Assembly: GCF_958304185.1 (NCBI RefSeq) | Contig: NZ_OY284437.1 | Span: 124,001-188,000, forward strand | Origin: an uncultured Erythrobacter sp. | GTDB lineage: Bacteria > Pseudomonadota > Alphaproteobacteria > Sphingomonadales > Sphingomonadaceae | DNA length: 64,000 nucleotides | Direction of reading: 5' to 3' | Part shown: in pieces, positions 1 to 64,000 of the stretch | How the letters are laid out: each line of letters starts with the position of its first letter | How positions within the stretch are numbered: position 1 is the stretch's first letter | Notes under the pieces: generated by a model | The model's database searches: none | What the model was told of the DNA's origin: nothing | What the model saw: only the letters and a program-made list of their open reading frames with translations | Program-made: the position numbers and the translations under genes

Positions 1-1289
1 GCGGCACCACGGTGGCGGTGGGCTATGACGGGCGGGTCAGCTCGCCGATGCTGGAACACGCGCTGGTCGAAGGCCTGACCGCGAGCGGCTGCGATGTGGT
101 GCGGATCGGCATGGGGGCGACCCCGATGCTGTATTACGCCGAAGCCTCAGCCGAGGAGGTGGATGGCGGCATTCAGATAACTGGCAGTCACAATCCCCCC
201 AATTACAATGGCTTCAAGATGGTCTTTCAGGGGCGCCCGTTCTTCGGCGCCGATATCCAGAAGCTCGGGGAACTGGCAGCAGACGGGGCGTTCGCCAGCG
301 GCACGGGCAACGTCACCACGCACGACATCCTTGGCGAATATGTCGAGCGCCTGCTCGAAGGCCTCGTCGGGATCGATCCCGCCAAGCTTGAAGGGTTGCG
401 GGTCGGCTGGGATGCCGGGAATGGCGCGGCGGGCCCCGCGCTCGAAGCGCTGGCGGCCCGGCTGCCGGGGGAACACCATCTGCTTTTCACTGAAGTTGAC
501 GGACATTTTCCCAACCACCATCCTGATCCGACGGTCGAAGCCAATCTGGTCGATCTGCGGGCACTCGTCGCGGAGAAGAACCTCGATTTCGGAATCGCTT
601 TCGACGGCGATGGCGACCGGATCGGTGCGATCGACGGCACGGGCCGGGTGATCTGGGGCGATCAGCTGTTGATGATCTATGCCGAGGATCTGCTGAAGAA
701 GCGGCCGCATTCCACGATTATCGCCGATGTGAAGGCCAGCCGCGCACTGTTTGAACGGGTGGCGGAACTGGGTGGCAAGCCGCTGATGTGGAAGACCGGC
801 CATTCGCTCATAAAGTCCAAAATGAAGGAAACGGGTGCGCCGCTCGCGGGGGAGATGAGTGGCCACGTGTTTTTCGCGGACGAGTATTACGGCTTTGATG
901 ACGCGCTCTACGCAGGAATACGGTTGCTCGCGGCCTCAGCCCGGCTCGGCAAGTCGGTGACCGAATTGCGCGGTGCGATCCCGCCAATGCTCAACACCCC
1001 CGAATTGCGGTTCCAAGTCGATGAAGTCCGCAAGTTTGCCGCCATGGCCGAAATCGCCGGACGGCTCACCTCCAACCCCGGCCCCGAGGTCGAGAGCGTC
1101 AACGCCACCGATGGCGTGCGGGTCAATACCGCTGACGGCTGGTGGCTGCTGCGCGCATCGAACACGCAGGACGTGCTGGTCGCCCGCGCGGAAAGCGAGA
1201 CGCCCGAGGGGCTCGAACGCCTGCTCGCGCAGATCGACGCGCAGCTGGCGGCATCGGGGCTGGAGCGCGGGGAATCGGTCGGGCACTGA
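1..1289 (+). CDS. phosphomannomutase/phosphoglucomutase, 5' end outside window
   Basis: Alpha-D-phosphohexomutase that moves phosphate between C6 and C1 of glucose or mannose, feeding nucleotide-sugar and surface polysaccharide synthesis in the cytoplasm. The reading frame is already open at the window edge (GTTVAVGYDGRVSS), so the gene starts upstream and the GTG at 12 is internal. About 428 residues are visible. The phosphoserine loop TGSHNPP lies near base 186, the metal-binding loop DGDGDR near base 605, the sugar-specificity loop GEMSGH near base 852 and the phosphate-binding RASNT motif near base 1156. Family enzymes are about 460 residues, so only some 30 residues are missing. Sequence alone does not separate manB/algC from pgm function. 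Confidence 0.9.
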   Translation, partial: GTTVAVGYDGRVSSPMLEHALVEGLTASGCDVVRIGMGATPMLYYAEASAEEVDGGIQITGSHNPPNYNGFKMVFQGRPFFGADIQKLGELAADGAFASGTGNVTTHDILGEYVERLLEGLVGIDPAKLEGLRVGWDAGNGAAGPALEALAARLPGEHHLLFTEVDGHFPNHHPDPTVEANLVDLRALVAEKNLDFGIAFDGDGDRIGAIDGTGRVIWGDQLLMIYAEDLLKKRPHSTIIADVKASRALFERVAELGGKPLMWKTGHSLIKSKMKETGAPLAGEMSGHVFFADEYYGFDDALYAGIRLLAASARLGKSVTELRGAIPPMLNTPELRFQVDEVRKFAAMAEIAGRLTSNPGPEVESVNATDGVRVNTADGWWLLRASNTQDVLVARAESETPEGLERLLAQIDAQLAASGLERGESVGH

Positions 1290-1408
1290 TGTGGTTTTGA
1301 AGCCCGCCTGCACGGTCTGAAAGACGACGCTCAAGGGCATATGAGACGCCGGACTGGTGCGCGCTGCGCTGGTGCGGCAGTGAGGTATCGAGAAACAGGA
1401 GAGATTCG

Positions 1409-2275
1409 ATGAAGCACCTTATGCTGGCCGCCGCCGCCCTGATCGCCCTGCCGGGCGCTCTTGCCGCGCAGGACACAGTGCCTGAGGCGACCGCCGCAAC
1501 CGCCGCCGACAGCGACGGCATGGACGAAGCGATGGCGAAGCTGCGCGGCATGTTCCCCGCCGAACCTCTCACCGCTGAGCAGCAAGCCCGCCTCCCCGCC
1601 GCCGAGCGTCTGATCGCGCGGATCATTCCCGAAGGCACCATGGCCGAGATGATCGACAAGATGATGGGCGGGGTCCTCGGCCCGATCATGGAGCTGGGCC
1701 CTGACGGCGCCGCAACCACCATCGCCCGGCAGATCGGCGTGGAGACCTATGCGCTGGATCTCGACGAGGCCAAGGCGGGTGAGCTTGCCAGCCTGTTCGA
1801 TCCCGCGTGGCAGGAGCGTCAGAAGCGCGAGGCGGCGCTGTTTCCCGAAATGATGCGCGACATGATGGCGACGATGGAGCCGACCATGCGCAAGGCGATG
1901 TCCGAGCTTTACGCGATCCGCTTCACGGACAGCGAACTGGCCGAGATCGACGGCTTCTTCGCCACCGCGACGGGGACCAAATATGCCCGCGAATCCTTCC
2001 TGATGGCGAGCGATCCGCGGGTCGCGGCGGCTTCGATGGACGCGATGCCGGCGATGATGGGCATGATCGGCGACATGGAGCGGCGCATGACCGAACGCAC
2101 CGCCGATTTGCCCGCGGCGCGCAGCTTCGATGCGCTGTCTGCGGCAGAACAGGCGAAGGTCGCCGAGCTGACCGGCTACAGCATTGACGAAATCAGGCAG
2201 AGCATCGCGATGCGGCAGAGTGACGATGCTGCGCTCGATGCTATGGCAACGGCTGCCGAGCAGCCCGACGAGTGA
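1409..2275 (+). CDS. exported DUF2059-like protein
   Basis: A 288-residue protein with a clear Sec signal peptide (MKHLMLAAAALIALPGALAAQ, cleavage near residue 20), so it is periplasmic. The body is rich in Met and acidic residues. It contains a segment resembling DUF2059 (around residues 125-200, AMSELYAIRFTDSELAEIDGFF), a helical domain of unknown function common in sphingomonads. A GGAGA ribosome site precedes the ATG. Its stop is directly followed by the helicase GTG start, so the two may be cotranscribed although no functional link is evident. Confidence 0.75.
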   Translation: MKHLMLAAAALIALPGALAAQDTVPEATAATAADSDGMDEAMAKLRGMFPAEPLTAEQQARLPAAERLIARIIPEGTMAEMIDKMMGGVLGPIMELGPDGAATTIARQIGVETYALDLDEAKAGELASLFDPAWQERQKREAALFPEMMRDMMATMEPTMRKAMSELYAIRFTDSELAEIDGFFATATGTKYARESFLMASDPRVAAASMDAMPAMMGMIGDMERRMTERTADLPAARSFDALSAAEQAKVAELTGYSIDEIRQSIAMRQSDDAALDAMATAAEQPDE

Positions 2276-2276
2276 C

Positions 2277-4766
2277 GTGAACCCGCCCGAACCTGGGCCC
2301 GACCCTGCCGTCCCGCCGCTGCCGCCTGAGATCGCGGGGTGGTTCGCCGCGCGCGGTTGGCGGGTGCGGCGGCATCAGTGGGAGATGCTGGCCAAGGCGC
2401 GGGAGGGCGCGCATGCCCTACTCGTCGCCGATACCGGGGCGGGCAAGACGCTGGCGGGGTTTCTGCCGACCTTGTGCGACTTTGCGCCCTCGGCCGGGAC
2501 GGTGCCGGGGGACGGGCTGCACACGCTCTACGTCTCGCCGTTGAAGGCACTGGCGCAGGATGTGAAGCGCAACCTGCTCACCCCGATTGAGGAGATCGGC
2601 CTCCCCATCCGGGTCGAAACCCGCAGCGGCGACACCCCTTCCGATCGCAAGAAACGCCAGCGGGAACGCCCGCCGCATATCCTGCTGACCACGCCCGAAA
2701 GCCTCTCGCTGCTGCTATCCTATCCCGAAAGCGCCGATCTGTTCGCAGGGCTGAAGCGCATCGTGATCGACGAGGTGCACGCCTTTGCCACCGACAAGCG
2801 CGGCGATCTGCTGGCGCTGAGTCTGGCGCGGCTGCACGCGCTCGCGCCCCATGCGCAGCGGGTGGCGCTGTCGGCCACGCTCGCCAACCCGCGTGATTTT
2901 CAGGAATGGCTCGCCCCGCAGGGCGCTGACGACGCAGGCGAAATCGCCGCCGCTGTGCTGGTGCTGGGGGAGGAGGGCGCCGATCCCGAGGTTGAAATCC
3001 TGCTCCCCATCGAAGAGCGTGTGCCGTGGGGCGGCCATGCCGGGCGCTGGGCCGTCCCGCAGCTTTACGCGGCGATCAAGGCCAACCGCACCACGCTGGT
3101 CTTCACCAACACGCGCTTTCTCGCCGAGTTCATCTTCCAGTGCCTGTGGGAAGAGAACGAGGATCACCTCCCCATTGGCATTCACCACGGCAGCCTCTCC
3201 ACAGAAGCGCGGCGCAAGGTGGAGGAGGCGATGGCGCGGGGGGAATTGCGCGCGCTGGTCTGCACCGCCAGCTTGGATCTCGGGATCGACTGGGGCGACA
3301 TTGATCTGGTGGTGCAGATGGGCGCACCCAAGGGATCATCGCGCCTGCTGCAACGGATCGGGCGGGCGGGGCACCGGCTTGACACGCCGAGCCGCGCGGT
3401 GCTGGTGCCGGGCAATCGCTTCGAATTCCTCGAAGCCATAGCGGCCAAGCAGGCGGTCGACGAAGGCCAGCGCGATGGCGAGGCGTTCCGGCCCGGCAGC
3501 TTGGATGTGCTCGCCCAGCACGTGATGGCCTGCGCCTGCGCCGCGCCGTTCCACGAAGACGCGCTGCTGGCTGAGATCAGGAGCGCCCTGGCCTATAGCT
3601 GGGTCGACCAAGCGACCTTCGCCCGCGTGCTGAGCTTCGTGTCGAACGGAGGCTATGCGCTCAAAGCCTATGACCGGTTCCAGCGCATCGTGCGGGCGAA
3701 GGACGGCACCTGGCGGCTGGCTCACCCCAATCAGGCGCAGCGGCACCGGATGAACGCGGGGATCATCGTTGATAGCGAAATGCTCACTGTGCGGTTCAAG
3801 AACGGCCGCAGCCTTGGCACGGTCGAGGAGCGGTTCGCCGCGCAGCTTTCCCCCGGTGACACCTTCTTCTTTGCCGGCATGAGCCTTGAGGTCGAGGGCG
3901 TGAAGGACATGGACGTGGTGGTGCGCGCCGCCAAGAAGTCCGCCACCATCCCGAGCTATGGCGGGCTGCGCCTGCCGCTCACCACCCACCTCTCCACCCG
4001 CGTTCAGGCGCTGCTTTCGGACAGGGCGGGGTGGGGGCAGTTTCCCGATGATGTGCGCGAATGGCTGGAGATGCAGGACTACCGCTCCCGCCTGCCCGCA
4101 CCGGGCGAGCTGCTGGTCGAAAGCTTCCCGCACGGCGGCAAGCATTACACCGCCTATTACACCTTCGAAGGCTGGAACGCGAACCAGAGCCTTGGGATGC
4201 TGATCACCCGGCGGATGGAAGATCGCGGGCTGCTCCCCGGCGGGTTCGTGGCGAATGACTATTGCCTCGCGGTTTGGGGGCTAAAGCCAGTGACCGATCC
4301 GGTGCCGCTGCTCTCACCCGATATTCTGACCGACGAATTTGTCGAATGGGTCACCGAAAGCCACCTGCTCCGCCGCGCGTTTCGCGAGGTCGCGGTGATC
4401 AGCGGGCTCGTCGAACGCCAGCATCCCGGCCAGAAGAAGACCGGCAAGCAGGTCACCTTCTCGACCGATCTGATCTACGATGTGCTCAAGAAATACGAGC
4501 CTGATCATGTGTTGATCGAGGCGGCCTGGGCCGATGCGCGGGCGCGGATGACGGACGTTGGCCGGCTGGCGGCGCTGCTGGAGCGGTCAGAGCGTGAGCT
4601 GATCCACGTCGTCCTCGACCGCGTCTCACCGCTCGCGGTGCCGGTAATGACGATGATCGGGCGCGAGGCGGTGCCGCAGGGGGCGGTGGATGACGAACTG
4701 CTGCTCGAAGCCGAGGGCCTGATCGCGGCGGCGATGCGGCCTGACCTGCCGCTGGAGGGGGAATGA
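2277..4766 (+). CDS. ligase-associated DEXH-box DNA helicase (Lhr-like)
   Basis: Superfamily 2 helicase of the type found with an ATP-dependent DNA ligase and nuclease in bacterial DNA-damage-response loci. Motif I (ADTGAGKT) is near residue 52, the DEVH box (VIDEVHAF) near residue 165, motif III SAT near residue 200, and motifs V/VI (TASLDLGIDWGD, RIGRAGHR) at residues 330-360. A long C-terminal winged-helix/Lhr region follows. The GTG at 2277, just after the upstream stop at 2275, is chosen: it gives 829 residues, typical for the family. Upstream ATGs at 2226 and 2238 would overlap the previous gene by about 40-50 bases. The usual partners (ligase, PdeM phosphoesterase, exonuclease) are not next to it here. 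Confidence 0.9.
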   Translation: MNPPEPGPDPAVPPLPPEIAGWFAARGWRVRRHQWEMLAKAREGAHALLVADTGAGKTLAGFLPTLCDFAPSAGTVPGDGLHTLYVSPLKALAQDVKRNLLTPIEEIGLPIRVETRSGDTPSDRKKRQRERPPHILLTTPESLSLLLSYPESADLFAGLKRIVIDEVHAFATDKRGDLLALSLARLHALAPHAQRVALSATLANPRDFQEWLAPQGADDAGEIAAAVLVLGEEGADPEVEILLPIEERVPWGGHAGRWAVPQLYAAIKANRTTLVFTNTRFLAEFIFQCLWEENEDHLPIGIHHGSLSTEARRKVEEAMARGELRALVCTASLDLGIDWGDIDLVVQMGAPKGSSRLLQRIGRAGHRLDTPSRAVLVPGNRFEFLEAIAAKQAVDEGQRDGEAFRPGSLDVLAQHVMACACAAPFHEDALLAEIRSALAYSWVDQATFARVLSFVSNGGYALKAYDRFQRIVRAKDGTWRLAHPNQAQRHRMNAGIIVDSEMLTVRFKNGRSLGTVEERFAAQLSPGDTFFFAGMSLEVEGVKDMDVVVRAAKKSATIPSYGGLRLPLTTHLSTRVQALLSDRAGWGQFPDDVREWLEMQDYRSRLPAPGELLVESFPHGGKHYTAYYTFEGWNANQSLGMLITRRMEDRGLLPGGFVANDYCLAVWGLKPVTDPVPLLSPDILTDEFVEWVTESHLLRRAFREVAVISGLVERQHPGQKKTGKQVTFSTDLIYDVLKKYEPDHVLIEAAWADARARMTDVGRLAALLERSERELIHVVLDRVSPLAVPVMTMIGREAVPQGAVDDELLLEAEGLIAAAMRPDLPLEGE

Positions 4767-4785
4767 CCCCCCCAGCAGCGACGGC

Positions 4786-5220
4786 TCAGAAGTTGCGATA
4801 CCGGTCATTGCCGACAAAGGTAAAACCCTTGGCGCCTTCCTCGCGGATCAGGGCGATGGTGCGGGCGGCGGTGTTGTAGCTCGCGTGCTTGTCCGGGGCG
4901 AAGCGCAGCACTGCTGGCGTTGCCAGCTCGGCTGCCGCGGCCACTTGTGCGCGCAGTGCCTGGGCCGAGACGGTGGTGCCGTTCCATGCAAGGCGATCCG
5001 CTGCATCAATGGTGATGGTGTTCTGATCCAGCACTGGCAGGCTCGGTTCCCGGCGCTCACCCGGCAGGTCGACCGGTGTGACGTTCACCTGCACCGGCAT
5101 GGCGAGGATCATCACGATCAGCAGCACCAGCAACACGTCGATGAAGGGGGTGACATTCATCTCGCTAATCGGGCGGGGGCGGGGGGCGTAGAGGTTGGGG
5201 CGGGTCACGATATGCGGCAT
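4786..5220 (-). CDS. exbD: ExbD/TolR family biopolymer transport protein (copy 1)
   Basis: Inner-membrane ExbD subunit of the proton-driven TonB energising complex. Of 144 residues, a short cytoplasmic N-terminus with the conserved SEMNVTPFIDVLLVLLIVMI segment (residues 18-37, proton-relay Asp in FIDV) leads into a single membrane helix. The periplasmic domain ends in FVGNDRYRNF. The same C-terminal motif occurs in copy 2, marking recent paralogy. An AGGAG site precedes the ATG. It is separated from copy 2 by 328 bases carrying a terminator, a parS site and tandem repeats, so it is probably transcribed at least partly on its own. Confidence 0.9.
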   Translation of the reverse strand: MPHIVTRPNLYAPRPRPISEMNVTPFIDVLLVLLIVMILAMPVQVNVTPVDLPGERREPSLPVLDQNTITIDAADRLAWNGTTVSAQALRAQVAAAAELATPAVLRFAPDKHASYNTAARTIALIREEGAKGFTFVGNDRYRNF

Positions 5221-5309
5221 GTTCGCTCTCCTGATTCAGAGCGGGCCTGCGGGATGGCACCCCCTCTGACTCCTCAGAGAATATCGCAAAAAGAACAGGT
5301 TGCCTAACG

Positions 5310-5321
5310 CGTACCGGTACG
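5310..5321. promoter_or_regulatory. 12-bp perfect palindrome upstream of exbD copy 1
   Basis: CGTACCGGTACG is self-complementary and lies about 90 bases upstream of the exbD start. It could be an operator for a dimeric regulator; no specific family is recognised. Confidence 0.3.
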
Positions 5322-5364
5322 GGGAGCGCAACCGATCACCACTACTGAGCCGATGTTCCCGAAA

Positions 5365-5380
5365 TGTTTCACGTGAAACA
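5365..5380. other. parS centromere-like site (ParB binding)
   Basis: TGTTTCACGTGAAACA is a perfect match to the bacterial chromosomal parS consensus. The palindrome extends to 20 bases (AATGTTTCACGTGAAACATT, 5363-5382). ParB loads here and spreads, organising origin segregation. Chromosomal parS sites usually cluster near oriC, so this window may lie in the origin-proximal part of the chromosome. No parA/parB or dnaA is in the window, and no second copy was seen. Confidence 0.85.
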
Positions 5381-5406
5381 TTGGGGCGGACTAAGGCGCC
5401 CACAAA

Positions 5407-5445
5407 GCAAAAGGGGCGCCGCGAACCTGTCGCAGCGCCCCCTTT
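5407..5445 (-). terminator. rho-independent terminator after exbD copy 2
   Basis: Read on the minus strand: a GC-rich stem starting AAAGGGGGCGC, a loop around GACAGGTTC, and a closing arm GCGCCCCTTTT followed by GCTTT. It lies downstream of exbD copy 2 in the direction of transcription and would separate it from copy 1. Confidence 0.7.
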
Positions 5446-5454
5446 GATGATCGT

Positions 5455-5520
5455 ATAACCGCTGCATAACCGCTGCATAACCGCTGCATAACCGCTGCAT
5501 AACCGGGCGATAACCGGCCT
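5455..5520. repeat. 11-bp tandem repeat, six units
   Basis: Four identical units ATAACCGCTGC (5455, 5466, 5477, 5488) are followed by two diverged units ATAACCGGGCG and ATAACCGGCCT. The period is close to one DNA helical turn. The array is non-coding and lies 75 bases from parS, just beyond the exbD copy 2 stop. Confidence 0.9.
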
Positions 5521-5548
5521 AAGACCGGTCAACCACCGGGCCGAGGGC

Positions 5549-5980
5549 TTACTTGCCGAAGTTGCGATACTTGTCGTTGCCGACGAAGCCGAACTTGGTC
5601 ACGCCCGATCCCTTGATGTCGTTCAGCACCCGGGCTGACAGCGCATAGCTGGCCAGCGGCTCAGGCTCGAACTGCAATTCGGGCTCGACCGAGAGGGTCA
5701 GGCTCTGTTGCAGCGTTGCGACCAGTTCGCCTTCGGTCAGCGGGGTGCCGTTCCACAGGATCTGGTCACCCGCCGTCAGCACCACCTTGTTCTTGATCGG
5801 ATCGATCGGCGGCGGATTGGTCGGCGGTTGCGGCGTCGGCAGATCGATGTCGACCGAGTGGGTCGCCACCGGGATGGTGATGATGAACATGATCAGCAGA
5901 ACGAGCAAAACGTCGATCAGCGGCGTCATGTTCATTTCCATCATCGGCTCGCCGTCAAGCTTGCCTCCAGACATTCCCAT
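5549..5980 (-). CDS. exbD: ExbD/TolR family biopolymer transport protein (copy 2)
   Basis: A 143-residue inner-membrane subunit of the ExbB-ExbD-TonB motor. MEMNMTPLIDVLLVLLIMFI near residues 15-34 holds the membrane helix and the proton-relay Asp. The periplasmic domain ends in FVGNDKYRNFGK. A strong AAGGAG site lies 7 bases before the ATG. It follows copy 3 by 29 bases and is the last gene before the terminator at 5407-5445, so tonB-exbB-exbD-exbD forms one operon. Confidence 0.9.
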   Translation of the reverse strand: MGMSGGKLDGEPMMEMNMTPLIDVLLVLLIMFIITIPVATHSVDIDLPTPQPPTNPPPIDPIKNKVVLTAGDQILWNGTPLTEGELVATLQQSLTLSVEPELQFEPEPLASYALSARVLNDIKGSGVTKFGFVGNDKYRNFGK

Positions 5981-6009
5981 GTCAGTTACTCCTTAAGTTC
6001 GCTGGCAGG

Positions 6010-6540
6010 TCAGCCGTTCGGATCGACGGGGTTCGAAATGAACCCGACGACCGGATAGCCGGCGCGCTGGATGTTGTAGATCGTGCCTGCAACGCACTGC
6101 CACGGGGCGTTGACGTCGCCGCGGATGTGAACCTGCGGGATATCCTCAGGATTGGCCATCAGCGCTTCGGCACCGCCGGCCCGCTTGACGATGGCGTCGA
6201 GCTTCTTGAACGCCTGTTCCTGCAGTTCTTCGGACGTCACCGGGGTGATGTTGTTGATGTACACCCGGCATTGGCCATTGCGCGAGGCGCCGGCAAAGCC
6301 CGGTTGCCCGGCGCTGACACCGGCATCATCAGTCGCGCTAACGGTGACGAGCAGGTTTTCGACCTTGTCCTTCGATTCCAGCGATTCGAAAACCGGAATT
6401 TCCAGCTTTTCGATGGTCTGGATCGCGACCGGAACCGCGATGAGGAAGATGATCAGGAGCACCAGCATCACGTCCACCAACGGCGTGGTGTTGATGTCGG
6501 ACATGGGGGTATCGACCCCGCCTCCCGTAGAAATCGCCAT
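6010..6540 (-). CDS. exbD: ExbD/TolR family biopolymer transport protein (copy 3)
   Basis: A 176-residue ExbD homologue, longer than the other two. The helix segment DINTTPLVDVMLVLLIIFLI (residues 14-33) carries the conserved Asp. The larger periplasmic domain includes an insert of about 30 residues with a Cys (NGQCRVYINN). Its C-terminus differs from copies 1 and 2, so it probably plays a non-equivalent role in the complex. It lies 130 bases downstream of exbB. Confidence 0.88.
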   Translation of the reverse strand: MAISTGGGVDTPMSDINTTPLVDVMLVLLIIFLIAVPVAIQTIEKLEIPVFESLESKDKVENLLVTVSATDDAGVSAGQPGFAGASRNGQCRVYINNITPVTSEELQEQAFKKLDAIVKRAGGAEALMANPEDIPQVHIRGDVNAPWQCVAGTIYNIQRAGYPVVGFISNPVDPNG

Positions 6541-6670
6541 TGTGAATTCCTAGCCTGTCAAAACATTGACTTGAAACGCCTACCCGGTTCCGCGGCCGTG
6601 GCAGGCCGGGAGCCGGGCAGTGGTGGGAGCGGCCACGAGGGACGCTCCCACCGACTGTCGGCCATGACGA

Positions 6671-7444
6671 TCAGGACTTGTTGAGCGTCGGGTTGGCGGC
6701 CGGCTTGGCAGCGGGCTTGGCAGCCGGAGCAGCCGCAACCACCGCCGGCTTCACGGCGCCGTTCGAGTTCATATAGGCCAGCAGATCGGTCGAGAAGGTG
6801 CTGAGCATGGCCGCGATCTTGCGGTTGCGCGACTGGAGCCAGTTGAACGCGAACACCGCAGGCACAGCGACCAGCAGGCCGATGGCGGTCATGATCAGCG
6901 CTTCACCGACCGGGCCAGCGACCTTGTCGATCGAGGCGTTACCGGCGATGCCGATGTTGATCAGCGCGCGGTAAATCCCGATCACGGTGCCGAGCAGACC
7001 AACGAACGGTGCAGTCGCACCCACGGTGGCGAGGAACGGCAGGCCGCCCGCGAGCACCGCGTTGATCGAATCTTCCGAACGCTGCAGCGAACCGTGCATG
7101 TAGTCATGCGATTCCAGAGCGTCGGTCATCTTGCCGTGCTCGTCCTGGGCCTTCACCGCATCGTCGGCGAGCTGGCGCCACGGGCCGTCCTTGTCCAGCT
7201 TGGTCGCGCCTTCCTTGAGGCTGCCGGCGCGCCAGAACTGGGTCTGCACGGCGTTGTACTGCTTCATCACCTTGTTCTGTTCGAACAGCTTGGTGAACAT
7301 GATGTAGAACGAGCCGACCGACATGATCACCATGATGGTGAGGATCGACCAGGCAACCGGGCCGCCCTCACGCATGGCTTCGACGAAGCCGAACTTGCTT
7401 TCGGGCGCTGCATCAGCGGCGGCGGCGAGAAGGTAAAGGTTCAT
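6671..7444 (-). CDS. exbB: MotA/TolQ/ExbB proton channel family protein
   Basis: A 257-residue inner-membrane protein forming the pentameric proton channel of the TonB energising complex. An N-terminal helix lies at residues 32-52, followed by a long cytoplasmic loop. Two further helices at about residues 135-160 (LPFLATVGATAPFVGLLGTV, the TolQ/ExbB signature) and 175-205 complete the topology. The C-terminal tail is Ala/Pro/Lys-rich (about residues 230-257). An AAAAGGA site precedes the ATG. It sits between tonB and the exbD genes on the same strand. Confidence 0.92.
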   Translation of the reverse strand: MNLYLLAAAADAAPESKFGFVEAMREGGPVAWSILTIMVIMSVGSFYIMFTKLFEQNKVMKQYNAVQTQFWRAGSLKEGATKLDKDGPWRQLADDAVKAQDEHGKMTDALESHDYMHGSLQRSEDSINAVLAGGLPFLATVGATAPFVGLLGTVIGIYRALINIGIAGNASIDKVAGPVGEALIMTAIGLLVAVPAVFAFNWLQSRNRKIAAMLSTFSTDLLAYMNSNGAVKPAVVAAAPAAKPAAKPAANPTLNKS

Positions 7445-7511
7445 TGCGAAAAGTCCTTTTGAAAAATTGTCCCGTGGCGGGCGGCGCGGCGCCGCCTACC
7501 GGATTGATCCG

Positions 7512-8195
7512 TCAGTTCAGCTTGTAGGTAATGCGCGTGGACCAGCTGGCGCTGATCGGGTCACCGGCGTCGTTCAGGGCCGGGTCGAACCGTCCGTAAC
7601 GTTCGAGGTCCTTGCAGGCCGCAGCATCAAGGATGTCCGATCCGCTGGATGAGGTGACCGAACAGCCTGTGGCCTTGCCATCAGGAGTCACGGTGACACG
7701 CACGCCCACGGTGCCTTCGATTTCTTCCTGCGCAGCACGGCGCGGGTAGTTGTCCTGAATGCGGGCGGCCCAACTCCGCTGACCCTTCGGCTGAACGCCG
7801 CGTGCCTTGGACGGCGGTCTGGCAACCGGCTCAGCCGGTCGCACCGGTTCCGGCGTCACATCAGGTCTGCGGAATACCTCTTGAGGCGTTTCGCGCTGGG
7901 TGGTCTGGATCGGCGATTCCCGCGGCATTTCGATCAGCGATTCCGGCGCATTGGGCGGCGGAGGCGAGACCGGCTCAGGGGTATCTGGCTCCGGCGGCGG
8001 CGGCTCATCCGGTTCTGGCGGCGGCTCCTCTTCCTTGACTTCCACAGTGGTCACACGTTCGATCGCCTCCTTGACGGCGTCGACGGCAAGAAAGACGACC
8101 ATGCCCAGACCGACACTACCGACAATCGCTAATGCGATAATCAGTGCGACAAGCTTGGGGCCGGTCAACCCTTGTTGTTGGCTAGCGTAGGACAT
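7512..8195 (-). CDS. tonB: TonB energy-transducing protein
   Basis: TonB couples the ExbBD motor to outer-membrane receptors. From the ATG at 8195 it has 227 residues: one N-terminal membrane helix (residues 15-41, LVALIIALAIVGSVGLGMVV), a proline/glutamate-rich periplasmic spacer (residues 50-90, runs of EEEPPPEPDEPPPPEP), and a C-terminal TonB domain (from about residue 140, SWAARIQDNYPRRAAQEEIEG). A TTG six codons upstream is possible, but the GGAGAG site fits the ATG. It heads the operon and is the natural partner of the receptor at 40.7-43.3 kb, although that receptor lies in a separate regulon. Confidence 0.93.
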   Translation of the reverse strand: MSYASQQQGLTGPKLVALIIALAIVGSVGLGMVVFLAVDAVKEAIERVTTVEVKEEEPPPEPDEPPPPEPDTPEPVSPPPPNAPESLIEMPRESPIQTTQRETPQEVFRRPDVTPEPVRPAEPVARPPSKARGVQPKGQRSWAARIQDNYPRRAAQEEIEGTVGVRVTVTPDGKATGCSVTSSSGSDILDAAACKDLERYGRFDPALNDAGDPISASWSTRITYKLN

Positions 8196-8590
8196 CCAGC
8201 GCTTTCTCTCCAAATACTAGCCGATCACGAGGATCGGCAAACTCCCCACCCCCCGGCCATAACGGCAGGTTGGCGGATCCCGGTCATTTCGGTCCTCCCA
8301 CGCCGGGACAAGAAATACGGGCCAGCGCAATACGCATGGCCCGAAACCTTCCCCGGCTGGTACATTCTGAGCAAAACAACCCAGTCTGCAACCTGAACTG
8401 TTCCCGCGGCAATGTCCCCAGTCCCGCGCAATCAGTCACTCGGGCTTTAACGGGCATCCCCTAGCCGATCAAACCCTTTTGCGGTTCATAGCCAATTCAC
8501 TGCGAGCCATGTGCAACAAGCACTGCTAAACTGCGGTCAAGCGGTCGTTCGTCAGGGGCCGTCACAGGGCCATAGGTTAAGGATGAATTA
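8196..8590. promoter_or_regulatory. 395-base divergent region between tonB and the exported protein gene
   Basis: No gene seen. An 11-bp direct repeat CTAGCCGATCA occurs at 8217-8227 and 8461-8471, one copy on each side of the region. The first copy overlaps a perfect inverted repeat GCCGATC-ACGAG-GATCGGC (8220-8238) in the tonB 5' leader. CTAG is generally rare in such genomes, so a shared operator is plausible. No Fur box was recognised. Confidence 0.45.
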
Positions 8591-9457
8591 ATGCAGCTTG
8601 TCAATATGTTGAAGGTATCGATCATGGCCACCGCTGGGCTTGTGCTGGTGCCGGTTGCAACCCACGCACAGGTGCCTGCACCGATTGCTGCACTGGCCCC
8701 GGATGGACCGACATATGCCGATCTGGCGACCTTTTCTGACGCTGCGGAACTGGTCATTCGGGCGCAGATTCGTCGCCAGACGACGCTCAAGCCCGATCGT
8801 GCGCCCGGTCTCGCACCGGGATTCGCACGGCTGTATATTGAAGCCAACACGCTTGCGCTGATCGCTGGCCGCAGCACGGTGGGCGGCACGCTGGCTTATT
8901 TGGTTGACGTCCCGCTGGATGCGAAGGGCAAGGTTCCCAAGCTGAAAAAGCGTGAATTCCTGTTGTTCGCGCGCAGCGTTCCGGGCCGAGCGGGGGAGGT
9001 GCAGCTGGTCGCTCCCGGCGCGCAGCTGGCCTATACGCCGGAACTGGAGACTCGCCTCCGTCCGATCCTGACCGAGCTTTACGCCGGGGCCAGCACGCCC
9101 CCCCGCATCACCGGAATCAGCGACGCCTTGGCGGTGCAGGGCACCTTGACCGGCGAATCGGAGACCCAGATTTTTCTGGCAACCGAAAACCGTTCGCCTG
9201 TGTCGATCACTGTGCTCCGCCGTCCGGGCCAGCGCCCACAATGGGGCGTGTCGTGGGGCGAGATCATCGATTCGGCAGCGCGTCCGCCTGCGCCTGAAAC
9301 CCTGCGCTGGTATCGCCTCGCCTGCGCGCTGCCGGCACAGCTGCCGAGCAACGCCAATCTGGCGCGCGAGCCGGAGGAGCGGCGGCTTGCCACGGCGGAT
9401 TATGCCTTCGTGCGTGAGGCGCTGGGGCCGTGTGTGCGGCGGATCACCAAAGGCTGA
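8591..9457 (+). CDS. exported protein of unknown function
   Basis: 288 residues with a Sec signal peptide (hydrophobic residues 8-24, cleavage after THAQ near residue 27), so probably periplasmic. No known domain is recognised. The body mixes beta-like segments (AELVIRAQIRRQTTL, LYIEANTLALIAG) with a Cys pair near the end (LACALP, GPCVRRI) that could form a disulfide. An AAGGA site lies 8 bases before the ATG. It stands alone between tonB and hom. The type is seen as a conserved hypothetical in sphingomonads, by recollection of style only. Confidence 0.65.
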   Translation: MQLVNMLKVSIMATAGLVLVPVATHAQVPAPIAALAPDGPTYADLATFSDAAELVIRAQIRRQTTLKPDRAPGLAPGFARLYIEANTLALIAGRSTVGGTLAYLVDVPLDAKGKVPKLKKREFLLFARSVPGRAGEVQLVAPGAQLAYTPELETRLRPILTELYAGASTPPRITGISDALAVQGTLTGESETQIFLATENRSPVSITVLRRPGQRPQWGVSWGEIIDSAARPPAPETLRWYRLACALPAQLPSNANLAREPEERRLATADYAFVREALGPCVRRITKG

Positions 9458-9529
9458 TGGCAAGCATCCGCGCTTGACCGCCGGAATTGCACGGTTAAGC
9501 GCCGCCGTCAGTCACTGATGGAGGACCGC

Positions 9530-10879
9530 TTGGCCGATACCGCCCCTCAACCGCCCCGCCCGAATCCGCCCGGCCCGAATCCACTTCGTATTGCTATTGC
9601 CGGGCTAGGCACCGTGGGTGCGGGCGTCATCCGCTTGCTCGACACCAACCGCGCCCTGATCGCCGCGCGGGCCGGTCGCGGGATCGAGGTCGTGGCGGTG
9701 AGCGCGCGGGATCGCGGCAAGGATCGCGGCGTCGATATCGCTCGCTTCGCGTGGGAAGACGACATGACCGCGCTTGCCCGGCGCGATGATGTGGACGTGG
9801 TGGTCGAACTGGTCGGCGGCTCGGATGGCCCCGCGCTCGCCCTGTCGCGCGCGGCCTTGGGGGCGGGCAAGGGCCTTGTCACCGCCAACAAGGCGATGAT
9901 CGCGCATCACGGGCTGGAACTGGCGCAGCTGGCCGAGGCGAACAACGCCGCGCTGAAGTTCGAAGCCGCGGTGGGCGGGGGCATTCCGGTGATCAAGGGA
10001 TTGCGCGAAGGCACCTCGGCCAACGCGCTCACCAAGGTTTACGGCATCCTCAACGGCACCTGCAATTACATCCTGTCCGAGATGGAAGCGACCGGCGCGG
10101 ACTTTGCCAACGTGCTCGCCGATGCGCAGCGGCTGGGCTTTGCCGAGGCTGATCCGGCGTTCGATATCGAAGGCGTGGACGCGGCACACAAGCTGGCGAT
10201 CCTTGCCGCGATCGGGTTCGGCACGCGGGTCGATTTCGCGGGCGTGCGGGTCAATGGCATCACGCAGGTCCGCGCTGCCGACATTGCGCAGGCGGCCGCC
10301 TTGGGCTTCGTGATCCGCCTGATCGGTGAGGCCGATGTGGAGGAAACACCCGACGGCCCGCGCCTGCTCCAGCGCGTGCGCCCCTGTCTGGTCGCGCGGG
10401 GCCACCCCCTCAGCGCCGTCGACGGGCCGACCAACGCGGTCGTGGCCGAGGGCAATTTCTCCGGCCGCCTGCTGTTTCAAGGTCCCGGTGCAGGCGACGG
10501 GCCGACTGCGAGCGCTGTGGCCGCCGACCTCATCGACATCGCCCGCGACGAAGTGGGCGCGCCCTTCTCGATCCCCAGTGCGCAGTTGGCCGCGATGCCG
10601 CCTGCCGAGCCGGGTCACCGCACCGAGCGCACCTATATCCGCTTTATGGTCAAGGACCGCCCCGGCGTGCTCGCCGAACTCACGGCCGCGCTGCGTGACG
10701 GGGATGTGTCCATCGAGAGCCTGATCCAGCAGGGCCGCTCGCAGAGCGGGGGCGAGGTGATGGTGGCGATGGTGACGCATGAAGGGCCTGAGCGCTGCGT
10801 GACGAAGGCGCTGGCGCTGCTCGAAGGCTCGGACAGCCTGACGGGTGAGCCGCTGGTGCTGCCGATCCTGCCTTTGTAA
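9530..10879 (+). CDS. hom: homoserine dehydrogenase
   Basis: Reduces aspartate semialdehyde to homoserine with NAD(P)H, the branch point to threonine and methionine. The N-terminal Rossmann motif GLGTVGAGV is near residues 24-32. The catalytic domain has NKAMIAHHG (about residue 120), the GGGIPVIKGLREG segment (about residue 150) and GILNGTCNYIL (about residue 170). A C-terminal ACT domain (from about residue 365, KDRPGVLAELTAALRDGDVS) suggests threonine feedback. The TTG at 9530 is preferred because GGAGG (9520-9524) sits 5 bases before it; the in-frame ATG at 9518 has no ribosome site. The gene is monocistronic, followed by a REP-like inverted repeat. Confidence 0.95.
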   Translation: MADTAPQPPRPNPPGPNPLRIAIAGLGTVGAGVIRLLDTNRALIAARAGRGIEVVAVSARDRGKDRGVDIARFAWEDDMTALARRDDVDVVVELVGGSDGPALALSRAALGAGKGLVTANKAMIAHHGLELAQLAEANNAALKFEAAVGGGIPVIKGLREGTSANALTKVYGILNGTCNYILSEMEATGADFANVLADAQRLGFAEADPAFDIEGVDAAHKLAILAAIGFGTRVDFAGVRVNGITQVRAADIAQAAALGFVIRLIGEADVEETPDGPRLLQRVRPCLVARGHPLSAVDGPTNAVVAEGNFSGRLLFQGPGAGDGPTASAVAADLIDIARDEVGAPFSIPSAQLAAMPPAEPGHRTERTYIRFMVKDRPGVLAELTAALRDGDVSIESLIQQGRSQSGGEVMVAMVTHEGPERCVTKALALLEGSDSLTGEPLVLPILPL

Positions 10880-10885
10880 CCCACG

Positions 10886-10963
10886 GTGAGTCCCCGCGCA
10901 GGCGGGGACCTCTTTGCGGTTGGCGCTTCTGGGCCCGAGGTCCCCGCCGGCGCGGGGACTCAC
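10886..10963. repeat. REP-like inverted repeat element, copy 1
   Basis: Two 27-base arms (10886-10912 and 10937-10963) are inverted copies matching at 26 of 27 positions, around a 24-base centre. Each arm contains the inner palindrome TCCCCGCGCAGGCGGGGA or its near copy. It sits exactly between the converging hom and exported-protein genes and can act as a bidirectional terminator. A second copy is at 22625-22702. Confidence 0.85.
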
Positions 10964-10965
10964 GA

Positions 10966-11616
10966 CTATTGCTTCGGCCCTGCCGCCTCCGGCAAGCCCA
11001 GATCCGCCTCCTTGCGGCGGCGCTCCTCAGCGGTGAGCGGCGCATCGTCCCCCTCGACCGGCTTCAACCCCTGCGCCACGCGCTCCGCATCCGAGCCTTC
11101 GGGCGGGGGCGGGATCGCTTCGACGTCGATCATCAGCGCTGGGTCTTTGGGGCAGGGGGGGATGAAGCATAGCCCGCTGACGGTCGCAGGCCCGCGGAAG
11201 ATGCCCGGCCCGGCGACATCGGGCGGGGGCAGGGCCCCGGCGTTCTGCGTGCGCTCGGCATAGTCTTTCAGCCAAGCCTCGCGGCTGCCGCTGTAGAGCT
11301 GGCTGGTGTCGGCGGGCAGCTCGCGGCACACCACGATTTCGCCTGCGACCACCCCCGCTTCGCGCTGGTTCTCGCAGTCCTTCAGTTCGGCGGCATTGGC
11401 CGCTTCGGATTGGGTGGGCGGGGCGAGGATGTCGATGGTCTGCGGCGGATCGCTCGCCCACTCATCCTCACCGAGATCGATGGGGATGCGTTCGGGCGGC
11501 GATTCGGCTGTGGTTGGCGGCGGAGATCGGGGCGGTAGCCGGGAGGCTTGCCCCTGACCCTGGGGTTGAGCGCTGGCGGCCAACAGCACCGCCGTGACAA
11601 GGCTCAGCCACACCAC
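10966..11616 (-). CDS. exported protein of unknown function, tandem paralogue A
   Basis: 216 residues with a short signal peptide (MVWLSLVTAVLLAASAQ) and a Pro-rich linker. The domain has a Cys pair, ELKDCENQREAGVVAGEIVVCRE, about residues 77-99. It shares with the next gene the GEIVVCRE box, the PPPEGSDAERVAQGL motif and an LTAEERRRKEA C-terminal helix, so the two arose by tandem duplication. Additional Cys residues (GLCFIPPCP) occur only in this copy. Eleven bases separate it from paralogue B, so they form an operon. Function unknown. Confidence 0.65.
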   Translation of the reverse strand: MVWLSLVTAVLLAASAQPQGQGQASRLPPRSPPPTTAESPPERIPIDLGEDEWASDPPQTIDILAPPTQSEAANAAELKDCENQREAGVVAGEIVVCRELPADTSQLYSGSREAWLKDYAERTQNAGALPPPDVAGPGIFRGPATVSGLCFIPPCPKDPALMIDVEAIPPPPEGSDAERVAQGLKPVEGDDAPLTAEERRRKEADLGLPEAAGPKQ

Positions 11617-11627
11617 CGCGCCGCGCC

Positions 11628-12275
11628 CTAACCGCCCTTCTTCTTGGGGCGTGGAGGAGCGCTGGTCTTGATCCCCGCAGCTTCGCGCCGGGCCCTTTCC
11701 TCTTCCTCGGTCAGTTCGCGGTCTTCGCCCAGCGCCGGGAGGCCGCGCGCCATGCGATCCGCGTCCGATCCGGCGGGGGCGGTGGGCAGGGCGTCGAAAT
11801 CGACAGTGATCGCCACGGGCGGCGGCTTGCCGAACCCTATGCCCTTGCCGTTATCGGGAATCCCGAAAGCCTCAGGCGCGCGCGGGGCGCCCTTCAGCAT
11901 GGTTTCCTGAGCGTAGCGTTTCTGCGTCGCTGCCCGGTCCCCGGTCAGCGGGCTTTCGCCATTATTGCCGGTTTCGCGGCACACCACGATTTCGCCACTG
12001 ATCGTGCCCGCATCGGCATCATCGCGGCATTCCTGAAGCTGTGCCTGATTGACCTCACCGCGCGGGACCGTGACCATCAGATTGACGCGGGGAGGGGCGG
12101 GTGGGCCTTGTGGCGCGGGCGTAGGGGCCGGAGTCGGCTCGGTCGCCGGTGCATTTGTCGCCGCCGTGTCATCCTGCGCGGCCAAGGGCGCGGCGAAGAT
12201 TGCCGCGAAAGCCGTCAGGCCGAGCCGAAAACGGGGACCGACAGGTGTTGCATTGCTCGACAAACCCGTCTCCAT
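11628..12275 (-). CDS. exported protein of unknown function, tandem paralogue B
   Basis: From the ATG at 12275, 215 residues: N-terminal region with a signal-like segment (LGLTAFAAIFAAPLAAQ), a Thr/Pro-rich linker, then LQECRDDADAGTISGEIVV and CRET with the same Cys spacing as paralogue A. The PTAPAGSDADRMARGLP motif and a basic C-terminus (PRPKKKGG) follow. Upstream in-frame starts would run antisense through glpX and are rejected. It is divergent from glpX with 64 bases between starts, so the promoters overlap. Confidence 0.65.
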   Translation of the reverse strand: METGLSSNATPVGPRFRLGLTAFAAIFAAPLAAQDDTAATNAPATEPTPAPTPAPQGPPAPPRVNLMVTVPRGEVNQAQLQECRDDADAGTISGEIVVCRETGNNGESPLTGDRAATQKRYAQETMLKGAPRAPEAFGIPDNGKGIGFGKPPPVAITVDFDALPTAPAGSDADRMARGLPALGEDRELTEEEERARREAAGIKTSAPPRPKKKGG

Positions 12276-12339
12276 CCGCTTAAGCGCCAAGGCATTCCAA
12301 AGGTAGCTGCAACAAAAGCAATAAAGGGCTGAATTGCGC

Positions 12340-13356
12340 ATGAACTCCGCCACCGATACCGACCTCACCATCGCCGAGCAAGCCGCAGCCGATAATGCGA
12401 TCCAGCGCGTGCTGGTGCTGGAAATGGTGCGCGTCACCGAAGCGGCGGCCATCGCGGCGGCGCAATTGATCGGGCGCGGTGATGAAAAGGCGGCCGACGC
12501 GGCAGCCGTGGAGGCCATGCGCCGCGCTTTCGACAACCTCTACATGGACGGCACCGTGGTGATCGGTGAGGGGGAGCGTGACGAGGCCCCGATGCTGTTC
12601 ATCGGCGAAAAGGTCGGCATGGGCAAAGGCCCCAAGATCGACATCGCATTGGATCCGCTGGAAGGCACCACCATCACAGCCAAGGCCGGCCCCAATGCGC
12701 TCGCGGTGCTGGCGGCGGCCGAAGAAGGCTGCCTGCTCAACGCGCCCGATGTGTACATGGACAAGCTCGCGGTCGGCCCCGGCTATCCCGAAGGCATCAT
12801 CGACCTCGCCAAATCGCCGACCGAAAACGTCATGGCGGTGGCTTCGGCCAAGGGCGTGAAGCCCAGCGAGATCAATGTCTGCGTGCTGGATCGTCCGCGC
12901 CATGCCGAACTGATCGCCGAACTGCGCAGCATTGGCTGCGGCGTGGTGCTGATCGGAGACGGCGACGTTGCCGGTGTGATCGCGGTGACCGACGAAGATA
13001 CCACCATCGACCTCTACATGGGTCAGGGCGGCGCGCCGGAAGGCGTGCTGGCGGCAGCGGCGCTGCGCTGCGTCGGCGGGCAGTTCAATGGCCGGCTGGT
13101 GTTCCGTAACGACGACGAAAAGGCCCGCGCCCGCAAGTGGGGCATCGAAGACCTGAACCGGATCTACAAGCTCGAAGACCTTGCCAAGGGCGACTGCATC
13201 TTCGCCGCGACCGGCGTGACCGATGGTTCGCTGCTGAGCGGCGTGAAGCGTCGCCGCAAGCACACCGGCGAGATGATCCTGACGACCGAAAGCGTGGTGA
13301 TGCGCGCGTCGAGCGGCACGGTGCGGTGGATCAAGGGCGAGCACCGGATCGGGTAG
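12340..13356 (+). CDS. glpX: class II fructose-1,6-bisphosphatase
   Basis: Hydrolyses fructose 1,6-bisphosphate to fructose 6-phosphate for gluconeogenesis; cytoplasmic and Mg/Mn-dependent. 338 residues from the ATG at 12340 (AAAGGG at 12323; a TTG two codons upstream is less likely). GlpX signatures: GEGERDEAPML (about residue 71, metal and catalytic acidic residues), DPLEGTT (about residue 107), the ITDEDTTIDLYMG-like region (about residue 222) and GVTDGSLLSGVKRR (about residue 289). Length matches the family. Confidence 0.95.
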   Translation: MNSATDTDLTIAEQAAADNAIQRVLVLEMVRVTEAAAIAAAQLIGRGDEKAADAAAVEAMRRAFDNLYMDGTVVIGEGERDEAPMLFIGEKVGMGKGPKIDIALDPLEGTTITAKAGPNALAVLAAAEEGCLLNAPDVYMDKLAVGPGYPEGIIDLAKSPTENVMAVASAKGVKPSEINVCVLDRPRHAELIAELRSIGCGVVLIGDGDVAGVIAVTDEDTTIDLYMGQGGAPEGVLAAAALRCVGGQFNGRLVFRNDDEKARARKWGIEDLNRIYKLEDLAKGDCIFAATGVTDGSLLSGVKRRRKHTGEMILTTESVVMRASSGTVRWIKGEHRIG

Positions 13357-13382
13357 GGACAGGACGGGGGGCGTCTTGTCCC
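13356..13382. terminator. possible hairpin after glpX
   Basis: GGGACAGGAC pairs with GTCTTGTCCC around a short G-rich loop directly after the glpX stop. There is no T-run, so a factor-independent terminator is uncertain. Confidence 0.35.
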
Positions 13383-13434
13383 CCGCGCCGGTCCCGCAAC
13401 TGTTGGCCCGGCACTGCAAGGGGGATCGTGCAAC

Positions 13435-14577
13435 ATGCGTGACCGAGCCAGTTCCGGCCTGCCCCTTCGTGCGGCCAAGCTATTCGCCGTGGCCTTCGGT
13501 CTGGTGATCGTCCTCGCCCTGTTCTCGAATGTGACGAACCTGCGGCAGATGGACTTCATGAGCTTCTGGTCGGCGGGTAAGCTTACGCTGGCCGGCGATC
13601 CGCTCGCCGCCTTTGACGTTGCCCAGCACAGCAAGGTTCAGGCCGAAGTGGTGGACTTCGATGGCCTGATGCCTTTCGCCTATCCACCGCCGTTCCTGCT
13701 GGTGGTGACACCCTTCGCGCTGCTGCCCTATGCAGCATCGACATTGCTTTGGGTCGCATTGACCTATGCGCTCTATATCGCCGCGACACGGCAGTTTGCG
13801 CCGTCTGCCGGATGGACCGCAGGGGCTTTCCCACCGGTGCTGATCAATGGCATCATCGCCCAGAACGGTTTGCTGACGGGGGCCACGTTCATCTCCGGCA
13901 TGGCGATGCTGGGACGCTCCCCGATGAAAGCCGGGCTGCTGCTGGGGTGCCTTGTGATCAAGCCGCATCTGGCGGTGCTCCTGCCACTGGCGCTGGCTGC
14001 GGGCGGGCATTGGCGAGCCTTTGCCGGAGCGGCGGTGTCTTCGGTCGGGCTGGTTCTGATCGCCCTGCTGGCCTTCGGGATCGAAGTCTATCAGGCGTTT
14101 TTCGCGCAGATGCCGATGTTCTCCGCCATCGCCGCTGAGGGCCTGGTGGGATGGCACAAGATGGCGAGCGTCTATGCCGCGATGCGCTTGGCCGGTGCCG
14201 GCGCTGAGGCGGCATGGAGCCTGCACATCCTCGTCGCCTGCGCGGGCGCGCTGATGGTGGGAGTGGTGTGGCGCAGCGCTGCCGCCCTTGATGGCAAGGC
14301 CGCCATGCTGGCCGCGGCCTCGGTGCTCGTCAGCCCCTACATCTATCTCTATGACACCGTGTTGCTGGTCCTGCCCTTCGTGTGGCTGGCGGGGCGCGGC
14401 ACGGATTGGCGGGTTCTGGCGGGTTTGTGGTGCATTCCGCTGGTGGTGGCTTTGCAGAACTGGGGCTTCAACGGGCTCGTCAATCCGGCGCCGCTTCTGC
14501 CGATAGCGTTGATCGTCCTGATCTGGCGGCAGCTGCGGGCAGAACGCTCGGGCATCGCGCCGCTGGCGGCAGCCTGA
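13435..14577 (+). CDS. GT87/DUF2029-family membrane glycosyltransferase
   Basis: 380 residues with about ten predicted membrane helices spread along the length. An early extracytoplasmic loop has the acidic motif QMDFMSFWSAGKLTLAGDP (residues 38-56) typical of polyprenyl-phosphate-sugar-dependent GT-C transferases of family 87. PFAYPPPFLLV and IKPHLAVLLPLA are further family-type segments. It probably transfers a sugar from a lipid-phosphate donor on the periplasmic face. The adjacent, converging GT2 gene could make such a donor. Acceptor unknown. Confidence 0.8.
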   Translation: MRDRASSGLPLRAAKLFAVAFGLVIVLALFSNVTNLRQMDFMSFWSAGKLTLAGDPLAAFDVAQHSKVQAEVVDFDGLMPFAYPPPFLLVVTPFALLPYAASTLLWVALTYALYIAATRQFAPSAGWTAGAFPPVLINGIIAQNGLLTGATFISGMAMLGRSPMKAGLLLGCLVIKPHLAVLLPLALAAGGHWRAFAGAAVSSVGLVLIALLAFGIEVYQAFFAQMPMFSAIAAEGLVGWHKMASVYAAMRLAGAGAEAAWSLHILVACAGALMVGVVWRSAAALDGKAAMLAAASVLVSPYIYLYDTVLLVLPFVWLAGRGTDWRVLAGLWCIPLVVALQNWGFNGLVNPAPLLPIALIVLIWRQLRAERSGIAPLAAA

Positions 14578-14592
14578 GGCCCGGAAGACGCG

Positions 14593-15327
14593 TCAGCCGC
14601 GCCGTTTGCGCGCTACGGCAAAGAGCGAAAGGCCGATCGGGAAGGGCACCCGGCCAATAAGCTTGGCCTCGAACGCAAAGATCGCGGTCAGGATCGCGTT
14701 GAGCGGCTCGGGCGGCGCGCCATGATCCACCCCGCCGCCGCCAGTCAGCCGCGCAAGCAGGCGTTGGGCGAGCGCCAGCGGGAACAGCAGGCTGTTGAAG
14801 TACCCGATCCCCGTGAGCTCGAACCCGGCCTGATGCAGCCGCTCTGCCAGCAGCGCGCGGGTGTAGCGCCGCTTGTGCTGGTGGAGCACGTCGTGGTCCG
14901 ACCACAGCATCGGCACCGCCGGAACGGTCAGCAGCAGCGAACCATCGGGCGCGAGCCGGTCTGCGAGGCTGCGGAGCGAGGCAACATCGTCGTCGATATG
15001 TTCGAGCACATCAAGCATCGCGATCAGATCAAACCGGTCACCGTCAAAGCCGATTGCATCGGGCAGTCTTCCGAAGGCAACCGGACGGCGCAGGAGCTTG
15101 GCCGCATGGGCGCGGGCGTCATCGTCGAATTCGAAGGCCTCGACATCCCCCAGCGCGCTCAGCATCGCCAGATTGCCCCCATAACCGCACCCGGCCTCAA
15201 GCACGCGGGGCATGGCGGGCAGCGGGACAAAGCGCGCGATCAGCCGCGCGACGATGCGGCGGCGACCGACGAACCACCAGTGGCGATCCTGCGAATCCCG
15301 GAGCGATTGATAGGCGGCCAGCTCCAT
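14593..15327 (-). CDS. class I SAM-dependent methyltransferase
   Basis: 244 residues from the ATG at 15327, which lies one base past the stop of the upstream GT2 gene, implying translational coupling. Motif I VLEAGCGYGGNLAML is at about residues 43-57. The acidic motif II region is VEAFEFDDDARAHA, and the post-I segment FDLIAMLDVLEHIDDD is at about residues 100-115, as in UbiE/Methyltransf_11/23 enzymes. An N-terminal HWWFVGRRRIV is frequent in methyltransferases of polysaccharide loci. Substrate unknown, possibly a lipid-linked sugar. Confidence 0.85.
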   Translation of the reverse strand: MELAAYQSLRDSQDRHWWFVGRRRIVARLIARFVPLPAMPRVLEAGCGYGGNLAMLSALGDVEAFEFDDDARAHAAKLLRRPVAFGRLPDAIGFDGDRFDLIAMLDVLEHIDDDVASLRSLADRLAPDGSLLLTVPAVPMLWSDHDVLHQHKRRYTRALLAERLHQAGFELTGIGYFNSLLFPLALAQRLLARLTGGGGVDHGAPPEPLNAILTAIFAFEAKLIGRVPFPIGLSLFAVARKRRG

Positions 15328-15328
15328 T

Positions 15329-16327
15329 TCAGAATCCCACCGTCGTGGACACGATATAGAGCGGCCGTCCGCGCACCTGCACGGCGATCCGGCCGACATA
15401 TTCGCCCATCAGCCCAAGGCTGAACAGGTTGAGCCCGCCGAGGAACAGCACCGCAACCATGATTGAGGCATAGCCCGGCGTGTCGCCCCCCGACATCATC
15501 GTGTAGATGATCAGGAAAGCGGCATAGGCAAAAGCGAGGAGCGAGATCGTCGCGCCGATCATCGTCCACACCCGCAACGGGAAGGTGGTCGACGATGTGA
15601 TCCCGTCGAGCGCCAGCGCGACAAGCCGCGAGACCCGCCACTTGGTCGACCCGGTCTGGCGGGCGGGCCGGGCATATTCGACCGTCTCGGTGCGAAACCC
15701 GATCCACGAAAACAGCCCCTTGTTGAAGCGGCACCGTTCGGTCATTTCGTTGAGGACGGCAACGGCCGAGCGGTCGAGTAGGCGGAAATCGCCCACGTCC
15801 ACGGCAATCGGATGATCGGCGATGGCGTTGATCGTCTTGTAGAACAGGCGCGATGTCGTGCGTTTGAGAAAACTGTCTTGGCTGCGATCGACGCGCTTGG
15901 CGTTGACGATCTGCGCGCCGCTCTGCCACAAATCGACCATCGGGCGGATCAGTTCGGGAGGGTCTTGCAGGTCGACATCCATCGGGATCACGGCATCGCC
16001 GGTGGCCGCCTTCAGCCCGGCGCTGAGCGCGGCTTCCTTGCCGAAATTGCGTGACAGCGCGACCAGCTTGATGCGGGAATCAATACTGCACATGGCGCAC
16101 ACCACGGCGGCGGTGGTATCGCGGCTGCCATCGTCGACGAACACGATCTCAAAGCGCGGTGCGGTGTCGGCATCGGGCCAGCTTTTGGCGATTACGCCGT
16201 TGATTGCGGCAGCGAAGTGAGCGACCGAATCTTCCTCATTGTACACCGGCACGACCAGCGAGATCAGCGGCCGGTCCGTTTGCGCCTCGTATGTGGGGAA
16301 TTTCAGACCTTCAAGCATGGCGTGCAT
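15329..16327 (-). CDS. GT2 polyprenyl-phosphate glycosyltransferase (GtrB/DPM-like)
   Basis: Transfers glucose or a similar sugar from a nucleotide donor to undecaprenyl phosphate. From the ATG at 16327, 332 residues: a GT-A domain beginning ISLVVPVYNEEDSV, with FVDDGSRDTT and the DXD-like PMDVDLQDPPE. Two C-terminal membrane helices (about residues 230-255 and 265-290) and RGRPLYIVSTTVGF close the protein. An alternative ATG at 16318 is equally possible. It heads a two-gene operon with the methyltransferase; the converging GT87 protein may use its product. Confidence 0.88.
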   Translation of the reverse strand: MHAMLEGLKFPTYEAQTDRPLISLVVPVYNEEDSVAHFAAAINGVIAKSWPDADTAPRFEIVFVDDGSRDTTAAVVCAMCSIDSRIKLVALSRNFGKEAALSAGLKAATGDAVIPMDVDLQDPPELIRPMVDLWQSGAQIVNAKRVDRSQDSFLKRTTSRLFYKTINAIADHPIAVDVGDFRLLDRSAVAVLNEMTERCRFNKGLFSWIGFRTETVEYARPARQTGSTKWRVSRLVALALDGITSSTTFPLRVWTMIGATISLLAFAYAAFLIIYTMMSGGDTPGYASIMVAVLFLGGLNLFSLGLMGEYVGRIAVQVRGRPLYIVSTTVGF

Positions 16328-16505
16328 CCATCGTGAGCGGAGCCGGTGATGGCGCCGGGGCCGCGCAGCCTGTGATTGCACCTGACCACATGACCGCTCC
16401 CGCCCCTTGCCAGTTCCGACAGCTGAGGGGGTAAGGGTCTATGGTTAACAAACGCCTAAGTGGCCGCCCCCGCCGTTGCATATCCACGGGGTGTTCGCTC
16501 CAACG

Positions 16506-16538
16506 AAAAACCCCGGCGGATCGCTCCGCCGGGGTTTT
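16506..16538 (-). terminator. rho-independent terminator downstream of groEL
   Basis: A perfect stem, AAAACCCCGGCGGA with TCCGCCGGGGTTTT around TCGC, flanked by A- and T-runs, so it can work on both strands. A second smaller hairpin GCCTCCGGC-AAA-GCCGGAGGC lies at about 16558-16578. Both lie between the groEL stop and the GT2 gene. Confidence 0.85.
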
Positions 16539-16661
16539 CTGTTCTGGTGCCAGGGCCGCCTCCGGCAAAGCCGGAGGCTTCAGACGGGGCGCGGGCGCCC
16601 CGCTGGCCGGCCTTGGGCGAGGCGGTGCCAGCTTGCGCTGGCTCCAGCCCGCCCTAGCGGC

Positions 16662-18636
<1,975 letters not shown>

Positions 18637-18669
18637 TGTTATGACCTTTCCTTAAATGGGTGAGGTTGC

Positions 18670-18696
18670 TTGGCACTCTCCCTCTGACAGTGCCAA
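18670..18696. promoter_or_regulatory. CIRCE operator (HrcA binding) of groESL
   Basis: TTGGCACTC, nine spacer bases, then CAGTGCCAA: an inverted repeat with one mismatch that fits the CIRCE consensus TTAGCACTC-N9-GAGTGCTAA. HrcA would repress groESL here in the absence of stress. The gene for HrcA is not in the window. Confidence 0.9.
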
Positions 18697-18881
18697 CGGG
18701 GAGGCATTTGGTCGTGGGGGGCGAATGAATCAACCCCTCAGCCCGCAAAAAATTTCACTCAGCGGACGAATTTGCCGCCGGGGTGGCCAGCATCGGCTTG
18801 CTCCGTTATCGAACCGGCTTCGCCCCATTCTTTCCCGCCGCGCCTCCTGCGCGGCCCCGTCACCTGGAGCCTGATCGCCCG

Positions 18882-19742
18882 ATGACTACCCCCAAGCTTC
18901 CGCCCAAAATCGCCACCCGGCTTGGCGACGAGATCGATATGGCCACCCGCGCCTGGCAGTGGTTCATGGACAGCATCCCGCAGATCGCGGGCGCAATCGC
19001 GGTGCTGGTCATCGGCGTGATTCTGGCGCGGCTGCTGTCACGCGGGGCGGACCGCGCGTTGACCCGGTCGGGCCGGATCGAGCCGACGGTCGCCAAGTTC
19101 CTCAGCAACATCATCAAATACGCTCTGTGGGTGGTGGTCGCCGTAACCGTGCTGACCCAGTTCGGGGTGCAGACCACCAGCATCATCGCGGCCCTTGGCG
19201 GCCTTGCGCTGGCGGTGGGCTTGGCGCTGCAAGGCACGCTCAGCAATGTGGCGGCGGGTGTGATGATCCTGATCCAGCGGCCGTTCCGCGTCGGTGAATA
19301 CATCACCGCGGGCCCGGTGGCTGGTACAGTGCAATCGATCGGCCTGTTCACCACCGAGATGCTTCAGCTCGACGGGCTTTATGTGATGGTCCCCAATAAC
19401 GAGCTGTGGAACAAGGCGGTGGTCAACCATTCGCGGATGGCGACACGGCGGTTCGAACTTGTGGTGCCGATCAGTTACGAGGACGACCTGCGCGCGGCGC
19501 GCGCGGCGATGCTGGAGCTGGCAACCGCCGATCCGCGGGCGCTGGCCGAGCCTGCGCCGGTCGCCTTTGTTGCGGGGCTTGCCGATAATTCGGTGCGCGT
19601 CGGCCTTCGGGTATGGTGCAATGCCGGCGATTATCTCGCCTTGTCATGGGCTTTGAACGAAGGCGTGAAGCTGAAATTTGACGAGCTTGGGCTGACAATC
19701 CCGACCGGCGTTGCCGCCGCAGCGGCCGCTCCGGCGCGTTAG
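18882..19742 (+). CDS. small-conductance mechanosensitive channel (MscS family)
   Basis: 286 residues with an N-terminal segment and three membrane helices (about residues 25-47, 65-88 and 95-115). The pore helix is Gly/Ala-rich (ALGGLALAVGLALQGTLSNVAAGVMIL). The cytoplasmic beta domain follows (RPFRVGEYITAGPVAGTVQSI, MVPNNELWNKAVVNHS). It opens on hypo-osmotic shock. The ATG at 18882 gives a normal N-terminus; the longer upstream frame is rejected. Its stop overlaps the converging MATE gene stop by four bases. Confidence 0.92.
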   Translation: MTTPKLPPKIATRLGDEIDMATRAWQWFMDSIPQIAGAIAVLVIGVILARLLSRGADRALTRSGRIEPTVAKFLSNIIKYALWVVVAVTVLTQFGVQTTSIIAALGGLALAVGLALQGTLSNVAAGVMILIQRPFRVGEYITAGPVAGTVQSIGLFTTEMLQLDGLYVMVPNNELWNKAVVNHSRMATRRFELVVPISYEDDLRAARAAMLELATADPRALAEPAPVAFVAGLADNSVRVGLRVWCNAGDYLALSWALNEGVKLKFDELGLTIPTGVAAAAAAPAR

Positions 19743-21136
19743 GCCGCCGTTCCGTAGCGCGTCAGCCCCAAGGCATCGCGCCGCGCCCAGCGCCACAGCA
19801 GGCCTGCCGCGGCGAAGAACAGCCCGGTCGCCAACCCGATCCATACGCCCGTCCCTTCGAGGGAGGTGTAAAAGCCCAGCCCGATCGCGCAGCCGAACCC
19901 CGGCACCCAATAGCTGAAGATCGCGATCCACATCGGCACGCGGGTGTCCTGAAGCCCGCGCAGCGCGCCCGCCGCTACCGCCTGCACCCCGTCCGCCAGC
20001 TGGAAGATCGCGGCCAGCGTCAGATATTGCAGCGCAAAGGCGACCAGCGCCGCGTTGGCGGGGACGGCGGGATCGATATAGACCCGCAACAACATGGTCG
20101 GCATCAGCATCATCGCCAGCGCGGTGGTGGTCATGAAGCCCGTCCCGATCCCAATCGAGACCCAGCCCGCGCGCCCGGCGGCGATGCGGTCGCCCGCCCC
20201 GTGATGATAGCCGACCCGGATGGTCGCCGCCTGCGCGGTGCCGAACGGAATCTGGAACGCCAGCGCCGCCAGATTGAGCGCCAGCGTGTGCGCGGCCAGC
20301 TCGGTCTCGCCGATCCGGCCCATCAGCAGCGCCGCTCCGCTGAACAACCCTGCCTCGGCCATCACGGTCAAGGCAATCGGGGTGCCGATCACCATGATCT
20401 GTTTGAGCCGCGTCCATTCGGGCCGCCACCAACGCCCGAAAATGCGGTAGCGCCGCAAGCTGCGGTCGCGCCGGATCACAAAAACATAGGCAACCAGCAT
20501 GGCAAGGGCGGTGATCACGCTCGACAGCGCCGAACCCATCAGGCCGAGTGCGGGCAGGCCGAGATTGCCGAACACCAGCGCCCAGTTGCCGAGCACATTC
20601 GTCCCCAGCGCCAGCAGCGTGATCGTGGTGGCATAGCCCGGCTTGCCCAGCGCGGCGACAAAGATGCGGAACACGCCCGCCAGCACCATCGGGATCATCG
20701 CCCATGACAGGATCGCGAGGAAATCACCTGCCATTGCAGCGATCTGCGGGTCCTGCCCGCTCGCCAACAAGAGCGCCTCACCGCCGAAGCAGACGGCCAT
20801 GCCCACCAGTCCGAAGCCGACTGCGGCCCACATCCCCATGCGCACCGTGCGGCGCACTTCGCGCACCGAATGCAGCTTGCGCCCGCGCTCGGCCGCGATC
20901 AGCGGCGCGCAGGCGCCGATCAGGCCGGTCATGGCCCAGACTGTGAGGCCGAAAATGGCGATGGCGAGGCTGGAGGCGGCGAGCGGCTGATCGCCGAGCC
21001 GGGCGATGAACACCACATCAACCGCATGGATCAGCATCTGCAACAGGTTCGTCGCGGCGAGCGGCACGGCTAACCCCAGCGTCGCGCGCAGTTCCTGGCC
21101 CCAGCTGGGCGTTTGAAGGGTGCGTGTCTGTTGCAT
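19739..21136 (-). CDS. MATE-family multidrug/Na+ antiporter
   Basis: 465 residues, twelve predicted membrane helices in two homologous halves typical of NorM-like MATE transporters. The N-terminal region ATLGLAVPLAATNLLQMLIHAVDVVFIARLGDQPLAA has the usual start of helix 1 and 2. It exports cationic drugs or metabolites using an ion gradient. It shows no linkage to a pathway. Convergent with the MscS gene, overlapping it by four bases, so no terminator separates the two. Confidence 0.9.
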   Translation of the reverse strand: MQQTRTLQTPSWGQELRATLGLAVPLAATNLLQMLIHAVDVVFIARLGDQPLAASSLAIAIFGLTVWAMTGLIGACAPLIAAERGRKLHSVREVRRTVRMGMWAAVGFGLVGMAVCFGGEALLLASGQDPQIAAMAGDFLAILSWAMIPMVLAGVFRIFVAALGKPGYATTITLLALGTNVLGNWALVFGNLGLPALGLMGSALSSVITALAMLVAYVFVIRRDRSLRRYRIFGRWWRPEWTRLKQIMVIGTPIALTVMAEAGLFSGAALLMGRIGETELAAHTLALNLAALAFQIPFGTAQAATIRVGYHHGAGDRIAAGRAGWVSIGIGTGFMTTTALAMMLMPTMLLRVYIDPAVPANAALVAFALQYLTLAAIFQLADGVQAVAAGALRGLQDTRVPMWIAIFSYWVPGFGCAIGLGFYTSLEGTGVWIGLATGLFFAAAGLLWRWARRDALGLTRYGTAA

Positions 21137-21269
21137 GATCGGTTCGTTGCCCGCCGGCTGGCGAGCCGGCCCGGATAGGCGCGGCGGCGATTCGGGGGAA
21201 GTGCAAATACCGCCGCCTGAGAATGAGGGTCAGCGCGACTGGGCTGCTGCGGCGCATACAGATGGCCGC

Positions 21270-21301
21270 AAAAAGGGCGACGCCATTGCTGGCGCCGCCC
21301 T
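21270..21301 (-). terminator. rho-independent terminator after rplL
   Basis: Minus strand: AGGGCGGCGCC, loop AGCAAT, GGCGTCGCCCT, then a run of T. It lies about 45 bases beyond the rplL stop and ends the rplJL transcript. Confidence 0.85.
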
Positions 21302-21347
21302 CCTATCTGCGAGTGCTTCAAGACACCCGCAAAACTTGCGATGAAGA

Positions 21348-21719
21348 TTACTTGAGTTCGACGGTGCCGCCGGCTTCTTCGATCTTCTTCTTGATGTCTT
21401 CGGCTTCCGCCTTGTTGACGGCTTCCTTGATGGCCTTCGGAGCCGATTCCACGAGGGTCTTGGCTTCGGTCAGGCCGAGGCCGGTGATGGCGCGGACTTC
21501 CTTGATGACCTGGATCTTCTTCCCGCCGTCGCCGGTCAGGATGACGTCGAATTCGGTCTGCTCTTCGACAGCTTCGGCAGCAGCGGCCGGGCCAGCGGCA
21601 ACCGCGACAGCAGCAGCGGCGCTCACGCCCCATGCTTCTTCGAGGGCCTTGGCAAGGTCAGCTGCTTCGAGGACGGTCAGCTTCGAAAGTTCTTCAACAA
21701 GCTTGGCGATATCGGCCAT
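21348..21719 (-). CDS. rplL: 50S ribosomal protein L7/L12
   Basis: Stalk protein that recruits translation GTPases to the ribosome. 123 residues: N-terminal dimerisation domain ([20 protein letters not shown]), an Ala-rich hinge (about residues 33-52), and a C-terminal domain with [20 protein letters not shown] and the [16 protein letters not shown] factor-binding helix. It follows rplJ by 71 bases. Unlike the usual order, rpoB is not downstream but lies on the other strand 2.4 kb away. Confidence 0.98.
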
Positions 21720-21790
21720 GATGGTTCACTCCAAATTGTGGCGGGGCAAATGCGCCCCAATAGATTGTTTCGTAAAACGAAAAACGTCTC

Positions 21791-22303
21791 TTAGGCTGCC
21801 TTGTCCGCGTAAGCGGCAAACACACGAGCGACCTTGGCGGCGGGTGCGGTAACGACCTGGGCGATCTTCGTCGCAGGGGCATTGACCAGACCGATGAGCT
21901 TGGCGCGCAGTTCGTCGAGGCTGGGCATCGAGGCAAGTGCCCGGATACCGGCTTCGTCGAGAACGACCGAACCCATCGAACCGCCGACGATTTCGAGCTT
22001 GTCATTCGTCTTGGCGAATTCGACAGCGGCCTTGGCAGCCGCGACCGGGTCAGTCGACCAGGCCAGCCCGACCGGGCCAGTGAGCATATCACTGATCCCG
22101 ACATAGTCGGTGTTTTCAAGAGCGAGATTGGCGAGACGGTTCTTCGCAACCTTGTAGGTAGCGCCAGCATCGCGCATCTTCAGGCGCAGGGCAGTGGACT
22201 GAGCCACCGTCATGCCGAGGTTGCGGGTGACGACCACCACACTGACCTCGTTGAAGACCGCATTGAGCTGGGCAACCGCGTCGGCTTTCTGCGAACGATC
22301 CAT
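21791..22303 (-). CDS. rplJ: 50S ribosomal protein L10
   Basis: Base of the L7/L12 stalk, binding 23S rRNA and the C-terminal helix holding L12 dimers. 170 residues from the ATG at 22303 (MDRSQKADAVAQLNAVFNEV), AAGGAG six bases upstream. VVVTRNLGMTVAQSTALRLKMRDAG is the typical N-terminal RNA-binding region. The longer in-frame extension is leader RNA. In other bacteria L10-L12 represses its own mRNA leader; the roughly 260-base leader here leaves room for that. Confidence 0.98.
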   Translation of the reverse strand: MDRSQKADAVAQLNAVFNEVSVVVVTRNLGMTVAQSTALRLKMRDAGATYKVAKNRLANLALENTDYVGISDMLTGPVGLAWSTDPVAAAKAAVEFAKTNDKLEIVGGSMGSVVLDEAGIRALASMPSLDELRAKLIGLVNAPATKIAQVVTAPAAKVARVFAAYADKAA

Positions 22304-22710
22304 GCCATACTCCTTCACAAATGATCGGGCAGGATGGCTCCTGCACGATCGGCTACGTTTGTCCGCGCACGGGGCCGAAGCTCCGAACACGGGCGAGTCC
22401 GTCGAAAGGGAAGGAGGGTGTGCGCCGGCATCATGGCAGGCACGCGAGCAAACAGCATAAGGCTGCCTGCGAAATCTCGTTTCCCCGTCTAGGCTGGAAA
22501 TTAAGAAAGCCCAATTGCCTTCACCAACGGTCTCGGACGGATGACCCCCTAAGGGATCGCGGCGGCAAATAAGGATTTGCCAGCGCGGGTCAAGCAAAAG
22601 CCGCGAGTCCCCGCTATCAATGCTGTGAGCCCCCGCGCAGGCGGGGGCCCCAGTCGGAGTGGCGCAAGCCTTCCTGAGATCCCCGCCTGCGCGGGGACTC
22701 GCATCGTGCT
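22304..22710 (-). promoter_or_regulatory. rplJ leader and promoter region
   Basis: 407 bases without a gene. On the minus strand TTGACC (22588-22593) and TATTTG (22566-22571), 16 bases apart, form a plausible promoter, leaving a leader of about 255 bases before rplJ that could hold the L10-binding autoregulatory fold. The distal part carries REP-like copy 2 (22625-22702). Confidence 0.5.
22625..22702. repeat. REP-like inverted repeat element, copy 2
   Basis: Arms at 22625-22651 and 22676-22702 match each other imperfectly and match copy 1 at 10886-10963, with the same inner palindrome (TCCCCGCCTGCGCGGGGA in the right arm). Total length is 78 bases in both copies and the centre is unrelated. 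It lies between the 3' end of the HTH gene and the rplJ promoter. Confidence 0.85.
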
Positions 22711-22947
22711 CTACTCCGCTTCGTAGGCGAGCAGGTCGCCCGGCTGGCACTCCAGCTCGCGGCAGATCGCGGCGAGGGTGGAGAAGCGGATCGCCTTGGC
22801 CTTGCCGGTCTTGAGGATCGACAGGTTGGCCAGTGTCAGATCGACCCGCTCGGCCAGTTCGGTCAACGTCATGCGGCGGGCGTAGAGCAGGTCGTCAAGC
22901 TTCACCATGATCCGGGTTCCTTCGAGGTCGTCATTGATGGGGGGCAT
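22711..22947 (-). CDS. small Cro/CI-type HTH transcriptional regulator
   Basis: 78 residues from the ATG at 22947, almost entirely one helix-turn-helix domain: MVKLDDLLYARRMTLTELAERVDLTLANLSILKTGKAKAIRF, residues 14-55, with the recognition helix around LTLANLSILKTGK. It belongs to the YozG-like group that typically accompanies DUF2975 membrane proteins. The start overlaps the upstream DUF2975 stop by one base (TGATG), indicating coupled translation. Confidence 0.88.
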   Translation of the reverse strand: MPPINDDLEGTRIMVKLDDLLYARRMTLTELAERVDLTLANLSILKTGKAKAIRFSTLAAICRELECQPGDLLAYEAE

Positions 22948-23492
22948 CACACGGTCCCTTCGAGGTCGTCGCGCATGGCTGCGCCTTGGCGGAACACACG
23001 GGCGAGGATGAACAGCACCAGCACCATCAACACGTTCGGCAGATCAAGGTCGAGCGACCCGTCAATTTCGACATCGGCGAATTGTCCCGCCCAGTCTACC
23101 ACCATCATCCCGGCAGCCGCAGCGACGAGGCCGAGGATGTAGATGCCGATCTGAAGCCACGCCATCGCGTTCAGCCGGTCGGCGTTCTCGGGCACAAAGG
23201 GATCGCCCTCTGCCACCGTATCGATGATGCCGCGCAGCTTGCCGAAGAACAGGAAGATCAGCGCGACCATCGCCAGCACCACGAGCAGCAGCCACAGGAC
23301 CGATCCGGCTGGCAGGGCCGCCGTCTGCGCTCCGAACTCGGAGCGGATTTCCTGGTTGATCGAGTCCCGAAAGACAGTGATGGCGATGACGACAAAGCCG
23401 ATCACCAAGGCGGCCAGCCCCATGACGCCTTGGATAAGCAGGGTAAGGGTCTTGCCGGCCAGCAGCAGCAGGTCATTGTGAGGGGATTTCAT
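22947..23492 (-). CDS. DUF2975 membrane protein
   Basis: From the ATG at 23492, 181 residues with four membrane helices (about residues 10-35, 60-83, 112-135 and 150-170) and a short acidic segment (DTVAEGDPFVPENADRLNAMAW), typical of DUF2975. The paired HTH gene immediately downstream is the normal context. A membrane-linked control of the HTH protein has been suggested for such pairs but the function is unknown. Upstream in-frame starts read through the small gene and are rejected. Confidence 0.85.
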   Translation of the reverse strand: MKSPHNDLLLLAGKTLTLLIQGVMGLAALVIGFVVIAITVFRDSINQEIRSEFGAQTAALPAGSVLWLLLVVLAMVALIFLFFGKLRGIIDTVAEGDPFVPENADRLNAMAWLQIGIYILGLVAAAAGMMVVDWAGQFADVEIDGSLDLDLPNVLMVLVLFILARVFRQGAAMRDDLEGTV

Positions 23493-23514
23493 CGTGGCTC
23501 TCCGTTCCGGCCGG

Positions 23515-23652
23515 TCAGGCGATGTTGGGCAGCGCGAGCGCTGCCGGGTTGGCGGCCTCTGCCGGGGGCACGGTGACGATCGCGCCGATCGACGCGAGCG
23601 AGAGGACGAGGGCAGCGCAGGCGGCAAGTGCGGTGTTGGCAAAGTGGTTCAT
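23515..23652 (-). CDS. short secreted or membrane peptide
   Basis: 45 residues, MNHFANTALAACAALVLSLA and so on: a hydrophobic signal or anchor segment (residues 7-28), then PPAEAANPAALALPNIA. AAGGAA lies 7 bases before the ATG, and the stop is 22 bases before the DUF2975 start, so it is the first gene of the three-gene unit. No family is recognised. Coding status rests on the ribosome site, position and signal-like composition. Confidence 0.55.
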   Translation of the reverse strand: MNHFANTALAACAALVLSLASIGAIVTVPPAEAANPAALALPNIA

Positions 23653-24077
23653 ATCGATTTCCTTGGTTGGGCACATCGTGATTCGATAAAACCTCTCTAA
23701 TCCGATTCGCGGCATATCGTCAATCAATAATATTGAAAAACGATATTGCGCGCGTCGTTTTGCGGTAAGCCAAGCTGAAGAGCCCTACGGTCCGCCGCGC
23801 CTGCATTGACATCGCGCAGGGGCAATCCTACATCGCCGCCTCGCGCTCGCTTCGAGCAAGACCGATTCATGCGCGGGAACCGGTCTAGGAATGGAAGCAG
23901 CGACAGCCAGTTTCGCGACGCACTGATATGCTGCTGCCAGCACCGACCAGATGGGCGGGGTTGGGCAAGCAGCGTTTGTGCGTTGGAGAACGGCAGCTTT
24001 CCGCGTGGAACGATAGCGATATTCCCCGTCCGCGCGAGCCTCTCTCGCGTGGCCCAATCAAAGAGGCCTACTCCTCC
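23653..24077 (+). promoter_or_regulatory. rpoB promoter and leader region
   Basis: 425 bases without a convincing gene; overlapping frames on both strands lack recognisable products. TTGACA (23806-23811), 17 bases, then TACATC (23829-23834) is a plausible sigma-70 promoter, giving an rpoB leader of about 235 bases. The first 100 bases are AT-rich and probably contain the promoter of the minus-strand unit. Confidence 0.5.
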
Positions 24078-28277
<4,200 letters not shown>

Positions 28278-28284
28278 TTTGGGT

Positions 28285-28356
28285 GGTCGGCGTGCTGGAA
28301 CGGTAGACAGACGTCGGAGTGGACGAGGTTGTAGGTTCAAATCCTACCGCCGACCA
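28285..28356 (+). ncRNA. tRNA-like element between rpoB and rpoC, no anticodon loop
   Basis: Begins 8 bases after the rpoB stop. The acceptor stem is GGTCGGCG (28285-28292) with CGCCGACC (28348-28355), 8 perfect pairs. T8/G9 are at 28293-28294. A D-arm CTG/CAG with loop GAACGGTAGA (28295-28310) follows, as in class II (Leu/Ser) tRNAs. The T-arm is GTAGG-TTCAAAT-CCTAC (28331-28347), with a canonical T-loop. A28356 is in the discriminator position; CCA is not encoded. In place of an anticodon arm there is CGTC-GGAGTG-GACG (28312-28325), 4 pairs and a 6-base loop, then AGGTT. It cannot decode. It could be an RNase P/RNase Z processing signal in the rpoBC mRNA, a stable RNA, or a decayed tRNA; the perfect stems argue against decay. 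Confidence 0.75.
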
Positions 28357-28399
28357 ACCTGAAGCAATTGGAATATTCACCCCTCAGAGGGACTGACTC

Positions 28400-32704
<4,305 letters not shown>

Positions 32705-32732
32705 TCCTTTCCCGCCTTCGCGGTAGAAAATC

Positions 32733-32769
32733 GCCCCGCCCGAGCTTCGGCTCCGGCGGGGCTTTTCTT
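32733..32769 (+). terminator. rho-independent terminator of rpoBC
   Basis: GCCCCGCC pairs with GGCGGGGC around a loop containing GAGCTTCGGCTC, itself able to pair, followed by TTTTCTTT. It ends 65 bases after rpoC. Confidence 0.9.
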
Positions 32770-32869
32770 TGGAACTGCGTCGGCGTCATCGGCCAAAACC
32801 GCTATTGCAAATCACTCGCATTTAATCTAGGCGTGAGTCTGTCCCTACGGCACGCACACGCGAGGTTTC

Positions 32870-33310
32870 ATGTCCCGGCACCACATCCCCTCCGCCACGA
32901 TCCAGAATATCATCGCGTCCCTCGCCGCTCCGCCGCGCCTTGAAGCGCTGGAGCCGATTGCCGGGCGCTTCATCCATGCTCTGCGCCTGATCGCGCTGCA
33001 TGAGCGGATGGGCCGTGATCCGGTGCCGGAACTGGCGGCGCGGCTCGGCAGCGTCGAGGTGGCGGCACGGGCGCTGATCCTCGCCCAGACCATCTCAGCC
33101 AGCTGGCCCGAGAACATCCATGTCTCGCGTTTCTGCTGCGGGCTCCTCAGCCATGACGAGGCGACCATCGGCGCCTTTGTCGATGCGGCCGCGCATGGCG
33201 AGCGGACGGCGTTTGAAGCGGCACTCACCGGGCTGATCCGTACCGACCGCACGCACCGTCTGTGGGAAGGCGCACTGGCGCTTGCCGCGGCAGAACTGCG
33301 CGCGGTGTGA
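32870..33310 (+). CDS. small helical protein of unknown function
   Basis: 146 residues, mainly predicted helix, no signal peptide or membrane segment. Cytoplasmic by default. Notable segments: RFIHALRLIALHERMGRDPVPELAARLGSVEVAARALILAQTISASWPENIHVSRFCCGLLSHDE, with adjacent Cys residues at about 87-88. It lies between the rpoC terminator and gltX, 40 bases before the gltX start, in the same direction. I do not recognise the family. Confidence 0.7.
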   Translation: MSRHHIPSATIQNIIASLAAPPRLEALEPIAGRFIHALRLIALHERMGRDPVPELAARLGSVEVAARALILAQTISASWPENIHVSRFCCGLLSHDEATIGAFVDAAAHGERTAFEAALTGLIRTDRTHRLWEGALALAAAELRAV

Positions 33311-33350
33311 GCGCTTGCGGGCGGGGCTCTCGCGTTCTACCGCACGCCGC

Positions 33351-34709
33351 ATGATCACCACCCGCTTCGCCCCTTCGCCCACCGGCCGCCTCCATGTCGG
33401 CAATATCCGCACCGCGCTGCATAACTGGATGCTAGCGCGGCAAGGCGGCGGGCGCTTCATCCTGCGGATCGACGACACTGATGCGGAACGCAGCCGCGAA
33501 GATTATGTCGATGCAATCCGCGCCGATCTGACTTGGTTGGGACTTGGCTGGGACGCCGAGGAGCGGCAGTCCGCCCGGCTCGATCGCTACGAAGCGGCCT
33601 TTGCGGCGTTGCACGCGGCGGGGCGGATCTACCCCTGCTACGAAAGCGCGCAGGAGCTGGAGGTCAAGCGCAAGATCGCCTTGGGCCGCGGGCTGCCGCC
33701 GATCTACGACCGTGCTGCGCTCAAGCTGACCGAGGCCGAGCGCGCCGCCAAGGAAGCCGAGGGCACCCCTGCCCACTGGCGCTTCCTGCTTGACCATGCC
33801 GAACCGATCCAGTGGGATGATGGCATTCGCGGCGCGCAGAAGTTCGATGCGGCGCAGCTCTCCGATCCGGTGATCCGCCGCGCCGATGGCTCGTGGCTCT
33901 ACATGATGCCAAGCGCGGTGGACGACATCGATATGGGCGTCACGCAAGTGCTGCGCGGTGAGGATCATGTGTCCAATACTGCTGTTCAAATTCAGATCTT
34001 TACCGCACTTTATGCTGCAGGCTTTGCTTCGGCGGAAAGTGCAGCAAAAACGCTCCCCGCCTTTGCGCATGAAGCGTTGCTGGTGGGGCGTGAGGGCAAG
34101 CTTTCGAAGCGCCTCGGATCGCTCGGCTGCGACGCCTTCCGGGAGCGCGGGATCGAGCCTGAGGCGATCATTGCGTTGCTTGCGCGGCTGGGCACGTCGC
34201 TGCCGGTCGAACCGATTGCCGACCGCGCCGCACTGGTCGCAAGCTTTGACCTCGCCACCTTCGGGCGTGCACCAGCGAAGTTTGACGAGGAGGATCTGGA
34301 GCGGCTCAACGCCGGGATCGTCCACCAGCTGCCGTTTGATGCGGTCGCTGCTCGCCTGCCGGACGGGATGGACGAGGCCGGGTGGCACGCGATCCGCCCA
34401 AACCTTGCCCATATCGGCGAAGCGGGCGATTGGTGGCGGCTGGTCACCGGGCCGATTGTGCAGCCCGATTTCAGCGCCGAGGACAAGGCGTTCCTCACCG
34501 AGGCCGAACGTCTGCTGATGTGGGGCGATAACCCATGGGGCGCGCTCACCACGGCGCTCAAGGAGGCTACTGGACGCAAGGGCAAGGGATTGTTCCTGCC
34601 GCTGCGACAGGCGCTCACCGGCATGGATCATGGCCCCGATATGGGCGAGCTCCTGCCCCTGATCGGCGAGGAAGAAGCGCGGGCCAGGTTGGGTCAAGAA
34701 GCGGCTTAA
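33351..34709 (+). CDS. gltX: glutamyl-tRNA synthetase
   Basis: Charges tRNA-Glu (or, as a second GltX in many alphaproteobacteria, possibly tRNA-Gln). 452 residues from the ATG at 33351. Class I motif PSPTGRLHVGNIRTA is at residues 8-22 (HIGH equivalent HVGN), KMSKS equivalent KLSKR near residue 251. Around 33966-34055 a patch with 44 G or C of 90 bases and AT-ending codons (TTT, CAA, ATT, AAA) interrupts otherwise GC-rich coding. It coincides with a stretch of about ten residues (YAAGFASAESAAKT) that appears longer than the usual loop before AFAHEALL. The frame is intact. Confidence 0.92.
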   Translation: MITTRFAPSPTGRLHVGNIRTALHNWMLARQGGGRFILRIDDTDAERSREDYVDAIRADLTWLGLGWDAEERQSARLDRYEAAFAALHAAGRIYPCYESAQELEVKRKIALGRGLPPIYDRAALKLTEAERAAKEAEGTPAHWRFLLDHAEPIQWDDGIRGAQKFDAAQLSDPVIRRADGSWLYMMPSAVDDIDMGVTQVLRGEDHVSNTAVQIQIFTALYAAGFASAESAAKTLPAFAHEALLVGREGKLSKRLGSLGCDAFRERGIEPEAIIALLARLGTSLPVEPIADRAALVASFDLATFGRAPAKFDEEDLERLNAGIVHQLPFDAVAARLPDGMDEAGWHAIRPNLAHIGEAGDWWRLVTGPIVQPDFSAEDKAFLTEAERLLMWGDNPWGALTTALKEATGRKGKGLFLPLRQALTGMDHGPDMGELLPLIGEEEARARLGQEAA

Positions 34710-34792
34710 CCCGCCGTGACCACCACGTAACGGCGCGCTATCCAGCCGGAGAGGCACACCCCGTCATAGGGCCGGGGCGGGCCTTCGCCGGT

Positions 34793-35122
34793 TTATGAAA
34801 CCCCGCAGTCGCCGGGGCCCGCGCCGCCGAAGGGTTCGGGATAGATCACGCCCACCCATGCACCGTCCTCGCTTTCTTGGCATAGCAGCAACTCGCGGCC
34901 CGATGTCAGCCGATCAAGCTCGCGCGCCTTGCGGCTCGGCGCGGCGCGCACGGCGACATAGCCGTCACCGCCTTTGCGCAAAGGGACGATCGCGCCCATG
35001 CTGGGACAGCTGTCGAGCTCGCCATATCCGCCGACTAACACCGGACGGGCCAACGGCGCTTCGGCGCGGACCGGCAAGGCCAGCGTCAGAGCAGCACAGG
35101 CGAGAAGGGCAGAGCGCGTCAT
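34793..35122 (-). CDS. exported protein with SH3-like domain
   Basis: 109 residues, signal peptide MTRSALLACAALTLALPVRAE. The mature part reads like a bacterial SH3 fold: DGYVAVRAAPSRKARELDRLTSGRELLLCQESEDGAWVGVIY (about residues 52-93), with Cys residues that could form disulfides. SH3b domains often bind peptidoglycan or proteins in the periplasm. It converges on gltX; no operon partner. Confidence 0.7.
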   Translation of the reverse strand: MTRSALLACAALTLALPVRAEAPLARPVLVGGYGELDSCPSMGAIVPLRKGGDGYVAVRAAPSRKARELDRLTSGRELLLCQESEDGAWVGVIYPEPFGGAGPGDCGVS

Positions 35123-35186
35123 TCCGGCCTAACCTACCCCAGCAGCCCCAGCTCTTGCAATCGGCGCACGCGTTAGGGAGGGCAGG

Positions 35187-36557
35187 TCAGCAAGCCGCCA
35201 CATTCACGGCCAGCCCGCCAAGGCTCGTTTCTTTGTATTTGGACGACATATCGATCCCGGTCTGGCGCATCGTCTCAATCACCTGATCGAGCGAAACTTT
35301 GGGCACTTCGTGGCTGTGCAGCGCGAGCCGCGCGGCGTTGACCGCTTTCACTGCGCCAATCGCATTGCGCTCAATGCAGGGGATCTGCACCAGCCCGCCG
35401 ACAGGATCGCAGGTGAGGCCGAGATTATGCTCCATCCCGATCTCTGCTGCGGCGGCAACCTGCTGCGGCGTGCCGCCCCACACCGCGGCCAGTCCCGCCG
35501 CTGCCATCGAACAGGCCACCCCGACCTCGCCCTGACAGCCCATCTCCGCACCCGAGATCGAGGCGCGCTGCTTGTAGAGCAGGCCAATGCCGCCCGCCGT
35601 GAGCAGGAACCGCCGCGCCTGTTCGCGTGCCTGCGGCCCCTCGTGGCAATATTGCCGCAGCACGGCCGGGATGATCCCCGCCGCGCCATTGGTGGGCGCA
35701 GTAACGACCCGGCCCCCGGCGGCGTTTTCTTCGTTCACCGCCATCGCAAACAAGTTGAGCCGGTCGAGCAGCACCTCGGTCTCGTTGGTGGGGCTGGCGA
35801 GGAGCTTGCGCCACAGTTCCGGGGCGCGGCGGCGCACCTGGAGGCCGCCGGGGAGGATGCCGTCGTGGGCAAGGCCGCGTTCGATACAGGCGAGCATCGC
35901 GTCCACCAGCCGGTCGATCCCGGCGAGGGTCTCGGCCTCGGCCCGCCACGCGTCTTCGTTGGCGAGCACCAGAGCGGCGATGTCCAGCCCATGGGTCGCG
36001 CACAGCGCCAGCAGTTCTGCGCCCGAAGCATAGGGATGTGCGGTGCGCACCGGGCTGGTGACGAGATCGTCAGCGCTGGGGGCGGACAATTGGCGGGCCG
36101 AAGCGATGAAGCCGCCGCCGGTGGAATACCAGGTCTCGTCCGCGATTACGCTGTCGCCCTCCCCGTAGGCGCGCAGGCGCATCCCATTGGGGTGGAGTTC
36201 GGGGACGATGTCGCAAGCGAGCGTGATGTCGCCCGCGATTGCGAAAGCGATCGGGTGGTGCCCCAACAGGCGGATCTGTCCCGAGCCTGCCGATGCCAGC
36301 AAAGCGGGCACCGCATCAGGATCGACCGTGTCCGGCTCCCACCCCATCAGCCCCAGCACACAGGCATCGACCGAGCCGTGCCCGACGCCCGTCAACGCGA
36401 GCGAGCCTTGCAAGGTGATGGCAATGCGGCGCACCTCGTCAAGCTTGCGCGCCTCGGCCAAAGCGACGACAAAGCGCCGGGCGATCCGCATCGGCCCCAC
36501 GGTGTGCGAGCTTGATGGGCCAATGCCGATACGGAACAGGTTGAGGATCGAAAGCAT
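35187..36557 (-). CDS. sdaA: L-serine ammonia-lyase (iron-sulfur type)
   Basis: Deaminates L-serine to pyruvate with a [4Fe-4S] cluster. 456 residues, single-chain type: N-terminal beta domain (FRIGIGPSSSHTVGPMRIA, residues 8-26) and the alpha domain with cluster Cys residues in GCQGEVGVAC, LTCDPVGGLVQIPC and around ERNAIGAVKAVNAARLA. The ATG at 36557 has a LacI-type operator only 16 bases upstream (36573-36588), so it appears to belong to the regulon of the divergent catabolic cluster. That suggests serine is an intermediate or by-product. Confidence 0.95.
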   Translation of the reverse strand: MLSILNLFRIGIGPSSSHTVGPMRIARRFVVALAEARKLDEVRRIAITLQGSLALTGVGHGSVDACVLGLMGWEPDTVDPDAVPALLASAGSGQIRLLGHHPIAFAIAGDITLACDIVPELHPNGMRLRAYGEGDSVIADETWYSTGGGFIASARQLSAPSADDLVTSPVRTAHPYASGAELLALCATHGLDIAALVLANEDAWRAEAETLAGIDRLVDAMLACIERGLAHDGILPGGLQVRRRAPELWRKLLASPTNETEVLLDRLNLFAMAVNEENAAGGRVVTAPTNGAAGIIPAVLRQYCHEGPQAREQARRFLLTAGGIGLLYKQRASISGAEMGCQGEVGVACSMAAAGLAAVWGGTPQQVAAAAEIGMEHNLGLTCDPVGGLVQIPCIERNAIGAVKAVNAARLALHSHEVPKVSLDQVIETMRQTGIDMSSKYKETSLGGLAVNVAAC

Positions 36558-36572
36558 GGCGCAAATCCGGTC

Positions 36573-36588
36573 TTGAATGCGAATGCAA
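36573..36588. promoter_or_regulatory. LacI-type operator O1, in front of sdaA
   Basis: TTGAATGCGAATGCAA, partly palindromic around a central CG as in LacI-family operators. It differs from O2 by one base and from O3 by three. It sits between the sdaA start and its likely promoter. Confidence 0.7.
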
Positions 36589-36664
36589 CAGAAGGCCGGA
36601 AAATCGGCGGCGGCGGCTGACGATAGACGCTTAGAGTGCGCGCCTCAAGCCATCAGTTTATGCA

Positions 36665-36697
36665 CATAATTGCAAGGCCCGCTAGGCCTGCATTATG
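36665..36697. promoter_or_regulatory. interrupted inverted repeat between sdaA and the SnoaL operon
   Basis: CATAATTGCAAGGCC and GGCCTGCATTATG are inverted copies apart from two extra bases in the left arm. It lies midway between operators O1 and O2 and could be another regulator site or part of the divergent promoters. Confidence 0.4.
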
Positions 36698-36732
36698 GCA
36701 CTCGCAAAATCGCCAAGCCGTCGGTTTTTTGA

Positions 36733-36748
36733 TTGACTGCGAATGCAA
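36733..36748. promoter_or_regulatory. LacI-type operator O2, in front of the SnoaL/cupin/SDR operon
   Basis: TTGACTGCGAATGCAA, same orientation and CG centre as O1 and O3. Its TTGACT could itself be the -35 element. It lies 39 bases before the GTG start at 36787. Confidence 0.7.
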
Positions 36749-36786
36749 AATCATCCTTTATCGCCCTGACTGAAGGAGAGAGTTTC

Positions 36787-37806
36787 GTGGCATTGCAGAG
36801 CGTGGATTGTGACGCGGCCAAGCGCAAGGTCGATGCCGGGCTCACCCGGCTGGCGGCGTGCGGCGCGGCTGATCTGACTGCTGCGGCGGCCGAGATTTTC
36901 GCGCTAGACTGTCGCTTTCACATTGCGCATCCGTTTAACGACCTCGATGGGCTCGACGCCGGGATTGCGAGCTTCTTCGCTCCGGTAAAGCACGCCTTCC
37001 AGCATTGCAGCCGCACCCATGCCATCGTCGCTGCGGGCGAGTTCGCAGGCGCGGTGATGGTGGCGGTGATGGGGCATTATCGCGGCACCTTCGCCCATGA
37101 CCTTGCGGGCATCCCGGCCAACCACAAGCCAGTGTGGCTGCGCTTTGGCGAGATTCACCGGATCGAAGGCGGGCGGATCGCCGAAAGCTGGATGCTGCCC
37201 GATATGCTCGATCTGATCCGGCAGGCAGGCATCTGGCCGCTGGCGCCCAGCCTCGGCGCGGAAGTTATGTGGCCCGCACCGGGCGGCAATGCCCGCGCAT
37301 TGAACCCCGTCGATGCCGAGGCGGGGCGCGCCAGCTTCGACCTCGTTCTCGCAATGCATGCAGCGCTGGGCACCTTCGACGGACACACGCTCGAATCGAT
37401 GGATCTTGCGCCTTACTGGACGCCCGATTTCGCCTGGTATGGGCCGGCCGGGATTGGCACCAGTCTCGGGCTCGACGGGTTTCGCACCGTCCATCAGATC
37501 CCGTTCCTTACCGCCTTTCCGGACCGGCGCGGCGGGCAACATGTCGGGCGGATCGGCGATGGCGAGTTTGTCGTCACCGGCGGCTGGCCGAGCGTGACCG
37601 CCACTCATACCGGCGATGGTTTCCTTGGGATGCCCGCTACGGGCCGCCGCGTCGGGATGCGGGTGATGGACTTCTATCGCTGCGAAAACGGCCTCATCGC
37701 CGAAAACTGGGTGCCGCTCGATATCACCCACCTGCTGCTTCAGATGGGCTACGATGTCTTCGCGCGCATCGCCCACTTGCGCGGCAACCCGCGGACTTCG
37801 CTATGA
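36787..37806 (+). CDS. double SnoaL/NTF2-like domain protein 1
   Basis: 339 residues from the GTG at 36787, which has AAGGAGAG six bases upstream; an in-frame TTG at 36733 overlaps the operator and is rejected. Two NTF2/SnoaL-like alpha+beta domains (about residues 15-150 and 185-325), each with the RFGEIHRIEGGRIAESWMLPD type strand-loop (second copy: MRVMDFYRCENGLIAENWVPLD). Such domains act as isomerases, cyclases or hydratases on small substrates, or as binding pockets. First gene of an operon with cupin, SDR and a second SnoaL protein; overlaps the next gene by four bases (ATGA). Confidence 0.8.
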   Translation: MALQSVDCDAAKRKVDAGLTRLAACGAADLTAAAAEIFALDCRFHIAHPFNDLDGLDAGIASFFAPVKHAFQHCSRTHAIVAAGEFAGAVMVAVMGHYRGTFAHDLAGIPANHKPVWLRFGEIHRIEGGRIAESWMLPDMLDLIRQAGIWPLAPSLGAEVMWPAPGGNARALNPVDAEAGRASFDLVLAMHAALGTFDGHTLESMDLAPYWTPDFAWYGPAGIGTSLGLDGFRTVHQIPFLTAFPDRRGGQHVGRIGDGEFVVTGGWPSVTATHTGDGFLGMPATGRRVGMRVMDFYRCENGLIAENWVPLDITHLLLQMGYDVFARIAHLRGNPRTSL

Positions 37807-38780
37807 CCGGCCCCGCCTCCATTGAGCGCAGGATCGTGCGCTACGGCGATCTGGTGCCGTGCCGCGATGCCTTCATCGACACCCGCTCGCCCGGATCGGA
37901 CCAGAAGGAAAACTTCACCATCATCGGCCCCGGCGTGGCCGAAAATCCGAACCAGCACGTCCACATCAGCGAACCCCACGGCTTCAACATCGGCGGCGCA
38001 CGCCAACCGCCGCGCTGCCTGAATTCGCAGCACAGTCACGACACAGTGGAGGTGTTCTACGTCCACTCCGGCCGCTGGCGCTTCATGACCGGGGAGCGCG
38101 GAACGGATGGCGAGGTGTTCATGGGGCCGGGCGATCTGATCTCGATCCCCACGCGCCTGTTCCGCGGGTTCGAGAATGTCGGCGAGGATACGGGCTTCCT
38201 GTGGGCGGTGCTGGGCGGCGATGATGCCGGGCACGTGATGTGGGCGCCCTATGTGTTCGACATGGCGCGCGATTACGGGCTGGTGCTGCTGGAAGACGGC
38301 ACGCTGGTCGATACTGCCAAGGGTGAGAGCGTGCCGCCGGATGCGCGGCCCATGCCCGAGACCACGGCGCAGCAAATCGCAGCGCTCGCGCGGGCGGATT
38401 CCGCGGCACTCGCCCAATGCGTCATTCCCGCAGCCATGCCGCGTCCGGCAGCCCTGCACGCTGATACGCCGGGCATTTCCGAGCGCCTGCTGATCGGCGC
38501 TGCGCCGATCGCGTGGCCACATGGCTTCACCGTCGCCGAAATCGCAATCGCGCCGCATTCCGCGATTGCCCCGCACCGGCTGCCTGTGGCCGATGTTTGG
38601 TTCGTGCAGGACGGCGATGTCACCGTGACGATCGGCGACGAATCCGCCATCTGCGGCAGGGGCGACACCATCACCGTCCCGCGAGGCGCAGTACGCAGCC
38701 TCGCCAATCGCGGTGCTGCTCCTGCGCGGGTGGTGCAGGTGCGCGGCGGCGATACGCTCCCCGTGCCCGAACCAGTCTGA
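37803..38780 (+). CDS. double-cupin domain protein
   Basis: 325 residues with two cupin folds. The N-terminal one has HSHDTVEVFYVHSGRWRF (about residues 77-94), an HxH-x4-E metal motif, and a matching GPGDLISIPTRLFRGFENVG. The C-terminal cupin (APHSAIAPHRLPVADVWFVQDG, about residues 246-267) has lost the HxH and Glu and may be non-catalytic. Bicupins of this layout include dioxygenases and isomerases. It is translationally coupled to the SnoaL gene upstream and followed 3 bases later by the SDR. Substrate unknown. Confidence 0.8.
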   Translation: MTGPASIERRIVRYGDLVPCRDAFIDTRSPGSDQKENFTIIGPGVAENPNQHVHISEPHGFNIGGARQPPRCLNSQHSHDTVEVFYVHSGRWRFMTGERGTDGEVFMGPGDLISIPTRLFRGFENVGEDTGFLWAVLGGDDAGHVMWAPYVFDMARDYGLVLLEDGTLVDTAKGESVPPDARPMPETTAQQIAALARADSAALAQCVIPAAMPRPAALHADTPGISERLLIGAAPIAWPHGFTVAEIAIAPHSAIAPHRLPVADVWFVQDGDVTVTIGDESAICGRGDTITVPRGAVRSLANRGAAPARVVQVRGGDTLPVPEPV

Positions 38781-38783
38781 GCC

Positions 38784-39509
38784 ATGACCGGAGTGCTCGC
38801 AGGAAAACGTGCGCTGGTGACCGGGGCAAGCAAGGGCCTTGGCCGCGCTATCTGCCACGCGCTGGTGGCAGCCGGTGCTCATGTCACCGGGATCGCCCGC
38901 CCCTCGACCGAACTCGGCAGCCTCAGCGCAGAGCTCGGCGCGGCGTTCGATCCCTGGCCCTATGACGTCACCGGCGAGGAAGTGCTCGCCCGCATTGCTG
39001 CGGCGCCGGGGTTCGATCTGCTCGTCAACAATGCCGGAACCAATCGCCCGCAGCCCTTTGCCGAGGTCACGGACGAGGCGCTCGACCTGATGCTCGATCT
39101 CAATGTCCGCAGCGCTTTCCGCATCGCCCGCGCGGCGGCGCGAAAGATGGAGCGCGGGGCGAGCATCATTCACATGACCAGCCAGATGGGCCATGTCGGA
39201 TCGCCCGGCCGGACGGTCTATTGCATGACCAAGCACGCGCTCGAAGGGCTGTCCAAGGCGATGGCCGTGGAACTCGCTCCCGCCGGCATCCGCGTCAATT
39301 GCATCGCGCCGACCTTCGTGAAAACGCCGCTGACGGAGAGCTTTTTTGCCGACCCGGCCTTTGCTACCTTCGTTGACCGGATGATCCCGATGGGCGAACT
39401 TGCCACGCCTGATCACATCGCGGCCGCCGTGGTCTATCTCGCGTCGCCAGCGGCGGCGATGATCACCGGGCATAGCTTGTTGATCGACGGCGGCTGGACC
39501 GCGCAATAG
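38784..39509 (+). CDS. SDR-family oxidoreductase
   Basis: 241 residues, classical short-chain dehydrogenase. NAD(P) motif VTGASKGLGRAI is at residues 12-23, NNAG near residue 81, catalytic Ser in MTSQMGHVG, and Tyr/Lys in YCMTK near residue 151. The C-terminus SLLIDGGWTA is typical. It would oxidise or reduce an alcohol/carbonyl in the pathway coded by this operon. Confidence 0.92.
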   Translation: MTGVLAGKRALVTGASKGLGRAICHALVAAGAHVTGIARPSTELGSLSAELGAAFDPWPYDVTGEEVLARIAAAPGFDLLVNNAGTNRPQPFAEVTDEALDLMLDLNVRSAFRIARAAARKMERGASIIHMTSQMGHVGSPGRTVYCMTKHALEGLSKAMAVELAPAGIRVNCIAPTFVKTPLTESFFADPAFATFVDRMIPMGELATPDHIAAAVVYLASPAAAMITGHSLLIDGGWTAQ

Positions 39510-39532
39510 ACCGATCCCCCAGGAGCCCGACA

Positions 39533-40591
39533 ATGCCAAAACCCGTCATGCGTGTGGCCATAACTGACATTGACGCGATGATGGCACCCGGCCCGGAACG
39601 GCGCATGGCGCTGCCGGGCTTCGCCGACGAATTCGTCGATTTCCCGCATTACATCATCCGCATCACCGAACGCATCTGGCACGATCGTAAGGTCGAACTG
39701 TGCCTTGACTGGTATTCGGAAGATTGCGCGATCCACACCCTCGCCGGGCCGATCACTGGGGCGCAAACCGTGGTCGACAACACCTGGGCCACGCTCGCCG
39801 CCTTTCCTGACCGGCGGCTGGACGGTGACAATGTGATCTGGTCGGACGAGGGGGAGGGCAGCTTCCTCTCCTCGCACCTCATCACCTCCAAGATGACCAA
39901 TCTCGGGGACAGCGATTTCGGCCCCGCCACCGGCAAGCGCGTGCTGGTGCGCACTATCGCCGATTGCTTGTGCCGGGAAAACCGCATTGTCGAGGAGTGG
40001 CTGGTGCGCGACAATCTGGCGCTGGTGGAGCAGCTCGGCTTCGATCCGCAGGCCGTGGCGGAGCGGCAGGCGGCGGCGGATGCGGCGCGGGGGCGCTCGC
40101 TGGTTACAGTGCTGGGGACCTATCACGCCGAAGCGCACACCGCGCCTGATGCCGAGCCGCAGTCCGAGGCGGCGCAGGTCGCGGTCGGTCTGCTGCGCGC
40201 CGTTTGGCGGGATGGGGATGATTGTAAGGCGCACGCGCTGTCCGATTTCCGGCTGGGCGCTTGGGTGCCGGGCGGGCGGTTCCTGTATGGCCCCGATCAG
40301 ATTGCTGAATTCGCCGCCCCGATCCGCGCCGCCTTCGGTCCCCGCGCGCGGCTCAGGATCGAACATATCGCCGAAGTGCCCTATCTGGGTGAGGCGCGCG
40401 ATGTCGCGGTGCGATGGTCACTGGCGGGCTGGCACGAGGGCGAGGGGCGGTATGGCGTCCCCACCGGCGTGCCCCTGTTGATCATGGCGGTCAGCCACTT
40501 CCGGGTGATCGGGGGCCGCGTCCGCGAGGAAGTCACCATCTGGGACGATATCGCCGTGCTGCGGCAGATTGCTGGCCACGCGGCCGGTTGA
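39533..40591 (+). CDS. double SnoaL/NTF2-like domain protein 2
   Basis: 352 residues, again two SnoaL-like domains: about residues 40-165 (ERIWHDRKVELCLDWYSEDCAIHTLAGPITGAQTVV, IADCLCRENRIVEEWLVRDN) and 215-345 (VSHFRVIGGRVREEVTIWDDIAVLRQI). It resembles protein 1 in layout but is not a close copy. An AGGAG site lies 8 bases upstream. Last gene of the operon, followed by a terminator. Two double-SnoaL proteins in one operon suggest successive rearrangement or hydration steps, or a hetero-oligomer. Confidence 0.8.
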   Translation: MPKPVMRVAITDIDAMMAPGPERRMALPGFADEFVDFPHYIIRITERIWHDRKVELCLDWYSEDCAIHTLAGPITGAQTVVDNTWATLAAFPDRRLDGDNVIWSDEGEGSFLSSHLITSKMTNLGDSDFGPATGKRVLVRTIADCLCRENRIVEEWLVRDNLALVEQLGFDPQAVAERQAAADAARGRSLVTVLGTYHAEAHTAPDAEPQSEAAQVAVGLLRAVWRDGDDCKAHALSDFRLGAWVPGGRFLYGPDQIAEFAAPIRAAFGPRARLRIEHIAEVPYLGEARDVAVRWSLAGWHEGEGRYGVPTGVPLLIMAVSHFRVIGGRVREEVTIWDDIAVLRQIAGHAAG

Positions 40592-40609
40592 TCGTCAAAA
40601 GGCAGCTTA

Positions 40610-40635
40610 AAGGGGCGGGAGTGACCCCGCCCCTT
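40610..40635. terminator. bidirectional terminator between SnoaL 2 and the TonB receptor
   Basis: AAGGGGCGGG pairs with CCCGCCCCTT around a 6-base loop, in the gap between the two converging genes. Confidence 0.75.
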
Positions 40636-40662
40636 CTGCGACCCTCAAGGGGAACCGCTTGA

Positions 40663-43305
40663 TCAGAACCGGATGCTGAGCAGCGCGCCCCACTGGCGCG
40701 GCGGCGCAAAGCTCGCCTGTAGCGCCCCGCCGCCGCCCCACACGAAGCGGTTGATCGTGCGTTCGTCGGTGACGTTGTTCACGAAGCCCTGAATCGAGAT
40801 GAAGTCGGTCGGCGCCCAGGTCAGTCGCAGGTCGACCTTCTGGAACGAAGGCTGCTGTTCGAGCACCGAGTTAAACGGCTGGCCGAAGAAGCTGGACGAG
40901 AAGGTCATGATCGCAAACGGCGTCAGGGTGCCGAGCGAGCCGAGGTCGATGTCATATCCGGCGAACACCGCTCCGGTCCAATCGGGCGAGTGCGGGATCG
41001 AATTGCCGCTGATATCGCAACCGAACGCCGCAGCGGGCTGGCCGGTGCCGCCGGTGCCGGGGATCAGCCCGCAGTCATAGCCGGGCGCAAACACCCGGCG
41101 CTGACCCGCGGCTGCGATCTGGACGCCGTTGACGATGGTCGGCGCGGTCTGCGTCGCATCTGTCACCAGAATGCTGGTGCCGAACGGGGCCGGCACTTGA
41201 TCGTACTCGGTGTACTTTGCGTTGAGATAGGCCACGTTAGCCCCGATCTCGAGCCCCGTAACCGGACGCCAGATCAGCTCGGCCTCACCACCGTAGGCCC
41301 GGGCACGGCCGCTGTTTTCGATGATCGACAGCGTGGTGCCACCCTGCGGCACCTGCCGCTGCTCCTGCAAGCCGTTGTAACGGTTGTAGAAGGCGGCGAG
41401 GTTGAGCTGGACAGTGTTGTCGAAGAAGCGGTTCTTCGAGCCGATTTCATACGCCGTCACCTCTTCCGGATCAAAGGTCGGCTGCAATGCCGCCGGCCCC
41501 TGACCCGAGTTGAAGCCGCCCGACCGGAAGCCGGTGGAGACGCTGGCATAGAGCAGGTTGTCCGGCGTCACGTCATAATCAACGGCCAGTCGCCAGGTCG
41601 CCTTGCGGAACTTGGCTGTGTCATAGGTCGCACCGGTCAGAACCGCGGTGTTGGCGGCAAGGCACTGGAAGCCCGGGCGCGGCGGCGGGAAGGTGGTGTA
41701 GGTGCAATTGGTGGCGGCACCCTGCGCCCCGAACGCACTGTCGGGGATCGGGCCGGTGTTGAGCGTGATCGCCGTGCCCTGCGGCACCGCCGGGGTGCCG
41801 CTGGTGGGCAATACTGCATTGGCGTTGGCGAAGGCGAAATCCTTGGTGTCTTCGGTCCAGCGGATGCCGGCCGTAACCCGCAGATTGTCGACCACCTCGT
41901 AGGTTGCCTGCCCGTAGAAGGCGACGCTTTCCGTGGTGGCGCGCTGTTCATCGTAGAAGCCGCCACCGTTCTGCGCCAGATTGAGGTTGGGCGTGACGTT
42001 GCGGATGATGCGCGGAAGCTGCTGGTTGATGAAGACGCCCGTCAACTCGTCATGGAAGTAGTATGCGCCCACGACCCAATCGAGCCGGCTGGCCGTGTCG
42101 CTCGAAAGCAGCTGGATTTCCTGGCTGAAGGTCTCGGCGCGGGTGTCCTGATAGTCGATCGCGATCTGGTTGCCGGAGAAATCGGAATCCTGCGTCCGGA
42201 TCGCACCGAAATCGGTGTAGCCCGTGATCGACCGCAGCGTGATGCCGCCGAAGTCATAGGCGAGGTTGGCGGTGATCGCCTTGTTTTCCAGATCGAGGAT
42301 CGTCTTCTGATCCGTGTCGATCGTGTAGCCGTCACCCGGTGCGAACACCGGCACGCCGAGGTCGCTGGTCGCAGTTCCGCCCGGCAGCGCATCATTCACC
42401 CCGTCACGGTTCCCGCCGCGCGTGTTGAGATTGAGCAAGGGCGTGCCGTTATACAGCTGCTGGCGCGAGCCCAAATCGAAGTACGTACCGATGATCTTGT
42501 AACCGAAGGCCGAGCCGCCTGCGCCGCCGCGGGTCGAATAGTCGAACTTGATCGCGGCGGAGAACTGGTCGTTCGGCTCCCACAGCACGGTGGCACGCAC
42601 ATATCGGCTGTCATCGTCGAACAGATTGTTGCCAAGCGGATTGGCGTTCTTCACCCACCCATCGGACTTTTCCAGCGAGGCAGCGACGCGGACGGCGAGC
42701 GTATCGCCAACCGGCAGGTTGACGAAGGCATCGGTGCGGAAGCGGCCATATTGGCCCACCGTAACATCCTGCCCGCCGAGCATTTCGCCGATTACGGGCT
42801 GGGCCGTGGTGATGGCAATGTTGCCGCCAAAGGTGTTGCGTCCGTACAGCGTGCCCTGCGGTCCGCGCTGGACTTCTACCCGTTCGACATCGACAAATCC
42901 GGCGGTCGCCTGCGTGGCGCGTGACTGGTACACCCCGTCGACGAAGAAGCCGATCGTGGTGTCGCCGTTGACGCCGACATTTTCAGTACGGACCCCGCGG
43001 ATCGAGGGGCGCGCGTCCTGGCCCGAACGGCCAAACGTGAAGCCGGGTACGATCCCTTCAAGGCGGCCGACATCGGTGATGCCGCGCGCCAGCACCTGAT
43101 CCGCGGTGAAGGCCGAGACCGAAATCGGCACATCCTGCAGGTTCTCTTCACGGCGTTGCGAGGTGACGATGATTTCGTTGATGCCGCCCGTATCGGCAGC
43201 GGGCTGCGCGCCAGCGCCGCTATCCTGCGCATGAGCCGGCAACGCGACTCCCATCGCGATGATGCTGACGCTGACGGCAAAGGCGGATTTGAACTGACCG
43301 GCCAT
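40663..43305 (-). CDS. TonB-dependent outer-membrane receptor
   Basis: From the ATG at 43305 (AGGGGAA upstream), 880 residues. Signal peptide (to AHAQ, about residue 27), a TonB box in GINEIIVTSQRREENLQDVP, a plug domain (RPSIRGVRTENVGVNGDTTIGFFVDGVYQSR, VEVQRGPQGTLYGRNTFGG) and a C-terminal beta-barrel ending in WGALLSIRF with terminal Phe. It matches the sphingomonad receptors for small organic substrates rather than a clear siderophore receptor. Operator O3 is 46 bases upstream. It probably imports the substrate of the surrounding pathway, energised by the tonB/exbB/exbD genes at 4.8-8.2 kb. Confidence 0.93.
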   Translation of the reverse strand: MAGQFKSAFAVSVSIIAMGVALPAHAQDSGAGAQPAADTGGINEIIVTSQRREENLQDVPISVSAFTADQVLARGITDVGRLEGIVPGFTFGRSGQDARPSIRGVRTENVGVNGDTTIGFFVDGVYQSRATQATAGFVDVERVEVQRGPQGTLYGRNTFGGNIAITTAQPVIGEMLGGQDVTVGQYGRFRTDAFVNLPVGDTLAVRVAASLEKSDGWVKNANPLGNNLFDDDSRYVRATVLWEPNDQFSAAIKFDYSTRGGAGGSAFGYKIIGTYFDLGSRQQLYNGTPLLNLNTRGGNRDGVNDALPGGTATSDLGVPVFAPGDGYTIDTDQKTILDLENKAITANLAYDFGGITLRSITGYTDFGAIRTQDSDFSGNQIAIDYQDTRAETFSQEIQLLSSDTASRLDWVVGAYYFHDELTGVFINQQLPRIIRNVTPNLNLAQNGGGFYDEQRATTESVAFYGQATYEVVDNLRVTAGIRWTEDTKDFAFANANAVLPTSGTPAVPQGTAITLNTGPIPDSAFGAQGAATNCTYTTFPPPRPGFQCLAANTAVLTGATYDTAKFRKATWRLAVDYDVTPDNLLYASVSTGFRSGGFNSGQGPAALQPTFDPEEVTAYEIGSKNRFFDNTVQLNLAAFYNRYNGLQEQRQVPQGGTTLSIIENSGRARAYGGEAELIWRPVTGLEIGANVAYLNAKYTEYDQVPAPFGTSILVTDATQTAPTIVNGVQIAAAGQRRVFAPGYDCGLIPGTGGTGQPAAAFGCDISGNSIPHSPDWTGAVFAGYDIDLGSLGTLTPFAIMTFSSSFFGQPFNSVLEQQPSFQKVDLRLTWAPTDFISIQGFVNNVTDERTINRFVWGGGGALQASFAPPRQWGALLSIRF

Positions 43306-43350
43306 GTGGTTTCCCCTGAAATTGCGGTGCAGACGCCACAGATGCCAATT

Positions 43351-43366
43351 TTGACTTCGGATGCAA
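43351..43366. promoter_or_regulatory. LacI-type operator O3, in front of the TonB receptor
   Basis: TTGACTTCGGATGCAA, central CG. Its inverse complement recurs as O4 117 bases away with 15 of 16 bases identical. The pair could support DNA looping across the divergent promoters. Confidence 0.75.
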
Positions 43367-43482
43367 CATGAATCGTACGTTTCCACGGAAGTTAACCTAC
43401 ATCAATTTCCAATTGTTGCAGAAATGCCATGCAGCCTGTGCTTTTACAGATAAAAATTGCGCGTCCTAACGCGGCGACCTTA

Positions 43483-43498
43483 TTGCATCCGAAGTCAC
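43483..43498. promoter_or_regulatory. LacI-type operator O4, in front of the hisD-like operon
   Basis: TTGCATCCGAAGTCAC, the reverse complement of O3 apart from the last base. A possible -10 element TATACG (43504-43509) follows, so binding would block this promoter. Downstream genes include the LacI repressor itself, implying autoregulation. Confidence 0.75.
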
Positions 43499-43558
43499 AT
43501 ACTTATACGATCGGCTTGATCGCAGTGGCTCGGTGCCCTGTGGATGGGAGACAGCGAC

Positions 43559-44848
43559 GTGGCACGTTACCTCAAAACCGGCATCACTGAAGATGCCGCG
43601 GCCGAAGCCGATGCGCAGGTGCGTGCGACGGTTGAGACGATCATCGCCGACATCAAGCAACGCGGTGATGCTGCGATGCGCGACTGGTCTGCCAAGTTCG
43701 ACAATTGGAACCCCGCCGACTTCCGCCTGTCCGATGCCGACATCGACGCCGCCTGTGCTGAACTGGCCCCGCAGGTGATCGAGGATATCCGCTTTGCTCA
43801 GGCGCAGGTGCGTAATTTCGCCCAGATCCAGCGCGATGCCCTGAAGGATGTCGAGGTCGAGACGCTGCCCGGTGTCGTGCTCGGCCATCGCAATATCCCG
43901 GTCAATTCGGTCGGCTGCTATGTGCCGGGCGGCAAGTATCCGCTGGTCGCCTCGGCGCATATGAGCGTCGTGACCGCCAAGGTTGCTGGCGTGAAGCGCA
44001 TCGTCTCGGTCGCGCCGCCTTATCAGGGCAAGCCCAACCCCGCGATCGTGGTCGCGATGCACATGGCGGGCGCGGACGAGATTTATTGCGTCGGCGGAGT
44101 GCAGGCGGTGGCCGCGATGGCGCTTGGCACGGAGACTATCGCTAGCGTCGACATGATCGTCGGCCCCGGCAACGCCTACGTGGCTGAGGCCAAGCGTCAG
44201 CTGTTCGGCAAGATCGGGATCGATCTGCTTGCCGGGCCGACCGAGACGCTGGTGATCGCCGATGACACCGTCGACGGAGAGCTGTGCGCCGCCGACCTCC
44301 TCGGCCAAGCCGAACACGGGCCCAATTCGCCCGCGGTGCTGCTCACCAATTCGGAAAGCCTCGCACGCGAGACCATGGCCGAGATCGAGCGGCAGCTGAC
44401 GATCCTTCCCACTGCGCCGATCGCCGCCAAGGCTTGGGCCGATTACGGTCAGGTGATCGTCGCCGACAGCTACGAGGAAATGGTCGAAATCGCGGACCAG
44501 ATCGCGTCCGAACACGTGCAGGTGATGACCCGCGATCCCGACTACTTCCTCGAACACATGACCAATTACGGCGCGCTGTTCCTTGGTGAGCGCACCAATG
44601 TGTCCTACGGCGACAAGGTCATCGGCACCAATCACACGCTGCCCACGCGCGGCAATGCCCGTTTCACCGGGGGCCTGTGGGTTGGCAAGTTCATCAAGAC
44701 GTGTACCTATCAGCGCGTGCTGACCGACGCGGCGAGCGCGATGGTGGGGGAATATTGTTCGCGCCTGTGCGCCATCGAAGGCTTTGCCGGGCACAAGGAA
44801 CAGGCCGACATCCGGGTGAGACGATATGCCAAAGAAGAAGCTGTCTGA
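43559..44848 (+). CDS. HisD-family dehydrogenase (HpsN/sulfopropanediol dehydrogenase-like)
   Basis: Zn- and NAD-dependent alcohol dehydrogenase of the histidinol dehydrogenase family, probably catabolic. About 429 residues from the GTG at 43559 (GGGAG 8 bases upstream; the ATG at 43544 lacks a ribosome site). [49 protein letters not shown] and [12 protein letters not shown] (Zn region) are all conserved. The C-terminal [19 protein letters not shown] resembles, from memory, the HpsN group (HKFMKTLTWQRM) more than biosynthetic HisD. No other his gene is nearby; the LacI, receptor and aldolase context argue against histidine synthesis. It overlaps the LacI gene by 23 bases. Confidence 0.85.
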
Positions 44849-45857
44849 GGCGATGCCTGGCGGCTCGGGTGCGACATCCTATGATGTCGCCGAGCTGGCC
44901 GGAGTATCGCAATCGGCGGTCAGCCGCGCGTTCCGCAAGGGTGCTTCGATCGCGCCCAAGACGCGCGAGAAGATCATGCGCGCGGCCAAGCAGTTGGGCT
45001 ATCAGCCCAACGCCTTCGCACGCGGGCTGATCACCCGCCGCACCAATCTGGTGGCGGTGGTGATTTCCAACCTCACCAACCTCTATTACCCCGAAGTGCT
45101 GGCCGAGCTGACCCAGCGCCTCTCCGCCGTCGGCCACCGGGTGCTGCTGTTCAGCCTAGCCTCCGAATCCGAAATTGATGAGATGCTGGGGCTGATCTGG
45201 CCTTACCGCGTCGACGGGGCGATCATCGCCGCGCGGCTCAAGGACGATCAGATCCGTCAGTTCAATGATCGCGGCATCCCGATCATCCTCTACAACCGCG
45301 TCGGCGAGGCCGAGCCTGCCGCCAGCGTCGCCTGCGACAGTGCGGCGGGAACGCGCGAGCTCATCAAGGGACTGCTTGCCGCCGGGCACCAGCGGTTCGG
45401 CATCATCGCCGGGCCGGAAGACAGCTATGTCGGCGAGGAACGCCTCGAATCTGCGCGGCGGCATCTGGCGGCAGCAGGGATCGAGCCGTTCCTGTACCGC
45501 GGCGGGTTCGATTACCGCTCGGGCGAAGAGGGCCTGCGGGCGCTGATGGAGCAAGCGGGCGGGACGCTCGACGCGGTGATCGCCACCAATGACGCGATGG
45601 CGATGGGCGCGATCGATTGCGCGCGCAGCACCTTTGACCTGGCGATCCCCGGCCAGATCTCGATCGTCGGTTTCGACGGCGTCGGGCCAGCGACTTGGGG
45701 CGGATACCAGCTCACCACCATTCGCCAGCCGGTACGGCGCATGGCGCAGGCGGCGGTCGACATGCTGATCGAGCGGATCGAACAGCCCGGCATGGTCCCC
45801 GAACAACGGTTGTTCGGCGGAGAATTGCTACCCGGCCGCTCGGCGCGGTTGGGATGA
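44826..45857 (+). CDS. LacI-family transcriptional regulator
   Basis: 343 residues. N-terminal helix-turn-helix [19 protein letters not shown] (about residues 18-36) and hinge helix QPNAFARGL, then a periplasmic-binding-protein-like effector domain ([44 protein letters not shown]). It is the best candidate to bind operators O1-O4 and release them when a pathway compound binds. Starts inside the end of the hisD-like gene and overlaps the next gene by four bases (ATGA). Confidence 0.93.
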
Positions 45858-46624
45858 CAGTTGCGCCGCTCCCGCTGCTGATCCCCGGCAATATGTGCGA
45901 TGCACGGCTGTGGGACGGGTCTGAGGGGGCGATCCGCACAGCGCTTGCATCAGCGACAGGGCGAGCGGCGGCGGATGCGGATACCACGCAGGACGACACA
46001 ATTGCCGCCATGGCCGCCCGCGCGCTGGCTGCGACTGACGGCCCGCTTATCCCTATCGGCTTTTCAATGGGCGCTATCGTTGCGGTCGAGATGGCGGTGC
46101 AGGCGCCTGAGCGGATCGCGGGCCTCGCCCTCATCGGCTACAACGCCACCGCCGACTTGCCCGAGCGCGCTGCGCATCGCCCCGTCCAGCAGGCGGAAGT
46201 GCGCGGAGGCGGGCTGGAGCGGGTGCTGGTCGACGAGCTCAAGCCCAACTACCTCGCGCCCGCCAACCGGAGCGACGCCGCGTTGCTCGGGCTGCTGCGC
46301 GACATGGGGATGGCGCTCGGCCCGGATGTCTTCATCCGCCAAAGCGAGGCGTTGCGGCTGCGGGCTGATCGTGTCGCAGCGCTTCTCCAGATCACCTGCC
46401 CGGTTTTCCTGATGGTCGGCAGCGAAGACGCGCTGTGTCCGCCCGCATGGCATCGCCGCTGGCACGGGCTGATACCTGACGCCCAACTGCATATCGAACC
46501 AGCAGGCCACATGGTCCCGCTCGAAGCGCCCTTGGCGCTCGCCCAAAAGCTCAAGCCGTGGCTCGCCACGCTGACCGCAGCCCAATCAGAGGAACGCCCC
46601 GCGCCATGTCCAACCGCATCCTGA
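45854..46624 (+). CDS. alpha/beta hydrolase
   Basis: 256 residues from the ATG at 45854. Nucleophile elbow GFSMGA (about residue 71), acid GSEDALCPP (about residue 193) and catalytic His in AGHMVPLEAP (about residue 218). Similar to MenH/3-oxoadipate enol-lactonase-type hydrolases, so an ester, thioester or lactone step is likely. Starts before that at 45695 would run within the LacI gene and are rejected. Its end overlaps the MetE-like start by 19 bases. Confidence 0.85.
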   Translation: MTVAPLPLLIPGNMCDARLWDGSEGAIRTALASATGRAAADADTTQDDTIAAMAARALAATDGPLIPIGFSMGAIVAVEMAVQAPERIAGLALIGYNATADLPERAAHRPVQQAEVRGGGLERVLVDELKPNYLAPANRSDAALLGLLRDMGMALGPDVFIRQSEALRLRADRVAALLQITCPVFLMVGSEDALCPPAWHRRWHGLIPDAQLHIEPAGHMVPLEAPLALAQKLKPWLATLTAAQSEERPAPCPTAS

Positions 46625-47760
46625 CCACGCACGTTGGCTCGCTCCCGCGCTCGAAGGACGTCACCGACCTCGTTTTCGCGCAGGAGCGCGGCGAGGCGGT
46701 CGACCCCGCGCAGTTCGATGCGGTGATCGGTGCGGCGGTTGATGACGTGGTGCAGCGCCAGGTCGCGGCGGGGATCGACCTCGTTTCGGACGGCGAGATG
46801 TCGAAGATCAGCTATGCGACCTATATCAAGGACCGCATCACCGGCTTCGATGGCGACAGCCCGCGCACGCCGCCCAAGGACTTGGAGATGTTCCCGAGCT
46901 TCCTTGAACGGCAGGCCAAGGGCGGCGGCACGCCCACCTATCGGCGGCCCAAATGCGTGGGGCCGATTGCGGTCAAATCGATGGAGCCGCTCGAGGCCGA
47001 TCTATCCCACATGGCCGCCGCGATGGCGAAGCATCAGCCCGGCGGCGGGTTCATGAACAGCGCCTCGCCCGGCGTGATTGCGCTGTTCCAGCCCAATGAG
47101 CACTATGCCACGCAGGACGCCTATCTCGAGGCTTTGGCTGAAGCGATGCGGCCGGAATATGAGGCGATTGTCGCGGCCGGCCTGCTGCTGCAACTCGACA
47201 GCCCCGATCTCGGCCTTGGCTGGCACATGATGTACAAGGACCGGAGCGAGGCGGAGTATCTGCGCCTCATCGGCGGGCATGTGGAGGCCTTGAACCACGC
47301 CTTGCGCAATGTGCCGGCAGACCGCGTGCGGATGCATGTCTGCTGGGGCAATTACGAAGGCCCGCATTGTTGCGACGTCGAAATGGGCGTGATCCTGCCG
47401 ACACTGATGACGGCCAAGCCCGCAGGTCTGCTCTTCGAAACCAGCAACCCGCGCCATCAGGCTGACTGGACCTATTTCGCCGAGATGGCCGCGATCATTC
47501 CCGAGGACAAAATCCTCATCCCCGGCGTCATCGACAGCACCACCAACTTCATCGAACACCCGCGTGTCGTCGCCGAACGGATCGAACGCTATGCCAGCAT
47601 CATCGGCCGCGAGCGGGTGATCGCGGGGACCGACTGCGGCTTTTCGACCTTCGCGGGCTTCGGCGTGGTCGATCCCAGCATCGTCTGGGCCAAGCTCAAG
47701 ACCCTCGCGGAAGGCGCGGCGCTGGCCAGCGACCGCTTGTGGCGCGGCGTGGCGGCCTAG
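46606..47760 (+). CDS. MetE-like (cobalamin-independent methionine synthase family) protein
   Basis: 384 residues matching only the C-terminal catalytic barrel of MetE (full MetE is about 750). TTHVGSLPRSKDV is at residues 5-17, the Zn-type motif HVCWGNYEGPHCCDVE near residue 245 and the late Cys in GTDCGFSTF near residue 347. Stand-alone proteins of this kind transfer alkyl groups to thiols or, as in epoxyalkane:coenzyme M transferase, open epoxides. Here the operon context suggests a degradative thiol transfer or demethylation rather than methionine synthesis. The substrate is not predictable. Confidence 0.85.
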   Translation: MSNRILTTHVGSLPRSKDVTDLVFAQERGEAVDPAQFDAVIGAAVDDVVQRQVAAGIDLVSDGEMSKISYATYIKDRITGFDGDSPRTPPKDLEMFPSFLERQAKGGGTPTYRRPKCVGPIAVKSMEPLEADLSHMAAAMAKHQPGGGFMNSASPGVIALFQPNEHYATQDAYLEALAEAMRPEYEAIVAAGLLLQLDSPDLGLGWHMMYKDRSEAEYLRLIGGHVEALNHALRNVPADRVRMHVCWGNYEGPHCCDVEMGVILPTLMTAKPAGLLFETSNPRHQADWTYFAEMAAIIPEDKILIPGVIDSTTNFIEHPRVVAERIERYASIIGRERVIAGTDCGFSTFAGFGVVDPSIVWAKLKTLAEGAALASDRLWRGVAA

Positions 47761-47761
47761 G

Positions 47762-48532
47762 ATGGGCAGCTTCAAATCCCGTCTGGCGAGCGGCGCGCCT
47801 TTGCTGGGCACCTTCATCAAGACCCCGCACCCGCATGTGGTCGAAGTGCTGGCGGGGGCCGCACTCGACTGCCTGTGCCTTGATGCCGAACACGCGCCGT
47901 TCGACCGCCGCGATCTCGACGCTGGCATCATGGCCGCGCGCGCCGGAGGAATGCCGGTGTTGGTGCGCCCGGCCTCATCAGCGGCGCACGAGACCCTCAA
48001 TGCGCTCGATTGCGGCGCGGACGGCGTGTTGGTGCCGCATGTCCGCTCCGCCGCCGAAGCCGAGGCGGTGGCGGCCAGCGTCCACTACGGCCCCGGCGGC
48101 GGCCCGGCGCGGCGCGGCTATGCCGGGTCGAGCCGCGCGGCAGGATACGGCACGCGCACCATCCCCGATCACTTGGCCGCCAGCGCCGCGACCAGCATCG
48201 TGATCGCCCAGATCGAGGATCTGGAGGCTTTGGACGAAATCGACGCCATCGCTGCTGTGTCCGGCATCGACGCGCTGTTCATCGGGCGGATCGACCTGAC
48301 GATTGCGCTCGGCTGCACCTCGCCCGACGATCCCAAGGTGATCGCAGCGGTGGAGCACATCCTTGCCGCCTGCCGCACCGCCGGGCGCGCCTGCGGGATG
48401 TTCACGCCGCGGCCCGCCGATGTCCCGCATTGGCAGGCGAAGGGGGCGAGCCTGTTCCTGCTGGGGTCGGATCACGGCTTCCTACGCGAAGGGGCGGCCA
48501 GCCTCTCCCGCGCGGCCGGCTTTACGACCTGA
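47762..48532 (+). CDS. HpcH/HpaI-family aldolase
   Basis: Class II aldolase cleaving a 4-hydroxy-2-oxo acid to pyruvate plus an aldehyde. 256 residues with CLDAEHAPFDRRDL (about residues 37-50; typically D-x-EH-x-P-x-D), VRP at about residue 63, CGADGVLVPHVRSAAEAEAV (about residue 83) and a metal-binding QIEDLEALDEIDAI. Starts two bases after the MetE-like stop. Its pyruvate product and the sdaA product would converge. It probably carries out the carbon-carbon cleavage of the pathway. Confidence 0.88.
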   Translation: MGSFKSRLASGAPLLGTFIKTPHPHVVEVLAGAALDCLCLDAEHAPFDRRDLDAGIMAARAGGMPVLVRPASSAAHETLNALDCGADGVLVPHVRSAAEAEAVAASVHYGPGGGPARRGYAGSSRAAGYGTRTIPDHLAASAATSIVIAQIEDLEALDEIDAIAAVSGIDALFIGRIDLTIALGCTSPDDPKVIAAVEHILAACRTAGRACGMFTPRPADVPHWQAKGASLFLLGSDHGFLREGAASLSRAAGFTT

Positions 48533-48556
48533 CCGTCTGGCACAAGGGGAACATTC

Positions 48557-49777
48557 ATGCAGCGCGCTGAAGATATTAGCCAATCGCGCCGGATCGCCGC
48601 GCTGGTGTTTCTGTTGATCGGCTATTTCTTCTACGCTTGGTCGTGGAACACGGTCGATATTCTGCGGCCCTACATCAAGGAGGATCTGGGCCTCACCCTG
48701 ACCCAGTCGGGATCGCTCTACACGGTGCAGGCGATCGGCGCGATCATCGGTGCGGTGGTCATGGGGCAGGTCGCCGACATCATCGGCCGCCGCAATGCGC
48801 TGGTGATTGCGATGGTCGGTTATGGCGGGATGCTGCTGTCGGGGCTCGTGGTGGCCGATTTTACCGCGCTGGTGGGGCAGCGGGTGCTGATGGGCTTCTT
48901 CATGGGCGCGATGTACCCGATCGCGGTCGGCATCTATTCGGGACTATTCCCGGCCAGCAAGCGCGGGCTGATCGCTGGCTTTGTGCTCGGCACCTACAAT
49001 GTCGCGGTCTCGGCACTCGGTTTCCTCTCGGCCGCGGCATTCCGGGCCGGAGCCGACTGGAAGGTGCTGCTGTGGGCAGGCGCGGTGCCGGTCGCCTTGG
49101 CGTTGTTCGCGTTTCTGGTGGTGCCGGACGACCGCAAGCTGGTGCCGTTCGGCGGCCCCGTCGGCGCGAGCACGACCGCCACTTCGAAGCTCCCGATCGC
49201 CGAGCTCTTCCGCCCTGGCGTCGCGCGCCAGACGTTGCTGCTGGCAACCATGTCGGGCCTCAACTTTTTCGCCTATCAAGCCTTCACCGGCTGGGCGAGC
49301 ACCTACCTCAAGACCGAGCGTGGCATCCCCGACACCGTGATCGGCGATGTGCTGGGCTGGCAGTTCATCGGTGCGGCGCTGGGCGGGCTGATATGGGGCT
49401 GGATCAGCGACCGGCTCGGCCGCCGGGTTGGCGCGGCGGGCTTCATAAGTGCCGCCGCGATCATCCCGGTCTATCTGTTCGTGCCGCTGCCGCTCGGCCT
49501 GCTGGAAGCGGTGGGCTTTGGCTACGGCGTGATGCTGAGCGCCTCGGCGATTTGGGGGCCGTGGTTGTCCGAACTGTACCCGCCGCACCTGCGCTCGACC
49601 GCCGCTTCGATCTACAATTGGGGCCGCGTCATCAGCATGACCGCCCCGCTCATCACCGCCCCGCTGGCCGAGGCGTTCGGGCTTGGCCCGGTCATGGCAC
49701 TGGCTTCGGTCAGCTTCCTGCTGGCGGCGTGGATCTGGCTGGTCTTGCCGGAGACGGCGGGCCGATCGGTCAAATAG
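48557..49777 (+). CDS. MFS transporter
   Basis: 406 residues, twelve predicted membrane helices, of the sugar-acid/aromatic-acid H+ symporter type. The helix 2-3 loop has GQVADIIGRRNALVIAMVG (about residue 69) and the symmetric GWISDRLGRRVGAAGFISA lies in the second half. The AAGGGGAA site precedes the ATG. It completes the hisD-like operon and probably moves the substrate, delivered by the TonB receptor, across the inner membrane. Confidence 0.9.
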   Translation: MQRAEDISQSRRIAALVFLLIGYFFYAWSWNTVDILRPYIKEDLGLTLTQSGSLYTVQAIGAIIGAVVMGQVADIIGRRNALVIAMVGYGGMLLSGLVVADFTALVGQRVLMGFFMGAMYPIAVGIYSGLFPASKRGLIAGFVLGTYNVAVSALGFLSAAAFRAGADWKVLLWAGAVPVALALFAFLVVPDDRKLVPFGGPVGASTTATSKLPIAELFRPGVARQTLLLATMSGLNFFAYQAFTGWASTYLKTERGIPDTVIGDVLGWQFIGAALGGLIWGWISDRLGRRVGAAGFISAAAIIPVYLFVPLPLGLLEAVGFGYGVMLSASAIWGPWLSELYPPHLRSTAASIYNWGRVISMTAPLITAPLAEAFGLGPVMALASVSFLLAAWIWLVLPETAGRSVK

Positions 49778-49850
49778 CGGCGCTGACGCCGGGCGGTTCA
49801 CTCCTTCGCCGCAGTTGCTTTGTCGTCAGCGCTGGACAACACAGCGAAGC

Positions 49851-52800
49851 ATGAATCTGGCACAACCCCCAGCATGGCGCTTTGCCGTCGATCGCGGCGG
49901 CACCTTTACCGATGTCGTTGCCTCCACGCCGGATGGGCGGCTGGTGACGGAGAAGCTCCTGTCGGAGAACCCGGGCCACTATCCCGACGCCGCGAGCGAG
50001 GCGGTGCGGCGGCTGATGGCGCGTCATGGTGAGGCGGCGATCGCCGAGCTCCGGATCGGCACCACGGTGGCGACCAACGCGCTGCTGGAGCGCAAGGGCG
50101 AGCGGCTGGCGCTGGCAATCACCCGCGGTTTTGCCGACGCTTTGCGGATCGGCACGCAGGCGCGGCCCCACATCTTCGCGCGCCATATCGTGTTGCCCGA
50201 ACAGCTGCCCGCGAAGGTCGTGGAAATCGACGAGCGCGTGGCGGTGGACGGCACGGTGCTCCGCCCACTGGACGAGGCGGCGGCCCGCGCATCCTTCGAA
50301 CATCTTCGCGCGGAGGGCTTCGATGCGCTCGCCATCGTGTTGATGCATGGCTGGCAGCACCGTGAGCACGAGGCGCGGCTTGCTGCACTCGCGCGCACAA
50401 TCGGCTTTGCACAGGTCAGCGTCAGCCATGAGGTCGCGCCGCTGATCCGGCTGATCCCGCGCGGCGATACCACGGTGGTCGATGCCTATCTTTCGCCCGT
50501 TCTGCGGCGTTACACCGATGCGCTTGCCGCGAGCCTGCCTGCGGCCGGGGCGCTCCGGTTCATGCAGTCGAACGGCGGGCTGGCGGAAGTCGGCGCATTT
50601 CGGGGCAAGGATGCGATCCTGTCCGGTCCGGCTGGCGGCGTGGTCGGCATGGTCGCCGCCTGCGAACCGCTCGGCCACACACGGCTGATCGGCTTCGACA
50701 TGGGCGGCACCAGTACCGATGTGGCGCATTATGCGGGCGAGATCGAGCTGACCGGCGACAGCGTGGTCGCGGGCGTGCGCGTGGCGGCACCGATGATGCA
50801 AATCCATACCGTGGCGGCAGGCGGCGGCTCGATCTGCCGGTTCGATGGCGCGCGCTTCCGTGTCGGGCCGGAGAGCGCGGGCGCTGACCCTGGCCCGGCC
50901 TGCTACCGCAAGGGCGGGCCGCTGACGGTGACCGATTGCAACCTGTTCCTTGGGCGGATCGATCCCGCCTTTTTCCCGGCGGTGTTCGGCCCGGGCGGCG
51001 ATGAGCCGCTTGGCCCCGAGGCCGCCCGCACACGTCTGGAGGAGGTCGCCGCCGCGATCCCCGAACCCACCTCGCTCGACGCTATCGCCGAGGGTTTCCT
51101 CGCCATCGCGGTTCACAACATGGCAGGGGCGATCCGCAAGATCTCGGTTGCGCGCGGGCATGATGTGACGACCTATGCGCTCGCCTGCTTCGGCGGTGCG
51201 GGCGGGCAGCACGCCTGCCGGGTGGCCGATGCGCTGGGGATGGAGACCGTGCTCGTCCACCCGCTCGCCGGGATGCTGTCAGCCTACGGCATCGGTCTGG
51301 CGCCGGTGAAGGCGATCCGCGAGATCACCCTGATGCTGCCGCTGGGGGAGAGTCATGCGCAAGAACTCGCCGCGCTTGAGGCGGAGGCGCGGCAAGCTTT
51401 GCTGGATCAGGGCATCGCGGAGGAAGCGATTGTCACGGAGCTCCGCGCGCGCTTGCGCTTTGCCGGGAGCGACAGCCTGCTCGCGATCCCGTGCGAGGCC
51501 CCAGCGCAGATGGACGCCGCCTTCCGCCAGCTGCACCGCCAGCGCTTCGGATACTCCGACGCGGAGGGTGCGATCATCGTCGAAGCGCTGAGCGTCGAGG
51601 CGCGCGGGGTATCGGGCGGGCTGGCCGCCGTCTCCGGCATTCCCGAAACCACCGCGGCCACGGCGGCGCAGCTGCCCGGAGACTTGCCGGTCATGGCCCG
51701 TACCGCATTGGCGGCAGGCGAGGTCGCCCAAGGCCCGCTGCTGATCATCGACCCCGGCTCGACCACAGTGGTGGAGGCAGGCTGGCAGGCGCGGCTCGCC
51801 CACGAAGGCAGCCTGATCCTCACCCGCGCCGTCCCGCTCACCCGCGAACGCGCCGCCGGGACTGCGGTCGATCCGGTGCGGCTCGAAATCTTCAACAACC
51901 TCTTCATGGCCATCGCCGAGGAGATGGGCGTGGTGCTGCAATCGACCGCGACCTCGGTGAATATCAAGGAACGGCTCGATTTCTCTTGCGCGCTGTTCGA
52001 CGCATCGGGTGCGCTGATCGCCAATGCGCCGCATATCCCGGTGCACCTTGGCAGCATGGGCGACTCCATTGCGCGGGTGATCGAAGCGCGGGGCGCGGGG
52101 CGGGATGGTCGCGGGTTCAGGCGCGGGGACGCCTATGTGCTCAACGATCCCTATCGCGGCGGCACGCACCTGCCTGACATCACGGTGATCGTGCCGGTGT
52201 TCTACTCGGGCAAGGGCGGCGAGCCTGACGCCTACGTCGCCGCGCGCGGGCACCATGCCGATATCGGCGGCATAGCGCCCGGCTCCATGCCGCCCGAAAG
52301 CCGCACCATCGCCGAAGAGGGCGTGCTGATCGACAATCTGCTGATGGTGGACGAGGGTCGCTTTCAGGAGGCCGAACTGCGCCGCATTCTCGCCGCAGCG
52401 GAGTATCCCGCACGCAACCCAGACCGCAACCTCTCCGACCTGCGCGCGCAGCTGGCCGCCTGCACGCGCGGGGCGGAGTTGCTGGCGGCTGCGGCGCGCG
52501 AGCATGGCGCGGATGTGCTCGCCGCCTACATGAACCACGTCCTCGCCAATGCCGAGGAAAGCGTGCGCCGCTTGCTCGGCGGGCTGGCAGACGAGGTGTT
52601 CGCCTATCCGATGGACAATGGCGCGGTGGTGCAGGTGGCCATCCGCATCGACTGCGCGGCCCGCTCGGCCGTGTTCGACTTTACCGGGACGAGCGACCAG
52701 CTTTCCGACAATTTCAACGCCCCGCGTTCAATCACCCGCGCCGCCGCGCTCTATGTGCTGCGGACGCTGATCGATGATGCGATCCCGATGAACGACGGCT

Positions 52801-53420
52801 GCCTGAGGCCGGTGACGCTGATCGTGCCCGAAGGCTCGATGCTGAACCCTCGGCCCGGCGCGGCGGTGGTGGCGGGCAATGTCGAGACCAGCCAAGTCGT
52901 CACCGATGCGCTGTTCGCCGCAACTGGCAGGCTCGCGCCTTCGCAGGGGACAATGAACAATTTCACCTTCGGCAACGCGGCCCATCAGTATTACGAGACG
53001 ATCTGCGGCGGATCGGGCGCGGGGCCGGATCATCCCGGCACCAGCGCGGTGCAGACCCACATGACCAATTCGCGCCTGACCGATCCGGAAATCCTCGAAA
53101 CCCGCCTGCCGGTGCGGCTGGAGGAGTTTGCCATCCGGCGCGGATCGGGGGGCGAGGGGCAGCATCGCGGCGGGGACGGGGTGGTGCGGCGTGTGACTTT
53201 CCTTGAGCCGATGCGCGCCAATATGCTCGCCAACCGCCGCAAGGTCGCGCCGCGCGGGCTGCGGGGCGGGGGCGATGCCGCGCCGGGGCAGAACTGGGTC
53301 GAGCGGGCGGACGGCTCCCGCGAAGACTTGGGCGCCACAGGCTCTGCCGAAATGCAGCCGGGCGACACATTCGTGATCCTGACGCCCGGGGGCGGTGGGT
53401 TCGGGGGGACAGAGGAATGA
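49851..53420 (+). CDS. fused HyuA-HyuB hydantoinase/5-oxoprolinase
   Basis: 1189 residues from the ATG at 49851, containing both subunits that are separate in many bacteria. The HyuA part (about residues 1-680) has the ATPase-type FAVDRGGTFTDVVA start and GFDMGGTSTDVAHY. The HyuB part (about 690-1180) has ATSVNIKERLDFSCALFD, YRGGTHLPDITV and VAARGHHADIGG. It resembles eukaryotic 5-oxoprolinase in layout: ATP-driven opening of 5-oxoproline to glutamate, or of a related lactam/hydantoin. The following DUF969/DUF979 pair supports 5-oxoproline. It ends four bases into the next gene. Confidence 0.9.
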   Translation: MNLAQPPAWRFAVDRGGTFTDVVASTPDGRLVTEKLLSENPGHYPDAASEAVRRLMARHGEAAIAELRIGTTVATNALLERKGERLALAITRGFADALRIGTQARPHIFARHIVLPEQLPAKVVEIDERVAVDGTVLRPLDEAAARASFEHLRAEGFDALAIVLMHGWQHREHEARLAALARTIGFAQVSVSHEVAPLIRLIPRGDTTVVDAYLSPVLRRYTDALAASLPAAGALRFMQSNGGLAEVGAFRGKDAILSGPAGGVVGMVAACEPLGHTRLIGFDMGGTSTDVAHYAGEIELTGDSVVAGVRVAAPMMQIHTVAAGGGSICRFDGARFRVGPESAGADPGPACYRKGGPLTVTDCNLFLGRIDPAFFPAVFGPGGDEPLGPEAARTRLEEVAAAIPEPTSLDAIAEGFLAIAVHNMAGAIRKISVARGHDVTTYALACFGGAGGQHACRVADALGMETVLVHPLAGMLSAYGIGLAPVKAIREITLMLPLGESHAQELAALEAEARQALLDQGIAEEAIVTELRARLRFAGSDSLLAIPCEAPAQMDAAFRQLHRQRFGYSDAEGAIIVEALSVEARGVSGGLAAVSGIPETTAATAAQLPGDLPVMARTALAAGEVAQGPLLIIDPGSTTVVEAGWQARLAHEGSLILTRAVPLTRERAAGTAVDPVRLEIFNNLFMAIAEEMGVVLQSTATSVNIKERLDFSCALFDASGALIANAPHIPVHLGSMGDSIARVIEARGAGRDGRGFRRGDAYVLNDPYRGGTHLPDITVIVPVFYSGKGGEPDAYVAARGHHADIGGIAPGSMPPESRTIAEEGVLIDNLLMVDEGRFQEAELRRILAAAEYPARNPDRNLSDLRAQLAACTRGAELLAAAAREHGADVLAAYMNHVLANAEESVRRLLGGLADEVFAYPMDNGAVVQVAIRIDCAARSAVFDFTGTSDQLSDNFNAPRSITRAAALYVLRTLIDDAIPMNDGCLRPVTLIVPEGSMLNPRPGAAVVAGNVETSQVVTDALFAATGRLAPSQGTMNNFTFGNAAHQYYETICGGSGAGPDHPGTSAVQTHMTNSRLTDPEILETRLPVRLEEFAIRRGSGGEGQHRGGDGVVRRVTFLEPMRANMLANRRKVAPRGLRGGGDAAPGQNWVERADGSREDLGATGSAEMQPGDTFVILTPGGGGFGGTEE

Positions 53421-54088
53421 ACTACTGGCCGCTGGCGGGCATCGCCATCGTCGTTCTGGGCTTTGCGTTGCGCTTCAACCCGCTGCTGGTGGTGGTTAGC
53501 GCCGCGCTCGCCACCGGCGTGCTGGCGGGGCTTGATCCCGTTGCGGTGGTCGAGGCGCTGGGCAAGGCCTTCAACGACAACCGCTATATCTCGGTCACGT
53601 GGATCATCCTGCCGGTGATCGGCCTCTTGGAGCGATACGGCTTGCAGCAGCGCGCCCGCGCGGCGATTGAGGGGATGCGCGGGGCGACGATGGGCAAGCT
53701 GCTGGTCGCTTATCTCGCTTTCCGCCAGCTGGCCTCGGCGCTGGGGATGAAGGACATCGGCGGGCACCCGCAGGCGGTGCGCCCACTGGTCGCGCCGATG
53801 GCTGAGGCGGCAGCGGTCAAGACCCACGGTGATCTGTCCGATGCGGCCCGCGACGAGGTGAAAGCGATGGCCGCCGCGACCGACAATGTCGGGTTGTTCT
53901 TTGGCGAAGACATCTTCTTCGCCATCGCCTCGATCCTGCTGATCCAGGGCGTCTTCGAGGCTGCGGGCTATCCGCTCACGCCGCTGCAACTGTCAGTCTG
54001 GGCGATCCCGACTGCGATCTGCGCCTTCGTGATCCATGCGGGCCGCATCCTCGCGTTCGACCGCCGATTGGGGAGGGCTGGCAAGTGA
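53417..54088 (+). CDS. DUF969-family transporter subunit (probable 5-oxoproline uptake)
   Basis: 223 residues with several membrane helices (residues 3-20, 25-40, 60-72, 95-110, 160-180, 190-205) and acidic/basic loops such as AFNDNRYISVTWIILPVIGLLERYG. DUF969 proteins occur with DUF979 partners and are annotated as 5-oxoproline transporter subunits from genetic context. Start overlaps the oxoprolinase stop (ATGA); its own end overlaps the DUF979 start. Confidence 0.8.
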   Translation: MNYWPLAGIAIVVLGFALRFNPLLVVVSAALATGVLAGLDPVAVVEALGKAFNDNRYISVTWIILPVIGLLERYGLQQRARAAIEGMRGATMGKLLVAYLAFRQLASALGMKDIGGHPQAVRPLVAPMAEAAAVKTHGDLSDAARDEVKAMAAATDNVGLFFGEDIFFAIASILLIQGVFEAAGYPLTPLQLSVWAIPTAICAFVIHAGRILAFDRRLGRAGK

Positions 54089-55035
54089 TCACTTACGAGT
54101 GGCTCTATGTGCTGGCAGGTGCGGCCTTTGGAGTGTGGGCGGCGCTGTCCGCGAAGGACGGGCGCTGGGGCAATGCCGCTTTCTGGGCGCTGCTGGCGGC
54201 GAGCTTCCTTGCGGGCAGCCACCTTTCGGACTTGGCGAATGGCGTGCTGGTGCTGGCGCTGGTGGCCATCGCCGGGCTCGGCGGCCTCAAGCGCAGCGAT
54301 CCGGCGACGACCTCGCCGCAAGAACGCGAGGCTTATGCCGCGCGGCTTGGCAACCGGCTATTCCTTCCGGCGCTGGTGGTGCCGCTGACGGCGGTGGCTG
54401 GCACCCTGCTCTACAGCTACACGCCCTTCGGAGCGACCGGGCTGTTCGAGGCCCGGCGCGAGACGCTGATCCTGTTCGGCATTGGTGTCATCGCTGCGCT
54501 GGTGGGGGCGATGGTGTGGCTGCGCCCGCCTCTCTTGGCCCCGGCTGAGGAAAGCCGCCGGCTGATCGACTCCATCGGCTGGGCGGCGATCCTGCCGCAG
54601 ATGCTGGCAGCGCTGGGTGCGGTGTTCGCGCTCGCCGGGGTGGGCGAGATCATCGGCGGGATCGCGGGCGGCATCATTCCGGAAGGCAGCGTGTTCCTGA
54701 CCGTGGTGGTCTTTGCGCTCGGCATGGCGGGTTTCACGATGATCATGGGCAATGCCTTTGCCGCCTTCCCGGTGATGGCCGCAGCCATCGGCATCCCGCT
54801 GCTGATCGGGCAATATGGCGGCAATCCGGCGGTGATCGGCGCGGTAGGGATGCTGGCCGGGTTCTGCGGCACGCTGCTCACCCCGATGGCGGCCAACTTC
54901 AACATCGTGCCCGCCGCGTTGCTGGAGCTCAAGGACCAGAACGCGGTGATCCGCCAGCAGGTGGGCACCGCAGTGCCGCTGCTCGTGTGCAATATCGTGA
55001 TCATCTATGTGGGGGCGTTCTGGCTGTGGAACTGA
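54085..55035 (+). CDS. DUF979-family transporter subunit (probable 5-oxoproline uptake)
   Basis: 316 residues with about nine membrane helices. The C-terminal part GNAFAAFPVMAAAIGIPLLIGQYGGNPAVIGAVGMLAGFCGTLLTPMAANFNIVPAALLELKD is typical of DUF979. It partners the DUF969 protein. The GTG at 54085 overlaps the DUF969 stop by four bases, and its 3' end overlaps the DUF2891 gene, so all four genes from the oxoprolinase on are translationally coupled. Confidence 0.8.
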   Translation: MITYEWLYVLAGAAFGVWAALSAKDGRWGNAAFWALLAASFLAGSHLSDLANGVLVLALVAIAGLGGLKRSDPATTSPQEREAYAARLGNRLFLPALVVPLTAVAGTLLYSYTPFGATGLFEARRETLILFGIGVIAALVGAMVWLRPPLLAPAEESRRLIDSIGWAAILPQMLAALGAVFALAGVGEIIGGIAGGIIPEGSVFLTVVVFALGMAGFTMIMGNAFAAFPVMAAAIGIPLLIGQYGGNPAVIGAVGMLAGFCGTLLTPMAANFNIVPAALLELKDQNAVIRQQVGTAVPLLVCNIVIIYVGAFWLWN

Positions 55036-56015
55036 CCGAGGACACAGCCCGCCGCTTCGCCCGCGTGGCGCTGGGCCATGTGGCGCGGCCTTTCCCTTAC
55101 AAGGACGATCATGTGTTCACGGGGCCGGAAGACCTGCGCCTGCCCCAGGCCGCCCATCCGGTGTTCTTCGGCAGCTTCGACTGGCATTCCTGCGTCCACG
55201 GCTGGTGGACGCTGCTGACTGTGCGGCGAATTTACCCCGATATGCCCGAGGCGGCGGCAATTGAGGCCTTGGCCGACGAAACCTTTACCGAGGCGAAGCT
55301 GGCGGTGGAGCTGGCCTACCTCGACCGTCCGGGATCGCGGGGGTTCGAGCGGCCCTATGGCTGGGGCTGGCTGATGTATCTCCACCACGAGGCTTCGCGG
55401 CATGAGGACCACGCATGGGCCGCGCGGCTCGAACCGCTCGCTCGCGCGTTTGCGGCGCGGCTTCGCGATTATCTCGGCATCCTCACCTATCCAATCACGG
55501 TTGGCACCCATTTCAACACCGCCTTCGCGCTGGTGCTGGCGCGCCGCTGGGCAGTCGGCCTCGATCCCGAACTCGTCATGCTGATCGACGACTGGGCGGA
55601 GCGCGCCTTCGGCCACCGCCGCGACTATGCCGGGTGGGAGCCGGGGGGTGACGAATTCCTCTCGCCGGTCCTGACCGCTGCGCTGCTCATGGCGGAAGTC
55701 CGCCCGCATCTCGCATTTGCCCCGTGGTTTGAGGCGCTGGTGGTCGCAAACGGCTGGCTGACGCGCGAATGCCGCCCGGTCACGGTATCCGATCGCAGCG
55801 ACGGCAAGATCGCGCATCTCGACGGGCTGAACCTCAGCCGCGCTTGGTGCCTCAATGCCATTGCCGCGCGGCTAGGGGGAGAGGCGGAGCGCGCCGGGCT
55901 TTATCAGCTTGCCGACCAGCACCTCGCGGCCGCGCTCCCCCATGTCGAGGGCGACTACATGGGCGAACACTGGCTCGCGAGCTTCGCCTTGCTCGCGCTG
56001 CTGCCCGAGCGCTGA
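55026..56015 (+). CDS. DUF2891 protein
   Basis: 329 residues from the GTG at 55026, ten bases inside the DUF979 gene. Contains DUF2891 features: HPVFFGSFDWHSCVHGWWTLL (about residues 40-60), RPYGWGWLMYLHHEA, and GGDEFLSPVLTAALLMAEV. It resembles an alpha-helical (alpha/alpha)6-barrel, perhaps a hydrolase or epimerase of an amino- or sugar-acid. His and Glu/Asp residues in these motifs could be catalytic. It lacks a signal peptide. Function unknown; linkage suggests a role with 5-oxoproline or its source. Confidence 0.78.
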   Translation: MELTEDTARRFARVALGHVARPFPYKDDHVFTGPEDLRLPQAAHPVFFGSFDWHSCVHGWWTLLTVRRIYPDMPEAAAIEALADETFTEAKLAVELAYLDRPGSRGFERPYGWGWLMYLHHEASRHEDHAWAARLEPLARAFAARLRDYLGILTYPITVGTHFNTAFALVLARRWAVGLDPELVMLIDDWAERAFGHRRDYAGWEPGGDEFLSPVLTAALLMAEVRPHLAFAPWFEALVVANGWLTRECRPVTVSDRSDGKIAHLDGLNLSRAWCLNAIAARLGGEAERAGLYQLADQHLAAALPHVEGDYMGEHWLASFALLALLPER

Positions 56016-56123
56016 CGCCGCCCGCAGAAGGCCTTAACGGGGGCGGCAAGTTGACCGCCGCCTGTCGTCTGTTAGCCTCTCCCGCTTAAGCCCCGCCAAA
56101 AGGGGTAACAGGGGGAGAGGGCC

Positions 56124-57617
56124 TTGCGACAATTGCAGGGAATGGATGCGTCCTTCGTCGCGCTGGAAACGCGCAATTCGCCGATGCACATCGGTTCGAT
56201 CCTCATTTACAACCCGGAGACCGCACCCGGCAGCTTCGTGCGCTTCAAGGACATCCTGCAATTCATTGGCGCCCGCGCGCAGCTGAGCCGCACCATGCGC
56301 CAGCGGTTGGTGCGCGTGCCGTTCGATCTCGATTACCCCTATTGGGTCGAGGATCCGGACTTTGATCTCGAATATCACGTGCGCCATGTCGCCTTGCCCA
56401 GACCCGGCGACTGGCGGCAATTGTGCATTCAGGCCGCCCGCATCTTCGCCCGGCCGCTCGATCTGGATCGCCCGCCGTGGGAGTTCACTGTGGTCGAGGG
56501 GCTCGACAATGTCCCCGGCGTCTCCCCGGGCAGCTTCGCGATGGTCACCAAAGTCCACCACGCGGCGATCGACGGGATGAGCGGGATCGATCTGATGGAG
56601 GCGCTGCACACGCTGCGCCCAAATGATCCGCCCCCGAACCAGCCCGACACCTGGAAGCCCGAGCGCCTCCCCAACCCCATCGAACTGCTCGGCAAAAGCT
56701 ATTTCAACGCCGTCACCAATCCGCTGCGGCAGCTTGAGGTCGCCGCCAAGGCCGCGCCGGGGCTGGCCAAGGCGATCAAGGGGCTGGTGGTCAAGGACTT
56801 CACCGTTAGCGCCGACATGATCGCGCCCAAATCGCGCTTCAACCGCGCAATCTCCCCGCACCGGGTGGTCGAAGGGCGCAGCTTTAAGCTGGCCGACATC
56901 AAGGCGATCCGCGCGTTGGCCGAAGGCGCGAAGGTCAATGACGTGTTCCTCGCGATCATCGGCGGAGCGATGCGGCAGTATCTGCTGGCCAAGGACGACC
57001 TGCCCAAGAAGACCCTGACCGCGATGGCCCCGATCTCGGTTCGCGCAGGCGGCGAGAAGGGCGATATGGGCAATCAGGTCGCCGCGATGATCGCGCCGCT
57101 CGGCACCCATATCGCAGACCCGGCCGAGCGATTGGCCTTCGTCTTCTCGCAGACCGCCAACAGCAAGGCGATGTCCGACGCGATCGGCGCGCGCAACATG
57201 ACCGAGATGAGCAAGGTCTCCCCGGCGCTGTTCATGGCGCTGGGAGCGCAGCTTTACACCCGGCTCGGCCTTGCCAATCGCGGGGTGGCTCCGCCGTTCA
57301 CCACCGTGGTCACCAACGTCCCCGGCCCGCCGGTCCCGATCCATTTTGCCGGCGCGCGGCTGGAAAGCATGATGGGCCTGCTGTGCCTGACCGACGGCCT
57401 CGGCCTTGGCCATGTGGTGCAATCCTATTGCGACGAGGCGACCATCGCATTCACCGCCGACCGCGAGCTGTTGCCCGATCCCGATTTCTACGTGAAATGC
57501 ATCGAGGATAGTTTTGCAGAGCTGCTGGCTGCTAAACAACACGCCGCAGCCGCTCCGAAAGCGGAGGCAGCACCCGCCAAGCGCAAACGCGCCGCAGGCA
57601 AGGCCAAGCGGGCATGA
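56124..57617 (+). CDS. wax ester synthase/diacylglycerol acyltransferase (WS/DGAT)
   Basis: Esterifies fatty alcohol or diacylglycerol with acyl-CoA to make storage lipid. 497 residues from the TTG at 56124, preceded by GGGGGAGAGG; the ATG at 56142 lacks a ribosome site. The catalytic HHxxxDG motif is VHHAAIDGMSG near residue 147. Other typical segments are LDLDRPPWEFTVVEGL, ISVRAGGEKGDMGNQV and TNVPGPPVPIHFAG. A Lys/Ala-rich tail follows (AAPKAEAAPAKRKRAAGKAKR), resembling a PHA/lipid-granule or DNA-binding tail. The next gene is a hydrolase in the same direction. Confidence 0.92.
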   Translation: MRQLQGMDASFVALETRNSPMHIGSILIYNPETAPGSFVRFKDILQFIGARAQLSRTMRQRLVRVPFDLDYPYWVEDPDFDLEYHVRHVALPRPGDWRQLCIQAARIFARPLDLDRPPWEFTVVEGLDNVPGVSPGSFAMVTKVHHAAIDGMSGIDLMEALHTLRPNDPPPNQPDTWKPERLPNPIELLGKSYFNAVTNPLRQLEVAAKAAPGLAKAIKGLVVKDFTVSADMIAPKSRFNRAISPHRVVEGRSFKLADIKAIRALAEGAKVNDVFLAIIGGAMRQYLLAKDDLPKKTLTAMAPISVRAGGEKGDMGNQVAAMIAPLGTHIADPAERLAFVFSQTANSKAMSDAIGARNMTEMSKVSPALFMALGAQLYTRLGLANRGVAPPFTTVVTNVPGPPVPIHFAGARLESMMGLLCLTDGLGLGHVVQSYCDEATIAFTADRELLPDPDFYVKCIEDSFAELLAAKQHAAAAPKAEAAPAKRKRAAGKAKRA

Positions 57618-57652
57618 CTGGCCGGAAGCCCCGAACAGCGAAGGAAAACACA

Positions 57653-58450
57653 ATGACCGCAACAGCAACGGCCGCCGCACAATTCGCCCCTCCGCCGCGC
57701 CCACCGAGCCGGATCTGGACCTTCATCGAAGGGCGCGCGGTGTTCGAACTGGGTGCGTTCTACATGACCCGCCCGCTCCTGTCGCACCTGCCCAAGGGGG
57801 ATGGGCACGCGGTGCAGGTTCTGCCCGGCTTCATGGCCTCCAACTCCTCGACCGTGCCGATGCGGCGCCTGCTCAAGGGGCTGGGCTATGACGCCCACGG
57901 CTGGGATAGCGGGCGCAACGTCCGGGTCGACAATGCGCTGATCACGCGGCTGGAGAACCAGCTCAAGCGGCTGAATGACGACAGCGGGCGCAAGGTCTCG
58001 CTGGTCGGGTGGAGCCTTGGCGGGGTGCTGGCGCGCGAACTTGCCAAGCTGCATCCTGATCGCGTGCGGCTGGTGATCAGCCTCGGCAGCCCGATTTCCG
58101 ATGACCGCAACCACACCAGCGCAGCGCGGTTGTTCGAGCTCTTGAACGGCAAGGAACCCGAGCCGATGCGCGGCGGGCGCTTTCGCCGTCTTGATGAGGC
58201 GCCGCCGGTGCCGACCACCTCGATCCTGACCAAGACCGACGGGATCGTACACTGGCGCGGATCGGTCCAGAAACCGACCCGCACGCCGAGCGAGAATATC
58301 GAAGTCCACGCCAGCCATTGCGGGCTCGGGGTCAATCCCAGCGTGATGATCGCGATTGCCGATCGCCTCGCGCAGCCCGAAAACGCCTGGACCCCGTTCG
58401 CGCCATCGCTGGCGGTCCAATGGATGTTTCCGAAGACGAGCCTGGATTAG
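57653..58450 (+). CDS. alpha/beta hydrolase, lipase-like, partner of WS/DGAT
   Basis: 265 residues from the ATG at 57653 (AAGGA 8 bases upstream; the ATG at 57614 overlapping the previous stop is a weaker option). N-terminal Ala/Pro-rich segment, then VQVLPGFMASNSSTVPMRRLLKGLGYDAHGW, nucleophile elbow GWSLGGVLA (about residue 122) and a His near HASHCGLGVNPSVM. It is the lipase or esterase type commonly found beside WS/DGAT genes, probably acting on neutral lipid. Cytoplasmic. Confidence 0.85.
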   Translation: MTATATAAAQFAPPPRPPSRIWTFIEGRAVFELGAFYMTRPLLSHLPKGDGHAVQVLPGFMASNSSTVPMRRLLKGLGYDAHGWDSGRNVRVDNALITRLENQLKRLNDDSGRKVSLVGWSLGGVLARELAKLHPDRVRLVISLGSPISDDRNHTSAARLFELLNGKEPEPMRGGRFRRLDEAPPVPTTSILTKTDGIVHWRGSVQKPTRTPSENIEVHASHCGLGVNPSVMIAIADRLAQPENAWTPFAPSLAVQWMFPKTSLD

Positions 58451-58525
58451 GTGTTCCGGGCTGACTGAACGCCGAGTGGCAGACATCTGCCACGCTTTCG
58501 CGCCATCATCACCGGCCCAGATGCC

Positions 58526-58918
58526 TCATCGAAGGGTATTGCGTTTGGCGAGGGCAATACCTGCCAGATTTTGCTGTCGCGGTGTCCAGATAAGACGTCT
58601 CGGTCGTCCTGAAGCCGCGCATTCCTCATATTTGGCGAGGTGATCCGAAGCTGCAACCGAACGACAACGGGATGAACCACTCGCCTGCCGGATGACTTCT
58701 AACGAGTCGCCAACCAGATCAAATTCAGGCTCGCCCAGCGATTGCGCGAGTTGAAGAGCTAGCCGGAGGGCGAGCCATTCGGCGTCACTGCTCGTGCCGT
58801 ATCCCAAGTAATCGTAGAAGTAGCTTGCGCCGCGCGCGACCACGGCCGCCTCCAAGGGGCCAGGATTGGGTCGGCAGCCGCCGTCGAAGTAAACTTTAAG
58901 CGATTTCCGCTGTGACAC
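58526..58918 (-). CDS. RNase H-like protein with altered fourth acidic residue
   Basis: 130 residues, RNase H fold. First Asp in YFDGGCRPNPG (about residue 11), Glu in DAEWLALRLAL (about residue 46), Asp in GDSLEVI (about residue 71). The final motif reads TPRQQNLAGIALAKR where relatives have PREQN-x-x-AD-x-LA, so Ile stands where the fourth acidic residue is expected. The GTG start at 58918 has only a weak ribosome site. Composition is less GC-rich than neighbours. It may be a divergent or inactive RNase H1 of the reverse-transcriptase-like group. Confidence 0.7.
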   Translation of the reverse strand: MSQRKSLKVYFDGGCRPNPGPLEAAVVARGASYFYDYLGYGTSSDAEWLALRLALQLAQSLGEPEFDLVGDSLEVIRQASGSSRCRSVAASDHLAKYEECAASGRPRRLIWTPRQQNLAGIALAKRNTLR

Positions 58919-59299
58919 TCGACGTTACCCCGTGGGAGCCTTCCGGTGCGCTGGACGGAAAAGCACGATCAATGTCTGAGGGTGAAATAGCATAGCTGCG
59001 TGCCGCCGCTATGGCAGCTTTCGGTGAGATTCACTTTGAAATTTCACGTTTGAGGACGGGCATCGTGTCGCCTGTTCCACAAAGACCGGTCTCACGGCTG
59101 GCTTTTGGCGGCGTGGGAGGTTGGCTGAATTGCCAAAAGCCTGCCAGTGGGTAGCAAACCGTGACTGAAACCGTAGCAGCCGCGCGGACTGTTTTTCTCA
59201 TTATCTCTGAGACTTGTGCCTGAATTATGGGCGCCAAACCGTAGCAAACACGATCCGAAGACCGTATTTGAGACGATTTTGTGTTTCTTTTTGGTATGT
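58919..59299. other. 381-base region between the RNase H-like gene and tRNA-Leu
   Basis: No gene recognised. It is somewhat richer in A+T than its surroundings. An 11-base direct repeat AAACCGTAGCA occurs at 59168-59178 and 59236-59246. No copy of the tRNA 3' end was found that would mark an integration site. Confidence 0.4.
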
Positions 59300-59386
59300 T
59301 GGTGCCCAGAAGAGGACTCGAACCTCCACGCCCTTGCGAGCGCCAGCACCTGAAGCTGGTGCGTCTACCAATTCCGCCATCTGGGC
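59300..59386 (-). tRNA. tRNA-Leu (anticodon CAG)
   Basis: Class II tRNA of 87 bases including an encoded CCA. Acceptor GCCCAGA/TCTGGGC, discriminator A. D-arm with loop GGAATTGGTAGAC, anticodon arm CCAGC-TTCAGGT-GCTGG (anticodon CAG), a long variable arm, and a T-arm with GGTTCGAGTCC. It reads CUG codons, the commonest Leu codon in this GC-rich genome. Confidence 0.97.
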
Positions 59387-59647
59387 ACGGTGCATCCGGT
59401 CATCGCTGCCGGAAGCTGGGTAGGCGCGGGCCATTAGCGGGGGGGTGGGGGTGCTGTCAATGCAAACCTTGCTCGCCGTGTAAGCGAAGCCTGACCGGCT
59501 GCTTCGGCCTGTCGGAACGCCCGCAAAGCGCCTTGGCAATCCCGGCGATTCCCGCCACCGGAACCCTTGCCTCGCCCGCTTCGTTGAAGCAAAGCGCGGG
59601 CAGCACAACGCCCTGCACTGTCTCAGGCCACGAAGAGCACCCAAACC

Positions 59648-60610
59648 ATGCCCACCTCCTCCCCGCTTTCCGGCCAGCTGGTCACGATTTTCGGCGGCAC
59701 CGGCTATATCGGCAATTATGTCGCGCAGGCGCTGCTCGCTCGCGGTGCCCGGGTTCGGCTCGCCAGCCGCGCGCCCGGCAAGGCGCAGGATCTGAAGCCG
59801 CTTGCCAATCTGGGCCAGTTGCAGCTGATGCCGTGCGATATCACCCGCGAGGAGCACGTCGCTGCTGCAATCGATGGGGCGGGCTATGTGGTCAACCTCG
59901 TCGGTGCGTTCACCGGCGATCTCGAAAAGCTGATGGGTGAGGCCCCCGGCACCATCGCGCGGCTCGCCGCAGCGGGCGGCGTCAAGGCCTTCGTCCAGAT
60001 CAGCGCGATCGGCGCCGACGCGGGCTCGCCCACCGCTTACGCGCGCGGCAAGGCGCTGGGCGAGCAGCGCGTGCTCGCCGCTTTTCCCGCCGCGACGGTG
60101 CTGCGGCCCTCGATCGTGTTCGGCAAGGACGACAACTTCCTCAACCTGTTCGGCGGGATGATCGAGATGCTCCCGGTGCTCCCGGTGTTCGGACCGGAGG
60201 CGAAGTTGCAGCTGGTCTATGCCGATGACGTGGCCGAGGCGATTGCAGTGGCGCTGGAGCACCCTGAACGCCACGGTGGCCACACCTATGAGCTGGGCGG
60301 GCCGGAGCAGCTCAGCATGATGGAGATCCACGAGCGGATCGCCGAGGCCCAAGGGCGCAAGCGCACCTTCCTCGCCGTGCCCGATGGCCTCAGCGCGACC
60401 TTCGCCGCGATCCCCGGCACGCCGATGAGCCGCGATCAGTGGACGCTGCTGAAGCCCGGCAGCACGGTCGCGCCCGGTGCGCGCGGGTTCGCCGAATTGG
60501 GGATCGAGCCCAAGCCCCTCGGCCTGTTCCTCGACAAGTGGATGCTGCGTTACCGCAAGCATGGCCGGTTCGGCGCGGCCAATGATCGGGCCAAGGCGCG
60601 CAAGGGGTAG
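59648..60610 (+). CDS. NAD(P)-binding epimerase-like protein (complex I NDUFA9 type)
   Basis: 320 residues, atypical SDR. Dinucleotide motif IFGGTGYIGNYVAQALLARG (about residues 14-33), then FVQISAIGADAGSPTAYARGKALGEQRVL (about residues 120-148) with a YxxxK-like YARGK. It resembles NDUFA9/Coq11-type proteins that accompany respiratory complex I or quinone enzymes; catalysis is uncertain. No operon partner is seen. Confidence 0.85.
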   Translation: MPTSSPLSGQLVTIFGGTGYIGNYVAQALLARGARVRLASRAPGKAQDLKPLANLGQLQLMPCDITREEHVAAAIDGAGYVVNLVGAFTGDLEKLMGEAPGTIARLAAAGGVKAFVQISAIGADAGSPTAYARGKALGEQRVLAAFPAATVLRPSIVFGKDDNFLNLFGGMIEMLPVLPVFGPEAKLQLVYADDVAEAIAVALEHPERHGGHTYELGGPEQLSMMEIHERIAEAQGRKRTFLAVPDGLSATFAAIPGTPMSRDQWTLLKPGSTVAPGARGFAELGIEPKPLGLFLDKWMLRYRKHGRFGAANDRAKARKG

Positions 60611-60640
60611 CGCACGAATGGCGGCCTTCGCGCTGCTAGG

Positions 60641-61759
60641 TTACTCCCGATCGCCCAGCCATCGCAGAACGCGGTCGGCTACGAGGCGGTGATCGGCCGG
60701 GTCTAGGTGGGAATAGCAAGCGGTCAGGCCGAAGTTGCGGTCCATCGTCAACAAGCTCACCTGCCTGCGATCAGCAGGGGACAGGTGAGCAAGCGCGGCT
60801 TCATGCGCGGTGCGCGACGGGAGGTGCCCGTAATCGAGCAGCACGATTCGCGCCGCCGGGTTCTCGCGGCGCAGGCGCTGCACGAAGCGTGCGATAGCCG
60901 GAACGATCGCTGTCCGGACGGCGTCGACCGTAGGCAGGGCGTCTGTGGTCAGGATAGGGGGTTCAAAGTCGTTCTCACCTAGACCGATGATCATAAGTTC
61001 GGGACGCCACGTCGTCGGCCGCCGGTAGAGTCCAGCAACGGCTGGCACCGCGCGTTCATAGAGCGAGGGCATCGTCGGCCAAGCCCGCTGATAGACGAAG
61101 TTCCGCACGAACCCAGCACCCGAATAGGCGTTAATCTGGTAATCAGCATCGAGCGCATTGGCGACAAGTACCGGCCAAGCAAGGCTGGTATCGGTCGCTT
61201 CCCAGATCTTCTGATCGGTGCACTCAAAGGAGGCTGCGCTCATCGCGAAGCCGGGCATGAACGAATCGCCGATGAACTCGATCTGTCGGAGTTTTGGCGG
61301 TGCGGGCGGGAGCGTTCGGCCCGAGGGCGGGACATAGACGCCGGCAATCTGGATTATCGCAAAGCGGTCCTCGTCGATCCGTTCGAGCCGGAGCGTGTGC
61401 GCCTCGTCCGAGAGACCTTCGACCACGAAAACAGGCGCAACGAGTGTGTCGAGGACGCCGATGCCAGCACCGTCGATACTGACGCGCCACCGCGATCGTC
61501 CGGAGAACGGGCCGATCAGCGCCGAGGCGCCGACAAACCGCGCCTCGGCATAGACCCCAGGCCAGCCGCTGGCGAACCCCGATCCCTGAACGATGGTTCG
61601 GCCGCCTAGCTTCAGCGGCACTGCTTGCGTGTTCGCCGCGATGGCGTCGGGTCCGACGGGCTTCAGGTGCGGCGCGGCCCACAGCGGGGCAAAGCCCAAA
61701 AGGCTTGCGATGATCGGCGCCAGCCAAGCCGCTTTCGACCGTCTCCCTGTGGGCACCAT
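60641..61759 (-). CDS. exported SGNH/GDSL esterase, CE2-like
   Basis: 372 residues from the ATG at 61759 (GGAGG upstream). Signal segment (residues 8-28), an N-terminal beta-sandwich domain as in carbohydrate esterase family 2, and a C-terminal SGNH domain: block I FIGDSFMPGF (about residue 166; Ser), block III GLGENDFEP (Gly-x-Asn-like GEND), and a late DPADHRLVADRV carrying the catalytic Asp/His. Probably deacetylates an extracellular sugar or glucan. Divergent from, and unlinked to, its neighbours. Confidence 0.82.
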   Translation of the reverse strand: MVPTGRRSKAAWLAPIIASLLGFAPLWAAPHLKPVGPDAIAANTQAVPLKLGGRTIVQGSGFASGWPGVYAEARFVGASALIGPFSGRSRWRVSIDGAGIGVLDTLVAPVFVVEGLSDEAHTLRLERIDEDRFAIIQIAGVYVPPSGRTLPPAPPKLRQIEFIGDSFMPGFAMSAASFECTDQKIWEATDTSLAWPVLVANALDADYQINAYSGAGFVRNFVYQRAWPTMPSLYERAVPAVAGLYRRPTTWRPELMIIGLGENDFEPPILTTDALPTVDAVRTAIVPAIARFVQRLRRENPAARIVLLDYGHLPSRTAHEAALAHLSPADRRQVSLLTMDRNFGLTACYSHLDPADHRLVADRVLRWLGDRE

Positions 61760-61866
61760 TGCCACTCCCTCCAACGAAGCGCTGCGCGCAGGCAGCGGAC
61801 TGTTTGCAAACCCAGCTTCACTCCGGCGCAAACCGGGGTGAAGAGGGAGTGGATCAGGAGCCGGTC

Positions 61867-62748
61867 TTAACCCAGTGCGGCGGCGTAGAGCGCCTTGAGG
61901 TCAGCCTCACCGCGCGCGGCGGCCGTGGCGTCATAGGCCGGGCTGTCGGCCACCATCCAGCCGTGATCGCCCGGATAGACGGTCACCACCGCGCCGACCT
62001 TGGCTGCTTCGGCTGCTTCGGCAAAGGTGGTCTTGTCGGCTGGGGCTTCGGCGTCATCATCCTGCGCCACCGCGATCAGCAGGCTGGCATCGACCTTGTC
62101 GAGCAGCTTGTGCGGGCTCATCGGATTGTCGGGCCGCACCAGTCCGCCGCCGTGGAAGCTCGCCGCGGCCTTGATCCGGGCGGGCACCGCCGCTGCGCTC
62201 CAGATCGTGAACGGCCCGCCCATGCAATAGCCCTGCGTGCCGATCCCGTGCGCCTGATCGACGCCTTCCTGCCGGTCGAGCCAATCGACGATGGCGGTCG
62301 CATCCCGCATGATCGCAGCGGCATCGAGTTTCTTGCGCCACGGGCCGACCTTCTGGAAGCCGCCGTCCGCGATGAAAGTGGCGAAATCGGCGAACTGTTC
62401 GCCGGTGACGTCGCGGTAATAGGGGTTCACCACCAGCACGGCGTAGCCTGCCTGCGCGAGCTTGCGGGCGATGTTGCGCTTGGCTTCGCGGATGCTGGCG
62501 ATGTCGGGCCACAGGATCACGGCGGGGTGGTTGCCGCTTTCAGGCTGGACGAAAAACCCGTCCAGCGTGCCATCCGCGGTCGCGAAACTGACCCCGCGTT
62601 CCTTGAGGCCGGGGAGCGGGTTTTGCGCCACGCTTTCGGCTTCACCCGATGCGCAGGCGGCCAGCGCCGCTGCTCCGGTCAAAGCGCCGAACTGGCGGCG
62701 GCTGATGGTGGCTTTGGCCCATTCGGCCAGCTTGCTTTCTTCGCACAT
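61867..62748 (-). CDS. Tat-exported dienelactone hydrolase-family protein
   Basis: 293 residues from the ATG at 62748 (GGAGAG upstream); upstream in-frame starts run antisense through the next gene. The N-terminus has a twin-arginine signal [19 protein letters not shown] ending in a lipobox-like Cys, so it is exported folded and maybe lipid-anchored. The hydrolase domain has GYCMGG (about residue 177; Cys nucleophile in the dienelactone hydrolase manner), the acid in [11 protein letters not shown] and His in YPGDHGWMV (about residue 258). Substrate unknown. Divergent from the PQQ dehydrogenase gene, 118 bases between starts. Confidence 0.85.
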
Positions 62749-62866
62749 TGAAATCTCTCCTGCGGCCCCCGCCATCGCCACAGATAGGCAGGAGCGGCGG
62801 GCATGGACAAGCGCTGATTGTGGGGGCAACATAGGTGGCAAAAGAAAACACAGGAGAGTGGGATCG

Positions 62867-64000
62867 ATGGACCTGAAGCGGTGGACGCTGGGCGCAGCAT
62901 TATTGCTGTCGGCAGGCACGCTGGCCAATTGCAGCCAGATTTTCGGCGGAGCTGACGGGGGCGAGGAGGGGCGCATCACCTCCGCCGTGCTGGTCGGCGC
63001 GGATGGCGATTCGGCCAACTGGGTGAGCCATGGGCGCACCTATTCCGAACAGCGCTTTTCTCCGCTGGATGGGGTCAACCGCGAGAATGTCGGCCAGCTC
63101 GGCCTTGCCTGGTATGCCGATATGGACACCGGGCGCGGGCAGGAGGCGACCCCGTTGGTGATCGACGGCAAGCTCTACCTCACCACCGCATGGAGCAAGG
63201 TGAAGGCGTTTGATGCCACCACCGGCGCCAAGCTGTGGGAGTATGACCCACAGGTTCCGGGCGAAACCGCCGTGAAGGCCTGCTGCGATGTGGTGAACCG
63301 CGGGCTGGCCGCGTGGGGCGACAAGCTGTTCTTCGGCACGCTCGATGGCCGCCTGATCGCGCTCGACCGCGAGACGGGCAAGGTCGCGTGGGAGAAGGTC
63401 ACGGTCGATCAGTCGAAAAGCTACACCATCACCGGCGCGCCGCGCGTGATTGATGGCAAGGTGATCATTGGCAATGGCGGCGCGGAATTCGGCGTGCGAG
63501 GCTTTGTCGCCGCCTATGACGCGGGCAGCGGCGAGCAGTTGTGGAAGTTCTATACCGTGCCCGAAGGCGGGGATGCCAAGGATCAGCCCGCCTATCTCCA
63601 GAAGGCCGCGGAAACGTGGAACATGGATGTGCTCGGCGCCAATGACGCCATTGGCGGTGGCGGGACGGTGTGGGATTCGATGGCCTATGATCCCGAGCTT
63701 GATTTGCTCTATATCGGGGTCGGCAATGGCAGCCCGTGGAACCGCGCCTATCGCAGCCCCGGCAAGGACGGGACGGGGGAAGGGGACAATCTCTACCTCT
63801 CCAGCATCGTCGCGATCCGGCCCAAGACCGGCGAGTACGTCTGGCACTACCAGACCACGCCCGGGGAAACCTGGGACTTCACCGCCACCCAGCACATCAT
63901 GCTCGCCGACATGGAGATCGACGGCAAGCCCCGCAAAGTGCTGATGCAGGCGCCCAAGAACGGGTTCTTCTATGTTATCGACCGCGAGACGGGGAAGTTC
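62867..64000 (+). CDS. PQQ-dependent alcohol dehydrogenase, 3' end outside window
   Basis: Periplasmic quinoprotein oxidising an alcohol, probably passing electrons to cytochrome c. 378 codons from the ATG at 62867 are in the window and the frame is open at the edge. Lipoprotein-like signal ([14 protein letters not shown]; Cys near residue 24). Beta-propeller repeats with [13 protein letters not shown] and [13 protein letters not shown]; the adjacent-Cys motif [12 protein letters not shown] (about residue 143) and the PQQ/metal segment [21 protein letters not shown]. The full protein should be about 650-700 residues, possibly with a C-terminal heme domain that cannot be seen here. Confidence 0.93.

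Follow-up and report, generated by a model that had tools for sequence, protein, structure and literature searches.

To our knowledge, few bacterial pseudo-tRNAs have been studied. Candidates for comparison include tRNA-Sec, which is marked by a long D-stem and a long variable arm, and the eukaryotic mascRNA and menRNA (RF01684), which lack a decodable anticodon. The latter are tRNA-like and cut from a longer transcript, according to a report on them (PMC9777231). In Bacillus cereus, another report describes tRNAOther as a pseudo-tRNA that stands outside translation and is found within a larger RNA (PMC3399842). For tRNA-Leu of E. coli, a review states that A73 and contacts between the D- and T-loops matter and that LeuRS still charges variants devoid of both the anticodon arm and the variable arm, whereas these shortened tRNAs are no longer leucylated when they carry C73; the anticodon arm is described as dispensable for charging but required for editing (PMC9976931).

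The tRNA-like element in the rpoB-rpoC spacer

The window analysed here is a stretch of 64,000 nucleotides from an uncultured Erythrobacter sp. (GCF_958304185.1, NZ_OY284437.1, positions 124,001 to 188,000), in which rpoB and rpoC are separated by a spacer of 122 bases. The initial annotation had placed a tRNA-like RNA devoid of an anticodon loop in this spacer, and all of the parts that it named are present base for base: the eight-pair acceptor, the five-pair T-arm with TTCAAAT, T8/G9 and the class II D-arm with GG can be read in the sequence, as can the four-pair stem and six-base loop that replace the anticodon arm.

23928..28277, forward strand: rpoB, as we take it to be from sequence and synteny; ORF of 1449 aa with the start codon as listed mechanically, C-terminal end translated
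28278..28284, forward strand: leader TTTGGGT, which pairs with the trailer at 28357-28363 (minimum-energy folds, outer-helix test)
28285..28292, forward strand: acceptor 5' strand GGTCGGCG, eight pairs with CGCCGACC
28293..28294, forward strand: U8/G9-type linker T28293/G28294 (sequence, tRNA-model alignment)
28295..28310, forward strand: D-arm CTG-GAACGGTAGA-CAG, 3-bp stem of class II type, loop GG at 28302-28303
28312..28325, forward strand: stub replacing the anticodon arm, CGTC-GGAGTG-GACG, four pairs and a six-base loop, 14 nt as compared to 17
28326..28330, forward strand: short variable region AGGTT (5 nt); the variable arm is longer in 18 relatives
28331..28347, forward strand: T-arm GTAGG-TTCAAAT-CCTAC, 5 bp with the loop TTCAAAT
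28348..28355, forward strand: acceptor 3' strand CGCCGACC; if the acceptor is read as 7 bp, C28355 becomes the discriminator
28356..28363, forward strand: bulged A28356 and trailer ACCTGAA, which pairs with the leader
28400..32704, forward strand: rpoC, ORF of 1434 aa, N-terminus translated; homologues in 379 of the 396 genomes of the order

Bases 28286-28355 match the Rfam tRNA model RF00005 with 42.7 bits at a cut-off of 29 (E 5.6e-8 when a stretch of 351 bases is searched and E 1.2e-7 genome-wide), the weakest of the 44 matches above the cut-off in the whole genome. This match is seen when the short stretch is searched and is missed by an Rfam scan of the whole window with default filters, and similar elements may therefore escape routine annotation; ARAGORN did not call the window's copy either. 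The same genome also holds a 53-base tRNA-like fragment (C1:1486667-1486719) that scores 24.1 bits, under the cut-off. In the tRNA-model alignment, the acceptor consists of seven pairs plus G28285-C28355, a -1:73 pair. While the T-arm and the elbow bases of the D-loop are intact, the usual 7-nt anticodon loop on a 5-bp stem is absent, and the stems that remain contain no mismatch. The folding energy of the 72-nt element corresponds to z -2.74 and that of the whole spacer to z -0.86 to -1.24 (two runs). In the minimum-energy fold, another hairpin takes the place of the weak 3-bp D-stem, and leader and trailer lengthen the acceptor by seven pairs (two of them G-U) around the bulged A28356, such that this outer helix starts immediately 3' of the rpoB stop codon. 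Since the search for promoters and terminators gave no match near the window's copy in the rpoB-rpoC spacer, it is probably co-transcribed with rpoB. All five tRNA-Leu isoacceptors are encoded elsewhere in the genome, which makes the element dispensable for decoding.

Several known RNAs share parts of this architecture. A kinship with tRNA-Sec or allo-tRNAs, whose geometry the initial annotation had likened to the 8+5 acceptor/T stack, is not supported: the 13 stacked pairs are present in the window's copy, but it has neither an anticodon nor a long variable arm, its D-stem comprises 3 bp, and the relatives described below follow a 7+5 model with a variable arm and a tRNA-Leu-like sequence. 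The eighth pair (-1:73) is possible in 9 of 18 relatives, and it carries little meaning because this frequency is near the random expectation (random letters give 6 in 16). An identity as tRNA-Sec itself was rejected on account of the absent UCA anticodon, the 3-bp D-stem and the 5-nt variable region, and tmRNA was likewise rejected, as it is absent from the ARAGORN and Rfam output for the window. The element resembles bacterial tRNA-Leu (RF00005) in its D-arm (GAA..GGTAGAC), 3-bp D-stem, T-arm and elbow bases and, in the relatives, in the variable arm. Unlike tRNA-Leu, however, the elements have no 7-nt anticodon loop, an anticodon arm of 14 rather than 17 nt and no encoded CCA, and the window's copy additionally lacks the long variable arm of tRNA-Leu type (AGGTT only) and the discriminator A73, which is C28355 in the 7-bp alignment. 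Among bacterial RNAs, tRNAOther is comparable in being tRNA-like and having no part in translation, but its anticodon is that for Trp, and it borders a genomic island in Bacilli (PMC3399842); mascRNA and menRNA are comparable as tRNA-like RNAs cut from a longer transcript (PMC9777231), but they are eukaryotic, and the window's copy scores only 16.9 bits with RF01684 as compared to a cut-off of 42.5.

Contents of the rpoB-rpoC gap across Sphingomonadales

The spacers considered come from the genomes with the closest RpoC and amount to 114 loci, of which 30 derive from the RpoC search, 80 were fetched and four (G149, G360, G267, and G276) were included for an actual or, in one case, a suspected hit. 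The end of rpoB is readable in 107 of these, the other seven being left out, and removal of five tRNA-like and three ORF-bearing spacers leaves a folding set of 99; the first 30 spacers were examined by eye and folding. Pairing starts at most 12 nt from the rpoB stop in 97/99 spacers, a count made without a shuffled control, and the folding energy reaches z < -1 in 77/99 and z < -2 in 52/99. For the G149 spacer, z is -0.82. The hairpins look unrelated to one another in sequence. The gap between both genes is usually structured and rarely translated; open reading frames were seen in G256 and G309 (L018, L020), where 132 codons overlap the rpoB stop at the start and the rpoC start at the end, and in G143 (L028), where 38 codons lie in a spacer that is also strongly folded (z -1.98). 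According to a simple text pattern, REP-like palindromes of the type CCCCTCCC...GGGAGGGG occur in 9/107 spacers (G138, G270, G259, G209, G174, G178, G175, G179, and G336), either replacing the usual hairpin or lying inside it.

The initial annotation had proposed to look for the element in spacers throughout the order. Among the spacers read, the tRNA-like element is not the usual content: 95/99 have an unrelated stem of at least 7 bp, as counted across bulges and without a shuffled control. The family model R2, built from seven elements, gave no match in the 80 fetched spacers and G276, and it gave a single match of 14.3 bits (E 0.33) in 80 named loci around rpoC (eight of them from Sphingomonadales, some with little upstream DNA). 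In the window, too, a stable stem starts close to the rpoB stop (within about 12 nt). The GC-rich hairpins and REP-like palindromes of sphingomonads are like the element in that they occupy its slot and begin at the rpoB stop, but they are unrelated in sequence and show no tRNA features in those searched.

Within this slot, tRNA-like copies are present in six genomes from four genera (the window's genome in g1, two in g27, one in g5, and two in g2). The five further copies (G149, G273, G267, G360, and G527) are tRNA-Leu-like and combine a variable arm with an anticodon loop of 4 nt. Of these, G273 was spotted by eye, whereas G149 and G360 were found by a T-arm-to-rpoC pattern that has matches in 46/396 genomes, four of them at rpoC (G000, G149, G273, and G360); the other pattern matches were set aside from their letters and, in the case of G262, G276, and G392, after fetching a stretch. 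The model R1, made from G149, G273, and G360, found G267 and the window's copy among the 396 genomes, and G527 was added by a genus search. Leader and trailer lengthen the acceptor helix in all six slot copies, each of which beats 94-99% of 300 shuffled flanks (0.007 to 0.057). The value is at most 0.05 in four of the six, two of those four stemming from one genus, and G149 and G273, which share a genus, are not independent. For 13 free copies outside rpoB-rpoC (see below), the corresponding outer helix reaches 0.05 or less in two, with three more below 0.1, and the contrast between slot and free copies is one of degree. We read the window's copy as an mRNA structure rather than as a tRNA gene.

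RNase P reads the acceptor/T stack and the elbow, both of which are intact here. It is conceivable, albeit unlikely in our estimate, that RNase P and a 3' tRNA nuclease cut the rpoB from the rpoC mRNA and thereby free the element, a processing signal that would fit the common slot in six genomes and the compensatory acceptor changes in the relatives. The pairing beyond the acceptor in all six slot copies should, however, hinder cutting, which counts mildly against such processing, and the same holds for the missing CCA directly 3' of the discriminator in the window's copy and in all 18 relatives, as compared to an encoded CCA in 34 of the 35 distinct tRNA sequences examined from the window's genome. 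Moreover, most relatives manage without any tRNA-like element in the slot.

Relatives, covariation, and free copies

When run over the 396 genomes, R2 ranks its own seven elements first by construction (80.7 to 100.9 bits), followed by matches of at most 68.7 bits. Among 20 new loci from these next matches (L197-L216), 19 were called tRNA-Leu by ARAGORN, as were L179, L182, and L186. The exception is the element of G308 (L207), which was accepted as a member by eye on account of its 4-nt loop; the R2 score separates members imperfectly because this element, at 65.6 bits, lies below a tRNA-Leu at 68.7 bits. Across eight member loci (L190-L196, L207), ARAGORN reported only that of G360, as tRNA-???. 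All numbers of elements are lower bounds, since the searches of the order scored the best 8 (R1) or 11 (R2) candidates per genome under strict filters.

The alignment of 18 elements, the window's copy excluded, points to selection on structure in every arm: 15 of 25 pairs are changed on both sides with 96.8% of the cells paired, and none of 500 shuffles of this model-fitted alignment scored as high on any of five measures. In the mini-anticodon stem, four of five pairs are compensated (98.9% of cells paired). A MAFFT alignment of seven elements, unfitted to the model, has 12/25 compensated pairs and 96.6% of cells paired; four of the five measures were reached by 0/500 shuffles and the measure "further pair types" by 128/500. 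The 4-nt loop is present in 17/18 rows as aligned, and G360 reads as 5+4+5 by eye. What looks like a small undescribed sphingomonad family of tRNA mimics is not described in the titles and opening abstract lines of the open literature matches listed (in part the best 10-20 of 24 to 235), a scope that excludes subscription papers and preprints.

The window's copy is an outlier, and its membership in the family is unproven. It scores 44.2 bits with R2, which is below ordinary tRNA-Leu (up to 68.7) and about equal to its score with the general tRNA model, a variable arm of the family type is missing, and its 14-nt anticodon arm is built as 4+6+4 instead of the usual 5+4+5. In a simple alignment that included part of the genome's own tRNA genes, it comes nearest to the slot copies of G149 and G360, while tRNA-Leu(GAG), tRNA-Phe, and tRNA-Val of its own genome are close behind. 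The shared slot, the outer helix, and the 14-nt arm favour kinship, and the element could also be a tRNA gene that was captured independently. The compensatory changes that had been put forward as a check are thus seen in the relatives, but for the window's copy no close relative to compare was found: by DNA similarity, the element occurs in one of 114 genomes of its genus, and the only other match, a weak one, is an ordinary tRNA-Met.

This narrow occurrence would also suit a relic, that is, a tRNA gene or copy that landed in the spacer and decays there with no function beyond its stable stems, as would the loss of the variable arm and of A73 and the failure of ARAGORN to call it. The flawless pairing of the remaining stems and the many compensatory changes in the relatives speak against decay, and a decaying insert would rarely be expected in one slot across several genera, so that we regard a relic as rather improbable.

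The relatives also bring to mind a non-decoding leucine acceptor, in which LeuRS would charge an RNA without an anticodon and the leucyl-RNA would be used or titrated outside translation. A73 is present in 14 of the 18 relatives (G in two, C in one, U in one), A14 in all 18, GG at 18-19 in 17 and TTC in the T-loop in 18, and truncated tRNA-Leu of E. coli is still charged according to the review cited above (PMC9976931). The window's copy has C73, however, and should not be charged, given that C73 abolishes leucylation according to the same review (PMC9976931); two relatives with G73, one with U73, and one with C73 add to this, and CCA would need to be added post-transcriptionally. While the 13 free copies fit a leucine acceptor best, we consider it distinctly unlikely as an explanation of the window's copy.

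The 13 free copies bring the total, together with the six slot copies, to 19 genomes; G281, G316, and G044, for example, hold an element of the family type away from rpoB-rpoC. At E 1e-18, the element was found in 11/121 genomes of the genus of G360, nine of them with it outside rpoB-rpoC, and in 2/11 genomes of the genus of G273, with a single match in each positive genome of both searches. A class-wide search at the same threshold, which was run without a positive control, covered the variable-arm form only and would miss the window's own element, gave 0/157 genomes (at least three from the order). The 13 loci (11.6 to 16 kb each) have no neighbouring gene common to many of them: a simple ORF picker found only two common ORF families, each shared by 2/13.

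Taken jointly, the 48 bases upstream of the free copies yield 16.6 bits as compared to a mean of 12.7 (sd 0.53, maximum 14.1) in 100 single-base-shuffled sets, with blocks of ATT near -36 and TG.TA near -15 to -11, as expected of a promoter of sigma-70 type. Part of this signal is the half-palindrome GAAAnCGGACATT, which is repeated beside several free copies (e.g., L299, L304, L305, and L307) and could account for a portion of the -35 region. Scoring of single sites was mostly unremarkable, with 2/13 free copies at 0.01 or below. These upstream sequences are suggestive, though not proof, of promoters of their own, and the free copies are probably genes of their own. A free non-decoding RNA, as envisaged in the initial annotation, fits the 13 copies outside rpoB-rpoC and, given the lack of a promoter or terminator match, probably does not fit the window's copy.

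Alternatively, the element could act at the level of DNA, as an attachment or recombination target or as a small mobile tRNA-like unit whose landing sites occasionally include the rpoB-rpoC gap. Free copies that are alike at unrelated loci, with only the two ORF families each common to 2/13, are consistent with this, as are altered copies on two Sphingomonas paucimobilis plasmids (L297 6001-6067, L298 3001-3067), which have a hypothetical protein on one side and a Fic family gene on the other and are unannotated in the plasmid table, and the position of the G549 copy adjoining a conjugation coupling protein gene. Yet no integrase or transposase was found among 30 neighbouring proteins scanned (10 of the 30 being without a Pfam match), each positive genome of the two genus searches holds one copy at E 1e-18, and both the compensatory changes and the promoter-like signal point to an RNA product, leaving a DNA-level element highly improbable. 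A phage origin found no support: a blastn comparison of the G316 element with 50,697 phage records gave no match, and of two sequence patterns run on viral contigs one gave zero matches and the other four, which by eye resemble chance hits. The window's element has two short partial matches to plasmids in unrelated bacteria.

A proposed structural plug in the rpoBC mRNA and its wider meaning

The explanation that we favour, to which we assign roughly even chances, is that of an mRNA-embedded, tRNA-derived, non-decoding RNA, akin or parallel to the sphingomonad group, that serves as a structural plug between rpoB and rpoC. It builds on the fold, the family and its compensatory changes, the slot, and the extended helix as they can be read from the sequences. 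The window's element would be a tRNA-derived (probably tRNA-Leu-derived) RNA built into the rpoBC mRNA and unable to decode, and would have originated within, or in parallel to, the small group of tRNA-Leu-like RNAs with an anticodon arm cut to 14 nt. There, it would occupy the slot that is usually held by a strong hairpin, with leader and trailer lengthening the acceptor helix. Because of this slot, its most likely job would be to fill the untranslated gap as a compact plug resistant to nucleases, which may protect the 3' side of rpoB, and thus stabilise the mRNA, and keep the ribosome-binding region of rpoC apart.

Several points run counter to such a plug. The outer helix separates slot from free copies in degree only, the kinship of the window's copy with the family is unproven, and by folding energy the spacers are often only mildly special. 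Moreover, a generic hairpin would not require the T-loop, the elbow bases, and the mini-anticodon stem to be conserved, and the tRNA shape may therefore have a role of its own. In a broader and more tentative idea, which we hold at well below even chances, the elements could be natural tRNA-Leu mimics that have lost the anticodon loop by selection, have mostly kept the features for LeuRS and the elbow, have their own promoters, and occur once per genome, bearing leucine or titrating tRNA proteins outside translation, with one branch captured between rpoB and rpoC, which would link the tRNA machinery with the synthesis of RNA polymerase.

Across species, one and the same slot of an mRNA has different contents, namely a hairpin, a REP-like palindrome, a tRNA mimic, or an ORF, and owing to these varied contents the role of the slot is testable by swapping. 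Beyond this locus, a family that covaries in each arm without a decodable loop would represent a natural test case for functions of tRNAs without decoding, such as leucylation without editing, binding to tRNA enzymes, or the processing of mRNA.
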